From Thermotoga caldifontis AZM44c09 (GTDB lineage: Bacteria > Thermotogota > Thermotogae > Thermotogales > DSM-5069): 64,000 nucleotides of DNA. Positions 1-64,000 of the stretch are shown piece after piece. How positions within the stretch are numbered: the stretch's first letter is position 1; every line of letters starts with the position of its first letter. The notes below the pieces were generated by a model. It was not told the DNA's origin, did no database searches, and saw nothing but the letters and a program-made list of their open reading frames with translations. The stretch lies in assembly GCF_000828655.1 (NCBI RefSeq), contig NZ_AP014509.1, forward strand, positions 744,001 through 808,000, in the 5' to 3' direction. The position numbers were made by a program, and so were the translations under genes.

Positions 1-2170
1 AGGCCTGTATCGACATTCTGTGCAGTGTCGGAGCGCGGTTGAGGAGCACGGTTTGCCCTTTGATGACTTCCTCCAGAACGTCCCATGCTTCAGGCATCTC
101 GCGTTCTATGATGGCTTTCTTCAGTTTTCTGGCGGTCCTGCTGCTTTCTCCACTATCTTCAAGCAGCTTCGCGAGCACGAACGGTTTGAAGAGCTCCAGA
201 GCCATCTTCTTCGGCAAACCGCACTGGTGGATCTTCAGCTCCGGACCGACCACTATGACGGCCCTTCCGGAATAATCTACGCGCTTACCCAGCAAGTTCC
301 TCCTGAAGCGACCCTTCTTGCCCTTCACGAGATCTGTTAGGGATTTCAGGGGCCTGCCGTTTCTGTCGGTGACGGGTCTGCCGATCCTACCGTTGTATAT
401 CAGACTGTCAACGGCTTCCTGGAGCATCCTCATCTCGTTTCTGATCATGACTTCAGGTGCGTTCAGTTCCAGGAACCTCTTCAACCTGTTGTTCCTGTTT
501 ATAACCCTCCTGTAGAGATCGTTCAGGTCAGTCGTTGCGAACCTGCCTCCGTCGATCTGGATCATGGGTCTCAGTTCAGGAGGTATCACCGGGAGTGCTT
601 CCAGAACCATCCATTCAGGTCTCGTACCGGATTTGATGAGACTCTTGACGATCTTCAACCTTCTCAACAGCTTCAGAGCCCTACCACTGCTCTTTGGAAG
701 CTCTGCGAGCTCGGCCTCTATCTGCGCTCTCAGTTTTTCGAGATCTATCATTTCGAGCAGTTTCTTCACGGCAGCGGCCCCGTAATGTGCTTCGATCTTG
801 CCAGGATAGAGCTCTTTGTAAGCCTCGTATTCATTCTCCGTTATGATGGAACCTACCGTCAACCCGGTTTCCTTGGCGAGTTCTTCGTCTATCCTGGTGA
901 TGGCGAGGATAGGTCTATCGTTCTCAACTTCCGTTTCCACGGTGAACTGATCGGGATAGTATTCTTGGAAGATCCTGTACTCACTCAGAGACAGATGTTC
1001 ATCTTCAAAAAGGAACCTGTCCGCGAGGTAGTCGCCAGCCTTCACCTTGTCACCATCGTTGACGTATGCGAGAGCGCCCTCGAATATGGGATACTTCTTC
1101 TCTGCCGCAACCTGTTCGATGTAGACAGATCCCGAGGACAGAACTTCGTAAGAACCGTCCTCGAGAGGTCTGACGTTCAGTTCTTTTCCAAACACGACCC
1201 GTCCTGAGGCAGGACTCTTTACGGCCTGAATCACTCCTGCGGTCCAGATCTGGTCTCCAGCTTTGACCTTCGCCCCATTCTTAACGGTGAGTCGGCAGCA
1301 GTAGGGGATGGAAAGCGTCAACGGTTGTTCTTTGCTCGTCGCGTGTGGTTTCAAAGTCAGGCTGGAAGTCAACTCATCGATCTCGACAGTTCCATCGAAC
1401 GGAGCGTAGAACGCTGGTATCTGTTTTTCGGCGACCAGGATGTCGTTCTCGGATACCTCCTGGTTGTTCTTAACCAGAAGGATCATCCCGGGGAAGAGCT
1501 GCACCTGCGATTTGACAACGTTCCTGACGGTGATCCAGGTTATGGTCCTTCCAGTGTTGGAACGCTCGTTCTTCACGCTCACTTCACCGTCTATTTCGGA
1601 TATGACCGGGGTCTTCGGGTTCTTAACTATGACCGCCTGTTCGGCTTCGAAGTCCAGAACTTTCTTGTATATGTTGTACTCCGTTTCGTATATTATGTCG
1701 CCTTCGGCGAACTGCGTCTTCTTCGAATTGGTAACGATGTAAGCCTTCTCTATGATGCGCCTGCTTCCGTAGTAGATGATGTTTTCAAGGTCCCGTGTCG
1801 GTATGTTCAGCAGAGTGGACAGAATGCTCGGTGTACTCTTCAGATACCATATGTGAACTACCGGTGCGGCGAGCTCTATGTGCCCCATCCTCTTCCTTCT
1901 GGATTCTTTCGATTCCACTCTCACGCCGCACCTCTCGCAGACCGTTCCTTCATATTTCTTGCCTTTGTACTTTCCGCAGGCGCACTCATAATCTTTCGTG
2001 GGTCCAAATATCTTTTCACAGAAGAGCCCATCGCGTTCAGGTTTGAAGGTTCTGTAGTTTATGGTTTCTGGCTTTTTGACTTCCCCGCTCGACCAGCTCC
2101 TGATCGTATCGGGGGAAGCCACACCTATCTTCACTGCGGCTATCTTCCTTTTGAAGGTGGAAATGGCCAT
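1..2170 (-). CDS. rpoC: DNA-directed RNA polymerase subunit beta' (N-terminal part, cut by window edge)
   Basis: Largest catalytic subunit of RNA polymerase. The open frame has 723 codons from ATG at 2170, preceded by a GAGGAGGG site, and runs off the window without a stop. The N-terminus has the zinc ribbon (CACGKY then CERCGVR) and the clamp region. A stretch of roughly residues 140-430, rich in beta/barrel-sandwich-type sequence, is extra relative to E. coli; such an insertion is known in Thermotogae. The last residues read [12 protein letters not shown], which in E. coli lies just before the NADFDGD catalytic motif. The Mg-binding active site is therefore outside the window. It lies 25 nt downstream of rpoB in the same operon. 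Confidence 0.97.
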
Positions 2171-2195
2171 CCTTCTTCCCTCCTCGGCGCTCACA

Positions 2196-5100
2196 TCAGA
2201 ACCTGTCGATGTCGATCTCGTTACCGTTTTCATCGTAGACTCTCACATCGAGCGCCAATCCTCTGAGTTCCTTTATCAAAACTCTGAAGCTTTCGGGTAT
2301 TCCAGGTTCTGGTATGTTCTTACCCTTGAGGATCGCTTTGTAGACTTCGTTTCGACCCCTGATGTCGTCGGATTTTATCGTGAGCATTTCGTTCAGCGTG
2401 TGGGCGGCACCGTGCGCCTCCAGTGCCCAGACTTCCATCTCCCCGAACCTCTGTCCACCGAACTGGGCCTTTCCTCCCAGAGGTTGCTGGTGAATGAGCG
2501 AGTACGGACCTGTCGATCTGGCGTGGATCTTGTCGCGGGCTATGTGAATGAGCTTCATCATGTAGATGTATCCAACGACCACAGGTTCTGCAAATGGTTC
2601 ACCCGTTCTACCGTCCCTCAGCAGAACTTTACCGGAAGGATTGTTTTCATCGTCGCCTTCTTCCAGTCCCACAGCTTTGCGCTCTTTGTACAGCCAGGGC
2701 AGGATATCGTCTTCCTTCGCTCCATCGAACACGGGTGTGGCGAACCAGCTGTTCGTCAGCTTTGCGAGCCATCCCAGGTGCGTTTCCAGGATCTGACCGA
2801 CGTTCATCCTCGATGGCACTCCGAGGGGGCTAAGCACGATCTGTACCGGCGTTCCGTCCGGTAGGAACGGCATGTCTTCTCGCGGCAGGATCTTCGAAAC
2901 GACACCCTTGTTTCCATGCCTACCCGCGAGCTTGTCTCCGACTTCAAGGGTCTTCTTGCACGCTATGTACACTTTCACCAGTTTGTTCACACCAGGACCG
3001 AGTTCCGCAACATCTTCTTTGTCGAACACCTGGACGTCGATGACCCTGCCTTCCGTTCCGTGAGGTAACCTCAACGAGGTGTCCTTAACGTCCTTTCCTC
3101 TTTCACCGAAGACGGACTGTATGATCTTTTCCTCCGGTGTCGTTTCTCCTTCTCCCTTCGGCGTGACTTTTCCAACGAGTATGTCCTGTGGCCCGACGTA
3201 CGCTCCGATCCTGACTATCCCGTTCTCGTCAAGGTTCCTCAGAGACTCCTTGGGGACGTTCGGAATGTCTGCCGTGATCTCCTCCGGTCCGAGGCGTGTG
3301 TCACGTGCCTGGGTTTCATAAACTTCTATATGAACGGAGGTAAACACATCTTCCTCGAGCAACTCTTCGCTGACCAGGATGGCGTCTTCAAAGTTGTAAC
3401 CTTCCCAGGACATGAACGCGACCAGAACGTTGCGTCCAAGCGCGAGCTCACCCATGTCTGTTGCCGGCCCGTCGGCTATGACCTCACCCTTTTTAACCCG
3501 ATCGCCGACGTTCACAATGGGTCTCTGGTTTATGACCGTGTCCTGGTTCGTTCTGACGAACTTCATCAGCCTGTATTCATCAAGCACTGGCGCACCGTTC
3601 TTGTACAGGGGATTACCTTTCTCGTCGGTCCTGTGTATGACGATCCTTCTCGCATCAACTTTCTTCACGATGCCATCATGTTTGGCGGTGACCAGGTAAC
3701 CAGAATACAGAGCCGCTTCGTGTTCCATACCGGTGGCGACGAACGGTGCCTCAGGTTTCAGCAAAGGCACAGCCTGTCTCTGCATGTTCGAACCCATGAG
3801 CGCCCTGTTCGCGTCGTCGTGCTCCAAGAAGGGTATGAGAGAAGTCGAAACGGAAACGATCTGCTTCGTGGATACGTCCATGAACTGGACCTTTTCTTTC
3901 TCAACGTAGAGGATCTTCTGCATGTACCTGGCAGGAACCCTGTCTTCAATGATGTTTCCGTTTTCATCGACCTTGACCGTGCACGGGGCGATGTAATAGT
4001 GTTCTTCCTCGTCGGCCGTCAGATAGACTATTTCGTCGGTGACCTTACCCTTTTTCACTCGCCTGTAGGGGGTTATCAAGAAACCGAACTCATCGACCGT
4101 TGCGTAGACGGCCAGTGAAGTGATGAGACCTATGTTCGCTCCTTCGGGTGTTTCGATCGGGCACATTCTTCCGTAGTGGGAATGATGGACGTCGCGGACC
4201 TCGAACCTCGCCCTCTCCCTCTTCAAACCGCCGGGTCCCACAGCGGTCAGCCTTCTTTTGTGCGTCAGTTCGGCGAGTGGGTTCACCTGTTCCATGAACT
4301 GCGAAAGAGGACTGGTGGCGAAAAACTGATTGATACCCGCGATGATCGTTTTTATGTTGATCAAGCTCTGCACGGAAATCTTGTCCAGCGAGTTGTAAAG
4401 GGTGAGCCTCTCCTGGATGAGGCGCTGCGCCTTCGAGAAAGCCCTTTCGAATTCAAGCTTGACGAGTTCCCCAACCGTTCTCACTCTCTTGTTACCAAGG
4501 TGGTCCTTGGTGTCCATTATCTCCGGATTTTTGCTCACTTCCAGCAGGTATCTCGTGGCCAGAACTATGTCCAGCGGCGTGAGAACGAGATCGGTTGGAT
4601 TGTATTCCATCTGTTCAGCTTCAGCTTCGCTCATCTTCTTGACCTGGACCAGGTATTTTCGGTACGCTTGCTGGAGCTTGCGATTTATCTTGTAACGTCC
4701 AACCTGAGAGAGTTCGAACCTCTCCGGGGTGAAGTAAAGGCTGTTGAGGTAAGCCTTCGCGGCGTTCACCCTTGGGATTTCACCGGGTTTGAGTTTCCTG
4801 TAGATTTCCACGTACGCTTTGTTGGAATCCACTTCTCCGTAAGTACTGTTGAGTTTTTCCAGCGTTTTCTGTGCCGCCGGGTGTGCTCTGACAATGGTTG
4901 TGATCTTGGATTCTAAGATAGCCTTGGCGGCGTGTTCCGTGAGTACTCCGCCGCGTTCGACGACCTTTTCACCGTTGATGCTCACATCTTCGAGTACGAT
5001 CGAACCAACGGCTTTCATCATCGTGTATTCGTCGTCTGCATCGATCTGTTCGGGGAAAAGATCGAGTATGTCCAGATCGTTCTCAAAACCGAGAGCCTTG

Positions 5101-5714
5101 AGCAACAGAAACAGGTTGATTCTCCTTTTTCTGTCTATTCGCGCGTAGAACATATCGTCCGCCGTGTTGTAGAGGATTTCGAGCCAGGCACCCCTCACAG
5201 GCAGGAAGTGGGCAACGTACACGGGGGCCGCAGCCTGAGTCTTGGGTATCTCATCGACGAAGTATACACCGGGTGCCCTCACGAGCTGGTTGACAACCAC
5301 ACGTTCCGCGCCGTTGATGATGAAAGTCCCGTTGTCCGTCATGTACGGGATGGAACCCAGGAACGCTTCCTCTTCTCTCATCTCTCCAGTGTTGACATCC
5401 ACAATTCTGACGGTCGCGTATATCGGTACCTGATAAGTCAATCCCTTCTGCTTGCATTCTTCTATCGTGGCGTTTGGTTCTCCAACCCGTGTTGAAACGA
5501 ACTCGAGTATGAAACCTTTCTCTCCTTTTCTCAGATCGCCTTTATGGGGTTGTGACACTATCGGGGAGAACTTTTTCAGTATGTCCATCAAACCCTTTTC
5601 CAGAAATTCTCTGTAGGATTCGAGCTGGATGGCTATCAGGTTCGGGACCTTCAGGGCATCAACAGTGCGGCCGAACGTTAACCGTTCGCGTTTGCCGTAC
5701 ACGACTGTTCGCAT
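2196..5714 (-). CDS. rpoB: DNA-directed RNA polymerase subunit beta
   Basis: Complete beta subunit, 1172 aa. The rifampicin-pocket region ([19 protein letters not shown], then [10 protein letters not shown]), the [13 protein letters not shown] motif near residue 517 and the [11 protein letters not shown] catalytic-loop motif near residue 926 are all intact. The start [16 protein letters not shown] is typical. The length is close to the bacterial core size. It follows rplL after a 157-nt gap holding a strong hairpin, and precedes rpoC by 25 nt. It is transcribed with the upstream ribosomal protein genes, with probable attenuation in front of it. Confidence 0.98.
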
Positions 5715-5804
5715 TTTATCACCTCGTCAGATCAACGGAGTGGAAACGCAGGGAAATGAACGAAGCCCGGGACGCAGGCACGCCTAATTATCATAGCATA
5801 AAAC

Positions 5805-5833
5805 AACCTATACCAGCTCTGCTGGTATAGGTT
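5805..5833 (-). terminator. rplL-rpoB intergenic hairpin, probable transcription attenuator
   Basis: Perfect 13-bp inverted repeat (AACCTATACCAGC / GCTGGTATAGGTT) around a 3-nt loop, in the rplL-rpoB gap. On the minus strand it is followed by a short, interrupted T-rich run (GTTTTATG). The interrupted U-tract suggests partial rather than full termination. That fits the known E. coli rplL-rpoB attenuator, which makes more ribosomal protein than polymerase mRNA. Function here is inferred. Confidence 0.7.
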
Positions 5834-5871
5834 TGATACAATCTTTTTGCAATTGAGAAAATTCGTTCACA

Positions 5872-6273
5872 TCACTTCAAAATGACCTCTGCACCGGCTT
5901 CTTCGAGCTTCTTCTTGATCTCCTCAGCTTCGTTCTTCGGAACACCGCTCTTGACCACCGCGTCGGGGCTACCAGCTTTTTCGACGAGGTCCTTCGCCTC
6001 TTTCAGACCGAGTCCGGTGATTTCCCTTACGACCTTTATCACGTTGATCTTGTTGGCACCGTGGCTCTTCAAAATGACGTCGAACTCAGTCTTTTCCTCG
6101 GCGGCAGCTGCTTGGGCTGCTGGTGCCGCTCCAGCCGCTGGTGCCGCAACGGCTGCCACCGCAACGGGTGCCGCCGCGGTCACACCGAACTTTTCTTCCA
6201 ACGCCTTAACCAGCTGTGCCAACTCCGCCACTGTGAGTTTTTCAATCGCCTCTACGATCTGTTCCACTGTCAT
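5872..6273 (-). CDS. rplL: 50S ribosomal protein L7/L12
   Basis: Stalk protein that recruits translation factors to the ribosome; 133 aa from ATG at 6273. The N-terminal dimerisation helices ([20 protein letters not shown]) are joined by an Ala/Pro-rich hinge to the C-terminal domain ([20 protein letters not shown]). A TTG two codons upstream (6279) lies only 1 nt from the GGAGGTG site, whereas ATG 6273 has a 7-nt spacer and is preferred. Only 2 nt separate it from the rplJ stop. Confidence 0.97.
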
Positions 6274-6275
6274 CC

Positions 6276-6836
6276 TCAAACACCTCCAGCGCTTTCAGAT
6301 TTCTTTTTCTCTTCAATCGCATTGAGAACGTACACAAGTTTTCTCAGTATGCCGTTCAGCGCGAACACCATACCGTAAATTGGACCTTGGAGTCTGCCGA
6401 CGACCATCGCGTACAGCTCTTTCTTGGTGGGCAGATTGGCCAGTTCCGCCACCTGATCGCCGCTGAACGGTTGACGCTCGAGAAAACCACCTTTGAAGAA
6501 GTTCTCGAGCTTCTTTTCTTTTGCGAAATTCACAAGAAGTTTTAGTGCGTCTACGGGATCACCGTTCAGCAAGTAGAAAACTGCTGTCGGTCCTTTCAGG
6601 AATTTCTCGTACTGAGCCTCATCGTATTTTGCCGCAGCCAGGGCTATTGAAGCAAGGGAGTTTTTGACAACGGTCAGCTTGGCATCTTTTCCGAATTTCG
6701 AGTTGATCCTCCTGCGCAACTCCCTGAGCGTCGCGACGTCGAGACCGAAGAAGTTCACGAACACGAACAGGTTTGCCTTCGGAAACACTTCTTTCAGGTT
6801 CTCCAGAATCTGCCGCTTCTTCTCCTTCGTTATCAA
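6276..6836 (-). CDS. rplJ: 50S ribosomal protein L10
   Basis: Anchors L7/L12 dimers on 23S rRNA. The frame can open at GTG 6845, but AGGAGG directly abuts that codon. TTG at 6836 has an 8-nt spacer and gives [16 protein letters not shown], which resembles the start I recall for other Thermotogae L10, so it is chosen (186 aa). The globular domain ([22 protein letters not shown]) is followed by the C-terminal L12-binding helix. Expression is probably controlled by the L10 leader directly upstream. Confidence 0.95.
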
Positions 6837-6845
6837 CTGCTGCAC

Positions 6846-6990
6846 CTCCTTTCAACAAAAAGGGTCTCTTGTCACAAGAGACCCCCGCTCAACCAAAGCG
6901 CTCGCTTCCGATTCGCCTCGGTAGGCGGGGATGACCCCTTTAAGGATGTACCTACTTTCTTCGGCGATCCAGCGATTTTCCTTTTCAGAT
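6846..6990 (-). promoter_or_regulatory. L10 leader (autoregulatory mRNA structure for L10-L12)
   Basis: The gap between rplA and rplJ contains nested complementary blocks on the minus strand, including GTAGG pairing with CCTAC around an internal AAGGGG/CCCC element. An 11-bp hairpin with a U-tract follows just before the rplJ ribosome binding site. This matches the position and general form of the known L10 leader, in which the L10(L12)4 complex binds an rRNA-like fold. Outer boundaries are approximate. Confidence 0.7.
6857..6884 (-). terminator. Intrinsic terminator/attenuator inside the L10 leader
   Basis: An 11-bp inverted repeat (GGGTCTCTTGT / ACAAGAGACCC) is followed on the minus strand by TTTTTG and, within ten bases, by the rplJ Shine-Dalgarno site. 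It has the layout of a Rho-independent terminator placed to stop transcription before rplJ when the leader folds in the repressed state. That the two folds switch is inferred from related leaders. Confidence 0.72.
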
Positions 6991-6997
6991 CGATTGT

Positions 6998-7705
6998 TCA
7001 GATTTTTGCAGCTTCCAGCTCAGAAAGGTTGAGCTTCACACCAACTCCCATCGTTGACGTAATTACGGCCTTTCTGATGAACTGACCCTTGATGCCCGCA
7101 GGTCTCATGGCTGATATCTGTTTATAAGCTGAGATGAGGTTCTCCTTGAGCTTTTGAGAATCGAAAGAACACTTACCGATGGGAAGATGTATCGAGCCTG
7201 TCTTGTCGCTCCTGACTTCGATCCTTCCCATTTTGAACTCCTTCACCGCAGCTGCAATGTCGTCGGTGACCGTGTTCGATTTTGGAGATGGCATCAAACC
7301 ACGAGGTCCGAGGATTTTACCGAGCTTTCCAACCGATTTCATCATGTCCGGCGTTGCGATGGCCACGTCGAAATCCGTGAAACCTTCGTTGAGAATCTTT
7401 TCAACCAGTTCGTCTCCTCCTACGATATCTGCACCGGCCTTTTTGGCTTCTTCGGCCTTTTCACCTTTGGCGAACACCAACACTCTCACCGTTCTTCCAG
7501 TTCCGTGCGGTAAAACCACCGTCCCTCGAACTTGCTGTTCGGGTCGTTTTGGATCTATGTTCGTCGCAAGGTGGAGCTCAACCGTTTCGTCGAATTTCGC
7601 CGTTGCGTTCTTCTTAACGAGCTCGATGGCTTCATCGATGCTGTAGAATTTCGTTCTGTCCACCCTTTGTCTTATTTCAAGGTACCTCTTGGAGTGTCTC
7701 GGCAT
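6998..7705 (-). CDS. rplA: 50S ribosomal protein L1
   Basis: L1-stalk protein at the E site, 235 aa, a normal length. The start [17 protein letters not shown] and the motifs [17 protein letters not shown] and [18 protein letters not shown] are diagnostic. It lies 21 nt after rplK. L1 often represses its own rplK-rplA message, but no clear L1-binding element was identified here. Confidence 0.98.
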
Positions 7706-7726
7706 AAAGCCTCCTCCTTTTCTTCA

Positions 7727-8152
7727 TCAGTCGACTATTTCGATACCCATGCTCTTCGCCGTACCTTCGATGATCTTTATGGCGGCCTGCAGATCGTTCG
7801 CTGTCAGGTCTGGCATTTTGATCTTCGCGATCTCTTCGATCTGCTTTCTCGTAACTTTTCCTACGATCTTCCTCTTTGGTTCACCCGATCCGGACTCGAT
7901 GTTTGCCGCCTTTTTGAGCAGGAATGATGCGGGTGGTGTTTTCACAACGAAGCTGAAGGAACGATCCTCATAGACCGTCACTATGACTGGCAGAATCATA
8001 CCAGCTTTGTCTGCCGTTTCCGCGTTGAACCTCTTGCAGAACTCCATTATGTTAACGCCACGCTGACCGAGCGCAGGCCCAACTGGTGGAGCAGGTGTGG
8101 CCTTACCTGCTGGTAACTGCAACCTCACCTGTGCTACGACTTTCTTAGCCAT
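7727..8152 (-). CDS. rplK: 50S ribosomal protein L11
   Basis: Part of the GTPase-associated centre, binding 23S rRNA together with the stalk; 141 aa. The N-terminal domain has the proline-rich [20 protein letters not shown] segment and the C-terminal rRNA-binding domain has [12 protein letters not shown]. It is cotranscribed between nusG (49-nt gap) and rplA. Confidence 0.98.
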
Positions 8153-8201
8153 TCACGTTTCCCTCCTCTGTGGTTGCTGGGAACGACTCCCTCCCACGTT
8201 T

Positions 8202-9266
8202 TCATTGGATTTTCTCCACCTCAGAGACCCTCACCGTCACCGGTGTTTCCCTACCGAAGATGGTGACGGCCACCCTGAGTTCCTGTTTCATAGGATCTAT
8301 TTCCTTCACGACTCCGGCGAAGTCTTCGAACGGGCCGGAGGTGATCTTCACCACGTCTCCGACCTTTATGTCCATCTCGATGCGCACGGGCTTTACTTTT
8401 TCTTCAAACGATTCGATACCCGCAAGCCTCAGGATCGCTCTCGCTTCACGTTGCTTCAACTCAAGCGGTTGGCCACCGGATGCAACGAAATCTATTATCC
8501 CCGGAACGGTTCTGGCGAACTGCCAGGTGTCGTCGTTCATCATCATTTCAACGAATATGTAGCCTGGAAACATTCTCTTCTTTTGGGTTTTGGCTATTCT
8601 TATTTCTTTGCGTGTTCCCAGGTCCACCACTTCTACCCGTCCATTTATGCTGGAGTATATTTTCCTACCTTCGGCGAGCAGTTCCCCATTCCTGACCTGC
8701 TTGCCCTTGTAAATCTTGTTCGCGTCGAAGAGCTCGTAAGGGATGTGGTAAACATCTATCTCTCCGTTTTCGCGTTGAACTTCCACACGTTTGACACGCT
8801 CGTTCTCGACTACTTTACCATCGATCTCGCATATGTATTCGGCATCTTGCGTCAACGGCATTCCTTGTCTGATGCGTGCACCAACTTTGATACCACTCAC
8901 GAGTTTCGAACTTTCGGGTACGACGTACGTTTTGGAATATTTCTTGTCGATGGTCTCTACGGTTACCTTCCTGTAGTTCTTCACAGACACAACGGTCCCG
9001 CTGTGCCTGGCGTGAATCGCGGGTTCCTCCGCGAGAAGATCGCTCTTTTTGACGTCCGAGCCGGTTTTCACGTACAATTTCGCGTTCGGAGAAACCGAAA
9101 ACCTCTTCAAAGATTTGCCGGTTGCATCTATTATGGTTTCCTCGGGAATGACGATACGGCCAAAGAACCTCTCATAACCGGTGGATTTGATCTTGGTTTC
9201 CAAGTTCTCCTTTGCGCTTTCTTCCTGACCTGCTATAGTCCTGAGTATGTACCATCTTTTTCTCAT
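8202..9266 (-). CDS. nusG: Transcription termination/antitermination protein NusG with large Thermotogae insertion
   Basis: Processivity and pausing factor binding the RNA polymerase clamp and linking it to Rho or ribosomes. At 354 aa it is about twice the usual ~180 aa. The NGN domain begins with KRWYILRTIAGQEESAKENL and resumes with MFPGYIFVEMMMNDDTWQF near residue 235. About 185 residues of beta-rich sequence are inserted between these halves. The C-terminal KOW domain is GDVVKITSGPFEDFAGVVKE. A comparable extra domain is known in Thermotoga NusG. It directly follows secE. Confidence 0.97.
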   Translation of the reverse strand: MRKRWYILRTIAGQEESAKENLETKIKSTGYERFFGRIVIPEETIIDATGKSLKRFSVSPNAKLYVKTGSDVKKSDLLAEEPAIHARHSGTVVSVKNYRKVTVETIDKKYSKTYVVPESSKLVSGIKVGARIRQGMPLTQDAEYICEIDGKVVENERVKRVEVQRENGEIDVYHIPYELFDANKIYKGKQVRNGELLAEGRKIYSSINGRVEVVDLGTRKEIRIAKTQKKRMFPGYIFVEMMMNDDTWQFARTVPGIIDFVASGGQPLELKQREARAILRLAGIESFEEKVKPVRIEMDIKVGDVVKITSGPFEDFAGVVKEIDPMKQELRVAVTIFGRETPVTVRVSEVEKIQ

Positions 9267-9271
9267 TCACA

Positions 9272-9469
9272 TCACCCGATACCGAGTGCGCGCAGGATCG
9301 CCCTCACCCCGCCGGACAGAGCGAGGTCCAGCAGAAAGAAATAGATACCCATCACCGCAAGGATCAATATGACAACGGAAGTTGAGACCAAAAGTTCCTG
9401 CCGATTCGGCCAGTGGGTCTTCTTCGCTTCTCCCCACACTTCCCGAAAGAACTTTCTGAGTTTTTCCAC
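9272..9469 (-). CDS. secE: Preprotein translocase subunit SecE
   Basis: Small essential subunit of the SecYEG channel. GTG at 9469 follows GGAGGG by 7 nt and gives 65 aa (MEKLRKFFREVWGEAKKTHW). An upstream ATG at 9493 would run almost into tRNA-Trp, so it is rejected. It has the cytoplasmic amphipathic helix with the conserved W-P pair (THWPNRQE) and one membrane segment (VVILILAVMGIYFFLLDLAL). It sits 5 nt before nusG. Confidence 0.93.
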   Translation of the reverse strand: MEKLRKFFREVWGEAKKTHWPNRQELLVSTSVVILILAVMGIYFFLLDLALSGGVRAILRALGIG

Positions 9470-9498
9470 AGAGTATCCCTCCAGCTGGCACAAAAAAT

Positions 9499-9575
9499 TG
9501 GCAGGGCCGGCAGGACTCGAACCTGCAACCGCCGATTTTGGAGACCGGCGCTCTACCCAGTTGAGCTACGGCCCT
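9499..9575 (-). tRNA. tRNA-Trp (anticodon CCA)
   Basis: 77-nt cloverleaf on the minus strand. The 7-bp acceptor stem is AGGGCCG/CGGCCCT, the anticodon loop CTCCAAA has CCA, the T loop has TTCGAGT, and the 3' CCA is encoded. It lies between rpmG and secE in the same transcript, so mRNA processing must release it. Confidence 0.95.
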
Positions 9576-9579
9576 GCGC

Positions 9580-9726
9580 TCATTTGGTTTCGACGTGCTC
9601 CGTATGCTTGTTGCAGTTCGGACAGTACTTTCTGAGACTCAGTTTTGTTTTCTTGGTGTTGTTCTTGTCGGTGTAGTAGTTTTTATGACCACACACGGAA
9701 CACTTCAAGGCTATTTTAACTCTCAT
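9580..9726 (-). CDS. rpmG: 50S ribosomal protein L33 (zinc-ribbon form)
   Basis: 48-aa protein from ATG at 9726, starting MRVKIALKCSVCGHKNYY. Two CXXC pairs (CSVC and CPNC) mark the zinc-binding L33 variant. It sits between tRNA-Tyr and tRNA-Trp, only 4 nt from the latter. The rpmG-secE-nusG order is common in bacteria. Confidence 0.95.
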   Translation of the reverse strand: MRVKIALKCSVCGHKNYYTDKNNTKKTKLSLRKYCPNCNKHTEHVETK

Positions 9727-9754
9727 TCCTTACACCTCTTTCGTTGAAAGATGC

Positions 9755-9841
9755 TGGTGGTGAGGGGAGGATTCGAACCTCCGAAGGCAATCCGCCAGCG
9801 GATTTACAGTCCGCCCCCTTAGGCCACTCGGGCACCTCACC
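9755..9841 (-). tRNA. tRNA-Tyr (anticodon GTA)
   Basis: 87-nt class II tRNA with a long variable arm. The acceptor stem is GGTGAGG/CCTCACC, the anticodon loop CTGTAAA has GTA, and the CCA end is encoded. It is the second gene of the operon, 11 nt after tRNA-Thr. Confidence 0.95.
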
Positions 9842-9852
9842 ACCTCGCGGGC

Positions 9853-9928
9853 TGGAGCCAGCGAAGGGACTCGAACCCCCAACCTGCTGATTACAAGTCA
9901 GCCGCTCTGCCGGTTGAGCTACGCTGGC
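9853..9928 (-). tRNA. tRNA-Thr (anticodon TGT)
   Basis: 76-nt cloverleaf. The acceptor stem is GCCAGCG/CGCTGGC, the anticodon loop CTTGTAA has TGT, the T loop has TTCGAGT, and CCA is encoded. It is the first gene of the large operon, starting about 15 nt after the promoter -10 box. Confidence 0.95.
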
Positions 9929-9942
9929 CCGTGGCCCTGAAA

Positions 9943-9972
9943 ATTATATGCAAAATAACACCGAGTTGTCAA
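9943..9972 (-). promoter_or_regulatory. Strong sigma-A type promoter of the tRNA-rpmG-secE-...-rpoBC operon
   Basis: Minus-strand TTGACA (9967-9972) and TATAAT (9943-9948), both perfect consensus hexamers, are separated by 18 nt. The predicted start is about 7-8 nt upstream of tRNA-Thr. No competing promoter this good was seen further down the operon. Confidence 0.88.
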
Positions 9973-10048
9973 TGATCGACCGCAATGATTAAAATACTAC
10001 AAACCCTTACCTTTTGCTATTAAGTATTCGTTAGCTCAAAGTTGCGAT

Positions 10049-11860
10049 TCATTTCAAGAAGGACTCCAACTCTCCCACGACGAAATCCAGATTCAGCCTT
10101 TTCAACGTTTCGATGGTCGGAACACCCCGCTCGTCCCAGCCACGGATTCTGTAATACTCGCTCAGGAGTTGATCGTACTGCTCTGGGTCCAGATGCTGAC
10201 CGTCCACACCGTCTTGGAACCAACGTTTCGGTGGGTAATCCATCTTTCGATCCCAGTTTCCCTTGAATTCCCTCACCCAGTAAGACCTTATCAAGCTGTA
10301 AACTCTGTCTGCGGCCAAGAAGATGTCATCAAGGGTGTAGTTCTTACCAACGATGCTGCTCAGTATCTTTGCATACCATTCCAGATCGAGCCCGAGTTCG
10401 ACCCACGGCAGTCTGCAAGCTGTGAGCATCTCGAACATACCGCCCCTGATTCTCTGCTGCTCCACGACTTTCTTCGCCTTTTCCGGAGAGTAATCCACCA
10501 CGTATTCCTTGCCCGTCGACTCCTCCATGGGTGTCGAACCGATCTCCCACGCTATGACCCACGCTTCCTTGTGGTGCGCGCCGATGGCGCAGGTTCCATA
10601 CGCGAGAGCCATCGCCGGATATATGTAGCAGTTGTAGGCGGAAACTTCCAGACCTTTCACGTGCATCGCGATGTCTTCAAGACCGAGTTGTTCGGAGGCT
10701 TTCTTGACCCCCTCAGCCAGCAGTTTACCCACTTCATCCTGCTTGAACACGATCCTTTTCGTGAGTTCTACCGCTCCCTCGTAATCTCCAAATTTTGGAC
10801 AATCCTTAAGCACGCCACGTTCGGCCGCTTCCATGGCGAATCCTAAAACGGCTCCGAGAGAGATGGTGTCGACGCCGTATTCGTCTGCCAGCCTGTTGAT
10901 GTGTGCCACCCTGTTCAGGAAAGCTATCCCGGTGTTCGGACCCAGCATTCCGACGTTCTCGTAGTCCAGTTCGCTCTCTTTTCCTTCGATGTCCAGCACG
11001 ACGTTTCCACAGATCATGTTGCAGTTGGGACAACCTCTCCTTGAGACTTTCATGGCCTCCATCGCGTAGCCATCGACAGTCCTGGCGTACTCGAACCTGA
11101 CCTGCGAGAAGTTCCTCGTTGGAAGTGCCCTGTTTTTGTTTGCCCATTCAACGGTGGCCATGGTTCCCTGACGTATCCAAAAGTTGTACGCCGGCAGGGT
11201 GGGAATCAACTTGAACACTTCACGGGTGTATTTTTCGAAGTTCTCTCTGTCTTTAACCTCGACATCCTTCGTGCCTCGAACGACTATCGCCTTCAGTTTC
11301 TTGCTTCCCATCACCGCACCAATGCCGGGTCTTCCACCCGCCCTTCCTTCCTGAGATATCACTACCGCATACTTCACCTGGTTTTCTCCTGCGGGTCCGA
11401 TGCTCAAAACACCCACGTTACCGTGAACCTGTTTCAACCTCTTTTCCGTTTCGAAGGTGGACAACCCCCAGAGGCCCTCCGCACTCATTATGTGCACTTC
11501 ATCATCGTCCACGTAAAGGTACACAGGCTTGTCAGAAGCACCCTCTACGATGATGGCCATGTAACCTGCCTTTCTCAGGTGCACCGACACCATGGTTCCG
11601 ATGTTACCATCGCCGTAACCACCCGTGAGAGGACTCTTCGCCGCCAGGACGAGTTTTCCTCCGCTCGGCGTTCTGAGCCCGTTGAACGGTCCTGCGGCAA
11701 CTATCAACTTGTTGTCCGGAGAAAGGGGATCCACGTTTTTGACCTCATCCCAGAGGATCTTGGCTGCCAGACCGCGTCCACCTATGAACCAATCGAGAAC
11801 TTTTTCATCGATGGGTTCCTTCGTGATTTTCTTCGTCGTGAGATTGACCCGTAGTATCAT
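10049..11860 (-). CDS. Aldehyde:ferredoxin oxidoreductase family protein (tungstopterin enzyme)
   Basis: Cytoplasmic W-pterin, 4Fe-4S enzyme oxidising aldehydes to acids with ferredoxin as acceptor. Translation from ATG 11860, behind AAGGGGG, gives 603 aa; a TTG at 11869 abuts that site and is rejected. N-terminal features [13 protein letters not shown] and SIGPAGEN match the AOR N-domain. CPNCNMIC (Cys 277, 280, 284) plus Cys 482 (TACRLPW) form the cluster ligands. The size matches the ~605-aa family. It is a single-gene unit divergent from glyQ. The exact substrate (AOR, FOR or other branch) cannot be told from sequence. Confidence 0.9.
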
Positions 11861-11915
11861 GGAATCCAACCCCCTTGTTAACTTTTTCGCGTGATTATTC
11901 TACCACACGGTCGCT

Positions 11916-11921
11916 TATAAT
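11916..11921 (+). promoter_or_regulatory. Probable -10 box for glyQS
   Basis: A perfect TATAAT lies 22 nt before the glyQ start in the divergent AOR-glyQ gap. No good -35 hexamer is visible at 16-18 nt, so only the -10 is called. Confidence 0.4.
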
Positions 11922-11942
11922 CTGTGCAGTGGAGGTGGCACG

Positions 11943-12782
11943 TTGTACCTACAGGATGTGATAGCAAAACTCAACGAATACTGGGCTTCGCTCGGCTGCA
12001 TGATCGATCAACCCTACGATCTCGAAGTCGGTGCGGGTACGTTCCACCCATCGACGTTTTTCGGCTGCCTGAGAGAAGGAGAATGGAAGGTCGCGTTCGT
12101 TCAACCGAGTCGCCGGCCCACGGATGGAAGGTACGGAGAAAATCCGAACAGGTTACAGAGGTACTTTCAATACCAGGTCATCATCAAACCCTCCCCAGAG
12201 AACGCGCAGAAGGTTTATCTAGATTCCTTAGCGGCGCTGGGTATCGATCTCAAAAAGCACGATGTTCGCTTCATTGAGGATAACTGGGAATCACCGACGC
12301 TCGGCGCCTGGGGTGTTGGGTGGGAAGTATGGCTCGATGGCATGGAGATCACACAGTTCACTTACTTCCAGCAAATAGGTGGTATAAGTTTGAAGTCGAT
12401 CCCCCTCGAGATCACCTACGGTCTGGAAAGGATCGCGATGTACCTGCAGGGCAAGAGCAACATCTTCGAAGTCATGTGGAACGAGAAAATATCCTACGGA
12501 GAACTTTACAGGGAGAACGAGAGACAGTTCTCGGAGTACAATTTCGAGTCTGCAGATGTGGAAAAGCTCTTCACGCTGTACGAAATTTTCTCCTCTGAGT
12601 TCGAATCGCAGATAAGATCGGGTCGGTACCTGGTCGCCTACGATTACATGGCGAAGTGCTCACACATCTTCAACCTGCTGGATGCGAGGAACGCGTTCAG
12701 CGTTACACAAAGGCAAGAGTTCATAAGGTCGATACGATCGATGGCCAGGCGCTGTGCAGAGGCTTTCAGAGGAGGGAACTGA
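11943..12782 (+). CDS. glyQ: Glycyl-tRNA synthetase alpha subunit
   Basis: Catalytic class II subunit of the alpha2beta2 enzyme that charges tRNA-Gly; 279 aa. TTG at 11943 follows GGAGGTGG and gives [19 protein letters not shown]. The conserved blocks [18 protein letters not shown] and [20 protein letters not shown] are intact. glyS begins at the next base after its stop, indicating coupled translation. Confidence 0.97.
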
Positions 12783-14798
12783 ATGGAAAACTGGGTCTTG
12801 TTCGAACTCGGTGTCGAAGAACTGCCCGCGAGTGAGATGGACTCGATAAAGCAACAGCTGAGCGAGCTCGTTCCAAATCTGCTCAACGAGGCCCGTGTAG
12901 GCTTTGGTTCGTACGAGGTGTTCGTGACGAACCGAAGGATCGCCGTGCGTTTGCAAAACGTTGCGGATAGACAGCAGGATATGGTGATAGAAAAACGTGG
13001 ACCATCGGAAACAGTTGCGTTCTTGAATGGTCAGCCGACGAAGGCACTCCTTGGGTTTCTATCGTCGAATGGAGCCAGTTTGGAAGACGTCTTCGTGAAA
13101 GATGGGTACGTACACGTAAGGAAGTTCGTTGAAGGTAAGCACATACGGCAGATAATTCCCGAGGTGCTCGTTAAGCTCGTGGCTGGGTTGAAATTCACCA
13201 AACCGATGTGCTGGGGAAATGGAAACTTTGAATTCGTCAGACCTGCCAAATGGGTTCTTGCGTTGCTGAACAACGAGCCGATCCCCTTAGAAGTTTTCGG
13301 CAAGAGATCCGATAAGCGCACCATGTCTCACCCTTATTTAGAGAAGTGGATCGATGTCGAGCATCCAAAGGATTACGTTGAGTTGTTGAGAGAGAACCTG
13401 GTGCTCGTCGAAGAGAGTGAGAGGAAAAAATCGATCGAAAGACAGCTGGCTGAGATAGAAAAGGAATTCGCACTCGTTTGTGAAAGAGACCCTGCTCTCA
13501 TCGAAAAGGTTTGCAAGATCACGGAATGGCCGGAGGCCATCGTCGGAAAATTCAGCGAGAAATATCTGCAGTTACCTCAAGAGCTGATAACAGTCACTGT
13601 GAAGCACCATTTGAGCGCTTTCTCAACGAGCAGAGACGGTAAACTCACCTGCTACTTCGTCGCTTTCATCGACAGGCCGAAAAACGATTCTCACATCATC
13701 GTGAAAGGTTACGAGAACGTGGTGAACGCGAGGCTTGAAGACGCCCGTTACTACTTCGATATAGATAGAAAGTACAGACTCGAAGATTTCAACGATAAGC
13801 TGAAGCAGATAGTCTTTCAAAAAGAGCTCGGAACGCTGTACGACAAGGTGCTTCGCATCAAGTCCTTGGTCCGTTACCTCGTCGAGAAGCTGTCTAAACG
13901 TTCCATCCTCGACAAGGCTCTGCGTGCCGCTGAGCTGAGCAAAGCTGACACGGCGACGCATGTCGTGTACGAATTTCCGGAGCTGCAGGGTGTCATCGGA
14001 AGGATCTACGCGGAGTTGGATGGCGAGGACAGATCCGTTGCGTTCGCCCTGCAGGACCAGTACTCGCAGGAACCTGAGAGCGAACTCGGTGCACTGATCG
14101 GTGTGTGCGATAGGGTAGATACCATCGTGGGCAACATCGCGATAGGTAATCTGCCCAGTGGGTCGAAGGATCCCTACGGTTTGAGGACCAAAGCTGACAC
14201 GATCTACTGGTCGATCGTTCGTTTCGGGTGGGACATCGATCTTTCAGAACTGCTGCTCGAGGCGGCGAGACATCTGAATGTGGAGTTCGATGAAGACAAA
14301 TTGTTCGAATTCATGAAATCGCGCTTCTACGCCTTTCTCATATCTCAAGACTTACCGTTCGACATCGCGCGCTCCGTGAACCATCTCTGGTCCAGACCTC
14401 TGCGCGGTCATCTGTCTGCCAGATCTCTCATGAAGGCGTGCCAAAGTGAGGATTTCAACAACGTCGCCATAGGTTTTGAAAGGGTGCACAACATCACAAA
14501 GAATCACGACAATAAGCACTTCGACGGTGCCCTTTTCGAAGAACAGGCAGAGATAGACCTGTTGAACCAGTTCGTATCCGTAAAGCCGAGAGTGATAGAA
14601 AGTATATCGAAACTCGACTACGACGAAGCGATCAGATACCTATCCTCTCTGAAACCCTACATAGACAGGTACTTCGACGAAGTGTTCGTCATGGTCGATC
14701 GTGAGGACATCAGGCGCAACAGGCTCGGTTTCCTCAAGAATATCGACGAACTGTTCATGCTCGTTGGCGATCTGACACACCTTGTGAGAAGAGATTGA
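12783..14798 (+). CDS. glyS: Glycyl-tRNA synthetase beta subunit
   Basis: tRNA-binding subunit of the bacterial two-subunit GlyRS, 671 aa. The start MENWVLFELGVEELPASEM has the family FELGVEELP motif, and the internal KRGPSETVAF block is typical. The ribosome binding site GGAGGG lies at the end of glyQ. It is convergent with guaB, with just 3 nt between stops and no obvious terminator. Confidence 0.97.
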   Translation: MENWVLFELGVEELPASEMDSIKQQLSELVPNLLNEARVGFGSYEVFVTNRRIAVRLQNVADRQQDMVIEKRGPSETVAFLNGQPTKALLGFLSSNGASLEDVFVKDGYVHVRKFVEGKHIRQIIPEVLVKLVAGLKFTKPMCWGNGNFEFVRPAKWVLALLNNEPIPLEVFGKRSDKRTMSHPYLEKWIDVEHPKDYVELLRENLVLVEESERKKSIERQLAEIEKEFALVCERDPALIEKVCKITEWPEAIVGKFSEKYLQLPQELITVTVKHHLSAFSTSRDGKLTCYFVAFIDRPKNDSHIIVKGYENVVNARLEDARYYFDIDRKYRLEDFNDKLKQIVFQKELGTLYDKVLRIKSLVRYLVEKLSKRSILDKALRAAELSKADTATHVVYEFPELQGVIGRIYAELDGEDRSVAFALQDQYSQEPESELGALIGVCDRVDTIVGNIAIGNLPSGSKDPYGLRTKADTIYWSIVRFGWDIDLSELLLEAARHLNVEFDEDKLFEFMKSRFYAFLISQDLPFDIARSVNHLWSRPLRGHLSARSLMKACQSEDFNNVAIGFERVHNITKNHDNKHFDGALFEEQAEIDLLNQFVSVKPRVIESISKLDYDEAIRYLSSLKPYIDRYFDEVFVMVDREDIRRNRLGFLKNIDELFMLVGDLTHLVRRD

Positions 14799-14801
14799 AT
14801 T

Positions 14802-16310
<1,509 letters not shown>

Positions 16311-16335
16311 TCATCTGGAAAGAAGGGGTGAAAGT

Positions 16336-16605
16336 TTGAAGGCGATCTTTGTGAAAATCTTCGGCCACGTTCAGGGGGTAGGTTTCAGACACTTCACTTA
16401 CAAGATAGCGAAAAGATTGAGCATAAAAGGTTATGTGAGAAACGCTGAGGACGGTACGGTGGAAATCCACGCGGAAGGGGATGAGAAAAATCTAGAACAG
16501 TTTCTAATCCAGGTGAGCAGAGGACCGGTCATGGCCGTTGTGATCGATATTCGTGTCGAGGAGACATCAGTTCAAGGATATGAAGATTTCGAAATAGTCT
16601 ATTGA
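16336..16605 (+). CDS. acyP: Acylphosphatase
   Basis: Hydrolyses acyl phosphates; small cytosolic alpha/beta sandwich of 89 aa from TTG at 16336, behind AAGGGGTGAAAG. The open frame extends 31 codons upstream through the guaB promoter region but has no ribosome site there. The signature GHVQGVGFRHFTYKIA carries the catalytic Arg, and GYVRNAEDGTVEIHAEG carries the catalytic Asn. It is first in a plus-strand group with tmk. Confidence 0.95.
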   Translation: MKAIFVKIFGHVQGVGFRHFTYKIAKRLSIKGYVRNAEDGTVEIHAEGDEKNLEQFLIQVSRGPVMAVVIDIRVEETSVQGYEDFEIVY

Positions 16606-16614
16606 GGTGACGGC

Positions 16615-17214
16615 ATGTTCATAAGCTTTGAAGGCATCGATGGGAGTGGCAAGGGTACTCAGGTTAGCTTGTTCATGGATTATCTCAGCAAAAAGGGAGT
16701 AGATTTCGTTTACGTGAGAGAACCTGGCAGTACTCCGCTTGGGGAACAGATCAGAAACATCTTGCTGTTTTCACAGGAGATCACTCCGAAGGCAGAGCTA
16801 CTGATGTTTCTCGCAAGCCGGGCCCAGATGGTAGAAAGAGTTGTGAAACCTGCTCTCGCGCTCGAAAAACTGGTCATCGCCGATAGGTTCATTGATTCGA
16901 GCGTTGCATACCAAGGTTTTGCCAGGGGTCTGGGAGTCGAGTTGGTCAAGAAGTTGAACGATTTTGCAACGGGTGGTTTGAAACCGGATCTGACCTTTTA
17001 CATAGACGTTCCTGTGGAGGTGGCCATGGCACGGAAAAAGCACCTGGACAGGATCGAGACCGAGGGTGAGGAATTTCTCATGAAGGTGAGACAAGCGTAT
17101 CTGAACCTGGTGAAAGAGGAGCCGAAGAGGTTCGTCCTCATAGATGGCAACGCAGACCAGCTGACTGTGCACAGAAAGATCGTCGAAGAATTCGAAAAGA
17201 GGAGGAAAGGATGA
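16615..17214 (+). CDS. tmk: Thymidylate kinase
   Basis: Phosphorylates dTMP to dTDP; 199 aa, normal length. The P-loop is GIDGSGKGTQ (residues 7-16), and DRFIDSSVAYQG is the DR-type substrate motif. ATG 16615 follows GAGGTGACGGC, 9 nt after the acylphosphatase stop. The permease gene starts 1 nt after its stop. Confidence 0.97.
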   Translation: MFISFEGIDGSGKGTQVSLFMDYLSKKGVDFVYVREPGSTPLGEQIRNILLFSQEITPKAELLMFLASRAQMVERVVKPALALEKLVIADRFIDSSVAYQGFARGLGVELVKKLNDFATGGLKPDLTFYIDVPVEVAMARKKHLDRIETEGEEFLMKVRQAYLNLVKEEPKRFVLIDGNADQLTVHRKIVEEFEKRRKG

Positions 17215-17215
17215 C

Positions 17216-18322
17216 GTGTTCTTTGGCATGTTCATGATGGAATTGAAGAGAACTCTGAAAAATCCTTACTCCTTGGCGCTGGTACTGGCTGTGCCATTGA
17301 TCATAACCGTTACTGCCGTCGTGCTGTTTTCGAGCCTCGGGTTTCTGCACACTAAGATAGGCATACTCAACCTGGATACGGATCCTTTGTCCCGCTTCAC
17401 GGTCGGCATAGTGATGTCGATGTTCAAGGGTGGTAACATCAGTTACGTGGGGGAAGATTACGATCAGAAATTGCTCAACGGTGAACTGCAAGCGGTGGTC
17501 GTGATCCCAAAAGATTTCTCCAAGAAGCTCTACGCCGCCGAGCAAACCGAACTGATCTTCATACCCAGCCCGGTGGACCTGCAGTTATCCACGGTCATCT
17601 ACAGAACCTTCCGTTCCATGTTCGAAGATCTCAATGGAAGCCCTTTCTTCGATCCCAAAGTCATCAGATACCTGTTCACCTCTCCGGGGTATCCCGCACC
17701 GAAGCTCTCGGCGTTCGAAAAAGAGAGCGTTCTGAGCTTTAGCTCCATGCTCGTTCCGATAGTCGTCTTCCTCTCGACGGCGTGCGTCTTGTTCTCGATC
17801 GCCGCGAGTTCGTTCCAGCAGGACGAGCAATCGCGGTTGACAGAATTGTTCATTTCGATGGGTGTGGGCAAGCTGAGCTACGCACTGTCGAAAATGGCCG
17901 CTTACACGACGGTGGGTTTGCTCGTTTCGTTCTCATCTCTCCTGATAATTTCGCTTTCCGGCGCGATCTCTGTAACACCAATGATTTTGACCCTCCTGCT
18001 TTTGAATGCCCTGTTCCACGCGTGCGTTGGCTTGATCGTGTCCTCCCTGTCTCCAAATGTACAGGTTTCATCGATGCTGAGCGTGGGCCTGACACTCGTC
18101 AGCTTCTACTTCAGTGGCACCGTCGTGCCACTTTCAGCTATGCCGTCAAAGTTGCAGCTCATCGCGCGGAATTATCCTCTCTTCTTGGTGAGCTACGTTC
18201 TGAGAAAGCAACAGCTCTTTTTGCTCAATTCGGCAAACGATATAGAAAAGATCTTGCTGTATGTTTTCGTCACGTTCACCACATACCTAATGCTCGGTTC
18301 AATGAAGTTGAGGAGGAGATGA
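17216..18322 (+). CDS. ABC-2 type transporter permease
   Basis: Integral membrane protein of 368 aa. There is one N-terminal membrane segment (SLALVLAVPLIITVTAVVLF), then an extracytoplasmic domain to about residue 180. A block of five or so hydrophobic helices follows. This is the ABC-2 exporter permease layout. No ATPase gene is adjacent, so its partner must be encoded elsewhere. Substrate unknown. GTG 17216 is coupled to the tmk stop, and the gene ends 1 nt before the phosphodiesterase start. Confidence 0.8.
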   Translation: MFFGMFMMELKRTLKNPYSLALVLAVPLIITVTAVVLFSSLGFLHTKIGILNLDTDPLSRFTVGIVMSMFKGGNISYVGEDYDQKLLNGELQAVVVIPKDFSKKLYAAEQTELIFIPSPVDLQLSTVIYRTFRSMFEDLNGSPFFDPKVIRYLFTSPGYPAPKLSAFEKESVLSFSSMLVPIVVFLSTACVLFSIAASSFQQDEQSRLTELFISMGVGKLSYALSKMAAYTTVGLLVSFSSLLIISLSGAISVTPMILTLLLLNALFHACVGLIVSSLSPNVQVSSMLSVGLTLVSFYFSGTVVPLSAMPSKLQLIARNYPLFLVSYVLRKQQLFLLNSANDIEKILLYVFVTFTTYLMLGSMKLRRR

Positions 18323-18323
18323 G

Positions 18324-18878
18324 ATGAGGAAGGTCCTGATAGTGTCAGATACACACGGTTCTTTCACGAGCTGGCAGAGATTGAAATCCTTGGTGGGGCA
18401 GGTTGATGAGCTTTACCACCTTGGAGACGTGCTCTATCACGGCCCAAGAAATCCGATACCAGAAGGATACGATCCCGCAAGGCTCGCCGAGGCCTTGAGG
18501 AACGAGAATCTCTTTCTGGTTCGGGGAAACTGCGACGCAGACGTTGATCTGCTCGTGCTTGGAATATCGGAAGCACCAAAGATTCTGACTGTGAGTTTCG
18601 GTAGAATCAGTTTCGTGATGAGTCACGGCGAACTCTTTGAAAGCGACGAGCAGATGTTGAACGTCCTTGAAAAACACAACGCGCAAGTTCTCTTCTACGG
18701 TCATACACACGTTCCAAGGTTCGAATGGCTGGGTTCGAAGCTGATCGTAAATCCGGGCAGTCTCTCTTTACCAAAATCACAATCCGAACCAGGCTTCGTG
18801 CTGATCCACGCAGAAGAAACCGTTGAGATCACCCTGATCTCTCTGAGTGGAAAGATCGTTAAGGAGGTCTCACTGTGA
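18324..18878 (+). CDS. yfcE: YfcE/MJ0936-family metallophosphodiesterase
   Basis: Small calcineurin-fold phosphodiesterase, 184 aa. Metal-binding motifs in order: SDTHGSF, HLGDVLYH, VRGNCDAD, MSHGE and YGHTHVPR. Family members hydrolyse model phosphodiesters; the physiological substrate is generally unknown. Its stop overlaps the next start (GTGA), so the two are probably coupled. A second, shorter homologue lies at 43814-44290. Confidence 0.9.
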   Translation: MRKVLIVSDTHGSFTSWQRLKSLVGQVDELYHLGDVLYHGPRNPIPEGYDPARLAEALRNENLFLVRGNCDADVDLLVLGISEAPKILTVSFGRISFVMSHGELFESDEQMLNVLEKHNAQVLFYGHTHVPRFEWLGSKLIVNPGSLSLPKSQSEPGFVLIHAEETVEITLISLSGKIVKEVSL

Positions 18879-19834
18879 ACGATCTGGCAAGTTTGATACG
18901 TTCTTCCTTCGCGAGAATATCCATGATCGAGCATCACGAAGAGATCGTTCCGGAGGACGTGAGATTCGGTCCTTCTTCGTGGATCGTTGAGAGTGGAGAG
19001 ACGGTCGCGTGTGAAGAACTCAGCGGGGTCGTTTTTGTGGACAGCAGGAGAAGGAGGTTCGCATCCATAGAGGTCGAGGGTTACGTACTGTTGATCTCTC
19101 AAATCGTCACCGGTGCAGTGCTCTTGGAAAACGATCGCTGTAAACCCCTTTTCTCTTCGGAAGAACCTCCCGTAGTGAAACTCGTGCTGGGCGTTCCTGA
19201 TCCCATAGCGGCGCTCTGGGAATTGAGTAAAGGCGAGCAAGTAACGATAGGAAACTTGATATGCGATGTGGCCGTAGGGCCGACGGCTGAGGACGCCACA
19301 GATTCCTACATGCAGGATGTGGAAAGAGAAACGGTGGAACGTTACGTTGAAGATTACCTCGTCGTGAAAGATGGGGTCATAAACTTTCAGAGTCCCACCT
19401 TCAAACCTGGACGCGGCCCGCTCGGGTTGGTCAAAAACATACACATACCTTACGTGGATCCGGAAAAGTTCAAAGCGTTCGGTTTGATGAAGAAAGGTCA
19501 GCGATCCAGATGCATCGCCACGGAACTCGGAAAAGGTAGCGAACTGCTCAAAGTGATGAGCTATTTGAAACTTTCGAACGTCCCGGGATTGCGGGGTCTA
19601 GTTAGAATAGAAACGGTGGTTCACAAGGACGAGCTGAGCGCTATGAAGGAAGAGATGTTCAAACTCTTCGAGGCCATCTCTAACACGCTGACTAAAGTGA
19701 GCGACGATACCGGACTGATTCCGAGAACGCCCGAAGACACCCTTCCCGTCGTGTTTTTAGAGAAGTATCTGGACCGCTACTTCTACAATGAAACCTACGT
19801 CAAATGCGCCCTCTTGGAGGCGATCAGAAGCTGA
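18875..19834 (+). CDS. NurA-like nuclease domain protein
   Basis: 319-aa cytoplasmic protein. The layout recalls NurA 5'-3' nucleases: an N-terminal FVDSRRRRFASIEVEG block where NurA has its acidic catalytic motif; a central LVKNIHIPYVDPEKF plus MKKGQRSRCIA block like the NurA 'VK...L..geRt' region; then GLVRIETVV; and a C-terminal LPVVFLEKYLDRYF helix. The match is by pattern only, and no HerA helicase is in the window. The start GTG 18875 overlaps the yfcE stop. Otherwise it would be an uncharacterised Thermotogae protein. Confidence 0.55.
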   Translation: MNDLASLIRSSFARISMIEHHEEIVPEDVRFGPSSWIVESGETVACEELSGVVFVDSRRRRFASIEVEGYVLLISQIVTGAVLLENDRCKPLFSSEEPPVVKLVLGVPDPIAALWELSKGEQVTIGNLICDVAVGPTAEDATDSYMQDVERETVERYVEDYLVVKDGVINFQSPTFKPGRGPLGLVKNIHIPYVDPEKFKAFGLMKKGQRSRCIATELGKGSELLKVMSYLKLSNVPGLRGLVRIETVVHKDELSAMKEEMFKLFEAISNTLTKVSDDTGLIPRTPEDTLPVVFLEKYLDRYFYNETYVKCALLEAIRS

Positions 19835-19861
19835 ACGCGATGACTCTTCAAGCTGATGAAA

Positions 19862-19879
19862 AGGCCCCGAGCGGGGCCT
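19862..19879 (-). terminator. Intrinsic terminator after tsf (possibly bidirectional)
   Basis: A 7-bp G+C stem (AGGCCCC / GGGGCCT) with a GAGC loop lies in the gap between the convergent NurA-like and tsf genes. The minus-strand side is followed by TTTTC, a better tail than the plus side (TACCTTTCC). It should mainly end the long tsf transcript. Confidence 0.7.
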
Positions 19880-19907
19880 ACCTTTCCTCTGGGGTGCGGT
19901 GTTGCTT

Positions 19908-20504
19908 TTACTCTTCACCCACCTGCATCCTTACAAACCTCGTGACTCTGATGTTCTCCCTGATTTTCGCGATCGCTTCATCGATGATCTGTTTAACGGT
20001 CTTCGTGTCATCGAATATGTACTTTTGGTCGTACAGACAAACCTCTTCGAAAAACTTTTCGAGTTTTCCCTGGACGATCTTCTCGATCACCTGCTGCGGC
20101 TTGTTGGAATCCTTCAGCTGTGCCAGGTATATTTCTTTTTCCTTCTCGATTACCTCCTGTGGAACGTCCTCTCTCGATACGTATTTTGGATTCATCGCGG
20201 CCACCTGTTTCGCAAGGTTGTAAGCGAGTTCTTTGAACTCCGGCAGGCGAGCCACGAAGTCAGTCTCACAACCGAGTTCGAGCAGAACGCCTATCTTGTC
20301 GTTGAAGTGAACGTACGCGGTGACGATGCCTTCCTTCGTGGCACGGGACGCCTTCTTCTGAGCGACTGCCATGCCCCGTTTCCTCAGTATCTCAACAGCC
20401 TTTTCAAAGTCGCCGTTCGCTTCGCTCAGTGCGGTCTTGCATTCCATCACTCCTGCACCGGTCATTTCTCTCAATTTCTTCACCATTTCTGCGCTGATTT
20501 CCAT
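19908..20504 (-). CDS. tsf: Elongation factor Ts
   Basis: Nucleotide exchange factor for EF-Tu. At 198 aa it is the short thermophile form, lacking much of the C-terminal part of E. coli EF-Ts (~283 aa). The start [28 protein letters not shown] and the core [11 protein letters not shown] are intact. rpsB, its usual upstream partner, is absent here; coaD lies upstream instead. Confidence 0.97.
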
Positions 20505-20551
20505 CGTCCGAAACCTCCTCAGATCAGATTTATTGAAACAAGCCGTGCGAT

Positions 20552-20557
20552 ATTATA
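20552..20557 (-). promoter_or_regulatory. Extended -10 promoter element for tsf, overlapping the coaD stop
   Basis: Minus-strand TGC-TATAAT (extended -10) lies 48 nt before the tsf start. The TAA within it is also the coaD stop codon. It would allow tsf to be expressed separately from the upstream operon. Confidence 0.45.
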
Positions 20558-21038
20558 GCACACCTTTACCATACATTTCCGTGAGAGTTTTCAGTACGTT
20601 GGCAGGAACCCACTTGCTGACGTCTCCACCCATGGAAGCCACTTCTCTGACCAGACTGGACGAGAGGAAAGAATATTTCTCATCGGTCATCAGAAACACA
20701 GTTTCCAGTTCTGACCACAGATGTTTGTTCGCGATGGCCATTTCTAACTCGTACTGGAAGTCCGTCACTGCACGCAAACCACGAACGATGATCTTTATGT
20801 TTCTGCTCTTGGCGTATTCGACGAGCAGCCCGTCATGGTTGTCCACATGAACGCGTGGCTCGTTCTCGAACAGTTCCCTGATCAGCTCGAGTCTCTTTTC
20901 CAACGGCAACAGCGGCTTTTTCTTAGGGTTCACCATGACAACGACCCACAGTTCGTCGAATATCTTCAGTGCCCTCTGGATCACGTCCAGATGGCCGTAA
21001 GTGATCGGATCGAACGAGCCGGGGTACATGGCCTTCAC
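20553..21038 (-). CDS. coaD: Phosphopantetheine adenylyltransferase
   Basis: Penultimate step of coenzyme A synthesis (dephospho-CoA from 4'-phosphopantetheine and ATP). GTG at 21038 with GGAGG 8 nt upstream gives [20 protein letters not shown], 161 aa; an in-frame upstream GTG at 21053 would add 5 residues and overlap the phosphatase gene. Motifs: nucleotidyltransferase [20 protein letters not shown], and [20 protein letters not shown]. Confidence 0.96.
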
Positions 21039-21042
21039 GTTC

Positions 21043-21675
21043 TCAACCTCCACACGAGACTTGAAAGATTTGCATCGTCTCCAGCGCTATCGCGGAGAGC
21101 TTGTTTCCATAAACGCATCCTGTGTCCAGTCCCACCTTGTCCTTCAAGATCAAAACATCCTGAAAAGGCGTATGGCCGAAGAAGATCCTGTAGCCAGGCA
21201 AGGGGTTCTCACTGTATATGAACTCGTATCTTATCCAGAGCATGTCGAATTCACTCTGCTCTTCCAGCGGCACGTTTGGCCTAACGCCCGCATGAACGAA
21301 CACGTCGTTCCCCTGAACGTAGTAGATCGAGGTTGACTTCAGGAACTCTACGTGATCCTTCGGGATCTTGTCCACACCGCTGTAACTTCTGAGCGTGGCG
21401 CCCGCGCCGTTCATGAGCCACAGATCGAGGTTCGTTCCATTAAGAACATAGTCGAGCATCATCTGCTCGTGGTTGCCTCTTATGAAAACACAGTCGTAAC
21501 TCTCAGAAAGCTTCAGCAGTGTCTCGACGACACCTTTGCTGTCCGGTCCTCTGTCCACGTAGTCACCCAGGAAGATGAGTCTTGAATCCCTGGTCAGAGG
21601 TATCTTGCTGAGTAGCTCCGTGAGGCAGTCCAGACATCCGTGCACATCACCTATCACGAACGTCAATGACGCCAC
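21043..21675 (-). CDS. PPP-type metallophosphatase (protein phosphatase / ApaH-like)
   Basis: 210-aa calcineurin-like phosphatase with the full PPP signature: GDVHGC (9-14), GDYVDRG, RGNHE, a VHAGVRP block and FGHTPF. Such enzymes are Ser/Thr phosphatases or diadenosine tetraphosphatases, and sequence alone does not decide. It overlaps the lgt 3' end by 29 nt from GTG 21675; TTG at 21666 is an alternative start. It is followed 4 nt later by coaD. Confidence 0.88.
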
Positions 21676-22510
21676 CCCTCAGCACGATGTACAGGGTGAA
21701 CCCAATCAATATCGACAGAGCACTGATGAACTGGGCCAGCCTGATCGACCCGACGTACATGCTGTCCAATCTGAACCTTTCGATGCAGATCCGTCCCAGC
21801 GAATAAAAGCACAGATAGAGTGAAAAGACCTCACCGAAGTTCTTTCTGTGGTGTTTCAGATACCGTGTCAGCAGAAGGAACACGAAGAAGTCCCACAGGG
21901 ATTCGTACAGGAACGTGGGATGAAAGTAATCGTACTGTTTGTATTCAAACGGTCTCATCCTGAGAGGAACGTACATCTTCCAAGGAAGGTTCGTGGGCTC
22001 TCCAAAGGCTTCGTAATTGAAGAAATTTCCCCACCTTCCGATCGCCTGTCCCAGCGGTAAATAGGCAGCGCCAAGGTCCAGTGCCTGTAACGGCTTGAAG
22101 GTGACGTTTTTCTTCAGGAAGGAATACAGAAGAAAGACCGCTATTCCTGCCAGCACCGCTCCCTGTATGGAAAGACCACCGTGCCAGATTTTCACAATCT
22201 CGGCGGGATTTTTTGAATAGAATTTCCAGTTCGAAAGCACGTACAGGGTTCTCGCACCGACTATTCCGAACACGACTGAGTAGAAGACGAGCTCATCCAC
22301 CTGTTCGGGATCGACATTCTCTTGCTTGGCTTGTCTTCGTGCCAGCGAGTAAGAGAGGAGCACGCCGGTGAGGATGAACAGCGAATAGAATCGAAGCTCA
22401 AAATTACCGATCCTGATCAGATACTGTGGGAGGATCAATTTGCCCCGAAAAACGAGTGCAACGAAGATGGCGAGCAAAATTAACAGCAAGAACGGTAGAA
22501 CTTTTTTCAT
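21647..22510 (-). CDS. lgt: Prolipoprotein diacylglyceryl transferase
   Basis: Membrane enzyme that transfers diacylglycerol to the lipobox cysteine of prelipoproteins. ATG 22510 has GGGG 8 nt upstream and gives 287 aa; ATG 22516 overlaps the upstream stop. Several hydrophobic segments surround the conserved HGGLSIQGA loop and the catalytic-region GRWGNFFNYEAFG. It would process the lipoproteins encoded at 44.3-47.7 kb. Confidence 0.96.
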   Translation of the reverse strand: MKKVLPFLLLILLAIFVALVFRGKLILPQYLIRIGNFELRFYSLFILTGVLLSYSLARRQAKQENVDPEQVDELVFYSVVFGIVGARTLYVLSNWKFYSKNPAEIVKIWHGGLSIQGAVLAGIAVFLLYSFLKKNVTFKPLQALDLGAAYLPLGQAIGRWGNFFNYEAFGEPTNLPWKMYVPLRMRPFEYKQYDYFHPTFLYESLWDFFVFLLLTRYLKHHRKNFGEVFSLYLCFYSLGRICIERFRLDSMYVGSIRLAQFISALSILIGFTLYIVLRGGVIDVRDR

Positions 22511-22512
22511 GG

Positions 22513-22947
22513 TCATTTCCCCAGCAGGGTTTTCTCTATCATGCTTATCTGATTCTTGATCTTGTGGGCGGACCTGTAATCCTCTTTCTTCAACGCTTCT
22601 TCTAACCTGTGCCTCAGAATGTAAAGGTGCCTCATGATGACTTCTTTTTGCTCCGCATGGCCCGAGCTTTCTTTTCCGAACAGCTTTCCAAGCACCCCGA
22701 CGGGGACGATGGAAAAAACCAGATCCCTCGGTGATAGCTGGTCGGCGAGGAGTTCACCGAGGTTTGAGTCCTGCACCACGCGCGTGTACCCCGCGATGTA
22801 TTTCAAGTTTTTGCGATCGAAAGGATCCGCTTCCTTCAACGTTTTCCTCAGACAACCAGCGCACAGGTGAACCTCTTTTGGTACACCGTCAGACAGAAAC
22901 CTGTACGTTCTAACGTTGACATCAGTTTTGCACACATCGCAATTCAC
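22513..22947 (-). CDS. McsA-like zinc-finger / UVR-motif protein
   Basis: 144-aa protein with two CXXC pairs at the N-terminus (CDVC and CAGC, spaced about 25 residues) and a C-terminal UVR helix pair (LEEALKKEDYRSAHKIKNQI). This layout matches McsA-type regulators that partner a protein-arginine kinase and ClpC in Firmicutes. No mcsB or clpC is adjacent, so the partner is unknown. GTG 22947 overlaps the pth stop by 4 nt. Confidence 0.7.
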   Translation of the reverse strand: MNCDVCKTDVNVRTYRFLSDGVPKEVHLCAGCLRKTLKEADPFDRKNLKYIAGYTRVVQDSNLGELLADQLSPRDLVFSIVPVGVLGKLFGKESSGHAEQKEVIMRHLYILRHRLEEALKKEDYRSAHKIKNQISMIEKTLLGK

Positions 22948-23516
22948 ACGATCACCTCTACCGAATTGAACAGGGACATAGCCTTTTGGACACCGTCTGT
23001 AAGGATCGTTTTGACGGCTTCCACGGCGACATCGAGCACCTTGTCCAACACCGATCGTTCTTCCTCTGAGAAGTCGCTCAGGACGAATTCTGCAAGGTCC
23101 ACGCCCTCTGGTTTTGGGCCTATCCCGATCCGCAATCTCACGAACTCGTTCGTTCCCAGTGCTTCGATTATGGATTTCAAACCGTTATGCCCGCCAGCAC
23201 TGCCCTTCTGCCTGATCCTCATCTTTCCGAGTGGAAGATCAACGTCGTCGTACACAACAATTATATCATCGGCCGAAAGGCTGTATCTCTCCATCAAAGA
23301 CTTCACGGCCTGCCCACTGACGTTCATGTAGGTCAGGGGCTTCACCAGGAAACAGCCGCCGCATTCCGCCAGTTCGTAATTCGATTCACGCACGAAATTG
23401 GAACTGCAACCAGTTTTTTGAACGAATTTCTCCAGAAACATAAAACCCACGTTATGCCTGTTTGAGGCATAACGTGGTCCCGGGTTGCCCAAACCTATTA
23501 TGTACCGCACACTCAT
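22944..23516 (-). CDS. pth: Peptidyl-tRNA hydrolase
   Basis: Releases tRNA from prematurely dropped peptidyl-tRNA; 190 aa. The start MSVRYIIGLGNPGPRYASNRHNVGF contains the GLGNPG motif and catalytic His. DDVDLPLGKMRIRQKGSAGGHNGL is the second signature. It overlaps rplY upstream by 4 nt, a common neighbour pair. Confidence 0.97.
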   Translation of the reverse strand: MSVRYIIGLGNPGPRYASNRHNVGFMFLEKFVQKTGCSSNFVRESNYELAECGGCFLVKPLTYMNVSGQAVKSLMERYSLSADDIIVVYDDVDLPLGKMRIRQKGSAGGHNGLKSIIEALGTNEFVRLRIGIGPKPEGVDLAEFVLSDFSEEERSVLDKVLDVAVEAVKTILTDGVQKAMSLFNSVEVIV

Positions 23517-24163
23517 TCTTTTTCTTCTTCAGTTTCCTCTGCCTTCTTTCCTTTCTTTATGACCTCAGGTTCGGTCTCAGCAGGAGCGGCAGCCACTTCC
23601 GTGACTTCCAATCCTTTCGGGACGATGATCGTCACCAGCGCTTCTTCAGCTGGGAGCAGCACCTTCATTCCCTTTGGAAGCTGCAGATCGCGTACGTGGT
23701 ATGACTGTCCCAGATCGAGCTTTGTGACATCTATTTCGATGTGTTCGAGCAACACGTTCGGCAGGGTTTCGACGGGTAGTTCTGTGTGTATTATTTCCAT
23801 TATGCCTCCCTTTTCCACTCCAATGGGTTTTCCGACCACGCGTATGGGTATTTCGATCCTCATCGTGTGACCCATGGCAGGTCTGTAGAAATCGATATGG
23901 ACGATTTCGTCCGTTACTTTGTCGATCTGAACTTTCTTGACGAACACTTCTATTTCCTGCTCTCCTGTGTCCGTTTTGATCTTCAGTGCGATCGGCTTGG
24001 CCTCAGAGAACGCGTGAACGAATTTCTCAACCTCCTGTTTCTTGAGCTTGATGGCTACAGGTTCCATCTCTGGACCGTAGACGATCCCAGGGATCATACC
24101 CTGCTTTCTGAGCCTTCTTACGGGCCTCTTACCTCGTTCCGTTCTGATCTCAGCCGTAAGCAT
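23513..24163 (-). CDS. rplY: 50S ribosomal protein L25/general stress protein Ctc
   Basis: 216-aa long (TL5/CTC) form: an N-terminal 5S rRNA-binding domain (RGKRPVRRLRKQGMIPGIVYG) plus a C-terminal beta domain and an acidic tail. It is encoded directly before pth and after prs; prs-ctc-pth is a widespread gene order. Confidence 0.95.
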   Translation of the reverse strand: MLTAEIRTERGKRPVRRLRKQGMIPGIVYGPEMEPVAIKLKKQEVEKFVHAFSEAKPIALKIKTDTGEQEIEVFVKKVQIDKVTDEIVHIDFYRPAMGHTMRIEIPIRVVGKPIGVEKGGIMEIIHTELPVETLPNVLLEHIEIDVTKLDLGQSYHVRDLQLPKGMKVLLPAEEALVTIIVPKGLEVTEVAAAPAETEPEVIKKGKKAEETEEEKE

Positions 24164-24178
24164 TCCAACACCTCCTCG

Positions 24179-25129
24179 TCATTTGAACAGGATACTCACC
24201 GACAGGTTCTTTCTGATCCGCATGATCGCTTCTCCCAAGAGGTTCGCTATGCTCACGACATGGAACTTGCTTGGGAGACTCTTGTGGTACACCGTATCGG
24301 TTATGTAGACTTCGTCTATCTGACTGTTTTGAATCTTTTCCACGGCGTTACCCGAAAGAACACCGTGTGTTGCACAGGCAAGTATACGCTCTGCTCCGGC
24401 ATTTTTCAAGGCCTGTGCCCCTTGAATCATGGTTCCACCGGTGTCGATTATATCGTCGAACATCAAGGCGATCTTTCCCTTGACGTCTCCTATTATGTTG
24501 ACGATTTCCGCAACGTTGTCTGCCGGTCGACGCTTGTCTAAGATCGCCAGAGGTACCTGAAGCTTTTCTGCGAGTTTGCTGGCGCGCCTCACCGCTCCAA
24601 CGTCTGGTGAAACAACTACGATCTCGTTCTTGACGTTTCCGTATCTCTTCGTGATCTCTTCTATGAAGACCGGGAAGCTGTAGAGGTTGTCGAGCGGTAT
24701 ATCGAAGAAGCCCTGTATCTGCTCGGCGTGGAGGTCTATCGTCAAAACGCGCGTGGCACCCGCCACAGTTATGATGTTCGCCACGAGTTTTGCAGTGATC
24801 GGATCTCTACCTTTGGCTTTTCTGTCCTGTCGCGCGTAGCCGAAGTACGGTATGACAACGGCGATGCTGTTCGCAGACGCACGTTTGAACGCATCCACCA
24901 TCACCAGCAGTTCCATGATGTTCTCGTTGACCGGTGGTGAGAAAGACTGAAGGACGAACACGTCGTGTCCCCTGACAGTTTCGTTTATCCGCACGTTTAT
25001 CTCGCCGTCGGAAAACCTCGATACCTGACAGTCTCCAAGTCTCAGGCCCAGATACTCCGCAACTTTCTGCGCGAGGGGAAGGTTGGAGTTTCCTGCGAAA
25101 AACTTCAGATCGTTACGTTGAAAAGGCAT
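24179..25129 (-). CDS. prs: Ribose-phosphate pyrophosphokinase
   Basis: Makes PRPP from ribose 5-phosphate and ATP. ATG 25129 with GGGAGGAG 7 nt upstream gives MPFQRNDLKFFAGNSN, 316 aa, the usual size. An upstream in-frame extension to 25216 lies within glmU and is not used. Motifs: DRKAKGRDPITAKL, the DLHAEQIQGFFDIP divalent-metal loop, and the PRPP-binding DDIIDTGGTM. It overlaps the glmU 3' end by 17 nt. Confidence 0.97.
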   Translation of the reverse strand: MPFQRNDLKFFAGNSNLPLAQKVAEYLGLRLGDCQVSRFSDGEINVRINETVRGHDVFVLQSFSPPVNENIMELLVMVDAFKRASANSIAVVIPYFGYARQDRKAKGRDPITAKLVANIITVAGATRVLTIDLHAEQIQGFFDIPLDNLYSFPVFIEEITKRYGNVKNEIVVVSPDVGAVRRASKLAEKLQVPLAILDKRRPADNVAEIVNIIGDVKGKIALMFDDIIDTGGTMIQGAQALKNAGAERILACATHGVLSGNAVEKIQNSQIDEVYITDTVYHKSLPSKFHVVSIANLLGEAIMRIRKNLSVSILFK

Positions 25130-26477
25130 CTCCCGACTCCTCCCTTTTTTTGATGACCCATCCGAGCTTGTTCGTCTGCCTGCAACGTGCGATGGCCAGG
25201 CTCCATTCCGGTACATCCTCGTCTATCACAGAACCTGCCGCAACGACGGCCCCTCTCCCAATCCTCACAGGGGCGATCAAAGAGCTGTTACTCCCTATGA
25301 AGGCTTCATCCTCGATGAACGTTGGATTCTTCTTTTTGCCATCGAAGTTGCACGTTATGGTTCCTGCACCGATGTTCACGTTCTCACCGATCGTTGCATC
25401 TCCAAGGTAAGCGAGATGCTGTGCCTTCGTGTGAGAACCTATCTTTGAATTCTTGACTTCGACGAAGTTGCCGATCTTGACGTTCGATCTGAGTACGGTA
25501 CCTTCCCTCAATCGTGCGTATGGTCCTACGGACACGTCGTCTTCGATCGTTGCACCAACACAGTCCGAACTGATTATACGCACTCTGTTACCCACGATGC
25601 AGTTCTCTATCCTCGTCATAGGGCCTATAACGCACTGCTCACCTATCTTGGTTTTGCCGATCAGGAAAGTCATAGGATAAAGCGTGGTATCGGGACCGAC
25701 TTCCACGTCCGCATCCACGTACGTGGTTTCCGGATCCAAAACTGTGACACCGTTGAGCATGAGTTCTTCGAGGATTTCCCTCTGCTTGATCTTTTGAACG
25801 AACGCCAGCTGCACCTTGTCGTTCACTCCAACGAATTGTTTCCAGTCGCGAACCTGATGTATTCCCACTCTGTTCATCAGAGCCACCGCGTCGGTTAGAT
25901 AGTACTCTTTCTTGAAGTTGTCGGGCCTTATTTTCGGTAAGGCTTCGAGCAAGCTGCTTCCTCTGAAAACGTAGACGCCGGTGTTGATCTCTTGTATCGA
26001 CTTTTCCTCGTCAGTCGCGTCGGATTCTTCCACGATCCTCACGAACCTTCCTGCTGGGTCCCTAAGTATTCTTCCATAACCGGTGGGGTCCGTCATCAGT
26101 GTTGAGACAATTGTCACATCATTTTCATCAGTTTTGTGTCGATCTAAAACTTCCTTCAAAGTCTCAACCTTTATCAATGGCATATCACCGTAGAGGATCA
26201 TCAGATCGTCGTTTGGATCTATGAAGTCCTGGGCGCACATCACCGCGTGTGCGGTGCCGAGTTGTTCACTCTGGACACGAACCTCAACGTCGGAAGGAAG
26301 AACCTGCCTCACTTGCTCGGCAGCGTGTCCCAGCACAACACAGACGTGTCCACCCAATTTCTTTGCAGTTTCGAGAACCCACAACAGCATCGCTCTGCCG
26401 CACACCGGGTGTAGAACTTTTGGCAGTTTCGATTTCATCCTCACTCCCTTACCCGCAGCCAGGATCATTGTACGCAT
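25113..26477 (-). CDS. glmU: Bifunctional UDP-N-acetylglucosamine pyrophosphorylase / glucosamine-1-phosphate acetyltransferase
   Basis: Two steps to UDP-GlcNAc for cell-wall synthesis; 454 aa. The N-terminal nucleotidyltransferase domain has LAAGKGVRMKSKLPKVLHP. The C-terminal left-handed beta-helix hexapeptide repeats carry the acetyltransferase (QHLAYLGDATIGENVNIGAG). glmU-prs is a common pair and the genes overlap here. Confidence 0.97.
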   Translation of the reverse strand: MRTMILAAGKGVRMKSKLPKVLHPVCGRAMLLWVLETAKKLGGHVCVVLGHAAEQVRQVLPSDVEVRVQSEQLGTAHAVMCAQDFIDPNDDLMILYGDMPLIKVETLKEVLDRHKTDENDVTIVSTLMTDPTGYGRILRDPAGRFVRIVEESDATDEEKSIQEINTGVYVFRGSSLLEALPKIRPDNFKKEYYLTDAVALMNRVGIHQVRDWKQFVGVNDKVQLAFVQKIKQREILEELMLNGVTVLDPETTYVDADVEVGPDTTLYPMTFLIGKTKIGEQCVIGPMTRIENCIVGNRVRIISSDCVGATIEDDVSVGPYARLREGTVLRSNVKIGNFVEVKNSKIGSHTKAQHLAYLGDATIGENVNIGAGTITCNFDGKKKNPTFIEDEAFIGSNSSLIAPVRIGRGAVVAAGSVIDEDVPEWSLAIARCRQTNKLGWVIKKREESGDAFST

Positions 26478-26489
26478 GCTTTCGCCCCC

Positions 26490-28691
26490 TCACCAGATTT
26501 TCGGTGGGTTAACGAAGATACGCCAGCCGACCTTTCCCGTTTTGATCAGGACCTCGTTGATCTTGGACAGACTTCTCATAACATCGTTCGTCTTGATCAA
26601 AAAATGGTGCCTGAATTTGCCCGATCTTTTGAATATCGGATGTTCTACAGGTCCCAGCACGGTCTCACCCTCGAGCGAATCAACACAGTATTTTGCGATC
26701 TCCCATCCCGTCTGGGGGAGATCGCTTTCGAGTACCACCTGGATCAGATCGCAGAACGGAGGATAGTTCACCTCCTGTCTCTTCTTGAGCTCTTCCACGT
26801 AGAACTTCTCGACTTCCTGCTCGAAAACATCTTTCAGGAACGTATCCTGCGGATGGAACGTCTGGATCAAGATCCTGGCTGAATTGAAGTAGTTACGGAT
26901 CTTTCTGAACAGATGAAACATCCTGAGCCTGGTGTTGTAGTCGGGCTGGTTCAGCAAGCCGTCATAATCGAGGATGGATATCAAACCGACCCTGCTCGTG
27001 TCGAAGCCATGGACGACAAGCTTGCTGCCTATGAGAACGTCGATTTCTCCAGCTTGAAGCTTGGCAAACTGTTCCTGAACTTCGAACGGTTCAAACTCTT
27101 CCGATTCCACCCTCACGATCCTCGCGTTTGGAAAATGGTACTTCATCAGTTTTTCGATCCTCTCTGTGCCAACACCCTTGGGATAGAGCGCCCTGGCACC
27201 ACAGTTTGGACACTCAACCTGAGCCTTTTGTGTGTATCCGCACTGATGGCATTTGAAGACGTTTTCCGACCTGTGGAAACTGAGCGTGACATCGCAGTTG
27301 GGGCACATCAGCACGTAGTTGCACGCGAAACACACCACGTAAGGTGCGAATCCCTTTCTCCGCACGAGCATCACGATCGAACGACCTTCACGCATCGTTT
27401 CTTCAACGTTTTTGATGAGTTCTTCAGAAAGGATGGACTTGCTGTGCCTGACGTCCACGATATCGACGCTCGATTCACGCGGCTGAGTCGGGATCCTGAA
27501 CCAGTTGAAACGCTCTCTTCTGTGAAAATCGGTGAGCCTCGGTTCGCACGAGGCCAGAACGAGTGGAATGTTTCTCAGTTTCGCTCTCGTTTCGATCAGT
27601 TCGATCGCGTCGTACACGGGATCTTCGAACTGGTAGTACGCATCCTCGTCACTTTCCTCAACGACGATCAAACCAAGGTTCTTCACCGGTAGAAACGCCG
27701 CGATTCTCGTGCCAACGACCAGCTGGACCGCGCCACTCACCGCATCCAGCCAGACTTTTGCCCTCTGAGACTTCGACATACGTGCGTGATAGACGTTCAC
27801 GTTCACATCGAGGAATCTCCTTATGAAACCTGCGGTCACGTAGGCGAGGGACGAAAACGGGACTAAGAAGAGCACCGCCTTGCCCTCGTCGATGACACTC
27901 GCGATCAGTTCGATCATCCTGCGAACGCGGGCCTCCATCGTGTGACCTGTCAGGATGAGGTCGGTTCGTGGCAGCGCTTCCTCTGGTTTTCTACATTCAC
28001 GCGAGCCTTCCACGTTCGGCGGTAGGAACTGTGTCAACTCGATGAGACCTTTCTGCTGCATGTGCTTGAGCTTCTTGGGGTTGATACCGAAAGATTCGAC
28101 CAGTTGCTCCACAGTCGCGTAGTTGTTGGTCAACAGATAACCGATCACGTCGTACTCAGTTTCATCGCCAGCGTGTGACAACGCTCTGAGTCCACCTTTA
28201 ACGACCACATACCATTTCGAGAAGCGAGGTTTCGGCATCTTGCGGCCAAAACACTTCTTCAATCGAACGTAACCTCTGTTCAAATAACCTTTGAGAGTTT
28301 TGTGACCGTACCTTTCCAAAAATTCCTCCAGTGGGAGCGACTCGAAGCCGAGCATGGGTGTGAGCGATTCCACAATCGTTTCCGCATATTCATCTATGAA
28401 GGATGGGAAGGCTATATCGAAGAGCAAACCTGGTGGTGAAAAGAATTTCTCCGAAATGGTTCTGATCGCCTCAACGTCGGCCTGGTCCAGGAAACTCGCC
28501 CGATCGAGTCTTTGAGCGATCTCCTTGAGGCTGTGATCGGTGGGTCGGTCTGAAGTTCGAACAACGTAACCAATTGTCTTTCTTCCATGGAAGTCGACGA
28601 GTACCCGTTCTCCAACTTCGAGTGGTTCGTGACTCGTATAAGAGTAAAGGCAGCGGAGCGGAACTTTTGAGATCGCCAGATCGTACACCAT
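26490..28691 (-). CDS. priA: Primosomal protein N' (PriA), helicase motifs degenerate
   Basis: Replication-restart protein, 733 aa, normal length. The N-terminal DNA-binding domain (VLVDFHGRKTIGYVV) is present and the eight zinc cysteines are intact (C454, C457, C463, C466, C481, C484, C494, C497). The ATPase motifs have decayed. The Walker A position reads GHTMEARVRR (249-258) with no GKT, the DEEH box reads EESD (345-348), and the motif VI position reads HLFRKIRNYF instead of QVAGRAGR. The protein probably loads the replisome without unwinding DNA. It overlaps nothing; 5 nt separate it from the upstream small gene. Confidence 0.9.
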   Translation of the reverse strand: MVYDLAISKVPLRCLYSYTSHEPLEVGERVLVDFHGRKTIGYVVRTSDRPTDHSLKEIAQRLDRASFLDQADVEAIRTISEKFFSPPGLLFDIAFPSFIDEYAETIVESLTPMLGFESLPLEEFLERYGHKTLKGYLNRGYVRLKKCFGRKMPKPRFSKWYVVVKGGLRALSHAGDETEYDVIGYLLTNNYATVEQLVESFGINPKKLKHMQQKGLIELTQFLPPNVEGSRECRKPEEALPRTDLILTGHTMEARVRRMIELIASVIDEGKAVLFLVPFSSLAYVTAGFIRRFLDVNVNVYHARMSKSQRAKVWLDAVSGAVQLVVGTRIAAFLPVKNLGLIVVEESDEDAYYQFEDPVYDAIELIETRAKLRNIPLVLASCEPRLTDFHRRERFNWFRIPTQPRESSVDIVDVRHSKSILSEELIKNVEETMREGRSIVMLVRRKGFAPYVVCFACNYVLMCPNCDVTLSFHRSENVFKCHQCGYTQKAQVECPNCGARALYPKGVGTERIEKLMKYHFPNARIVRVESEEFEPFEVQEQFAKLQAGEIDVLIGSKLVVHGFDTSRVGLISILDYDGLLNQPDYNTRLRMFHLFRKIRNYFNSARILIQTFHPQDTFLKDVFEQEVEKFYVEELKKRQEVNYPPFCDLIQVVLESDLPQTGWEIAKYCVDSLEGETVLGPVEHPIFKRSGKFRHHFLIKTNDVMRSLSKINEVLIKTGKVGWRIFVNPPKIW

Positions 28692-28696
28692 GTGGC

Positions 28697-28918
28697 TCAG
28701 GATTGAGCGCCCCGTACCCAGATCGTCTTGTTACCGTCGGTGATCGCTCTTATCTCTTGGGGGATGCTTATATCACGGCTTTTGATGATCTCTACGATGA
28801 GATCCACGGGGATGGATGTGTCGATCCATATTTCAGAAACATCCGCACGGTCTTTTTCCCTCAGAGCTATTTGCATCAAGCTCTTTTCTATCGCTCGTGC
28901 ATATTTCTCGAGGTCCAT
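28697..28918 (-). CDS. Small conserved-looking hypothetical protein between pyrR and priA
   Basis: 73 aa from ATG 28918, which has GGAGG 7 nt upstream. The frame could begin at GTG 28924, overlapping the pyrR stop. Predicted mixed alpha/beta: an N-terminal helix (EKYARAIEKSLMQIALREKD), then strands and a helix around IDTSIPVDLIVEIIKS. No signal peptide, membrane segment or cysteines. I do not recognise the family. The size recalls omega or other small polymerase or primosome partners, but the sequence does not look like RpoZ. Confidence 0.65.
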   Translation of the reverse strand: MDLEKYARAIEKSLMQIALREKDRADVSEIWIDTSIPVDLIVEIIKSRDISIPQEIRAITDGNKTIWVRGAQS

Positions 28919-28920
28919 CT

Positions 28921-30293
<1,373 letters not shown>

Positions 30294-31369
30294 AAACTTC
30301 GGCCACCTCCTTTCTCATCTCCTCGAGTCTACCATCCATTATAGATTTTCTCACACGTTCCATGAACCTGAACATGAAGTGCAGGTTGTGGTAAGTCAAG
30401 AGCATCCCTGCGAGTGTCTCTCCTCTGTTGAACAGATGGTGCACGTAAGATCTGGTGTAACTTTTACAAACCAGGCAGTCGCAGCGGGAATCTATGGGTG
30501 AAAGATCCTTTCTGTACCGGGACGATTTTATGTTGATTCTCCCTTCAGAGGTCAGGGCTGCTCCATGACGTGCCAACCGTGTCGGATAGACACTGTCGAA
30601 CATGTCTACTCCGAGTGATACCAGCTCGATGATCGTTCTTGGAGATCCTCCACCCATGAAGTACCTGGGTTTATCTTCTGGCAGTTCCGATATCGTTGCG
30701 TGTGCAAGCTGGAGAGTCATCTCGAAAGGTTCTCCCAGACTCAGACCTCCTATGGCAAAACCATCGAAATCCATTTGAGAAAGATGCCTCGCACTTGCCC
30801 TCCTGAGGTCTTCGAACGCCCCACCCTGAGCGATCGCAAAAAGCAACTGTCCTTCCCTGACACCGTGCCTGAGACATCTCTTCGCCCATGCGTGGGTCCT
30901 CTTCGTCGCTTCCAGAGCTTCCGTATAACTGGCATCTATGGCGGGGCAGTGATCGAGGACCATCACGATGTCTGAACCGAGAATCGTCTGAATGTCCATC
31001 GACAGTTCGGGTGTCAGGAACAGTTTCGAACCGTCGTACGGGGAGACGAAGGTCACACCGTCATCGGAGACCTTTCTGAAGTTCTTCAAACTGAACATTT
31101 GGAATCCTCCACTGTCCGTGAGGATTCCTCCGTCCCACGACATGAACCTGTGCAGGCCTCCGTGCAGTTCTATCACGTCCAGGCCGGGTCTCACGGCCAC
31201 ATGGTAAGCGTTCGCCAGAATTATGGTTGCCCCGATCTTTTTCAGCTCATCGCTCCTCATGAGCTTCACGTTTGCATTCGTACCGACAGGCATAAAAATC
31301 GGAGTTTCGAACGTTCCGTGTGAAGTTTTTATTCTCCCAAGTCTCGCTGCACCGTTCTGATAAACCACC

Positions 31370-32008
31370 TCAAACCTCGATTCCCGCGCGTTGCTTGGCG
31401 CTCTCCCTGACATCTCTCAAAGCTCCCTCCACTTCGCCCGTGAACGTTCTGAGCTCATGTTTCATGTTTTCAACGAAGGCCTCATCCTTTATCGATTTCA
31501 GGTTTATCAAGACGTTCGCCTTCGCAGCCTGGAACGCCCCGTAGGCGAGTTCTGCTGCACTCACTGCGTCCGATATGGCGTTGACGTTTCCCCATTTGGC
31601 GACCACCTGGGCAGTTTTAACGACATCTCTACAGTATCTGCAGATTTCGTAAGGCACCCGTGCGGCATGTTTCAACGCTTCCTGTATGCACTTCTTCCTT
31701 TTCTCTTTCTCCTCTTCCGTCTCCTTAGGCATTTTATAAGCGTTCATGACCTCGTCGAAAGCTTTCGCGTCCGCATCAGACAGTTCTAACAGTGCGTGCC
31801 TGATCTCCTCCATCTCCTCGGTCACGCGTTCCATCTCTGCGTGCCAGTCTGCGTAATCCTGTCTGCTCAACGTCAACTGGGCCACCATCTCGTTCAGGGC
31901 GGCAGCCAAACACGCCACGATGGCGCTCACGGCTCCCCCACCGGGCGTCGGACTCTTGTCGGCCACTCTCTCCACGAAATCTCTGATCTGCATCTTTTCA
32001 AAACTCAT
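31370..32008 (-). CDS. Cyclodeaminase/cyclohydrolase family protein (FTCD C-terminal/FchA type)
   Basis: 212-aa helical protein. The N-terminus RVADKSPTPGGGAVSAIVACLAAAL is the signature of methenyltetrahydrofolate cyclohydrolase/formiminotetrahydrofolate cyclodeaminase, with the loop AISDAVSAAELAYGAFQAA. It probably acts in one-carbon folate metabolism, either as FchA or as cyclodeaminase; sequence alone does not distinguish. It overlaps deoC by 4 nt. Confidence 0.88.
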   Translation of the reverse strand: MSFEKMQIRDFVERVADKSPTPGGGAVSAIVACLAAALNEMVAQLTLSRQDYADWHAEMERVTEEMEEIRHALLELSDADAKAFDEVMNAYKMPKETEEEKEKRKKCIQEALKHAARVPYEICRYCRDVVKTAQVVAKWGNVNAISDAVSAAELAYGAFQAAKANVLINLKSIKDEAFVENMKHELRTFTGEVEGALRDVRESAKQRAGIEV

Positions 32009-32745
32009 CTTGAACCCCCCTCTTTCACTATGTTAACACCAGAGCTGGTTCCGATCCTGCAGGCGCCGGCGAGCAACATTTGCACCGCCTGCTGGTAAGT
32101 TCTTATACCACCGGATGCCTTGACACCGAGCTCTGGAACGCACCACTTCATGAGGTGAACATCTTCTACCGTCGCTCCAGCTGGGCCAAACCCGGTGGAC
32201 GTTTTGACGAACTGGGCGCCCGCAAGTTTCGCGATGACACAGGCCGCGATCTTTTCTTCCTGCGTCAGATAACACGTCTCGATGATGACCTTCACGGGCT
32301 TTCCCTGACTCGCTTCGACGACGGATCTGATATCCTCGTAAACGTACTTGTAGTCCTTCGATTTGATCATGGGAATACTCAACACCATGTCGAGCTCATC
32401 GGCACCGAGTTCGACCAGTTCCTCCGCTTCCCTCGCTTTGCAGCGCTGGGTGTTCGTGCCCAGCGGGAATCCCACAACGCTGACCACTTTCACGTTCGAA
32501 CCCTTGAGCCGTTCCACCGCCCGCCTGACGTACACGGGACTGACACATACACCGAAAAATCCGTACTCAACAGCTTCATCGCAGAGCCTATCTATCTCTT
32601 CCTCCGTGGCTGTAGGCCTCAAAAGCGTGTGCTCTATCGCGGAGCTAACTTCCTGAACATTGACGCTCCTCTGCGGTAACTCGAAACGGTAGTGTTTCTG
32701 ATACTCAACCACTTTTTCCTCTATTTTTTCTTCGATGCTGCTCAA
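32005..32745 (-). CDS. deoC: Deoxyribose-phosphate aldolase
   Basis: Cleaves deoxyribose 5-phosphate to glyceraldehyde 3-phosphate and acetaldehyde in nucleoside catabolism; 246 aa. The Schiff-base lysine is K181 in FVKTSTGFG, with the activating K209 in VKASGGIRT. The N-terminal helix (~30 residues) is longer than in E. coli. TTG 32745 follows GGGGGGTGAAAAA. An HD-domain gene lies 13 nt upstream. Confidence 0.96.
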   Translation of the reverse strand: MSSIEEKIEEKVVEYQKHYRFELPQRSVNVQEVSSAIEHTLLRPTATEEEIDRLCDEAVEYGFFGVCVSPVYVRRAVERLKGSNVKVVSVVGFPLGTNTQRCKAREAEELVELGADELDMVLSIPMIKSKDYKYVYEDIRSVVEASQGKPVKVIIETCYLTQEEKIAACVIAKLAGAQFVKTSTGFGPAGATVEDVHLMKWCVPELGVKASGGIRTYQQAVQMLLAGACRIGTSSGVNIVKEGGSR

Positions 32746-32758
32746 TTTTTCACCCCCC

Positions 32759-33307
32759 TCACAAACCGAGCTCTTCTTTGATTTCTTTCATGGCATTGAG
32801 TGATATGTCGAAGAACTCATCCAATGAAAGTCCCATCTCTTCACATTTCATCATCTGTTCTCTGCTTGCTCCCTTGGCGAAAAGTTTCTCTTTGAACCTT
32901 CGTTTCAGAAAATCGACGTCGACAACCGACAAAGATTTTTCAGGATTGATGAGCGCAGCTGCAACTATGAAACCGGATGTCGGGTCAGCGGCGTAGATGG
33001 CTTTTTCCATCAAAGTCTCTCGTTCTTTCTTTTCACAGTGGGCGAGTATCGCGTCCAGAACTTGCTTTGGAACGTCGTAAGACTGAAGAATTTCGACAGT
33101 CTTGAACCCGTGCAAGTCAGGTTTATCCTTCGTGTATTCGTAGTCCAGATCGTGGAGCAAACCTGCAAGACCCCAGAGCTCTTCGTCCTGGCCGAACCTT
33201 CGTGCTAAAGCTTTCATGATCGCTTCCACTGCCAGACAGTGCTTCACCAGATTTTTCGTTTTCACATGCTCGTTCAACAAATTCAAAGCCGCTTGCCTGT
33301 CAAGCAT
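32759..33307 (-). CDS. HD-domain phosphohydrolase family protein
   Basis: 182 aa with H23 (VKHCLAVEAIMKAL) and the HD doublet H52-D53 (LLHDLDYEYTKDKPDLHG), typical of metal-dependent phosphohydrolases. A later HCEK and AADP pair fits the remaining ligands. Substrate unknown; next to deoC, a nucleotide-related role is plausible but unproven. ATG 33307 overlaps the upstream stop by 8 nt. Confidence 0.85.
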   Translation of the reverse strand: MLDRQAALNLLNEHVKTKNLVKHCLAVEAIMKALARRFGQDEELWGLAGLLHDLDYEYTKDKPDLHGFKTVEILQSYDVPKQVLDAILAHCEKKERETLMEKAIYAADPTSGFIVAAALINPEKSLSVVDVDFLKRRFKEKLFAKGASREQMMKCEEMGLSLDEFFDISLNAMKEIKEELGL

Positions 33308-34505
33308 TCGTCCAGCCCTCCCAAAAGCACGTATTCTTACAGTGCCTCTCGCCGAAGTAAAGCCTGAGATACTCCGGATCTTTGAAGAACAACCGCACGT
33401 CGGAAGAAGATAGCGTCCTGAGCAAGCCTTCCAGTTCTTCCTCCTTGGAAACGATCTTGAAATCCTTCGGAAATCTGCGCGGCTCGATCACGTTCCTTAT
33501 CAGTGGTGGTTTATTTTCCCGGTTCACCTCAACGTAGAATATCTCACCAACACTGTTGAGCAGTGCTCTCATGTGTTCAAAACTCTTCGCCGGATCGTTC
33601 CTCAGGTTTACACTCGCGAGGACTAATCTGGCCATGGGATCTCTCGTGGTGATCTGCTCGAGCAAGGTTTGATTCACTTCTTCACCCTTGATGAATTTCA
33701 AAGCTTCGTTGTATATGAGCAATCTCGAACAATGAGGGAAAAGCTTCGTTACCCTGCCAGCACTCATTGCAGAAACGTACTGTGCACAGGCGAAATTTCT
33801 TTTTTCTAGCACGGCTGCCACTTTCGAAAGTTTTTCTTCCGCTTCCACGAGTGCTGAAACTATCAGAAGCATGGACTTGTAGCCATCTTTCGAGACGCAG
33901 CTGGCGAACGTCGAAGAGTCGATCTGGCCATCTCTGTAGGCTTCAAGCACCAGCTGGGCGTACGGGTCCCTGGACAGATCGACGTAGACTTGAAACAACT
34001 TGGCGGCTTCGATGAACTTTCCAAAGGCCAAAAAAACTTCTGCAGCAGTTATGTAGGTGAGCGCGTGGGCTGGGTAATTCTTCAGCAGCTGAATCGTGTC
34101 CTTTATGACGTCTGGGTTCATCGAATACAGCTCACTCAGGACCCTCAACGATTCGAGGTGAACGGAACTGCGCCCGAGCGTTTCGAGCTTTTCTTTCCTC
34201 AGGAGCTTGATCAAGTTCACCAGCACACTCCTGTGTTCCTCGTCTCTCACCGTGTGAAGTCTTTTCTGCAGAGATCTTTGAACAAGATCATCAGAAACGC
34301 CGTAAGCGAAGTGGTTCAGATCGTGAACAGACCAGATTTTTTCCACGGGCAGATCTATCTCGGGTTCGAGCTCTATCTTCAACTGCTCGGGCTGTTTCTT
34401 CACTTCGGTGCGGCGCTCTCGCAGAATGCCTTTTTTCTTGAGTTCCTTCTCCATCTCTTCCTTCAAACGCAAAAGGTTCAGGATCCTTTCGTCCTGTTCC
34501 TGCAC
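33300..34505 (-). CDS. Uncharacterised helical (TPR-like) protein
   Basis: 401 aa, no signal peptide or membrane segment. The N-terminal ~50 residues are highly charged and probably coiled coil (NLLRLKEEMEKELKKKGIL). The middle consists of amphipathic helix pairs resembling TPR repeats (YITAAEVFLAFGKFIEAAKLF). The C-terminus has three cysteines/histidines close together (FGERHCKNTCFW), a possible metal site. GTG 34505 has GGAG about 9 nt upstream. Family not recognised. Confidence 0.72.
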   Translation of the reverse strand: MQEQDERILNLLRLKEEMEKELKKKGILRERRTEVKKQPEQLKIELEPEIDLPVEKIWSVHDLNHFAYGVSDDLVQRSLQKRLHTVRDEEHRSVLVNLIKLLRKEKLETLGRSSVHLESLRVLSELYSMNPDVIKDTIQLLKNYPAHALTYITAAEVFLAFGKFIEAAKLFQVYVDLSRDPYAQLVLEAYRDGQIDSSTFASCVSKDGYKSMLLIVSALVEAEEKLSKVAAVLEKRNFACAQYVSAMSAGRVTKLFPHCSRLLIYNEALKFIKGEEVNQTLLEQITTRDPMARLVLASVNLRNDPAKSFEHMRALLNSVGEIFYVEVNRENKPPLIRNVIEPRRFPKDFKIVSKEEELEGLLRTLSSSDVRLFFKDPEYLRLYFGERHCKNTCFWEGWTNA

Positions 34506-34556
34506 GGTTCTTCACTCCAGTCTTGTTCTTTCATCGCCAATTTTATCACAGCTAAA

Positions 34557-35216
34557 TCAGTTTTCGTTGATCTTTCCCGCTGCCCTGAAACTGTAATAGC
34601 CGTTTCTGCCAATTATGACGTGATCCACAAGCTTTATACCCAGGATGCGTCCGGCTTCAACCATGCTCAGCGTGATCGTCTCATCGTCTCTGCTGGGAGA
34701 AGGATCACCGGATGGATGGTTGTGCACGAGGATCAGGGCGTTGGCGTTCGCGCGCACAGCGAGTCGAAAAACGTCTCTCGGGTGCAGGAGCGTCTGGTTG
34801 TTCGTACCGACGGTTACATCGCTGTAAGTGATCAGGGAGAGTTTACTATCGAGGAGCAAAACGCGCGCGATTTCCTTGTCATACAATCTCATGTCGTGGC
34901 AGAACTCGAATATGGCCGTGGGGCTGGTCAAAACCGTCCGTGGTTTTGCGAGCTCCGTGTAGAGGCGCTTTCCAAGTTCCAATGCAGCCTTGACACTCGC
35001 CGCTTTCGCCAATCCCACACCGTCTATGGCAGCGATTTCTTCGAGCGACGCGTTCGACAGGGCTCTCAACGAACCATCGAACCTGTGGATGATTTCCTGT
35101 GCCAGTTCGTACACGCTCTTGCCCTTTTTGCCAGTTCTCAGAATTATGGCGAGAAGCTCTTCGATCGACAGACTTTCGGGGCCTGCGACTTTCATTCTCT
35201 CACGTGGTTTCAACAC
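34557..35216 (-). CDS. radC: RadC-family JAB/MPN domain protein
   Basis: 219 aa from GTG 35216; the open frame upstream lies inside maf and is not used. The start MLKPRERMKVAGPESLSIEELLAIILRTG is typical. There is a helix-hairpin-helix (AIDGVGLAKAASVKAALELG) and an intact JAMM zinc motif HNHPSGDPSPSRDD near residues 163-176. Despite its name, the role in DNA repair is uncertain. It overlaps maf by 17 nt. Confidence 0.93.
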   Translation of the reverse strand: MLKPRERMKVAGPESLSIEELLAIILRTGKKGKSVYELAQEIIHRFDGSLRALSNASLEEIAAIDGVGLAKAASVKAALELGKRLYTELAKPRTVLTSPTAIFEFCHDMRLYDKEIARVLLLDSKLSLITYSDVTVGTNNQTLLHPRDVFRLAVRANANALILVHNHPSGDPSPSRDDETITLSMVEAGRILGIKLVDHVIIGRNGYYSFRAAGKINEN

Positions 35217-35769
35217 GCCAGATCCCCCTCGAATACAGATAGTTCCATACCTCGTAAACTGGTAGGCCGATGACGACGTACGGATCACCGACCACGCGTT
35301 CAACGAAGACCGCTCCGATGTCCTGAAGCCCGTAAGAACCAGCTTTGTCCAGTGAGTATCTCGAGGAGTAGAAAAAAACGAAATCCGAGGGAACATCCCT
35401 GAACTTGACACTCGCGGACTTCAGGTTCAGCCACGTCTCATGTTGACTCACTATTGCCACTGCAGTGTGTACTCGATGCCACCGACCCATGAGCTTGAAG
35501 AGCTGTTCACGCGCTTCGAGTTCGTTCGATGGCTTGCCCAGTATTTCACCGTCCAGGTCGACCACCGTGTCGGCGGCGATAACCAGGGCGTCCCTGTTGC
35601 TTTCAAAAACGCTCACGGCTTTGAGCAGCGCGAGCTTTTCGGCTGTTTCCTGAGGCGTAGAGAAGTGTGGCTCGTCAACCTTCGGTGCGATGATTTCGAA
35701 TCTTTCTAGTATCATGCTCATTATCTGCGCTCTCCTGGGCGACGCTGAAGCCAAAATTATCCTTCGCAC
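35200..35769 (-). CDS. maf: Maf-family nucleoside triphosphate pyrophosphatase
   Basis: 189 aa; hydrolyses non-canonical or excess dTTP/UTP-type nucleotides. Signature LASASPRRAQIMS at the N-terminus, ADTVVDLDGEILGKP, and the tail ADTVV..YGLQDIGAVFVERVVGDPY-type block. GTG 35769 is chosen because MRRIILASASPRR is the family start. It lies 95 nt inside the upstream transporter gene. Confidence 0.94.
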   Translation of the reverse strand: MRRIILASASPRRAQIMSMILERFEIIAPKVDEPHFSTPQETAEKLALLKAVSVFESNRDALVIAADTVVDLDGEILGKPSNELEAREQLFKLMGRWHRVHTAVAIVSQHETWLNLKSASVKFRDVPSDFVFFYSSRYSLDKAGSYGLQDIGAVFVERVVGDPYVVIGLPVYEVWNYLYSRGIWRVETT

Positions 35770-36241
35770 GTCTCACCACTCTCTCTGCCAGATAAGCGTT
35801 GAGGATCGCTCCGGGTACACCGAGAAAAAGCATTTGCGGGAGTATGAGCAGGAAAGACCAGCTTCTTATGCTCATGGCGCCAACGAGCGCCTGTGCCACG
35901 TTGTTGGCAACACTTCCGAGAACGCTGATGCCGACCAGCCCGAATATAGAACTCCTGTAAGCGATGTATTCACCCGTTGCGGCTGCTACGGAACCTGCCA
36001 CGGACATGAGAGACACGATGCTGAAGAGCCTTCCTGTGATTAGAGAACCAACGACGCTCTTCAGAAGGCTCACAGCTAAAACTGTCTTGAAGTCATACAG
36101 CATCACCGCGATCAGAACGACCAGATTCGATAAACCCCAGCGACCGTAAGGCAACGGGAACGGCACGAACGTTTCAAGAAAATAGATGACACTTCCAAGA
36201 GAGGCGAGAGAAGAAATTAGAGCCAGCCTTCGAACGTTCAC
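35675..36241 (-). CDS. Gx transporter family / heptaprenyl diphosphate synthase component I-like membrane protein
   Basis: 188 aa, five or so hydrophobic segments. The motif FPLPYGRWGLSNLVVLIAVMLYDFKT (in two adjoining parts) and LKSVVGSLITGRLFS are typical of this family, usually annotated Gx transporter or HepS component I. It overlaps the NusG-II gene by 4 nt and maf by 95 nt. In many anaerobes the family sits beside NusG-II and ApbE genes, as here; a role in flavin or quinone-related redox modules is inferred only. Confidence 0.8.
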   Translation of the reverse strand: MNVRRLALISSLASLGSVIYFLETFVPFPLPYGRWGLSNLVVLIAVMLYDFKTVLAVSLLKSVVGSLITGRLFSIVSLMSVAGSVAAATGEYIAYRSSIFGLVGISVLGSVANNVAQALVGAMSIRSWSFLLILPQMLFLGVPGAILNAYLAERVVRRAKDNFGFSVAQESADNEHDTRKIRNHRTEG

Positions 36242-36606
36242 CAGGTCATCACGTCCACACCCTCGTTGGAAACCTTTCTGAACTTTATGAGCACTCTGTT
36301 GGGTACGCAGATGATCACACCGCCAGGTCCCACACGCCCTGTCTTCTCACAGATTTTCAGAGGGCAGTCGGCGTTTTCAACGTGGACCTTTTGACCGTCG
36401 AAGACCACTTTCATCAAGTATTTGTCGCCATCGTGGAGTTCGTACGATCCGGCCACTCTGATCTGCATGGACAGTTTTCCACCGACGAAGACTTCAACGG
36501 TTTGCCCTTTCTGAGATTTCCCCCAGTAAAGGCCGAGAAAAACTACCATTAGTGAGATGATGAGAAAAAGATCGCGTTTCTTGAAGAGCTCATCGCGACT
36601 GTTCAT
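36238..36606 (-). CDS. NusG domain II-containing extracytoplasmic protein
   Basis: 122 aa. A single N-terminal membrane anchor (LFLIISLMVVFLGLYWG) is followed by a small beta domain with the two-cysteine motif CPLKICEKTG and ICVPNRVLI characteristic of this family. It is unrelated in role to transcription factor NusG. It lies between ApbE (17-nt overlap) and the Gx transporter gene (4-nt overlap). Confidence 0.88.
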   Translation of the reverse strand: MNSRDELFKKRDLFLIISLMVVFLGLYWGKSQKGQTVEVFVGGKLSMQIRVAGSYELHDGDKYLMKVVFDGQKVHVENADCPLKICEKTGRVGPGGVIICVPNRVLIKFRKVSNEGVDVMTW

Positions 36607-37642
36607 AGACGACCATCGCTGGTGAGCGTCTTATCGAACCATCGTCCGTGACCATGAGAACGTTTCCTCCAAACTTTGGGAACTCGAGTACCACGTATTC
36701 CCAGTCCGTTCCCATGACGAACCCGGCCGTTGAAAGGGCATCCGCCGTTACCGCGTTGTCCGCAACCACGGTGACCGAGATGGCCCCTCTGGCGGGAAAA
36801 CCAGTCTTGGGATCGAGTATGTGATGGTAACGAACCCCTCCGACTTCGAAGTATCTTTCGTAATCGCCTGAAGTTGCAACCGCGCCCGAGGTCAAATACA
36901 GATACGCTATGGCTGCGTCACTCTGCCTGGGATTCCTCACACCCACTACCCAGGGCCTGGACCCAAACTTCGGACCGAGTATCCTGATATCCCCACCGGC
37001 TTCGACGAAGCCCGTGCAGTCCTTATCGACTTCTTTTGCCACCTGGTACGCCCGGTCCAGGGCATAACCTTTCGCTATTCCACCAAGGTCCAGCTTTGCT
37101 CCATTCAGGAGTCGCACCCTTCTTCTTTGAAAATCCAGTTCTAATTTGTCTGTTCCAATGTGCTTGAGAGCTTCTTCTATCTCTTTGAGCGAAGGAACTC
37201 TGCTTGGAGGTGCTTCCGCTATCTTATCGAAACCCCAGAGGCGGATCAGTTCACCTAAGGTTGGATCGAAAGCGCCGTTGGTGAGCTTGCTGAAGCGGAC
37301 GGCTGCATCGAGTAGGGCGAAAGTTTCCTCATCGATATCGACCCAATCGTTCGAGGCGTTGATCCTGCTGATCACGCTCGCCGGATCGTTGGGATTGAAC
37401 TTCTTGTAAATTCTATCGAGTTCGTTGAATATGACCTGGGCCAGAACTTTGGAACCTTTTCTGGAAGAGACCACGATTCTGCAGTAGGTCCCGAGCGTGA
37501 AACCGGTCAGTTCGTAATAGTTCGGGGGCGCTTTCAGAAAAGACGTTAAAAAAATGATCAGCACAACGGAGACGAGAGAAACGGCAACCAACAGGATCTT
37601 CCTATCGAGCTTCAAAAGATTCTTACTATCTTTCTGCCGCAC
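36590..37642 (-). CDS. apbE: FAD:protein FMN transferase (ApbE)
   Basis: 350 aa. An N-terminal membrane anchor (ILLVAVSLVSVVLIIFLTSF) is followed by the ApbE fold: YELTGFTLGTYCRI, GAFDPTLGELIRLWGF, LDLGGIAKGYALD, SGDYERYFEVGG and YHHILDPKTGFPA. It attaches FMN covalently to threonine of exported or membrane flavoproteins such as Rnf/Nqr subunits. No acceptor protein is encoded nearby. GTG 37642 has GGAGGGAAGG upstream and overlaps amrS by 31 nt. Confidence 0.94.
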   Translation of the reverse strand: MRQKDSKNLLKLDRKILLVAVSLVSVVLIIFLTSFLKAPPNYYELTGFTLGTYCRIVVSSRKGSKVLAQVIFNELDRIYKKFNPNDPASVISRINASNDWVDIDEETFALLDAAVRFSKLTNGAFDPTLGELIRLWGFDKIAEAPPSRVPSLKEIEEALKHIGTDKLELDFQRRRVRLLNGAKLDLGGIAKGYALDRAYQVAKEVDKDCTGFVEAGGDIRILGPKFGSRPWVVGVRNPRQSDAAIAYLYLTSGAVATSGDYERYFEVGGVRYHHILDPKTGFPARGAISVTVVADNAVTADALSTAGFVMGTDWEYVVLEFPKFGGNVLMVTDDGSIRRSPAMVVYEQSR

Positions 37643-38601
37643 TTGCTACACCTTCCCTCCGCGTCGAGTCCAACAATCTGCACCTCGTAACCTCTACGCG
37701 CGATCGATAACGTTCCGCAGTCCGGGCACACCGTTTTCTCGTATTCGGGATCCCAGAGGTTCCCGATGTAGACGAAGTCGAGATACTTCCTGGCGAGGTT
37801 GTAGGCTTCGATCAAGAACGCTGGCGACGTTGCCGGAGCGTTGTACTTGTAAGATGGATAGTATCTGGAAAGATGCAAAGGTATCGACCTGTCGAGACTT
37901 GCTATCCAGCGGAACTCTTCTTCGAGAAGTTTCAGATCGTCGTTCAGCTGTGGCACGATCAACGTCGTGATCTCGACGTGCACGTTGGCTTTAACGCACG
38001 TCTCTATCGTGTTCAGCACCGTTTTGAGGTCTCCGCCAAGTCTCGCGTAGGTACGTTCGTCGAAGGCTTTGAGATCGATGTTCATAGCGTGAATAGATTG
38101 AAGCAGAAGTTTCAAAGGTTCTTTTTCGATCATACCGTTCGTTACGAGCACGTTGTAGAGACCCTCTTTCGTCGCAACCCTCGACGTGTCGAGGACGAAC
38201 TCGTACCAGATGAACGGCTCGTTGTACGTGTACGCTATACCACGAGATCCCCTGCTCTGCGCGATCGAGACCAGCTGTTGCGGCGAGACGCGCTTCGTGG
38301 GTGCAACCTGCTGCGAGATCTCCCAGTTCTGGCAAAAGAAACACTTCATGTTGCAACCGAACGTTCCCACAGAGAGTATGTACTCCGAGGGATTGAAATG
38401 GAACAGCGGTTTTTTCTCGATCGGATCCAGAGCGATGGAGGTTATTTCGCCGTAATTCAGCGTCTCCATCACTCCACTCTGGTTGCGCCGGGCAAGGCAA
38501 AGACCAACCTGTCCATCTTCGAGCACGCAGTGATGGGGGCAGAGTTCGCATTTGATTCTGTTTTCATCCAAGGTGGAAAAGTAAAGTGCCATCCTCTGCA
38601 C
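37612..38601 (-). CDS. amrS: AmmeMemoRadiSam system radical SAM enzyme
   Basis: 329 aa. A cysteine-rich N-terminus (CELCPHHC) precedes the radical SAM cluster motif C83-C87-C90 (GCNMKCFFCQNW). The end has a rubredoxin-like pair of CXXC motifs (CPDCG and CSKCG). It belongs to the family paired with AMMECR1 and Memo proteins; the reaction is unknown. It directly follows the AMMECR1 gene (11-nt gap). No Memo homologue is present in the window. Confidence 0.93.
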   Translation of the reverse strand: MQRMALYFSTLDENRIKCELCPHHCVLEDGQVGLCLARRNQSGVMETLNYGEITSIALDPIEKKPLFHFNPSEYILSVGTFGCNMKCFFCQNWEISQQVAPTKRVSPQQLVSIAQSRGSRGIAYTYNEPFIWYEFVLDTSRVATKEGLYNVLVTNGMIEKEPLKLLLQSIHAMNIDLKAFDERTYARLGGDLKTVLNTIETCVKANVHVEITTLIVPQLNDDLKLLEEEFRWIASLDRSIPLHLSRYYPSYKYNAPATSPAFLIEAYNLARKYLDFVYIGNLWDPEYEKTVCPDCGTLSIARRGYEVQIVGLDAEGRCSKCGRKIVRIF

Positions 38602-38612
38602 GAAATCACCTC

Positions 38613-39137
38613 TCAGTGGTACCGCTCGACTGTGAACCTGTACACGTCAAAACGTTCCCGCTCTGAAATTCCGGCCTTTCTGAGTGCTATTCGGAGCTGT
38701 TCTTCAACGCTGTCCACACCGGGCAAATCGGGCAGTAACAACCCTCTCCTGTAACCACTGACGACGATCACGCCGTACCTTTTCGGATCGAGTTGACTGG
38801 TGTCTGCCACTTTCTCAGGCTCGCTGAGTATGTCCACTGTGACTTCGATATCGTCCAGTTCCTCTGGCGTCACCGGTTCAAATCGAGGATCCTGTGTCGC
38901 GGCGGCGATCGCGTTGTCTCTGATCTCGAGCGCCAGGTTCGATCTGGTTGGCATGAAAGTCCCGATGCATCCTCTCAAAGATCCATCCAGGAGATGCAGG
39001 CTGACGAAAGCCCCCGCCCTGCGATTCAACAATTCTTCCGGGGCGCCGTCTTTGATCGGATCAACCATCCTTCCATCCAGAATGTAGCTTTCGATACTCT
39101 TGATCGCCCACTTCACGAACGGATGATGACCCTTCAT
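38613..39137 (-). CDS. amrA: AmmeMemoRadiSam system protein A (AMMECR1 domain)
   Basis: 174 aa; signature LRGCIGT at residues 54-60 and AAATQDPRFEPVTPEEL, IEVTVDIL. The biochemical role is unknown. ATG 39137 has AAGGTGAAGGA just upstream, located inside the preceding gene, which it overlaps by 77 nt. It is cotranscribed with amrS. Confidence 0.93.
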   Translation of the reverse strand: MKGHHPFVKWAIKSIESYILDGRMVDPIKDGAPEELLNRRAGAFVSLHLLDGSLRGCIGTFMPTRSNLALEIRDNAIAAATQDPRFEPVTPEELDDIEVTVDILSEPEKVADTSQLDPKRYGVIVVSGYRRGLLLPDLPGVDSVEEQLRIALRKAGISERERFDVYRFTVERYH

Positions 39138-39816
39138 CTTCCTTCACCTTCTTCCAGAGTTCGTAAACCTTTGAGATCGGAACCGGTTCTTCATCAAAAC
39201 AGAAAACGTGGTGGACCTTCTTCCATTTCGTGAAAGCTTCGCATAAATTCCGCGCCAGCGTTTGCAGGTGCTGTCTTTCTCGTTCGTCGATATCCAAGCA
39301 GTTGAGAAATTCTCTGAGATCGATCCTGCTTTCTTTCACCTGACTGCCTGGAACCAACAAAGAACAACCTTCATCTTCGTCGATCGATTCGAGGAACGAT
39401 GGAAGCTTCGATAGTAAGTTTCTCAAACCGATAGGCAACAGAACCTTCACCGTGTTGCAGTGTCTCATCTCCTTTGACAGGGTCAAAAGGTGAGAGAGAA
39501 ATCTTGCGACTGTTGAAGTTCCCATGGCCTTTCCTGCCAGACTCGAGTCTGCCGAAGGAACGTAAGCCACCTGAAAGCCCGTCGAACAAACACCGTAAGA
39601 GAGTTGCAAAAGCCCATCGTTCCCGATGAATAAAACCTTTCTTGCACGAAGCTTGTGGAGAACATCGATGGTTTCTTTCAGAGTTTGACGCGAAGAAATG
39701 TTTTGTGAGAAAACGGCACGTTCGTCGATCTCTGCCAGGTTCAATCCCTCACGTTTCAGTCCTTCGAGCAACACTTCAACGCCTGGGCAGACCCCATGAA
39801 CGAGAACTGCGAGCAT
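39061..39816 (-). CDS. Phosphofructokinase-like protein of unknown function
   Basis: 251 aa, shorter than PFK (~320 aa). The N-terminal half follows the PFK plan: LVHGVCPGVEVLLEGLKREG, the substrate glycine loop as VLFIGNDGLLQLSYGV (G65-L69), and PSADSSLAGKAMGTSTVARF (residues 87-106) where PFK has PKTIDND..GTD.TiGfdTA. The first catalytic Asp is kept, but the following Asn and Asp are Ser. The C-terminal half is divergent, with scattered cysteines. It probably heads the AMMECR1-AmrS-ApbE run. It may be a non-catalytic or repurposed PFK relative; the assignment is by pattern only. Confidence 0.55.
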   Translation of the reverse strand: MLAVLVHGVCPGVEVLLEGLKREGLNLAEIDERAVFSQNISSRQTLKETIDVLHKLRARKVLFIGNDGLLQLSYGVCSTGFQVAYVPSADSSLAGKAMGTSTVARFLSHLLTLSKEMRHCNTVKVLLPIGLRNLLSKLPSFLESIDEDEGCSLLVPGSQVKESRIDLREFLNCLDIDERERQHLQTLARNLCEAFTKWKKVHHVFCFDEEPVPISKVYELWKKVKEDEGSSSVREVGDQEYRKLHSGWKDG

Positions 39817-39835
39817 TCACGTTGCCCTGAGATAA

Positions 39836-39841
39836 ATTATA
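39836..39841 (-). promoter_or_regulatory. Probable -10 box of the PFK-like/amr operon
   Basis: Minus-strand TATAAT lies 20 nt before the PFK-like start codon, at the head of a 20-kb run of same-strand genes. No convincing -35 hexamer is visible at 16-18 nt. Confidence 0.42.
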
Positions 39842-40000
39842 GAACAGGAACCAGGTATTTCGGCGTGGAGTTACAGGAAAGTGCGCTCGTGGATCAGAGG
39901 CATGAGCCAGAGAAAAAAACGTGGCAACCCACAATCGCGTTCAACCGTAAGGACCGAACACGAGATTTCCACATGGACTTTTCACGATGTGGACAAAAAC

Positions 40001-40025
40001 AAAAGGCGGGATAAACCCGCCTTTT
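40001..40025 (-). terminator. Terminator downstream of fabD (symmetrical, may work both ways)
   Basis: A ten-base inverted repeat (AAAAGGCGGG / CCCGCCTTTT) with a 5-nt loop lies 17 nt after the fabD stop. The minus-strand side continues TTTTGTTTTTG, a good U-tract. It closes the fab operon and isolates the PFK-like operon downstream. Confidence 0.82.
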
Positions 40026-40041
40026 CTACCAAGATCGCAGT

Positions 40042-40950
40042 TCACACAACTTGTGGGATCGGTTTCTTCTCTTCTGCCAGAATCTCTGAAAAATGCTGTG
40101 AGGCCTCTGGTTTCATTTTCTTGATGAGATTCGTCAGAACCTTCTGAGGTCCGACTTCCACGAAGCCGTGAACACCCATAGACACCATCCTGTCTACCGA
40201 CTGGTACCATTTCACCGGACCGCTTATCTGCGCGAGGATGTTTTCTTTGATTTCTTCAGGGTCCGTCGTTTCCTTAGCAGTGCTGTTCATGACGATCGGC
40301 CATCTTGGCCTCCGGAACTTGACTCCCCTGAGTTCCTTCGCCATCTTTTCGCGCGCGGATTCGAGCAACGGTGTATGGAACGGCCCACTCACTTTCAGCT
40401 CTATCACCCGTTTCGCAACAGCTCTCAACTTCTCTGATGCCTTTCTCACCGCTTCCATTGAACCGCTGATCACGACCTGGTCCGGTGCGTTGTAGTTCGC
40501 GATCCACACCCCTTCTATGTCCGCGATGGTTTCCTCGACTTTCGATGCGTCCGCTCCGATCACGGCGGCCATACCGCCCAGTCCCGGTGGAACGGCCTGC
40601 GAGATGTACTCGCCTCTCTTTCTCACGAGATACAGACCGAGCTCGAAGTCATAAACGTCCGCGGCTGCGAGCGCGGTGTACTCACCAAGGCTGTGACCTG
40701 CCACAACGTTGGGCACGACACCGTTTCGGACCAGCTCGTCGAAGGCTATGTAACTTGCAAGATATATCGCCGGTTGAGCGTTCTCCGTTATTTTGAGGAT
40801 TTCCTCTTCCGCATTCATCAGCTGGTACATGTCTATGCCCAGCACTTCCTTCGCCCGTTCGAAGAAGTATCGAGCCCTTGGATAAGACATGAAATCTCTT
40901 CCCATGCCGGAATATTGTGAGCCCTGACCGGGAAAGACAAAGGCTAACAC
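40042..40950 (-). CDS. fabD: Malonyl CoA-acyl carrier protein transacylase
   Basis: Loads malonyl groups onto ACP; 302 aa. The start LAFVFPGQGSQYSGMGRDF and the nucleophile elbow GHSLGEY with Ser87 are intact, and SGPFHTPLL holds the catalytic His. It is the last gene of fabF-fabZ-fabK-fabD and overlaps fabK by 7 nt. Confidence 0.97.
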   Translation of the reverse strand: MLAFVFPGQGSQYSGMGRDFMSYPRARYFFERAKEVLGIDMYQLMNAEEEILKITENAQPAIYLASYIAFDELVRNGVVPNVVAGHSLGEYTALAAADVYDFELGLYLVRKRGEYISQAVPPGLGGMAAVIGADASKVEETIADIEGVWIANYNAPDQVVISGSMEAVRKASEKLRAVAKRVIELKVSGPFHTPLLESAREKMAKELRGVKFRRPRWPIVMNSTAKETTDPEEIKENILAQISGPVKWYQSVDRMVSMGVHGFVEVGPQKVLTNLIKKMKPEASQHFSEILAEEKKPIPQVV

Positions 40951-41885
40951 ACTTCCACCTCCCTGCAGATTTTTTGTACCGTTTCATGAAACTCTTTCAT
41001 GATCCTCTCGATCAACTCTTTCACGGTGGGTATGTCTTCTATGAGACCGACCACCTGACCTGCCATGAAGGAACCAGCATCGAGATCTCCGTCGATCACG
41101 GCTTTTCTCAAACTCCCGACGAGTATGGATTCCGCCTCTTCTGGACTCTTCACTTCGAGTTCGAGGACCTGTCTCGCGAACGGCGTTTTGATCACGCGTG
41201 CGGGATGACCGAGTTTTGCACCTGTCACCACCGTGTCCCTTATCGACGCGTTGAGGATCTTCTTCTTGTAGTTCTCGTGTACCTCAGCTTCGACGGTGGC
41301 GAGAAACCTCGTTCCCATCTGGACACCCTCAGCCCCGAGTGCGAATGCGGCTGCCATACCGCGACCGTCTGCGATGCCTCCGGCGGCGATCACGGGTATG
41401 TTCACAGACCTTGCGACCTTGTTGACCAGCACGATCGTGGTGACCTCTCCTATGTGTCCACCAGATTCCATACCCTCGGCCACGACGGCGTCGGCACCAG
41501 CCCTTTCGACGAGTTTCGCCAGCGAATCGGAAGCGACCACGACGATAACCTTGATGTCCCGGTCCTTCAACTTCGGAATGTACTTGACTGGATTGCCTGC
41601 GCCGAACGAAACCACGGGCACGTTCTCTTGAACGATGACGTCCAGAAGTTCCTCAACGTAAGGAGAAGCGAGCATCACGTTCACGCCAAAAGGCCTATCG
41701 GTGAGTTTTCTGATCTGCTCGATCGCTTCCTTCAGCTGCTGTGCCCTCATCGCACCGGAGCCAATCATTCCCAGGCCGCCCGCGTTCGATACGGCCGCGG
41801 CGAGCTTGGCTGTCCCGGCCCAGGCCATGCCACCCATGATGATGGGATGATCGATGCCGAAAAGTTCAGTCACCCTGTTCTTCAC
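40944..41885 (-). CDS. fabK: Enoyl-ACP reductase II (FabK type)
   Basis: FMN-dependent NAD(P)H enoyl-ACP reductase of the nitronate monooxygenase fold, 313 aa. Motifs: PIIMGGMAWAGTAKLAAAVSNAGG, VVAEGMESGGHIG, AAGGIADGRGMAAAFALGAEGVQMGTRF (two adjoining parts). The position within a fab operon supports FabK rather than nitronate monooxygenase; no FabI is seen. It overlaps fabZ by 20 nt. Confidence 0.93.
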   Translation of the reverse strand: MKNRVTELFGIDHPIIMGGMAWAGTAKLAAAVSNAGGLGMIGSGAMRAQQLKEAIEQIRKLTDRPFGVNVMLASPYVEELLDVIVQENVPVVSFGAGNPVKYIPKLKDRDIKVIVVVASDSLAKLVERAGADAVVAEGMESGGHIGEVTTIVLVNKVARSVNIPVIAAGGIADGRGMAAAFALGAEGVQMGTRFLATVEAEVHENYKKKILNASIRDTVVTGAKLGHPARVIKTPFARQVLELEVKSPEEAESILVGSLRKAVIDGDLDAGSFMAGQVVGLIEDIPTVKELIERIMKEFHETVQKICREVEVC

Positions 41886-42297
41886 GTCTCTTCACTCCCA
41901 ACAGAAGTTCGGCGCTCGCGACGAGCCTTTCGTCCACAGTCGCCCTTGCTCTCACTTTCACCACGTTGAGTTTGCTCTCGACGATTTCTACCTCGTAACG
42001 TAGAACGTCCCCAGGCCTGACGGGCGACTTGAACCGCGCGTTATCTATGCCCAGGAACAAGGGAACCACTTTTTCTCCAGGTTTCAGGAGCAACAGCCCC
42101 GCCGCCTGGGCCATGCCTTCGATGATCAGAACACCGGGATAGATGGGATACTCCGGAAAATGTCCCAGAAAGACGATCTCCGAGATCGTAACGTTCTTGA
42201 TCGCCACGATTTTCTTCCCATCTTTCTCCAAAACTCTGTCCACGAGCAGTATGGGAAATCTGTGTGGTAGGATTTGAAGTATTTCATCCACGTTCAT
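41866..42297 (-). CDS. fabZ: 3-hydroxyacyl-ACP dehydratase
   Basis: Hot-dog fold dehydratase, 143 aa. Catalytic His46 in GHFPEYPIYPGVL and Glu60 in IIEGMAQAAG. The start MNVDEILQILPHRFPILLVDRV is typical. It overlaps fabF by 4 nt and fabK by 20 nt. Confidence 0.96.
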   Translation of the reverse strand: MNVDEILQILPHRFPILLVDRVLEKDGKKIVAIKNVTISEIVFLGHFPEYPIYPGVLIIEGMAQAAGLLLLKPGEKVVPLFLGIDNARFKSPVRPGDVLRYEVEIVESKLNVVKVRARATVDERLVASAELLLGVKRREEQGD

Positions 42298-43520
42298 GGC
42301 TCGTACCTCCCGATGACGATCGACACGTTGTGGCCCCCGAAGCCGAAAGAATTTTTGACGAAGTTATCGATCGTGACTTTGATCGGTTCTTTGCCAACGA
42401 CGTTTATGTTCACCTCTGGATCTTTCTCGTCCAGATTTGGCATCGCATGGAGAAAGCCTTCCTGCATCTGCAGAATTCCGATCACCGTTTCGGCGGCTGC
42501 CGCCGCCCCGAGCAGGTGCCCCATCAAGGCCTTGCCGCTGTTCACCAGTACGTTCTTTCCAAAAATCCTCTCGATCGCCTTGGCTTCCGCAACATCTCCA
42601 GCAGGTGTGCTCGTCGCATGGCAACTCACATACTGGATGTCTTCGGGAGACAGTTTTGCATCTTCCAAAGCCATCCTCATGGCCTTTTCCGCGCCACGTC
42701 CCTCCGGGTCTGGAGCACTCATATGGTAAGCATCGTCGTTCATACCGAACCCTTTGACTTCAGCTATGATTTCTGCATTCCTCTGAAGCGCGATTTCTTC
42801 GGCTTCGAGGATGAGTATGGCACCGCCCTCGCCCATCACGAAACCGTCACGCTGAACATCGAAAGGTCTGGAAGCCTTCTTCGGTTCGTCGTTCCTTGTT
42901 GAGAGTGCTCGCATGCTCGCAAAACCTGCTATCGGCAGCGGGGCTATCGTGGCCTCCGAACCACCAACGATGGCCACGTCAGCGTATCCGTGTCTGATCA
43001 ACAAGGTACCCAACGCGATCGCGTGTCCAGAAGCTGCACAGGCACTCACCGGTGCGAAGTTAACCCCTTTCAGACCGTACTCTATCGAGATGATCCCCGA
43101 GGCCATGTTGATCAACAACATGGGTATCAGGAAGGGACTGACCTTGGAGGCACCCTCCGCGAGGAACTTGTTGTTCTCCGTGTCGAGGGTGATGAAACCG
43201 CCCATGCCCGAGGCCACGAGCACCGCTGTTCTCTCGGAGAAGGTTGAAAGATCTATCTTCGCCTGTTCGAGCGCCTCTTTGAAGGCGACGAGGGCGAAAT
43301 GAACGAACCTGTCAGTCCTCCGCGCGAGCTTTCTGTCTATGTATTTCTCAACATCGAAATTCTTCACCTCAGCCGCTATCCTGACGGGAAGCTTGCTGGC
43401 ATCGAAACTGCTGATACGATCGATGGCAACGGTAGAACGTTCCAGATTGGCGAGGACCTCTTCTTTTCCAATTCCGATCGGACTGACTATACCCATTCCC
43501 GTGATGACTACTCGTCTCAT
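42294..43520 (-). CDS. fabF: 3-oxoacyl-ACP synthase II
   Basis: Elongating condensing enzyme, 408 aa. Catalytic triad Cys161 (VSACAASGHA), His301 (SCHATSTPAGD, with Ala in place of the usual Gly after His) and His335 (KALMGHLLGAA). It is the first gene of the fab operon. ATG 43520 has AGGAGTGATCGC upstream. Confidence 0.97.
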   Translation of the reverse strand: MRRVVITGMGIVSPIGIGKEEVLANLERSTVAIDRISSFDASKLPVRIAAEVKNFDVEKYIDRKLARRTDRFVHFALVAFKEALEQAKIDLSTFSERTAVLVASGMGGFITLDTENNKFLAEGASKVSPFLIPMLLINMASGIISIEYGLKGVNFAPVSACAASGHAIALGTLLIRHGYADVAIVGGSEATIAPLPIAGFASMRALSTRNDEPKKASRPFDVQRDGFVMGEGGAILILEAEEIALQRNAEIIAEVKGFGMNDDAYHMSAPDPEGRGAEKAMRMALEDAKLSPEDIQYVSCHATSTPAGDVAEAKAIERIFGKNVLVNSGKALMGHLLGAAAAAETVIGILQMQEGFLHAMPNLDEKDPEVNINVVGKEPIKVTIDNFVKNSFGFGGHNVSIVIGRYEP

Positions 43521-43552
43521 GCGATCACTCCTTTCGAATAGATGCTACGTGG

Positions 43553-43582
43553 ATTATATGAAGTGAAAGAAAGGGCCGTCAA
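43553..43582 (-). promoter_or_regulatory. Promoter of the fabFZKD operon
   Basis: Minus-strand TTGACG (43577-43582) and TATAAT (43553-43558) with an 18-nt spacer, 32 nt before the fabF start. The -35 hexamer lies inside the hairpin at 43570-43593, so the two elements may affect each other. No FapR-type box was recognised. Confidence 0.75.
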
Positions 43583-43593
43583 AGCGGCCCTTT
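43570..43593 (-). terminator. Intrinsic terminator between the phosphodiesterase gene and fabF
   Basis: A nine-base inverted repeat AAAGGGCCG / CGGCCCTTT with a 6-nt loop. On the minus strand it is followed by CTTTCTTTC. It lies 220 nt after the stop of the upstream gene and directly before the fab promoter -10, suggesting it ends read-through from the lipoprotein group. Confidence 0.65.
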
Positions 43594-43596
43594 TAG

Positions 43597-43813
43597 AAGA
43601 AAAAAATTTAAATTTTGTATTTTAACTCGATAGCATATGCTTTCTGCCCTTTACCACCGGATTGGACAGAAAATCAATTCATGAGCGAGCACTTCTGGTT
43701 CTAAATCGGGTTAAATACAATTCTTCTCAGAAATGTGGTCGGTCGGAGAGTGCGATTCTGTGGGCGATCACGGCGCCAGCGGTCCGTCAGTTTACACTGG
43801 ATTCTTTTTTTCT
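43597..43813 (-). other. Gene-free stretch upstream of the fab operon
   Basis: About 217 nt between the phosphodiesterase stop and the terminator hairpin. It is very A+T rich near 43597-43625 (runs of A and T), more mixed toward 43813. No start with a ribosome site, tRNA, known leader or strong hairpin was recognised. Confidence 0.4.
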
Positions 43814-44290
43814 TCACAATCGGTACACATCAACCTGCCCAGTTTCTGGATCCACGAAAACGGCGCTCGGCTTTTCGGCCAGGTATCCACTACCATCGCC
43901 TGGATTGACCAGAACGGTCCTGCCCTGCTTTCGTACATCGAGTTTGTGCGTGTGCCCGTAGAAAATGAAATCGTACTGCTGAGAAATTAGGAGGGCTTCC
44001 AACGCGAACGGTTCGTGCATCATGACGATCTTCTTTCCATCGACTACCAGCTCGATGGGTCCTTTGACGATCCTTCCCGAAGCTCTTTGGGCCAGAAGCA
44101 GTACTTCTCCATCGTTGTTACCGAAGACTGCGTGGAATTCTGCTTCGATCTTCAACAATCTGTTCAGCGCGAAAGGTGATACTACATCACCACAGTGGAA
44201 CACGTGTGTCACGTTTCGACGTCTCGCCTCTTCAACGAATCTTTCGATGCTGTTCAAGTTGTCGTGCGTGTCAGAGAGGATCAACCACAT
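43814..44290 (-). CDS. YfcE/MJ0936-family metallophosphodiesterase (second copy)
   Basis: 158 aa from ATG 44290, which has GGGGGTGAAACG upstream; ATG 44314 would overlap the preceding gene and is rejected. Metal motifs: LSDTHDN, HCGDVVS, VFGNNDGE, MMHEP and YGHTHKLDV. Close in family to the gene at 18324-18878 but shorter. Physiological substrate unknown. Confidence 0.9.
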   Translation of the reverse strand: MWLILSDTHDNLNSIERFVEEARRRNVTHVFHCGDVVSPFALNRLLKIEAEFHAVFGNNDGEVLLLAQRASGRIVKGPIELVVDGKKIVMMHEPFALEALLISQQYDFIFYGHTHKLDVRKQGRTVLVNPGDGSGYLAEKPSAVFVDPETGQVDVYRL

Positions 44291-44310
44291 CGTTTCACCC
44301 CCAGAACACT

Positions 44311-46068
44311 TCAATCGGCAAACAGTGCCACTGCATTCTGTGAAAGAACGGCCGACAGAATCTGAGTGGCTGAGAGGGTCTCTGGATCGATCGAGTAGAT
44401 TTCCAGCTTGTTAGTATACAGTATGTACAACAGGTTTCCAACCATCTTGACGGCTTTGGGGAATGTCGAGCTCAGCCTGATGAGACCTGCTTTTCCGATC
44501 CTACCTAAGTAGACTCCACTGTTGTAAACTCCGATGCAGAATAGATCGCTCGAAGCGTCCAGACATCTAACGTCGCCGTTCACAGGATAGCTGGTCTCTG
44601 GAAGCAAAGTTGAAGCGTTCATTGTGTAAGAATCGAGCGTGTATGTGCCGTTGTTCTCGCAAAGCACGAACACGAACTGTCCTCGCGTGAAAACCCTTGC
44701 CGGATTTTCTATTCTCTGAACGAGGAGTACTCGAAAAGTCTCAGGATCGATCACGTGGAGGTCTTGGTTACTCAGAGCGACCACGTAACGGTCCGCATCT
44801 ATCGTGGTCGTGTTTATCGATAAGGTTTTGATCCGGTTCAAATCCAAATACGGCAATTTCTTGAGCGTGCCAGATGAATATAAGAACAGACATTCATCGT
44901 TCATACTGAAATTCTGGCTGAAGAGAAGAGTGTTGTGCTTGAAGCTGGATAATGTTCTCAAATCGTTTGCGTTCAGCTGAAACAAGGAACCGGAAGTGAG
45001 AACGTACAGATCATTTCCCACGGCCCTCAGCGCTTTGATTTCCTCCGAAACCGAACTGGAAGCAACGGAGGTTATCGATGACTGACCCATCCTGAATCGG
45101 GCTATCGTGTTGTCTGCGAAAGCGATGAAAATCCTCTGCGTGTCCCTGACGATCCTGAAAGGCTCGGAAAAACCACTGTGCCTTCCATCTTCACTCACGA
45201 CATTGAAAACATAACAGTATTCAACGTTTTCTACCACATCTCGATCGAGGAACGAAGTGGAACTTCCTTCGTAAACTTTGACCCAGTAATCTTGTTCCAG
45301 CCTGTATATTTCGTATATGGAAGCTCTTTCCACTGGCAACCAGGAAATCAGGATTCCTTCGTCGGTGTTCGTGAGTGTGGCTGTGGAAACTGTCTGAGGA
45401 CTCTCTATGCTTATTAAAAGCTCGACGTTCCCAAATTCGTCTATTCTGAACGAATACTCGTTCATCCTGCCAGGTTGAAGTTCCAGCCCAATCGACGCGT
45501 TTTCAGGCCATACCAGCATTTCTGTTCCCGACTGATCGTACAGAGTGAGCCTGGCATTCCACACCGCGCTCGCGAGGTTGTGAAACTCGAAGGTCGCTTT
45601 GCCGCTCTGAAGATTTCGTGTTTCGTTCATGAAACTCTGTGAGGACCATACGCTCAGTTCCACACTGCCTGCTTGAGTAGACGCGACTGAGACGTTTATC
45701 TTTAGATCCGCGGAGTTCAGAGTCATGGGCACGCTGACTGTGCTCTGTTTCCCCGCAACGACTTCCGCCCGTGTTTGACCGATGTAAATCGCGTAGCCCT
45801 GGTCGTCTCTGAGCTCGACGTAGACGTCCCAGACGCCTTTCTCGATCGATTGAAAGACGACGCCGTCCTGGTTCACCAAGTTCACATCTTTGGAGAGAGT
45901 CCTCATACCCTTGCTGAGTACGATGAGCGCCGAGGTCGGCATGCTGCTCGGGATCGCCTTGGTGAAAACGAATTTCACGACGAGAGAGCCCGTTTCGTCA
46001 CAGACAGGAACGCAGGAGATGAGGAGCAGCAAAGATGAAAAGCACAGGAGCAGAAGTTTTCTGTTCAA
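44311..46068 (-). CDS. Large lipoprotein with fibronectin III-like and propeller-like regions
   Basis: 585 aa from TTG 46068, with AGGAGGTGG 5 nt upstream. The signal sequence MNRKLLLLCFSSLLLLISC ends in a lipobox (LISC, Cys19). Beta-rich domains follow. An FN3-like region near residues 230-310 reads ILISWLPVERASIYEIYRLE and ends with a YCYVFNVVSEDG strand. The last ~260 residues repeat short beta blocks of the form 'NDLYVLTSGSLFQLNANDL', suggesting a propeller. It is probably anchored at the envelope. Function unknown. Confidence 0.75.
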   Translation of the reverse strand: MNRKLLLLCFSSLLLLISCVPVCDETGSLVVKFVFTKAIPSSMPTSALIVLSKGMRTLSKDVNLVNQDGVVFQSIEKGVWDVYVELRDDQGYAIYIGQTRAEVVAGKQSTVSVPMTLNSADLKINVSVASTQAGSVELSVWSSQSFMNETRNLQSGKATFEFHNLASAVWNARLTLYDQSGTEMLVWPENASIGLELQPGRMNEYSFRIDEFGNVELLISIESPQTVSTATLTNTDEGILISWLPVERASIYEIYRLEQDYWVKVYEGSSTSFLDRDVVENVEYCYVFNVVSEDGRHSGFSEPFRIVRDTQRIFIAFADNTIARFRMGQSSITSVASSSVSEEIKALRAVGNDLYVLTSGSLFQLNANDLRTLSSFKHNTLLFSQNFSMNDECLFLYSSGTLKKLPYLDLNRIKTLSINTTTIDADRYVVALSNQDLHVIDPETFRVLLVQRIENPARVFTRGQFVFVLCENNGTYTLDSYTMNASTLLPETSYPVNGDVRCLDASSDLFCIGVYNSGVYLGRIGKAGLIRLSSTFPKAVKMVGNLLYILYTNKLEIYSIDPETLSATQILSAVLSQNAVALFAD

Positions 46069-46410
46069 CCTATCCACCTCCTGAGGCAGTCTGAGCAAGA
46101 TTCTATCATCGCTGATGCTTGTCTGAGCTTCTTTGCGTTCGATGACTCGTTCATAAGCACATTCTTGGCGCGATCTTCATCTGAGAAGAAAGCCAGAATA
46201 GAAGGCGATGCGGAAAGGGACACTTTCTCAAAAACCTCGGAGGTGGGGTTGATAATAATCATTAAGGATAACAAAAGTCTCCGGCACCGAAGGGGTAGAC
46301 CTATGCCAATTACGGTTTCGTACTGGTTCCTTTCATCCGAGCGCGCTCTCCACAAAATAGATACGGACAGGATCGATTAACGAAAAGTAATTTCACTGTG
46401 AACAAGGAAT
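46069..46410 (-). other. Gene-free stretch between the C11 protease and lipoprotein genes
   Basis: 342 nt. A weak hairpin (CTTCG/CGGAG, 46279-46292) followed on the minus strand by ACTTTTGTT may terminate the C11 transcript. A near-palindrome TGATAATAATCATTA lies at 46250-46264. Short open frames on both strands lack ribosome sites, so none is called. The rest probably holds the lipoprotein promoter and leader, but no clear -35/-10 pair was found. Confidence 0.4.
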
Positions 46411-47694
46411 TCACCACAGATTGTCCAGCCAATCGAGCCATCCGGTATGCTTGGCGAAAGAGAGCTGAGAATACATATCGTAGTAGTTTTCGAGTTCATT
46501 CTTATCCATAGGTAAGAACACACTGAGATAGATTTTGAGGTCAGTGACTTCTGGAATCCGTGCCGATTGGAACTCACTCAGGGCTTGATCCCATCCAAAT
46601 TGTCCCAGAACTTCACCAAGGTCGCACAGACGAGGTCTATCGCTGTAAACAGTCGCACGGATCTGGATCGCAGGAGTTCCATTCGTCATGGTGGCCAGAA
46701 CGCTCACAGCTCTGCCCAGCTGGTCTGAACGCCAGCCGTTCAGTGCATCTTCGTAATCGGTGCCACTGTAAGTTTGCCTCCAGTACCCAATTACCTTCCT
46801 GCAAAAATCTTCAGGTTCAACATGTGAAACCTCACTGAGAAATTTGTAGTTCCACCCCGAAGCTGGTATCAAACTTGGAGCAGCGATGAAGTAGTCGGCG
46901 AGATCTTTCAGTTCGTAAAGAACTTCCACTGAACCCATCAAACACGCATCGAAGCCCAGCACGTCCCACCGGAGATTTTCCAGGGCTTCTTTCAGTTCCA
47001 AAATTTTCAAAAATTCCCTGCTTTCGTCATCGTAGGAAATACCCTTGACTCTGTACGGATCGGTGTCGTCCCACGCCGTCCCATGGTTCCAGAGAACGAG
47101 CGCCTTCCTCCTCGCGGCGTACGCGTGGTATTTTTCGACGAAACGTGAAAGACTATCCTTAGATCCACTGTTGACATCGTTCGCGAACGATTCCACCTTG
47201 ACGAACCTTCCATCGGTTGAAAGTGCGTAGACTCCATCGTTCAGATTCCCACTCTGATCCACAAACGCTATGACCGCAACGTCTTTCGCTGCCATCTGCA
47301 TTTCTACAAGATCGCCACTCACGTAGTTTGAGAGGTTGTTGTCCGCACCGAACCAGCAGAGAACAAGCCAGGAGGCCTCTTGCACGTTGAGAAGGATTTC
47401 TTCCGTGACTTCTTTGTAGCTCACCTTCAGTTTGTAAAGACCTGCGTTGAGAAACAAAGGTACTCTCGCATACCCAGACTCGTCCGTCGTGAAGGTCAAA
47501 CCGTTCACGTTCACATCGACACCCTTCAAAGGAACTCCGAGCCAATCAACGACGCCGATCTTCAGCTCAAACGGCCTACCGGCGTACAACTTGTCCGGCA
47601 GAATGACTGTGATGTTGGAGCCGGCCAGATTCACGCACGATACTGAAAGAAACATCGAAAAGGCGACGAAACAGAAAAGGATGAACCTTTTCAC
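46411..47694 (-). CDS. C11 (clostripain) family cysteine protease, lipoprotein
   Basis: 427 aa from GTG 47694, whose GTGA overlaps the dcyD stop. The signal sequence ends with FLSVSC (Cys20), a probable lipobox. A ~90-residue Ig-like domain (KLYAGRPFELKIGVVDWLGV) precedes the peptidase. Catalytic dyad His204 (LVLWNHGTAWDD) and Cys251 (FDACLMGSVEVLYEL) match clostripain-type enzymes, which cleave after Arg or Lys. Probably an envelope-tethered protease; substrate unknown. Downstream there is a weak terminator. Confidence 0.88.
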   Translation of the reverse strand: MKRFILFCFVAFSMFLSVSCVNLAGSNITVILPDKLYAGRPFELKIGVVDWLGVPLKGVDVNVNGLTFTTDESGYARVPLFLNAGLYKLKVSYKEVTEEILLNVQEASWLVLCWFGADNNLSNYVSGDLVEMQMAAKDVAVIAFVDQSGNLNDGVYALSTDGRFVKVESFANDVNSGSKDSLSRFVEKYHAYAARRKALVLWNHGTAWDDTDPYRVKGISYDDESREFLKILELKEALENLRWDVLGFDACLMGSVEVLYELKDLADYFIAAPSLIPASGWNYKFLSEVSHVEPEDFCRKVIGYWRQTYSGTDYEDALNGWRSDQLGRAVSVLATMTNGTPAIQIRATVYSDRPRLCDLGEVLGQFGWDQALSEFQSARIPEVTDLKIYLSVFLPMDKNELENYYDMYSQLSFAKHTGWLDWLDNLW

Positions 47695-48716
47695 AGCTCC
47701 ATGAACCTGTGCGCCTGCGCGAACAGACCGAACGTGCCACCGGTGTGAACGAACAGAACTTTTTGACCTCTCCTGCTCGTCTGAAGCATGCCTCTGAACG
47801 CCTTGGATGTGTAGACCGGATCGAGCACGATTCCTTCTGTTGATGCCGTTATCTTTATGCATTCAACGTCGGCCTCGGTTGGCACAGCGTACGCCGGGCC
47901 ACTGAAATCATCCGTGATTTTGATATCTTCAGGCTTCACGTTCACTCTTATTCCGTATTCGGCGAGTTCATCGACGATCTTCAACACCTTCTCCACGAAA
48001 TATTTTGCTTCCCTTTTGGTCACGTTGATCCCTATGACGGGCGTTTCGTATCCGAGGAATCTCAGACCTGCGAGCAAACCGGCATAGGTACCACCGCTGC
48101 CTACGGCGCAGTAGATGGCGTCGATCTGTGAAAGGTCGATCTGATTCGTCATCTCTGCCACGGCCCAGACGTAACCGAGCGCCCCCAGCGCGTTCGATCC
48201 TCCTTCCGGTATGATGTAAACCTTTCGACCCTGGGACTCGTACTTTTCTTTGTACTCTTCAAAAACCTCGTCGATCTTCGCGTACTGTTGTTGAGAAACG
48301 AAAACGATCTCAGCACCGAGCAGTTTGTCGATCAAAAGATTTCCGTTAACTGCTTCTTTGAAGTATTTCCACTCGGCCTCATCACTCGCAAAGAAACTCC
48401 TGATTCTCCTTGAGAGGTTGTTGTTCTGTTCCGGCTGGCTCTCTCTCAGGAACAGAACCGGTTTCAAACCGAGCTTGACACACAGATGAGCGGTCGCGCG
48501 TGCGTGGTTGGATTGTTCCCCGCCGCAGGTGAACACCGTATCACATCTGTTTCGTACTGCGTCGGCCAGGAGGAACTCGAGTTTGCGAATCTTGTTGCCT
48601 GAGGATATGAACTCTGTGAGATCGTCCCTTTTAACGAATATCTCACGTTCATAACGCCTGCTGAGCCTCGGCAGAATTTCAATCGGTGTAGGGAGTCTGG
48701 CGAACGATAACTTCAT
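47691..48716 (-). CDS. dcyD: D-cysteine desulfhydrase / ACC deaminase family PLP enzyme
   Basis: 341 aa, fold-type II PLP enzyme. The PLP lysine is K42 in SSGNKIRKLEFLL, the phosphate-binding Ser/Asn loop is CGGEQSNHARATA, and the C-terminus has HTGGTFGLFAQ. Family members release H2S, pyruvate and ammonia from D-cysteine, or deaminate ACC; thermophilic members are more often desulfhydrases. It overlaps both alaX and the protease gene by 4 nt. Confidence 0.85.
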   Translation of the reverse strand: MKLSFARLPTPIEILPRLSRRYEREIFVKRDDLTEFISSGNKIRKLEFLLADAVRNRCDTVFTCGGEQSNHARATAHLCVKLGLKPVLFLRESQPEQNNNLSRRIRSFFASDEAEWKYFKEAVNGNLLIDKLLGAEIVFVSQQQYAKIDEVFEEYKEKYESQGRKVYIIPEGGSNALGALGYVWAVAEMTNQIDLSQIDAIYCAVGSGGTYAGLLAGLRFLGYETPVIGINVTKREAKYFVEKVLKIVDELAEYGIRVNVKPEDIKITDDFSGPAYAVPTEADVECIKITASTEGIVLDPVYTSKAFRGMLQTSRRGQKVLFVHTGGTFGLFAQAHRFMEL

Positions 48717-49825
48717 TCTTTCACCCCCATCGCTTTTTCGAGAGCGTTCAGGAACTCCTCCATACTGATGTTCGCTTTCACCGAGCCACGTTTTTTGCCG
48801 CCACCGCCCGGCGCGTTCAAAACCAATTTCAGCTTCGAAACGATCTGTGCGCAGTCCAGTGTTTCTGAACTCAGAACGAATTCTTCCTCGACTTTACAAA
48901 CCATGAGGTCTGCATTGTGACTTTTCAACAACGCTTTTGCCACACCATCGAACCCCTCGTAAAAACTGACCCTGTAACCGGAAATCTCTCTGCCCGGCAA
49001 GCTGTTCTTGATGGCTTCCGCGTGTTCCTGTGACAGTCTCTCGAGTTGAGAAGAGAGGAATTTGACCTTCTCTATCAGAGATTCGACCCTGGTCCCGAGG
49101 TCTTCCAGAGAACAGGTGAGGGCCTTTTGAAGAGCTTTCGTTACGAAGATGCACTTTTGAAAGTGTTTGAGAGCCCTTGCACCTGCGACGAAGTAGACCC
49201 TCGTCAAAGTGCCCTTCACTTTCTCCCAGTCGATGATCTTGATGATCCCAATTTGACCAGTATTTTGGACGTGAAACCCTCCACAGGCGGCTGTATCGAA
49301 GTCCCCAATTTTAACGATCCTGACGTTCTGTCCAACCTTTTCACTTATAGATTTTCTCAGATTCATTCGCTCGGCTTCATCCTTGTCAACGATGAGGATT
49401 TCTACGTTCAGATGGCTTCTGACGATTTTGTTTGCCAGATCTTCCACATCTTCTATGGTCCTTTCGGTGAGAATCGGTGAGTCGATATCTATCGTTGATG
49501 ATTCTTCACCCATATGGAAGCTCAAAGTTTGTGCCTGCGCTATTTTCAAGAATGCTGCCGAAAGGATGTGCTGTGCGGAATGCTGCACCGCGATATCTTC
49601 GCGCCGGGTCAAATCGATCTGGAAATCGTACTCTCCGATCTCGATGGGTCTGTCTATCTTGTGGTGAATTTCGCCACCACTTTCTTTCACAAAGAGCACC
49701 CTTGCGGGTCCTATAGTACCGCGATCGCCCAGTTGACCGCCTTTACCGTCTGGATAGAAAGGGCTTTCATCGCTCACGGCAAAAAAATCTTTGCCTTCTT
49801 CATACAGTCTCTTAATTTTGATCAC
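48713..49825 (-). CDS. alaX: Alanyl-tRNA editing protein AlaX (long form with DHHA1 domain)
   Basis: 370 aa free-standing editing factor that hydrolyses mischarged Ser- or Gly-tRNA-Ala. The AlaRS second additional domain has zinc ligands H82, H86 (QHSAQH), C181 and H185 (CGGFH). A coiled stretch and a C-terminal DHHA1 domain with GGGGKKRGSVKA follow. It is first of a minus-strand group and divergent from the DUF401 gene. Confidence 0.92.
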   Translation of the reverse strand: MIKIKRLYEEGKDFFAVSDESPFYPDGKGGQLGDRGTIGPARVLFVKESGGEIHHKIDRPIEIGEYDFQIDLTRREDIAVQHSAQHILSAAFLKIAQAQTLSFHMGEESSTIDIDSPILTERTIEDVEDLANKIVRSHLNVEILIVDKDEAERMNLRKSISEKVGQNVRIVKIGDFDTAACGGFHVQNTGQIGIIKIIDWEKVKGTLTRVYFVAGARALKHFQKCIFVTKALQKALTCSLEDLGTRVESLIEKVKFLSSQLERLSQEHAEAIKNSLPGREISGYRVSFYEGFDGVAKALLKSHNADLMVCKVEEEFVLSSETLDCAQIVSKLKLVLNAPGGGGKKRGSVKANISMEEFLNALEKAMGVKE

Positions 49826-49875
49826 ACGCTCTCACCCCATCGGTAATATTAGAATCGTGCTCGGGAGGAAACGTC

Positions 49876-51033
49876 GTGGTCGTCTTTTCAATCATCTTTT
49901 CATTAGCTTTGATAATGGTGGTACAGCGGTTGGCCAAAATCTTGCTCTTATCTATGATATCAGGTTTTGGCTTTTTCGTATTCATGAACGGTGCTGTGAG
50001 AACTGCACCAATCAAATTGTTGTTTGCTGCTCTTCAGGATAGATCTTTTCTAACGCTCGTTCCAGCCATCTTTTTCATATATTTCCTTGGCGAGATCATG
50101 GAAACATCTGGGGACGCTGAAAAAATGGCGCAATCTGTACAGAAATTGTTTCATGGTTCAAGGGGCGCTGTGGTCTTCATTCCGTCCGCGATTGGTCTCA
50201 TGCCGATGCCAGCAGGTGCTATGTTCACAGCTCCGTTGGTGGATTACATCGGGAAAGATATGTCCAGTCTGGAAAAGCTGATGGTCAACTACTGGTTCCG
50301 GCACTGTCTGGAGTTCTTCTGGCCAGTCTATCCCGCGATGTACCTGCTCGCTGGATTGACTTCCATGAAGGTGGGAGTGATTTCCTTAAAGCTCTTCCCA
50401 CTCTTCCTGGTGTCATTTCTCTTTGGCTGGCTGTACCTGAACGGTTTGAAACTGCCAAAATTCAACAGGCTCAGTCGATCGGAGTGGAAGCAACTCTGGC
50501 CTTTAATTTTGGTCCTTTCCGTTGGACTGATGATACTTCTCTTCAAAATGGAAGGCTGGCTCGCACTACTTCTGGTGAGTTCGTTGTACGCGATAGTCAG
50601 ACACGAACATGTTCTGGAAGCTGTGAAGCGCACCCTGAAAAGGCTCGATGTTGTACCCGTGCTTCTGATCGTGTTCATGTTCAAACATGCTATGGTAGAC
50701 TTCGGACTGGGTGAACGTGCAAGCCAGGAGCTCACAGGGTTCGGACTCAGTTCAAAGCTCGTCGCAATCGTTTTGCCCTTGCTCTCTGGTATGTCGACAG
50801 GCATAACGCATGCGGCGGTGGGCATATCGTACCCTGTGGTTGTGGGTATGGGCGGCGAAGAAATCGGACTTCTGATTTATGTGTTCTCCGTTCTTGGAGT
50901 GTTGCTCTCACCGGTACATCTGTGCCTGGTTTTGACGCTGAAATACTTCAGGGTAGATTTATCGAAAACCATTCTGAGGATGTTACCGTTGGTTCTCTTG
51001 ACTGGCCTGGTGGGATATCTTCTCTACGGATGA
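49876..51033 (+). CDS. DUF401 family integral membrane protein
   Basis: 385 aa, about ten hydrophobic segments. Motifs: VFIPSAIGLMPMPAGAMFTAPLVD and LLSGMSTGITHAAVGISYPV, the internal repeats characteristic of DUF401/ion-transporter-like proteins. Substrate unknown. GTG 49876 follows GGAGGAAAC. It is placed 10 nt before the DUF47 gene, so it may share a transcript with the phosphate transporter. Confidence 0.85.
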   Translation: MVVFSIIFSLALIMVVQRLAKILLLSMISGFGFFVFMNGAVRTAPIKLLFAALQDRSFLTLVPAIFFIYFLGEIMETSGDAEKMAQSVQKLFHGSRGAVVFIPSAIGLMPMPAGAMFTAPLVDYIGKDMSSLEKLMVNYWFRHCLEFFWPVYPAMYLLAGLTSMKVGVISLKLFPLFLVSFLFGWLYLNGLKLPKFNRLSRSEWKQLWPLILVLSVGLMILLFKMEGWLALLLVSSLYAIVRHEHVLEAVKRTLKRLDVVPVLLIVFMFKHAMVDFGLGERASQELTGFGLSSKLVAIVLPLLSGMSTGITHAAVGISYPVVVGMGGEEIGLLIYVFSVLGVLLSPVHLCLVLTLKYFRVDLSKTILRMLPLVLLTGLVGYLLYG

Positions 51034-51043
51034 GGTGAAGCGC

Positions 51044-51721
51044 ATGGCTAAGTTCATCGGGAAACTTTTCCCCCCCGAGTCACCTTTGAAGCTGCTGTAC
51101 GATCACGCGAAGTTAGTCGAAAAAGCTACGGAACAGATCACGGTGGCACTGGAAAAGTTTTTCCGCAACGAACCCCTGGATGAATTAGTTCAGATGGTCG
51201 ACCAGCTCGAAGACGAAGCGGACGAGATAAAGATCAGGATCAGAGAGGTGTATTCGAGGTTGAAGTTTGTCTACTTCGACAGGGTTGATCTGTTGCTGAT
51301 ACTTCACGACCAGGATGCCGTGATCGACGCCGTGGATGACTTTGTGAAACTGCTCTTTATATACAGGTTCGATAAGCCTCTGCAGAAAGAATTGATGGAT
51401 ATGCTTTTCGACCTCGCCGAGAAGGTTCAGGATGCGGTCAAGTTCATGGTGGAGTCCGTTCGGGAGCTGTCTAAACTCGTCGAATCCGCTTTTTCACCAG
51501 TGGTTGCCAGCGAGGAGAACATGCTCGCACAGAGGGTCGAGTCCGATGAAAGTGGAACGGACAGATTGTCACTCGCCCTCGCCAAGAAGATCTTCTCGCT
51601 CAAAAACGTGCTCCATCCGGTGGACATCATGTACCTTGAAAAGATCACGCGGTTGCTGACCCGAGCCGCGGACCGTGCGGAGAACGTCGCCGAAAGGATT
51701 AGAATGATCGCCAGGAGCTGA
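51044..51721 (+). CDS. DUF47 (PhoU-like) Pit accessory protein
   Basis: 225 aa from ATG 51044, with GAGGTG 6 nt upstream; an in-frame GTG at 51035 is less likely. All-helical PhoU-like fold: FIGKLFPPESPLKLLYDHA, acidic metal-binding helix DQLEDEADEIKIRIREVY, and a C-terminal repeat DIMYLEKITRLLTRAADRAE. It nearly always pairs with PiT transporters and presumably regulates the one encoded 3 nt downstream. Confidence 0.93.
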   Translation: MAKFIGKLFPPESPLKLLYDHAKLVEKATEQITVALEKFFRNEPLDELVQMVDQLEDEADEIKIRIREVYSRLKFVYFDRVDLLLILHDQDAVIDAVDDFVKLLFIYRFDKPLQKELMDMLFDLAEKVQDAVKFMVESVRELSKLVESAFSPVVASEENMLAQRVESDESGTDRLSLALAKKIFSLKNVLHPVDIMYLEKITRLLTRAADRAENVAERIRMIARS

Positions 51722-51724
51722 GGA

Positions 51725-52933
51725 GTGATCGAAGTGATAGCGTTCATAGCGTTCGTCATAGGCTTCATCATGGCCTTATCCATAGGTGCGAACGACGTGG
51801 CGAATTCCATGTCCACGGCGGTAGGCGCACGAGCGATAACTGCCAGGCAAGCGGTGATGATTGCAGCGGTTCTCGAGTTCTTGGGTGCCGTGATGTTCGG
51901 GTCGCATGTGGCGACAACGATAACGAAAGGTATCGTGAAAGTTGAATTCATGAACGATCCAAAAGTGGTCCTCGCGGGTGCGCTGGCTGCTCTGCTCGGT
52001 TCCTCAGTGTGGATCTTGCTGGCGACCGTCTGGGGTATGCCCGTATCAACCACACATTCGATCGTTGGAGGTATGGCGGGTTTTGGAATAGCGAGTGCGG
52101 GTCTTCATGCGGTCAACTGGGAGAGAATGATCAGCATCGTTATCAGCTGGGTTCTGTCACCTATCGCCGGTTGGTTGCTGGCTTATGTGCTTTTTAAGAT
52201 CATATCTCACACGATCCTCAGAAGGGTCCATCCCGCAAGTGCCATGAAGAAAGCGATACCAGTGATTGTTTTCGCCACATTTTTCATAGTGTGTTTGCTG
52301 TTCGGTCTCAAAACTCTGAAAGTATCGTTCGACAGGAGCTTGACTTGGTCTGTAATCATAGCGAGTATCGCAAGCGTATTCGGAGTGGTTCTGTTGCACA
52401 GGCTCAAATCGAATTCAGATGAATACGAATACGTCGAGTCAGTTTTCAAAAGATTGCAGATCATGACGAGCTGTTACGTGAGCTTTTCTCATGGTGCTAA
52501 CGATGTGGCCAACGCAGTTGGTCCACTCGCTCTGGTTTACTGGATCATATCTCATGGAAACGTGGCCCAGAAAGTTCACGTACCACTCTGGTTGCTTGCG
52601 TTCGGTGGTCTCGGTATCTCCGTAGGAGCGCTCTCACTCGGCCAGCAGGTTATGAAAACAGTTGGAGAGGAAATCACCCAACTGAACAATTCTCGAGGAT
52701 TTTGTATCGATTTCAGTACCGCTTCGACCGTGTTGCTCGCTTCTGTGCTTGGCCTACCTGTTTCCACCACTCACGTTGTGGTAGGTTCCGTGGTCGGTGT
52801 CGGCATGGCACGCGGTCTGGAACTCGTCAACGTTGGGGTTTTGAAGAACATCCTGATCTCGTGGTTTGCGACCGTCCCAGTGAGTGCCCTTGCTTCGGCT
52901 GGATTTTACTTTCTCATCGTCCGTTTCATTTGA
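51725..52933 (+). CDS. pit: Inorganic phosphate transporter, PiT family
   Basis: 402 aa, about ten membrane segments. The two PiT signature repeats are clear: GANDVANSMSTAVGARAIT near residue 22 and SHGANDVANAVGPLALVYW near residue 255, along with duplicated PVSTTHxxVG motifs. It imports metal-phosphate using an ion gradient. Its 3' end overlaps the convergent small membrane gene by 8 nt, with no terminator between. Confidence 0.95.
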   Translation: MIEVIAFIAFVIGFIMALSIGANDVANSMSTAVGARAITARQAVMIAAVLEFLGAVMFGSHVATTITKGIVKVEFMNDPKVVLAGALAALLGSSVWILLATVWGMPVSTTHSIVGGMAGFGIASAGLHAVNWERMISIVISWVLSPIAGWLLAYVLFKIISHTILRRVHPASAMKKAIPVIVFATFFIVCLLFGLKTLKVSFDRSLTWSVIIASIASVFGVVLLHRLKSNSDEYEYVESVFKRLQIMTSCYVSFSHGANDVANAVGPLALVYWIISHGNVAQKVHVPLWLLAFGGLGISVGALSLGQQVMKTVGEEITQLNNSRGFCIDFSTASTVLLASVLGLPVSTTHVVVGSVVGVGMARGLELVNVGVLKNILISWFATVPVSALASAGFYFLIVRFI

Positions 52934-53249
52934 AATGTCTCTTCACTCTCAGTGCTTGGATTAACCCAGCCGAGCCGAGTATTATCATCAAAGTCCTCGA
53001 TAGGTTGAACTTCAATTGCAGCTTCGATAGATCGTTCAGCAAGGTCAAAGCTCCGACGATGAAGAACAGAACGCCTCCCACCATGGCGTGTGCGTATATC
53101 CTATGAGGATCGTTTCTCGACTCCAGCAAACCGAAAAGATAGACGAGCGAGAAGATGAACACACAAATGGCGAGCATAGCCTCGCTTTTGAACATGTAAA
53201 AGGACAGCAAGACCGCCACCAAATGTTCGATCAAGAGTAGTAGCTTCAC
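52926..53249 (-). CDS. Small membrane protein cotranslated with FeoB
   Basis: 107 aa from GTG 53249, whose GTGA overlaps the feoB stop; AGGAGG lies 9 nt upstream inside feoB. About three or four hydrophobic helices (LLLIEHLVAVLLSFYMF, AICVFIFSLVYLFGLL, MVGGVLFFIVGALTLL), ending in a basic tail RVKRHFK. It occupies the place where FeoC is found in some operons but is a membrane protein, not the winged-helix FeoC. Family not recognised. Confidence 0.72.
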   Translation of the reverse strand: MKLLLLIEHLVAVLLSFYMFKSEAMLAICVFIFSLVYLFGLLESRNDPHRIYAHAMVGGVLFFIVGALTLLNDLSKLQLKFNLSRTLMIILGSAGLIQALRVKRHFK

Positions 53250-55165
53250 AGCAGCACACCTCCTATCGTTTTCACAACCAGGGCCATGAGATAAGCAGCG
53301 AAGAAACTGTAAATCACCGCGATGATGACGTACTTCGTGCCGATTTCCGACCTGATCGTTGCGAGCGTTGCGAGGCACGGAACATACGCCATAACGAACA
53401 CGATGAAACTGTAAGCTGTCAGAGGATCGAACAGATGTGACATTCGTTCCACCAGCGTTCCTGGCTCTGCACCCAAGATCATCCCGAACGTTGAGACTAT
53501 GATTTCTTTCGCCGCCACACCGAAGAACAAAGCAGTTGAAGCGCGCCAGTCGAAGTTCAGCGGTTTCAGGACGTACGAGATCGCTCTACCTATTTGTGCC
53601 GCGAACGAGTTCGTCACATCGTGGGGGTCCGGAAAATACATCGTGGCCCACAGAACGATCGATGCCACGAATATGATGGTACCTGCTTTGACGAGGAAGT
53701 GTTTGCCCCTCAGCCACGTGTAGAGAGCCAAATTCTTCAGTGTAGGTAATCTGTACCTCGGAAGTTCCAGGACGAAAAAGCCACGCTGACCTTTGAATAT
53801 GATCCTGTTAAGTACGAGCGAGCTCATCATCGCCATGAATATACTCAAAAGATAGATTGAAAAAACGACCGAGCCCTGGTTTCGGGGAAAGAAGATCGAA
53901 GCTATCAAAAGGTACACGGGTAGTCTGGCGCTGCAAGATATGAACGGTACTGAGAGAACCGTCACGATCCTTTCCCTCGTATCGTATATGCCCCTCGTGG
54001 AGAGCACGGCAGGTACGGAGCAACCGAAACCGAGAAGGAAGGACATGAAGGATCTCCCTGAAAGTTTTAGAGTGTACATGATTCTGTCCATAACGAAAGC
54101 TGCTCGCGGTAGATATCCTGAATCTTCCATTACGCCGAGTAAGAAAAACAGCGCGAAGATGTTTGGAACGAAGGTGAGGACAGAACCAACGCCAGCTATG
54201 ATTCCATCTGCCAGCATGGACGAGACGATGTTCTCACCGAGACGTGTTTTGATTGTTTCAGCGAGGTAGGTGAAAAACCCATCAAGCAGGTCACTCAGCG
54301 GCTGAACAGTTTCGAAAGCGAAGTTGAACGCCAGATACATGATGGCCAAAAAGATGGGTATTCCGATGAACTTGTGAGTCATGACGTGGTCTATCGCTTC
54401 GCTCAAGGAAAGTCGTTTCGACGTGGCAGCAACGGATTCTTTAATAATGAGACGTATGTGTTCATACCTCTCTTTGCTTATCTGAGTTTTCAAACTTCCG
54501 GGTGGTATGGTCAGTTCAGCTAACCTCTGGACAGTCTCCGGATCTCCTTCAAGATACTTTATCGCGAACCATCGCGAAGCAGATTCGCCGATCTGGGCCT
54601 CTATGATGCTTTTCAATTGTTGTATAGCTGCCTCAATCTCGCCACTGAAACTGAACAGAATCCTCTTCGATTCAGTGGAAGCAGTCGCGACAATCACGTC
54701 CAGCAGCTCATGGATGCCTTCTCCAGTCACGGCGCTCGTCAGCACGACGGGGACCTTCAAATGTTTAGAGAGCTCTTGCCTGTCTATGTTTATTCCACTC
54801 TTTCTGGCCTCGTCTATTGCGTTCACGACCAGAACGGCCTTCACTTCGAGTTCTATCACTTCCAGAAGCAAGTAAAGTCCCTGTTCAAGAGAGAGAGCAT
54901 CGGCAACGACCGCAACCACATCAGGAGTGTTGTAAAGCAGAAAATTCCGTGCGATCCTTTCGTCCATGGAAACGGAAAGCAGACTGTACGTACCGGGCAG
55001 ATCCGTCACGATCAGTTGGTGTCCTTTCCAATTTCTCACACCTTCTTTTATCTCCACCGTCACGCCGGGCCAGTTAGCGACGTACTGCCTCATACCGGTG
55101 AGAACATTGAAGAGGCTGGTCTTTCCGACGTTGGGATTGCCGCAGAGGGCAACACGAATTGTCAA
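53246..55165 (-). CDS. feoB: Ferrous iron transport protein B
   Basis: Fe(II) importer, 639 aa. The N-terminal G domain has G1 GNPNVGKTS (9-17), G3 DLPGTYSL and G4 NAID. The C-terminal channel has Gate regions with FLLGFGCSVPAVLSTR and FISCSARLPVYLLIAS. The overall length is compact for the family. It overlaps feoA by 4 nt and the small membrane gene by 4 nt, so the operon is translationally coupled. Confidence 0.96.
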   Translation of the reverse strand: MTIRVALCGNPNVGKTSLFNVLTGMRQYVANWPGVTVEIKEGVRNWKGHQLIVTDLPGTYSLLSVSMDERIARNFLLYNTPDVVAVVADALSLEQGLYLLLEVIELEVKAVLVVNAIDEARKSGINIDRQELSKHLKVPVVLTSAVTGEGIHELLDVIVATASTESKRILFSFSGEIEAAIQQLKSIIEAQIGESASRWFAIKYLEGDPETVQRLAELTIPPGSLKTQISKERYEHIRLIIKESVAATSKRLSLSEAIDHVMTHKFIGIPIFLAIMYLAFNFAFETVQPLSDLLDGFFTYLAETIKTRLGENIVSSMLADGIIAGVGSVLTFVPNIFALFFLLGVMEDSGYLPRAAFVMDRIMYTLKLSGRSFMSFLLGFGCSVPAVLSTRGIYDTRERIVTVLSVPFISCSARLPVYLLIASIFFPRNQGSVVFSIYLLSIFMAMMSSLVLNRIIFKGQRGFFVLELPRYRLPTLKNLALYTWLRGKHFLVKAGTIIFVASIVLWATMYFPDPHDVTNSFAAQIGRAISYVLKPLNFDWRASTALFFGVAAKEIIVSTFGMILGAEPGTLVERMSHLFDPLTAYSFIVFVMAYVPCLATLATIRSEIGTKYVIIAVIYSFFAAYLMALVVKTIGGVLL

Positions 55166-55599
55166 GCTTCATCCCTCCTGACGAGGATTCTCCTGGCCAT
55201 ACCGCTTCCTATCTTGAAAACGCCTTTTTCTGTTTTTACGAGACCTTTTGACAGAACACTGACAATCTTGCCGGGCTCGATTCCCATCATCCTGAGTTTC
55301 GTCTGGAAATGCAAGCCCCCAAACAAGTGAATGATTTTCCAGGTTCCTTCGGTCACATCGGAAAGCAGTTCTATCCCGTTTTCCAGAGTCACCGTGATTC
55401 GCTTCGCTTCGTCGTTCCGCAAAGTAATCATCTTGCCCATGACCAGGTAAGTCCTTGGATCACCCAAGGGGGCGGACATGATGACCTTGATCTTGCTACC
55501 GGGCACGAAACCGATCGAAAGCAACCTGTTGCCAACCGAATCGTTGGGAACAGAAATAATCGTTGCCTCGAACCCTACGGGCACGTCCGAGAGCGACAC
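55162..55599 (-). CDS. feoA: FeoA protein, two fused FeoA (SH3-like) domains
   Basis: 145 aa from GTG 55599, with GGGGTGAAGGAC in front; it begins VSLSDVPVGFEATIISV, like ordinary FeoA. ATG 55629 and GTG 55653 are in frame, but they fall at or before the predicted transcription start. The first domain spans residues ~1-70 (GNRLLSIGFVPGSKIKV); the second repeats the pattern (LRMMGIEPGKIVSVLS). Typical FeoA has one domain of ~75 aa, so this is a tandem fusion. It activates or stabilises FeoB. Confidence 0.88.
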   Translation of the reverse strand: MSLSDVPVGFEATIISVPNDSVGNRLLSIGFVPGSKIKVIMSAPLGDPRTYLVMGKMITLRNDEAKRITVTLENGIELLSDVTEGTWKIIHLFGGLHFQTKLRMMGIEPGKIVSVLSKGLVKTEKGVFKIGSGMARRILVRRDEA

Positions 55600-55618
55600 G
55601 TCCTTCACCCCTTTCTTG

Positions 55619-55635
55619 TTGAGATTCATTCTCAA
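55619..55635 (-). promoter_or_regulatory. Candidate iron-responsive operator at the feo start site
   Basis: An inverted repeat TTGAGA-N5-TCTCAA lies just downstream of the feo -10 box, covering the predicted start point. It partly resembles Fur/DtxR-type operators (TGA...TCA ends, A+T core), and AATAATGATGATAA adjoins it. Regulator identity is inferred. Confidence 0.4.
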
Positions 55636-55640
55636 TAATG

Positions 55641-55669
55641 ATGATAACACCACCCCAACAGGACTTCAA
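55641..55669 (-). promoter_or_regulatory. Probable promoter of feoAB operon
   Basis: Minus-strand TTGAAG (55664-55669) and TATCAT (55641-55646) with a 17-nt spacer, in the divergent feoA-uvrC gap. Each hexamer departs from consensus by one or two bases, in keeping with a regulated promoter. Confidence 0.5.
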
Positions 55670-55719
55670 GGGATTTTCTTGCCGGTAAACAGGTAAAATA
55701 AGAAACCGGAGGCCAGGTG

Positions 55720-57396
55720 ATGGACCTTCGAAGGAAGGCGGAACTTGCCCCAAGAAAACCTGGTGTCTACATCTTCTACGGCGTGGGACGTGAATACCTT
55801 TACATAGGTAAAGCTAAGGATTTGCGCCGCAGGTTGATGACTTATTTTTCCAATTCCGCTCACACCAGAAACACAAAAGTGAAGGCCTTGTTGGAGGAAG
55901 CTGTTGATCTGGACTATTTGGTGGTTTCGAGCGAAAAAGAAGCCTTGCTGCTCGAGGCCAGTTTGATCTTTCAGCACAAACCAAAGTACAATGTGATGCT
56001 CAAAGAAAGCGAATACTATCCCTACGTTGAGATAACGAAAGATGACTTCCCGCTGGTGAGGATAGTCAGGAAAAGAACGGTCGAGGGAGAGTACTACGGA
56101 CCTTACACGAACATCACGTTGTTGAGAAACCTTTTAGACTATCTGCAGCAGGTATACCAGTTCAGAACGTGCGAAAGGGATTTGACGAAGGTCAGAAAAC
56201 CTTGTGTTGAACATCAGCTGCACAGGTGTCTGGCACCGTGCTCCCACCAGGTGGACCCGGAAACTTACATCCGTGAGAGTATTGAGCCTTTGCGAAGATT
56301 TCTGAAAGGTGAAACACAGGAAACGTACAGGATGCTGGAAGAGAAGATGAAAAAACACGCGGCCATGCTGGATTTTGAGACGGCTGCCAAATACAGAGAT
56401 CTTCTGTTCAACCTGCAGCATCTTTTGGAAGGTCAGGGTGTGGTGCTCGAGCCCTGGCGTAACTTAGATGTTGTGGCTAACAGCGGTAAGTGCTACGTGG
56501 TACTGCGTGTCAGGGGAGGAAACATCGTTGCCAAACTCGACTATACGCTCGATTCAGCAAAAATCGAGGACTTTCTCTTCCACTATTACATAGTGAACAA
56601 GAACGAACTGCCGAAACTTGTTCTGACGAAAAAGCCAATCAAGCTCGACATCGACGCTGAAATAAGACCCCCTGTGGACGAGGTAGAATTTGAGCTGATG
56701 AGAAAAGCGAGAGAAAATGCCATCATGAGCGCCCAGAAACTGGGGCTCAATCTTGGTGCACTCGAGCAGTTGAGGGATTTGCTCAAACTTTCAACCGTTC
56801 CAACCTTAGTCGAGGGATTCGATGTGGCACATTTGCAGGGACAACTCACCGTGGCTTCTGTTGTTGTGTTCAGGGATGGTTTTCCTGTAAAGTCACTCTA
56901 CAGACATTACAGAATCTCCAACGTCTTCAACGATGATCTGGAGGCTCTCAAGAGCGTGATCAAGCGCAGGTATTCCAAGTACCCAGTGCCCGACCTGATC
57001 TTCGTAGACGGTGGTGTCGGTCAGGTTCGAGCTGTGGCGGACGCTCTGAAGGAAATTGGGCGAGAATGCGCCGTGGTTGGTTTGGCTAAATCTCGAGAGA
57101 TCGTTTGTACTGTTGATGGGGAAATTCCCTTTCCCACGGATCACCCTGTGGTACGCTTGCTCGTTGCGATCAGAGATGAGGCACACAGATTCGCTAACAT
57201 CTTTCACAGAAGATTGCGAGATCGGCAGTTGCTCGAATCTATCATAGAGACGATACCCATGATAGGACCAAAAAGGAGAAAGAAGTTGATGGAAAGGTTC
57301 TCGAGTGTTGAGCAAATCAAAGAAGCGTCCCTGGACGAACTCACAAAGATTCTTGGAAGTGCAAAGCTGGCAAAGTTACTCGTCTCAAGGATATGA
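55720..57396 (+). CDS. uvrC: UvrABC system protein C
   Basis: Dual-incision nuclease of nucleotide excision repair, 558 aa from ATG 55720 (GGAGG 7 nt upstream). Domains: GIY-YIG nuclease (GVYIFYGVG, then YIGKAKDLRRRL), UVR helix for UvrB binding (HAAMLDFETAAKYRDLL), RNase H-like 5' nuclease (VEGFDVAHLQG, FVDGGVGQV) and C-terminal HhH (IPMIGPKRRKKLMERF). It shares a 4-nt overlap with the next gene. Confidence 0.97.
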   Translation: MDLRRKAELAPRKPGVYIFYGVGREYLYIGKAKDLRRRLMTYFSNSAHTRNTKVKALLEEAVDLDYLVVSSEKEALLLEASLIFQHKPKYNVMLKESEYYPYVEITKDDFPLVRIVRKRTVEGEYYGPYTNITLLRNLLDYLQQVYQFRTCERDLTKVRKPCVEHQLHRCLAPCSHQVDPETYIRESIEPLRRFLKGETQETYRMLEEKMKKHAAMLDFETAAKYRDLLFNLQHLLEGQGVVLEPWRNLDVVANSGKCYVVLRVRGGNIVAKLDYTLDSAKIEDFLFHYYIVNKNELPKLVLTKKPIKLDIDAEIRPPVDEVEFELMRKARENAIMSAQKLGLNLGALEQLRDLLKLSTVPTLVEGFDVAHLQGQLTVASVVVFRDGFPVKSLYRHYRISNVFNDDLEALKSVIKRRYSKYPVPDLIFVDGGVGQVRAVADALKEIGRECAVVGLAKSREIVCTVDGEIPFPTDHPVVRLLVAIRDEAHRFANIFHRRLRDRQLLESIIETIPMIGPKRRKKLMERFSSVEQIKEASLDELTKILGSAKLAKLLVSRI

Positions 57397-57863
57397 TTGG
57401 GGTGATGTCGGTGAAATCCATACTCTATTTGGCGACCCTCGTGGGTATACTTTGGTGCAGTCTCGGACTTTTGATGCTCGTAGGTTATTCACTCCTGAGC
57501 CATTTTTCACCGTTCTTGAACGATTTTCTCAATGTTTCTGTGAAAACTTCGAAGTGGTTCTTGGCGTTCGCACTGTTTTTCACAGTTTCTGGTCTTTGTA
57601 CCTCTCTCTACGCCTTGGCGAGAGCGAACAGAGACAATTACATGGTTTTTCTTTCTTTCGCATTTTCCTCAAACGCATCTTCTATAGCCGTTCAGATCTA
57701 CAGGATGGTCGCTAATGGGATCGGCTGGTGGGCCGCAGACCTTCTCGGGACTCACAGCGAAGTCAGTTTGGTGAAGTGGCTGTCGATCTTTTTGCTGCTG
57801 TTGTCCCTGATTCTCTTGTCGTTTCAATTCAGCTTGATAAGGATGGAGAGGCGTGCGCCATGA
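57393..57863 (+). CDS. Uncharacterised small membrane protein
   Basis: 156 aa, about four hydrophobic helices (LVGILWCSLGLLMLVGYSLL, WFLAFALFFTVSGLCTSLY, FLSFAFSSNASSIAVQI, WLSIFLLLLSLILLSFQ). The start is uncertain: ATG 57393 overlaps the uvrC stop, while ATG 57405 or GTG 57411 have a GGGG site. The end overlaps tmcAL by 4 nt, so it looks like a true operon member. Family not recognised. Confidence 0.65.
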   Translation: MIGVMSVKSILYLATLVGILWCSLGLLMLVGYSLLSHFSPFLNDFLNVSVKTSKWFLAFALFFTVSGLCTSLYALARANRDNYMVFLSFAFSSNASSIAVQIYRMVANGIGWWAADLLGTHSEVSLVKWLSIFLLLLSLILLSFQFSLIRMERRAP

Positions 57864-59146
57864 GAGTACTTGGGATCATCGTCGAGTACAATCCTTTCCA
57901 TAACGGTCATCTGTATCACTTGACGCTGGCAAAGGAACTCGTAAAGCCAGATTATGTCGTGGCTGTGATGAGTGGCAATTTCTGTCAGAGAGGAGAACCA
58001 GCCATCATAGATAAGTTTGCTCGAACCGAAATCGCCCTGCTGAACGGAGTAGACTTGGTTCTCGAACTTCCTTTTGTTTACGCAGTTCAAGACGCGGGTG
58101 GCTTCGCGCGCGGTGCGGTGTGGTCGTTGCACAACACGAACGTGGTGACGGACATCGTTTTTGGTAGCGAATCGGCTGACTTATCCTTTCTTCAGAAGAT
58201 CGCCGAGGTGATGGTAAAACAACCAGACCCATTCCCTACGTTGATGAGAGAAGAACTGAAGAAAGGGCATTCTTTCCCGAACGCGAGAAAGTACGCTTTG
58301 ATGAGGTACTTCGACCTGACCAAGGAGATGGATCCGAAACAGGTTCTGAGAATAGAAAAATCGAACGACATACTCGGTGTGGAATACATCAGATCGTTGA
58401 TGATTCTGGGCAGCCAAATAAAACCACACGTAATAAAGAGGGTTGGTGCGGAAGACAGAGACGAACGATTCCAGGGCAAGTTTTCGAGTGCGACGGCGAT
58501 AAGAAAGTGCATATCGAACGGAGACTGGGAAAAAGTGGCCAAGGCATTGCCCGTGAATAGCCTCAGGGTCGTCTCGCGCGAACTGAACGAAGGTAGAGGG
58601 CCCGTTCTCCTACAGCATATGGAAACTCTGATTCTCTCAAAGTTGAGGCTTATGGATAGAGCCCAACTTCAAAGGCTTCACGGCTTCGATGAAGGACTGG
58701 ACAAACGTTTCATCGATTGTGCATCGAAGGCAACGAGCTTAGAAGATTTCTTTGCGTGCGTTAAGAGCAGGCGCTTCACGTTGAGTAAGATCCGAAGGCT
58801 GTGCCTTTATGCTCTGTTCGATGTTACGAGCGATTTTGTGGAGAAGTCTAACACGTTTGGCCCACAGTATCTGAGGGTGTTGGGTTTTTCTGCGAAGGGC
58901 AGAGAACTCCTATCGAAGATGAAACGCGTTTCTCGTGTACCGATCATCTCGCTGTGCTCTCTGTACAGAAAAGTTTTGGATCAATCGATGAAAAAGCCTG
59001 AGCGGTTCCAGATCCATCCTGAGTTGTTCGAACAGCAACTGTTGTACGATATCAGGGCGACGTCGATATACTCTCTTTTGTTCCCAAAGCAATCCGAGCG
59101 GATAGGTGACAAGGATTTCAAAGTTCCACCGATCATGATCACTTAG
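57860..59146 (+). CDS. tmcAL: tRNA(Met) cytidine acetate ligase
   Basis: 428 aa from ATG 57860, with GGAGAGG 8 nt upstream; the frame is open 132 nt further up, but that part lies in the previous gene. The nucleotidyltransferase signature GIIVEYNPFHNGHLYHL and VMSGNFCQRGEPAIIDKFAR place it in the YlbM/TmcAL family, which makes N4-acetylcytidine at the wobble position of elongator tRNA-Met using acetate and ATP. Confidence 0.9.
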   Translation: MRVLGIIVEYNPFHNGHLYHLTLAKELVKPDYVVAVMSGNFCQRGEPAIIDKFARTEIALLNGVDLVLELPFVYAVQDAGGFARGAVWSLHNTNVVTDIVFGSESADLSFLQKIAEVMVKQPDPFPTLMREELKKGHSFPNARKYALMRYFDLTKEMDPKQVLRIEKSNDILGVEYIRSLMILGSQIKPHVIKRVGAEDRDERFQGKFSSATAIRKCISNGDWEKVAKALPVNSLRVVSRELNEGRGPVLLQHMETLILSKLRLMDRAQLQRLHGFDEGLDKRFIDCASKATSLEDFFACVKSRRFTLSKIRRLCLYALFDVTSDFVEKSNTFGPQYLRVLGFSAKGRELLSKMKRVSRVPIISLCSLYRKVLDQSMKKPERFQIHPELFEQQLLYDIRATSIYSLLFPKQSERIGDKDFKVPPIMIT

Positions 59147-59159
59147 GAGGAGAGAATTC

Positions 59160-59669
59160 GTGGGATTCGTACACGTTTACACTGGGAACGGTAAAGGTAA
59201 GACGAGCGCGGCTCTCGGCTTGGCCCTGAGAGCTCTTGGTCATGGGATGAGGGTGTACATCGCTCAGTTTCTGAAAGGGATGGACTACGGAGAGTTGCAC
59301 TCTTTGAAGCGTTTCGAGAACGTTACTTTGGAAAGGTTTGGTAGGCCGAAGTTCATCCATGGAAAACCGGACGAAGAAGATGTGAGACTCGCGATGGAGG
59401 GTTTGAAGAGATGCCGAGAGGTCGTGAGTAGTGGTGAGTACGACATCGTTATAATGGATGAAGCGAACATCGCGGTGTTTCTTGGTTTGTTCAGCGTTCA
59501 AGATTTGCTCGAAGTGGTTTCCAAACGACATGAAAGGACAGAAGTGATCATCACTGGAAGGTACGCACCTGAAGAGTTGATCAATGTGGCGGATTTGGTA
59601 ACCGAAATGGTTGAGATAAAACATTATTATTCCAAGGGAGTCCAAGCGAGGAAAGGTATCGAGTACTGA
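59160..59669 (+). CDS. cobO: Corrinoid adenosyltransferase, CobO/BtuR family
   Basis: 169 aa. The start MGFVHVYTGNGKGKTSAALG carries the P-loop GNGKGKTS (9-16), followed by VYIAQFLKGMDYGEL and IVIMDEANIAV. It adenylates cob(I)alamin-type corrinoids to adenosylcobalamin. GTG 59160 follows GGAGGAGAG. No other cobalamin gene is adjacent, consistent with a salvage role. Confidence 0.92.
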   Translation: MGFVHVYTGNGKGKTSAALGLALRALGHGMRVYIAQFLKGMDYGELHSLKRFENVTLERFGRPKFIHGKPDEEDVRLAMEGLKRCREVVSSGEYDIVIMDEANIAVFLGLFSVQDLLEVVSKRHERTEVIITGRYAPEELINVADLVTEMVEIKHYYSKGVQARKGIEY

Positions 59670-59700
59670 ACTGTTCGTTAAAGATAATTTCAAAGCGTTG

Positions 59701-59731
59701 TTGTATTATCCGTTGCTTTGGGTAGTATAAT
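59701..59731 (+). promoter_or_regulatory. Possible upstream promoter of the str operon
   Basis: TTGTAT (59701-59706) and a perfect TATAAT (59726-59731), but with a long 19-nt spacer. It would be the weaker of two tandem promoters before rpsL. Confidence 0.45.
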
Positions 59732-59757
59732 GTGTTTCGCGAGTGTTCTTCGCTCAA

Positions 59758-59786
59758 TTGACAGAACAGGTTTTTTGTAATAAAAT
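59758..59786 (+). promoter_or_regulatory. Main promoter of rpsL-rpsG-fusA-tuf
   Basis: TTGACA (59758-59763), a 17-nt spacer, and TAAAAT (59781-59786), ending 34 nt before the rpsL ATG. The spacing is ideal and the -35 is consensus. Confidence 0.82.
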
Positions 59787-59820
59787 GACGAGTCGGTGTG
59801 TCGTTGAAGGGAGGTTTTCG

Positions 59821-60195
59821 ATGCCGACTATAAATCAGTTGATCCGATTCGGCCGCGAGAGGAAGGTAGAAAAGTCAAAAGCACCAGCTTTGATGGGTAA
59901 CCCGCAGAAACGCGGTGTCTGTATACGTGTTACCACGATGACGCCGAAGAAACCCAACTCTGCTCTGAGAAAGATCGCGAGGGTGAGACTGTCCAACGGC
60001 GTTGAGGTAACGGCGTACATACCAGGCATCGGTCACAACTTGCAGGAGCACTCCGTCGTTCTCGTGAGAGGCGGAAGGGTTAAAGACCTTCCTGGAATAA
60101 GGTACAAGATCATAAGGGGCGCCTTAGACGCGGCAGGTGTTGAAAACAGAAGACAATCCAGAAGTAAGTACGGTGCTAAAAGGCCCAAGAAGTGA
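59821..60195 (+). CDS. rpsL: 30S ribosomal protein S12
   Basis: Decoding-centre protein, 124 aa from ATG 59821, with GGGAGG upstream. The start [15 protein letters not shown] and the conserved loops [19 protein letters not shown] and [17 protein letters not shown] are intact. The lysine positions associated with streptomycin resistance show the wild-type residues K-K-P-N and V-K-D. Confidence 0.98.
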
Positions 60196-60213
60196 CGGTT
60201 GGAGGTTGGTAAC

Positions 60214-60681
60214 GTGAGAAGAAGACGAGCAGAAGTCAGAAAGATTCCGCCAGATCCTGTTTACAACGATGTGTTGGTCGCAAAACTGATCAACAAGATC
60301 ATGTGGGATGGTAAGAAGACCGTCGCCCAGAAGATCGTGTACAAGGCCTTCGATTACATAAGGGAAAAAACGGGTAAGGATCCACTTGAAGTCTTTCAAA
60401 AGGCTGTCGACAACGTCAGACCAGTGCTTGAGGTTCGCCCCAGACGCGTCGGAGGTGCGACCTACCAGGTTCCAATCGAGGTTCAGGAGCCAAGGAGGAC
60501 GTCTCTGGCTCTGCGCTGGATAGTCGCTGCAGCACGTGCAAAGAAGGGAAGACCGATGTACATCAAGCTTGCTGAGGAATTGATAGCTTCATACCAAGGG
60601 ACAGGAGCCGCTGTCAAGAAGAAGGAAGATGTGCACAAGATGGCGGAGGCGAACAGAGCGTTTGCCCATCTGCGGTGGTGA
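60214..60681 (+). CDS. rpsG: 30S ribosomal protein S7
   Basis: 155 aa from GTG 60214 (GGAGG 8 nt upstream), starting [19 protein letters not shown]; an in-frame start at 60199 would add five residues but has no proper site. It nucleates 16S 3'-domain assembly. Motifs [20 protein letters not shown] and the tail [15 protein letters not shown]. Second gene of the str operon. Confidence 0.97.
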
Positions 60682-60692
60682 AAGGAAAGCCC

Positions 60693-62777
60693 ATGCTGGA
60701 GATTCAGGCGTTGTATGTCCCTCTCGAGAAACTCCGTAACATAGGAATAATGGCCCACATAGACGCCGGTAAGACGACGACGTCTGAACGCATTCTGTAC
60801 TACACCGGCCGCAAGCACGTGCTTGGTAGTGTGGATGAAGGAACCGCGACCCTCGACTGGATGGAGCAGGAGAAGGAGAGGGGCATAACGATACAGGCGG
60901 CGGCAACAACGTGTTTCTGGAAAGGTTACAGGATAAACCTGATTGATACGCCCGGGCATGTGGATTTCACTATAGAGGTTGAACGCTCCCTGATGGTTCT
61001 CGACGGTGCCATAGCCATCTTCGATGCAACCGCTGGCGTGGAACCGCAGAGTGAAACTGTCTGGCGGCAGGCAAACAAATACGGAGTTCCGAGAATAGCG
61101 TTCATGAACAAGATGGATAAAATAGGTGCCGACTTCGATATGGCTGTCAAAAGTTTGATCGAGAAGCTCCACGCCAAACCACTTCCAATACAGATGCCGA
61201 TCGGTTCTGAAAAAGAATTCGTTGGGGTCATAGATCTTCTGAGGATGAAAGCTATATACTGGATCAGCGAAGATGGGTCCCAGTACGTGGAAGAAGACAT
61301 TCCAGGGTACCTTCTGGGTGAAGCTGAAGACAGGCGTGAAGAGATGCTCTCAACGCTCGCCGAAGAGGACGAAGAGATTCTGAACCTTTATCTTGAAGAT
61401 GAGGAAATACCCATCGAGAAACTGAAAGCAACGATCAGAAGATTGACCATCGCAAACAAGATAGTGCCCGTACTCTGCGGAGCGGCTGCAAGAAACAAGG
61501 GGATCCAGCCTCTCCTGGATGCCGTGGTGGATTACCTTCCATCGCCTCTGGACTTACCACCATTGAAAGCCCAGACTGTAGACGGAGAAGAAGTAGAAAT
61601 AGTACCATCGGAAGAAGCAGGCTTTACGGCGTTGGCTTTCAAGATCCAGGTTGATCCCTACGTTGGCAAATTGACTTATCTACGCGTCTATTCTGGAAGG
61701 CTTGAAAAAGGATCGTACGTGTACAATTCAACCAAGAATGTGAAAGAGCGCGTTTCAAGGTTGATGTTCATGCATGCGGACAAGAGGGAAGAAGTGGAGT
61801 TTGCGAGACCTGGTGACATAGTCGCTGTGATTGGACTGAAAAGCACGACAACAGGGGATACACTTTGTGACGAGAGTCGTCCGATACTCATAGAGAGGTT
61901 CAACTTTCCTGAACCCGTCATATCCGTCGCGATTGAGGCAGCTACCAAGGAAGAAGAAGAAAAAATGGTCCGCGCAGTCACAGCACTGAGCGAAGAAGAT
62001 CCGACGTTGAAGGTCAGGGTTGACAACGAAACAGGTCAGATTATACTTTCTGGCATGGGTGAGTTACACCTGGAGATCGTGACTGACAGGTTGAAGAGAG
62101 AATTCAACGTGAACGTGAGAGTTGGCAAACCCCAGGTTTCTTACAGAGAGACTATCACCAGAGCCGGAATTGGTGAGGGCAAGTACATAAGACAGACGGG
62201 TGGTAGAGGGCAGTACGGACATGTCGTGGTCAGGTTCGAGCCCATTCCGTACGAAGCTGGTAAACATTTCGAATTCGTCAACAACATAGTTGGTGGTACA
62301 ATACCGAAAGAGTACATACCAGCGATAGAACAGGGCATACGCGAAGCCATGGAAATGGGTTATGTGGCCGGTTATCCAATGATCGGAGTAAGGGCCATAC
62401 TCATTGATGGCTCGTATCATGAAGTAGACTCTTCGGAAATCGCTTTCAAAGTTGCGGCGAGTCTCGCCTTCAAGAATGCCATGAAAGAATGTGAACCTGT
62501 CTTGCTGGAACCGGTCATGCGCTTGGAAATAATCACACCCGAAGAGTATCTGGGTTCCATCATAGCCGATTTGAGTTCTCGTAGAGCCAGCGTACACGGT
62601 CTCGAGACGAGAGGCAACACCAAGATCATAAAGGCAACGGCACCGATGTCCGAACTGTTCGGCTACGCGACAGTTTTGAGATCCCTGAGTCAGGGTAGGG
62701 CGGTCTACACTGCTCAATTTTCACACTACGAGAAGATACCAGATAGGATCCTCGAGAAGCTTTTGAAGGCTGTTTAA
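60693..62777 (+). CDS. fusA: Elongation factor G
   Basis: Translocase GTPase, 694 aa from ATG 60693 (AAAGGA 7 nt upstream; upstream GTG codons overlap rpsG). G1 [10 protein letters not shown], switch [11 protein letters not shown]4 NKMD. Domains II-V are present, with the domain [14 protein letters not shown] motif. The N-terminal leader [18 protein letters not shown] is a little longer than in E. coli. Confidence 0.97.
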
Positions 62778-62797
62778 AGGTGAAGGAGGGAGTTTGA

Positions 62798-63997
62798 ATG
62801 GCTAAGGAAAAATTTGTGAGAACCAAGCCACACGTCAACGTCGGTACCATAGGCCATATTGACCACGGTAAAACCACACTCACAGCAGCGATCACTAAGT
62901 ATTTGTCTTTCAAGGGTCTGGCAACCTATGTGCCGTACGACCAGATCGATAAGGCGCCTGAAGAAAAGGCCAGAGGAATAACGATCAACATCACTCACGT
63001 GGAATACCAGACGGAAAAGAGGCACTATGCACATATCGATTGTCCCGGACACGCTGACTACATAAAGAACATGATCACCGGTGCCGCACAGATGGATGGA
63101 GCCATCCTCGTCGTTGCCGCGACGGATGGACCCATGCCACAGACACGTGAACACGTCCTGTTGGCAAGGCAAGTGAACGTGCCTTACATGGTGGTCTTCT
63201 TGAACAAAGTCGACGCTGTCGATGATCCTGAACTGATCGATCTCGTCGAAATGGAGGTCAGAGAACTGCTGACCAAGTACGAGTTCCCTGGCGATGAGGT
63301 TCCAGTCATCAGAGGTTCCGCTCTGAAAGCACTCGAAGCCAACGATCCAAACGATCCGGCTTACAAAGCCATACAGGAACTGCTCGATGCCTTGGACAAC
63401 TACATTCCCGAGCCCGTCCGCGAGGTCGACAAGCCGTTCTTGATGGCAATAGAGGACGTTTTCTCCATCACTGGAAGAGGTACAGTTGTCACTGGAAGAA
63501 TCGAGCGCGGACGTATCAGGCCTGGTGACGAAGTGGAAATCATTGGTATGAGCTACGAAATAAAGAAGACGGTTGTGACGAGCGTTGAAATGTTCAGAAA
63601 AGAACTCGAAGAAGGAATCGCAGGAGACAACGTTGGATGCTTGTTGAGGGGTATTGACAAGGACGAAGTAGAACGCGGGCAGGTTCTTGCGGCTCCTGGT
63701 ACAATAACGCCTCATACAACGTTCAAAGCAAACGTGTACGTTTTGAAGAAAGAAGAAGGTGGAAGGCACACACCGTTCATGAAGGGTTACAGACCACAGT
63801 TCTACATTAGGACAGCGGATGTCACGGGTGAGATCGTCGAGCTTGGCAACAACGCGGAAATGGTCATGCCCGGTGACAACGCGATTTTGACGATAAAACT
63901 GATCTACCCGGTCGCGATTGAAAAAGGTATGCGCTTCGCTATAAGAGAAGGCGGTAAAACAGTTGGAGCAGGTGTTGTCGCAGAGATCATAGAGTGA
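62798..63997 (+). CDS. tuf: Elongation factor Tu
   Basis: Delivers aminoacyl-tRNA to the ribosome; 399 aa, complete, ending three bases before the window edge. G1 [11 protein letters not shown], the effector-loop [22 protein letters not shown] and NKVD are intact, with domains II-III through [14 protein letters not shown] 62798 has GGAGGGAG upstream. It follows fusA after 20 nt. Confidence 0.99.
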
Positions 63998-64000
63998 TCC

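Follow-up and report, generated by a model that had tools for sequence, protein, structure and literature searches.

The first gene of the amrA operon in Thermotoga caldifontis AZM44c09 (positions 39061..39816, minus strand, of the window, by which we mean the whole 64,000-nucleotide stretch of DNA analyzed here) encodes a degenerate relative of 6-phosphofructokinase (PFK), here called pseudo-PFK, that purifying selection still preserves as a protein. The explanation that we favor, with a probability of roughly 70%, is that pseudo-PFK is a degenerate ortholog of the PFK found in this operon elsewhere in the Thermotogota, and a selected pseudoenzyme that lacks phosphotransfer and was probably kept for binding a ligand or a partner. 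Its ancestor would have been an intact mixed-type 6-phosphofructokinase of the kind that heads the amrA operon in six more Thermotogota families. Within the Pseudothermotoga family the enzyme would have become shorter and changed rapidly, with the loss, seen in alignment, of its catalytic triad and sugar-phosphate site, and glycolysis could be left to other PFK genes.

The pseudo-PFK gene and its operon

The pseudo-PFK gene has an ATG start, encodes 251 residues, and lies between its 5′ neighbor fabD (40042-40950) and amrA (38613..39137, minus strand), which encodes AMMECR1, protein A of the AmmeMemoRadiSam system (TIGR04335, 139 bits), and shares 77 nt with the pseudo-PFK frame. Next come amrS (37612..38601, minus strand), the radical SAM enzyme of the same system (TIGR04337, 308 bits), and the FMN transferase gene apbE (36590..37642, minus strand), recognized by profile searches, with both amr genes scoring above the cut-offs of their models. 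Open reading frames and profile searches further identified a NusG domain II protein whose gene overlaps apbE (36238..36606, minus strand) and a membrane protein resembling heptaprenyl diphosphate synthase component I (35675..36241, minus strand). From pseudo-PFK to this last gene, all lie on one strand with overlaps or tight spacing throughout. The operon seems to extend into Maf-like (35200-35769) and RadC-like (34557-35411) genes, identified by eye, whose ends overlap. Although amrA and amrS stand directly 3′ of it in one operon, pseudo-PFK is not among the three proteins that give the AmmeMemoRadiSam system its name (AMMECR1, Memo and radical SAM), and it was found only in one bacterial family. 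The Memo gene is single-copy in the source genome, 57 kb from amrA (G000:C1:724648-725457), and is present in 44 of the 45 genomes of the order.

A -10 box, TATAAT, read from the upstream sequences, stands about 20 nt 5′ of the start codon (39836..39841, minus strand), and is kept in 8/10 family genomes in which the surrounding sequence differs; no strong -35 was found with it, and the promoter scan did not report this box. An intrinsic terminator after fabD (40001..40025, minus strand; a 10-bp stem with 6 GC and a T tail) parts the operon from the fab genes. The conserved -10 box and this terminator together place pseudo-PFK at the head of the operon, in agreement with the first-pass annotation, which had a promoter just 5′ of the gene starting the amr operon.

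The amrA Shine-Dalgarno sequence AGAAGGTGA (39144..39152, minus strand) falls inside the pseudo-PFK frame, where it encodes a conserved K-K-V. Both the ribosome-binding site and the start of amrA lie within that frame in all five genomes of the source genus (overlap 47-77 nt), and in a second genus, genus-4, the overlap of the copies with amrA is minimal or absent (-4 to +4 nt). Since the K-K-V codons (39138-39154) write the amrA Shine-Dalgarno sequence, the conservation of those residues may have a non-protein cause.

Taken alone, the 251-residue protein has no PFK match in Pfam, NCBIfam or PDB-sequence searches, which returned chance matches only, and the resemblance to PFK read from its sequence was recovered through its relatives. 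Whole-genome searches revealed copies in all genomes of the source genus, 41-77% identical, and longer copies in a neighboring genus. One of the latter, P0001, passes the curated PF00365 cut-off that the window protein does not reach (74 bits vs 30.9), matching over its N-terminal half at 1.6e-20, and a copy from the source genus (G005) matches the same model at 8e-4. A profile built from ten copies matches PFK structures from Bacillus and E. coli (7e-8 to 2e-6) along residues 1-136, the kind of profile comparison with PFK that had been proposed as a check. Profile-to-profile comparison links the copies of the source genus to those of genus-4 at 2e-13 over 217 columns, and the latter to the intact operon PFKs at 3.7e-18 over 159 columns; the direct comparison of source-genus copies with intact PFKs gives 1.7e-6 over 75 columns. 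This chain of profiles and the ten-copy match establish a homologous N-terminal PFK domain. No PFK similarity was detected in the C-terminal half of the copies by profile comparison with the intact PFKs, so the C-terminus may have been replaced rather than have diverged; correspondences of GHLLRGGTPTAFDR with KIDGILSASRPLKKD noted there by eye were not significant and were dropped. An AlphaFold model was unusable (pLDDT 44), having been built on a two-sequence alignment whose partner was one locus from a genome-contig search, from Pseudothermotoga sp. isolate RSWP20. With 251 residues against 319-340, the protein is 68-89 residues shorter than intact PFKs, close to the deficit of about 70 given originally.

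Active-site residues lost and retained

Three remnants of PFK motifs can be placed in the protein. Codons 8-12 (39781..39795, minus strand) read G-V-C-P-G and are what is left of the donor loop GGGDCPG, the G, C, P and G being invariant in 9/10 aligned copies. Codons 65-68 (39613..39624, minus strand), G-N-D-G, correspond by alignment to the Mg/phosphate motif GGDDT/GGDGS, and codons 87-90 (39547..39558, minus strand), P-S-A-D, to P-K-T-I-D-N-D, with one acid of the DND remaining. The GxCPG loop, G-(N/S)-(D/E) and P-x-A-D with its single acid are retained by nine of the ten aligned copies. The pairings made by the first-pass annotation, GNDGL with GGDGT/GGDDT and P-S-A-D-S-S with P-K-T-I-D-N-D, align as claimed. 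Its further statement that two of the three DND residues are Ser is accurate for the window copy and does not extend to the others, which read D-A-S, D-S-G, D-F-G or are free of acid at this place.

The catalytic DND (D127/D129) of PxTIDND is thus absent from the window protein, and the triad is intact in no copy. In the nucleotide/Mg site the window protein keeps GxCPG and G-N-D and has lost R72 and one loop glycine; a single copy still has an Arg72 equivalent. The fructose-6-phosphate residues R162, R171, E222, R243, H249 and R252 (E. coli numbering) are mostly lost or unalignable, and most of D125, D127, R160, R169, E219, R264, H270 and R273, which vary little or not at all among the intact enzymes, are gone from the degenerate copies. 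Conservation among the copies is concentrated on the donor side, with a mean of 0.78 at donor-site columns vs 0.49 elsewhere, and when the donor-site mask was slid round the alignment, 0.78 was reached at one of 202 positions, the true one.

Between genera of the one family the copies share only about 20% identity, and two of them have gone further than the rest. The most degenerate (G002, L070 2256-2993; 245 aa) has lost the donor motifs, with neither CPG nor the PSAD acid left, and that of G001 has no remaining DND acid, so that one ligand-binding role cannot be common to all copies. The G002 frame is still open, with TATAAT in front, and in the tree this copy sits on an exceedingly long branch.

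Distribution and descent across the Thermotogota

We surveyed 61 amrA regions of Thermotogota (60 fetched and that of the window) and found that in 34 of them the gene immediately 5′ of amrA is of PFK type. An intact PFK of ~340 aa accounts for 24 of these, distributed over six families (f3 in part, f5, f7, f8, f9 and f11); the remaining 10 all belong to the Pseudothermotoga group, family f1, which includes the source organism, and all are degenerate copies. Each of the 11 f1 genomes has such a copy, of 243-297 aa, adjoining amrA in 10/10 cases where amrA was found; the eleventh, in G001, stands behind fabD on a contig that stops before amrA. Within the 61-region survey, no PFK gene occupies this place in families f2 and f10 and in two f3 genera, and in f8 PFK is followed by amrA with amrS not adjacent. 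The suggested tie of the gene to amrA/amrS is thereby borne out by its homologs in other genomes, and also by the intact PFK at the same place in the six other families.

The intact operon PFKs are ordinary enzymes by their sequences. Two that were examined have TIGR02483 (PFK_mixed) as best model, at 437 and 414 bits for a cut-off of 430.55, and score well above the NF002872 PFK cut-off, and the DND and the fructose-6-phosphate residues show little or no variation across the eleven that were aligned. Five f3 genomes yielded no PF00365 gene besides the operon PFK, which is hence presumably the glycolytic enzyme there. Pseudo-PFK shares with this group the place directly before amrA, similarity in the N-domain and the CPG of the first loop, whereas the operon PFKs have 340 aa, GGDDT, PKTIDND and all acceptor residues, and score 414-437 bits where the window protein scores none.

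A tree built from the part of the N-terminal region that can be aligned puts the degenerate copies together with the operon PFKs on the same side of a branch (support 97/93). Moving the copies to the ATP-PFK clade or to that of a third type of PFK lowers the log-likelihood by ~6.6 and is rejected in neither case (AU p 0.13 and 0.12), which makes either parent a less favored one on the sequences at hand. This branch and the identical gene position make descent from the operon PFK the economical reading, and because the branches are long they argue for it rather than prove it. Pseudo-PFK would accordingly be a degenerate ortholog of the ordinary operon PFK, still at the old operon position, and its link to the amr genes would then be a matter of inherited place no less than of a new partnership.

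The source genome holds three other PFK genes within ~13 kb (G000:C1:1927290-1940962): a PfkA-type ATP-PFK (TIGR02482), a Thermotogales PPi-PFK (NF041103) and the third PFK. Their N-terminal domains are homologous to that of pseudo-PFK; they differ in being intact and in showing no linkage to amr genes (they map to 1.93-1.94 Mb), and they can cover glycolysis in this organism. In the third PFK (336 aa) the first loop is unusual, with GNDCPGLN in place of GGDxPGMN, and a simple pattern search found no standard GGDGS/GGDDT in it.

Selection and the possible function of pseudo-PFK

With the amrA overlap left out, dN/dS in the source genus is 0.35 (95% CI 0.22-0.57) for G000-G004 and 0.14 (0.09-0.23) for G003-G006, and genus-4 gives 0.16 (0.09-0.24) and 0.22 (0.13-0.32); the corresponding values for amrA, amrS and fabD from these pairs are 0.03-0.07 where measurable. 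The frame is open in all 11 genomes, and in a neutral simulation ~0.1% of runs with a 220-codon frame were still open at the observed dS of 0.4. The protein has therefore been retained, several times more loosely than its neighbors. A dead pseudogene, with a broken frame or a dN/dS near 1, is ruled out by the open frames and by values of 0.14-0.35 whose upper confidence limits are ≤0.57.

The product retains mainly the glycine and proline elements of the donor-phosphate side of PFK, and these, together with purifying selection, make binding without phosphotransfer the most likely role: pseudo-PFK may bind a nucleotide, pyrophosphate or a partner. The pseudoenzyme alternative raised at the outset is thus well supported by the loss of the triad and acceptor site and by dN/dS below 1. 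In the source genus, where the amrA ribosome-binding site lies inside its frame, translation of pseudo-PFK runs into amrA, and the two proteins would be made together; AmrA/AmrS or a catalytic PFK may be what pseudo-PFK modulates. A more specific proposal seems to us rather unlikely: the PFK-AMMECR1-AmrS-ApbE operon would owe its existence to a genuine functional tie of the PFK step to the unexplained AMMECR1/radical-SAM pathway, and in Pseudothermotoga the PFK would have been pared down to what this tie requires, a nucleotide/PPi sensor regulating AmrA/AmrS.

Pseudo-PFK could also be a non-catalytic subunit that assembles with an active PFK of the genome and regulates it, a proposal that overlaps our preferred explanation and names the partner. 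Regulatory subunits of this sort exist in plant PPi-PFK (PFP alpha) and yeast PFK, and like pseudo-PFK as proposed here they are PFK-fold proteins without catalysis of their own; they are full-length and paired with a catalytic paralog, a pairing that for pseudo-PFK is hypothetical. Its PFK descent, its recognizable N-domain signature and the three active-looking PFKs of the same genome would suit such a subunit. However, its operon is shared with amrA, the other PFK genes are ~1.1 Mb away, and the C-terminal PFK domain is unrecognizable, so the subunit interfaces may be lost, and we consider this assembly improbable.

It is likewise doubtful that the gene is a vestige whose protein is irrelevant and whose frame is retained through translational coupling to amrA. 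Such a vestige would account for the 47-77 nt overlap with a Shine-Dalgarno sequence inside the frame in 5/5 genomes of the source genus, for C-terminal blocks being the most conserved between G000 and G004 (96% and 91%), and for an overall dN well above that of the neighbors. Against it, the first 220 codons, which lie clear of the overlap, have a dN/dS well under 1; the genus-4 copies, with their -4 to +4 nt, are equally constrained (0.16-0.22); and conservation is concentrated at PFK donor-site columns. The other option of the first-pass annotation, a kinase acting on a new and smaller substrate and tied to the AMMECR1/radical-SAM pathway, is very unlikely: purifying selection and the GxCPG, G-(N/S)-(D/E) and single DND acid of 9/10 aligned copies could be those of an enzyme, but the Arg72 equivalent is gone in all copies but one, the triad is down to at most one acid and even that acid varies among copies, the C-terminal acceptor residues are lost or unrecognizable, some of the motifs that persist elsewhere are missing from G002 and G001, and identity of only ~20% between genera of one family is unlike a conserved enzyme.

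A literature search that covered few subscription papers turned up no paper describing a link between PFK and AMMECR1 genes, no comparable PFK pseudoenzyme and no relevant work on PFK in Pseudothermotoga. We know of no agreed reaction for AMMECR1, a protein conserved up to humans, and the adjoining PFK and AMMECR1 genes of most Thermotogota families offer a concrete and testable handle on it. At this locus, its place in the operon unchanged, a core glycolytic enzyme can also be followed in a natural series to a conserved protein that is no longer an enzyme. If the link should be one of inherited position only, it would still be a clean case of the decay of an enzyme into a pseudoenzyme.
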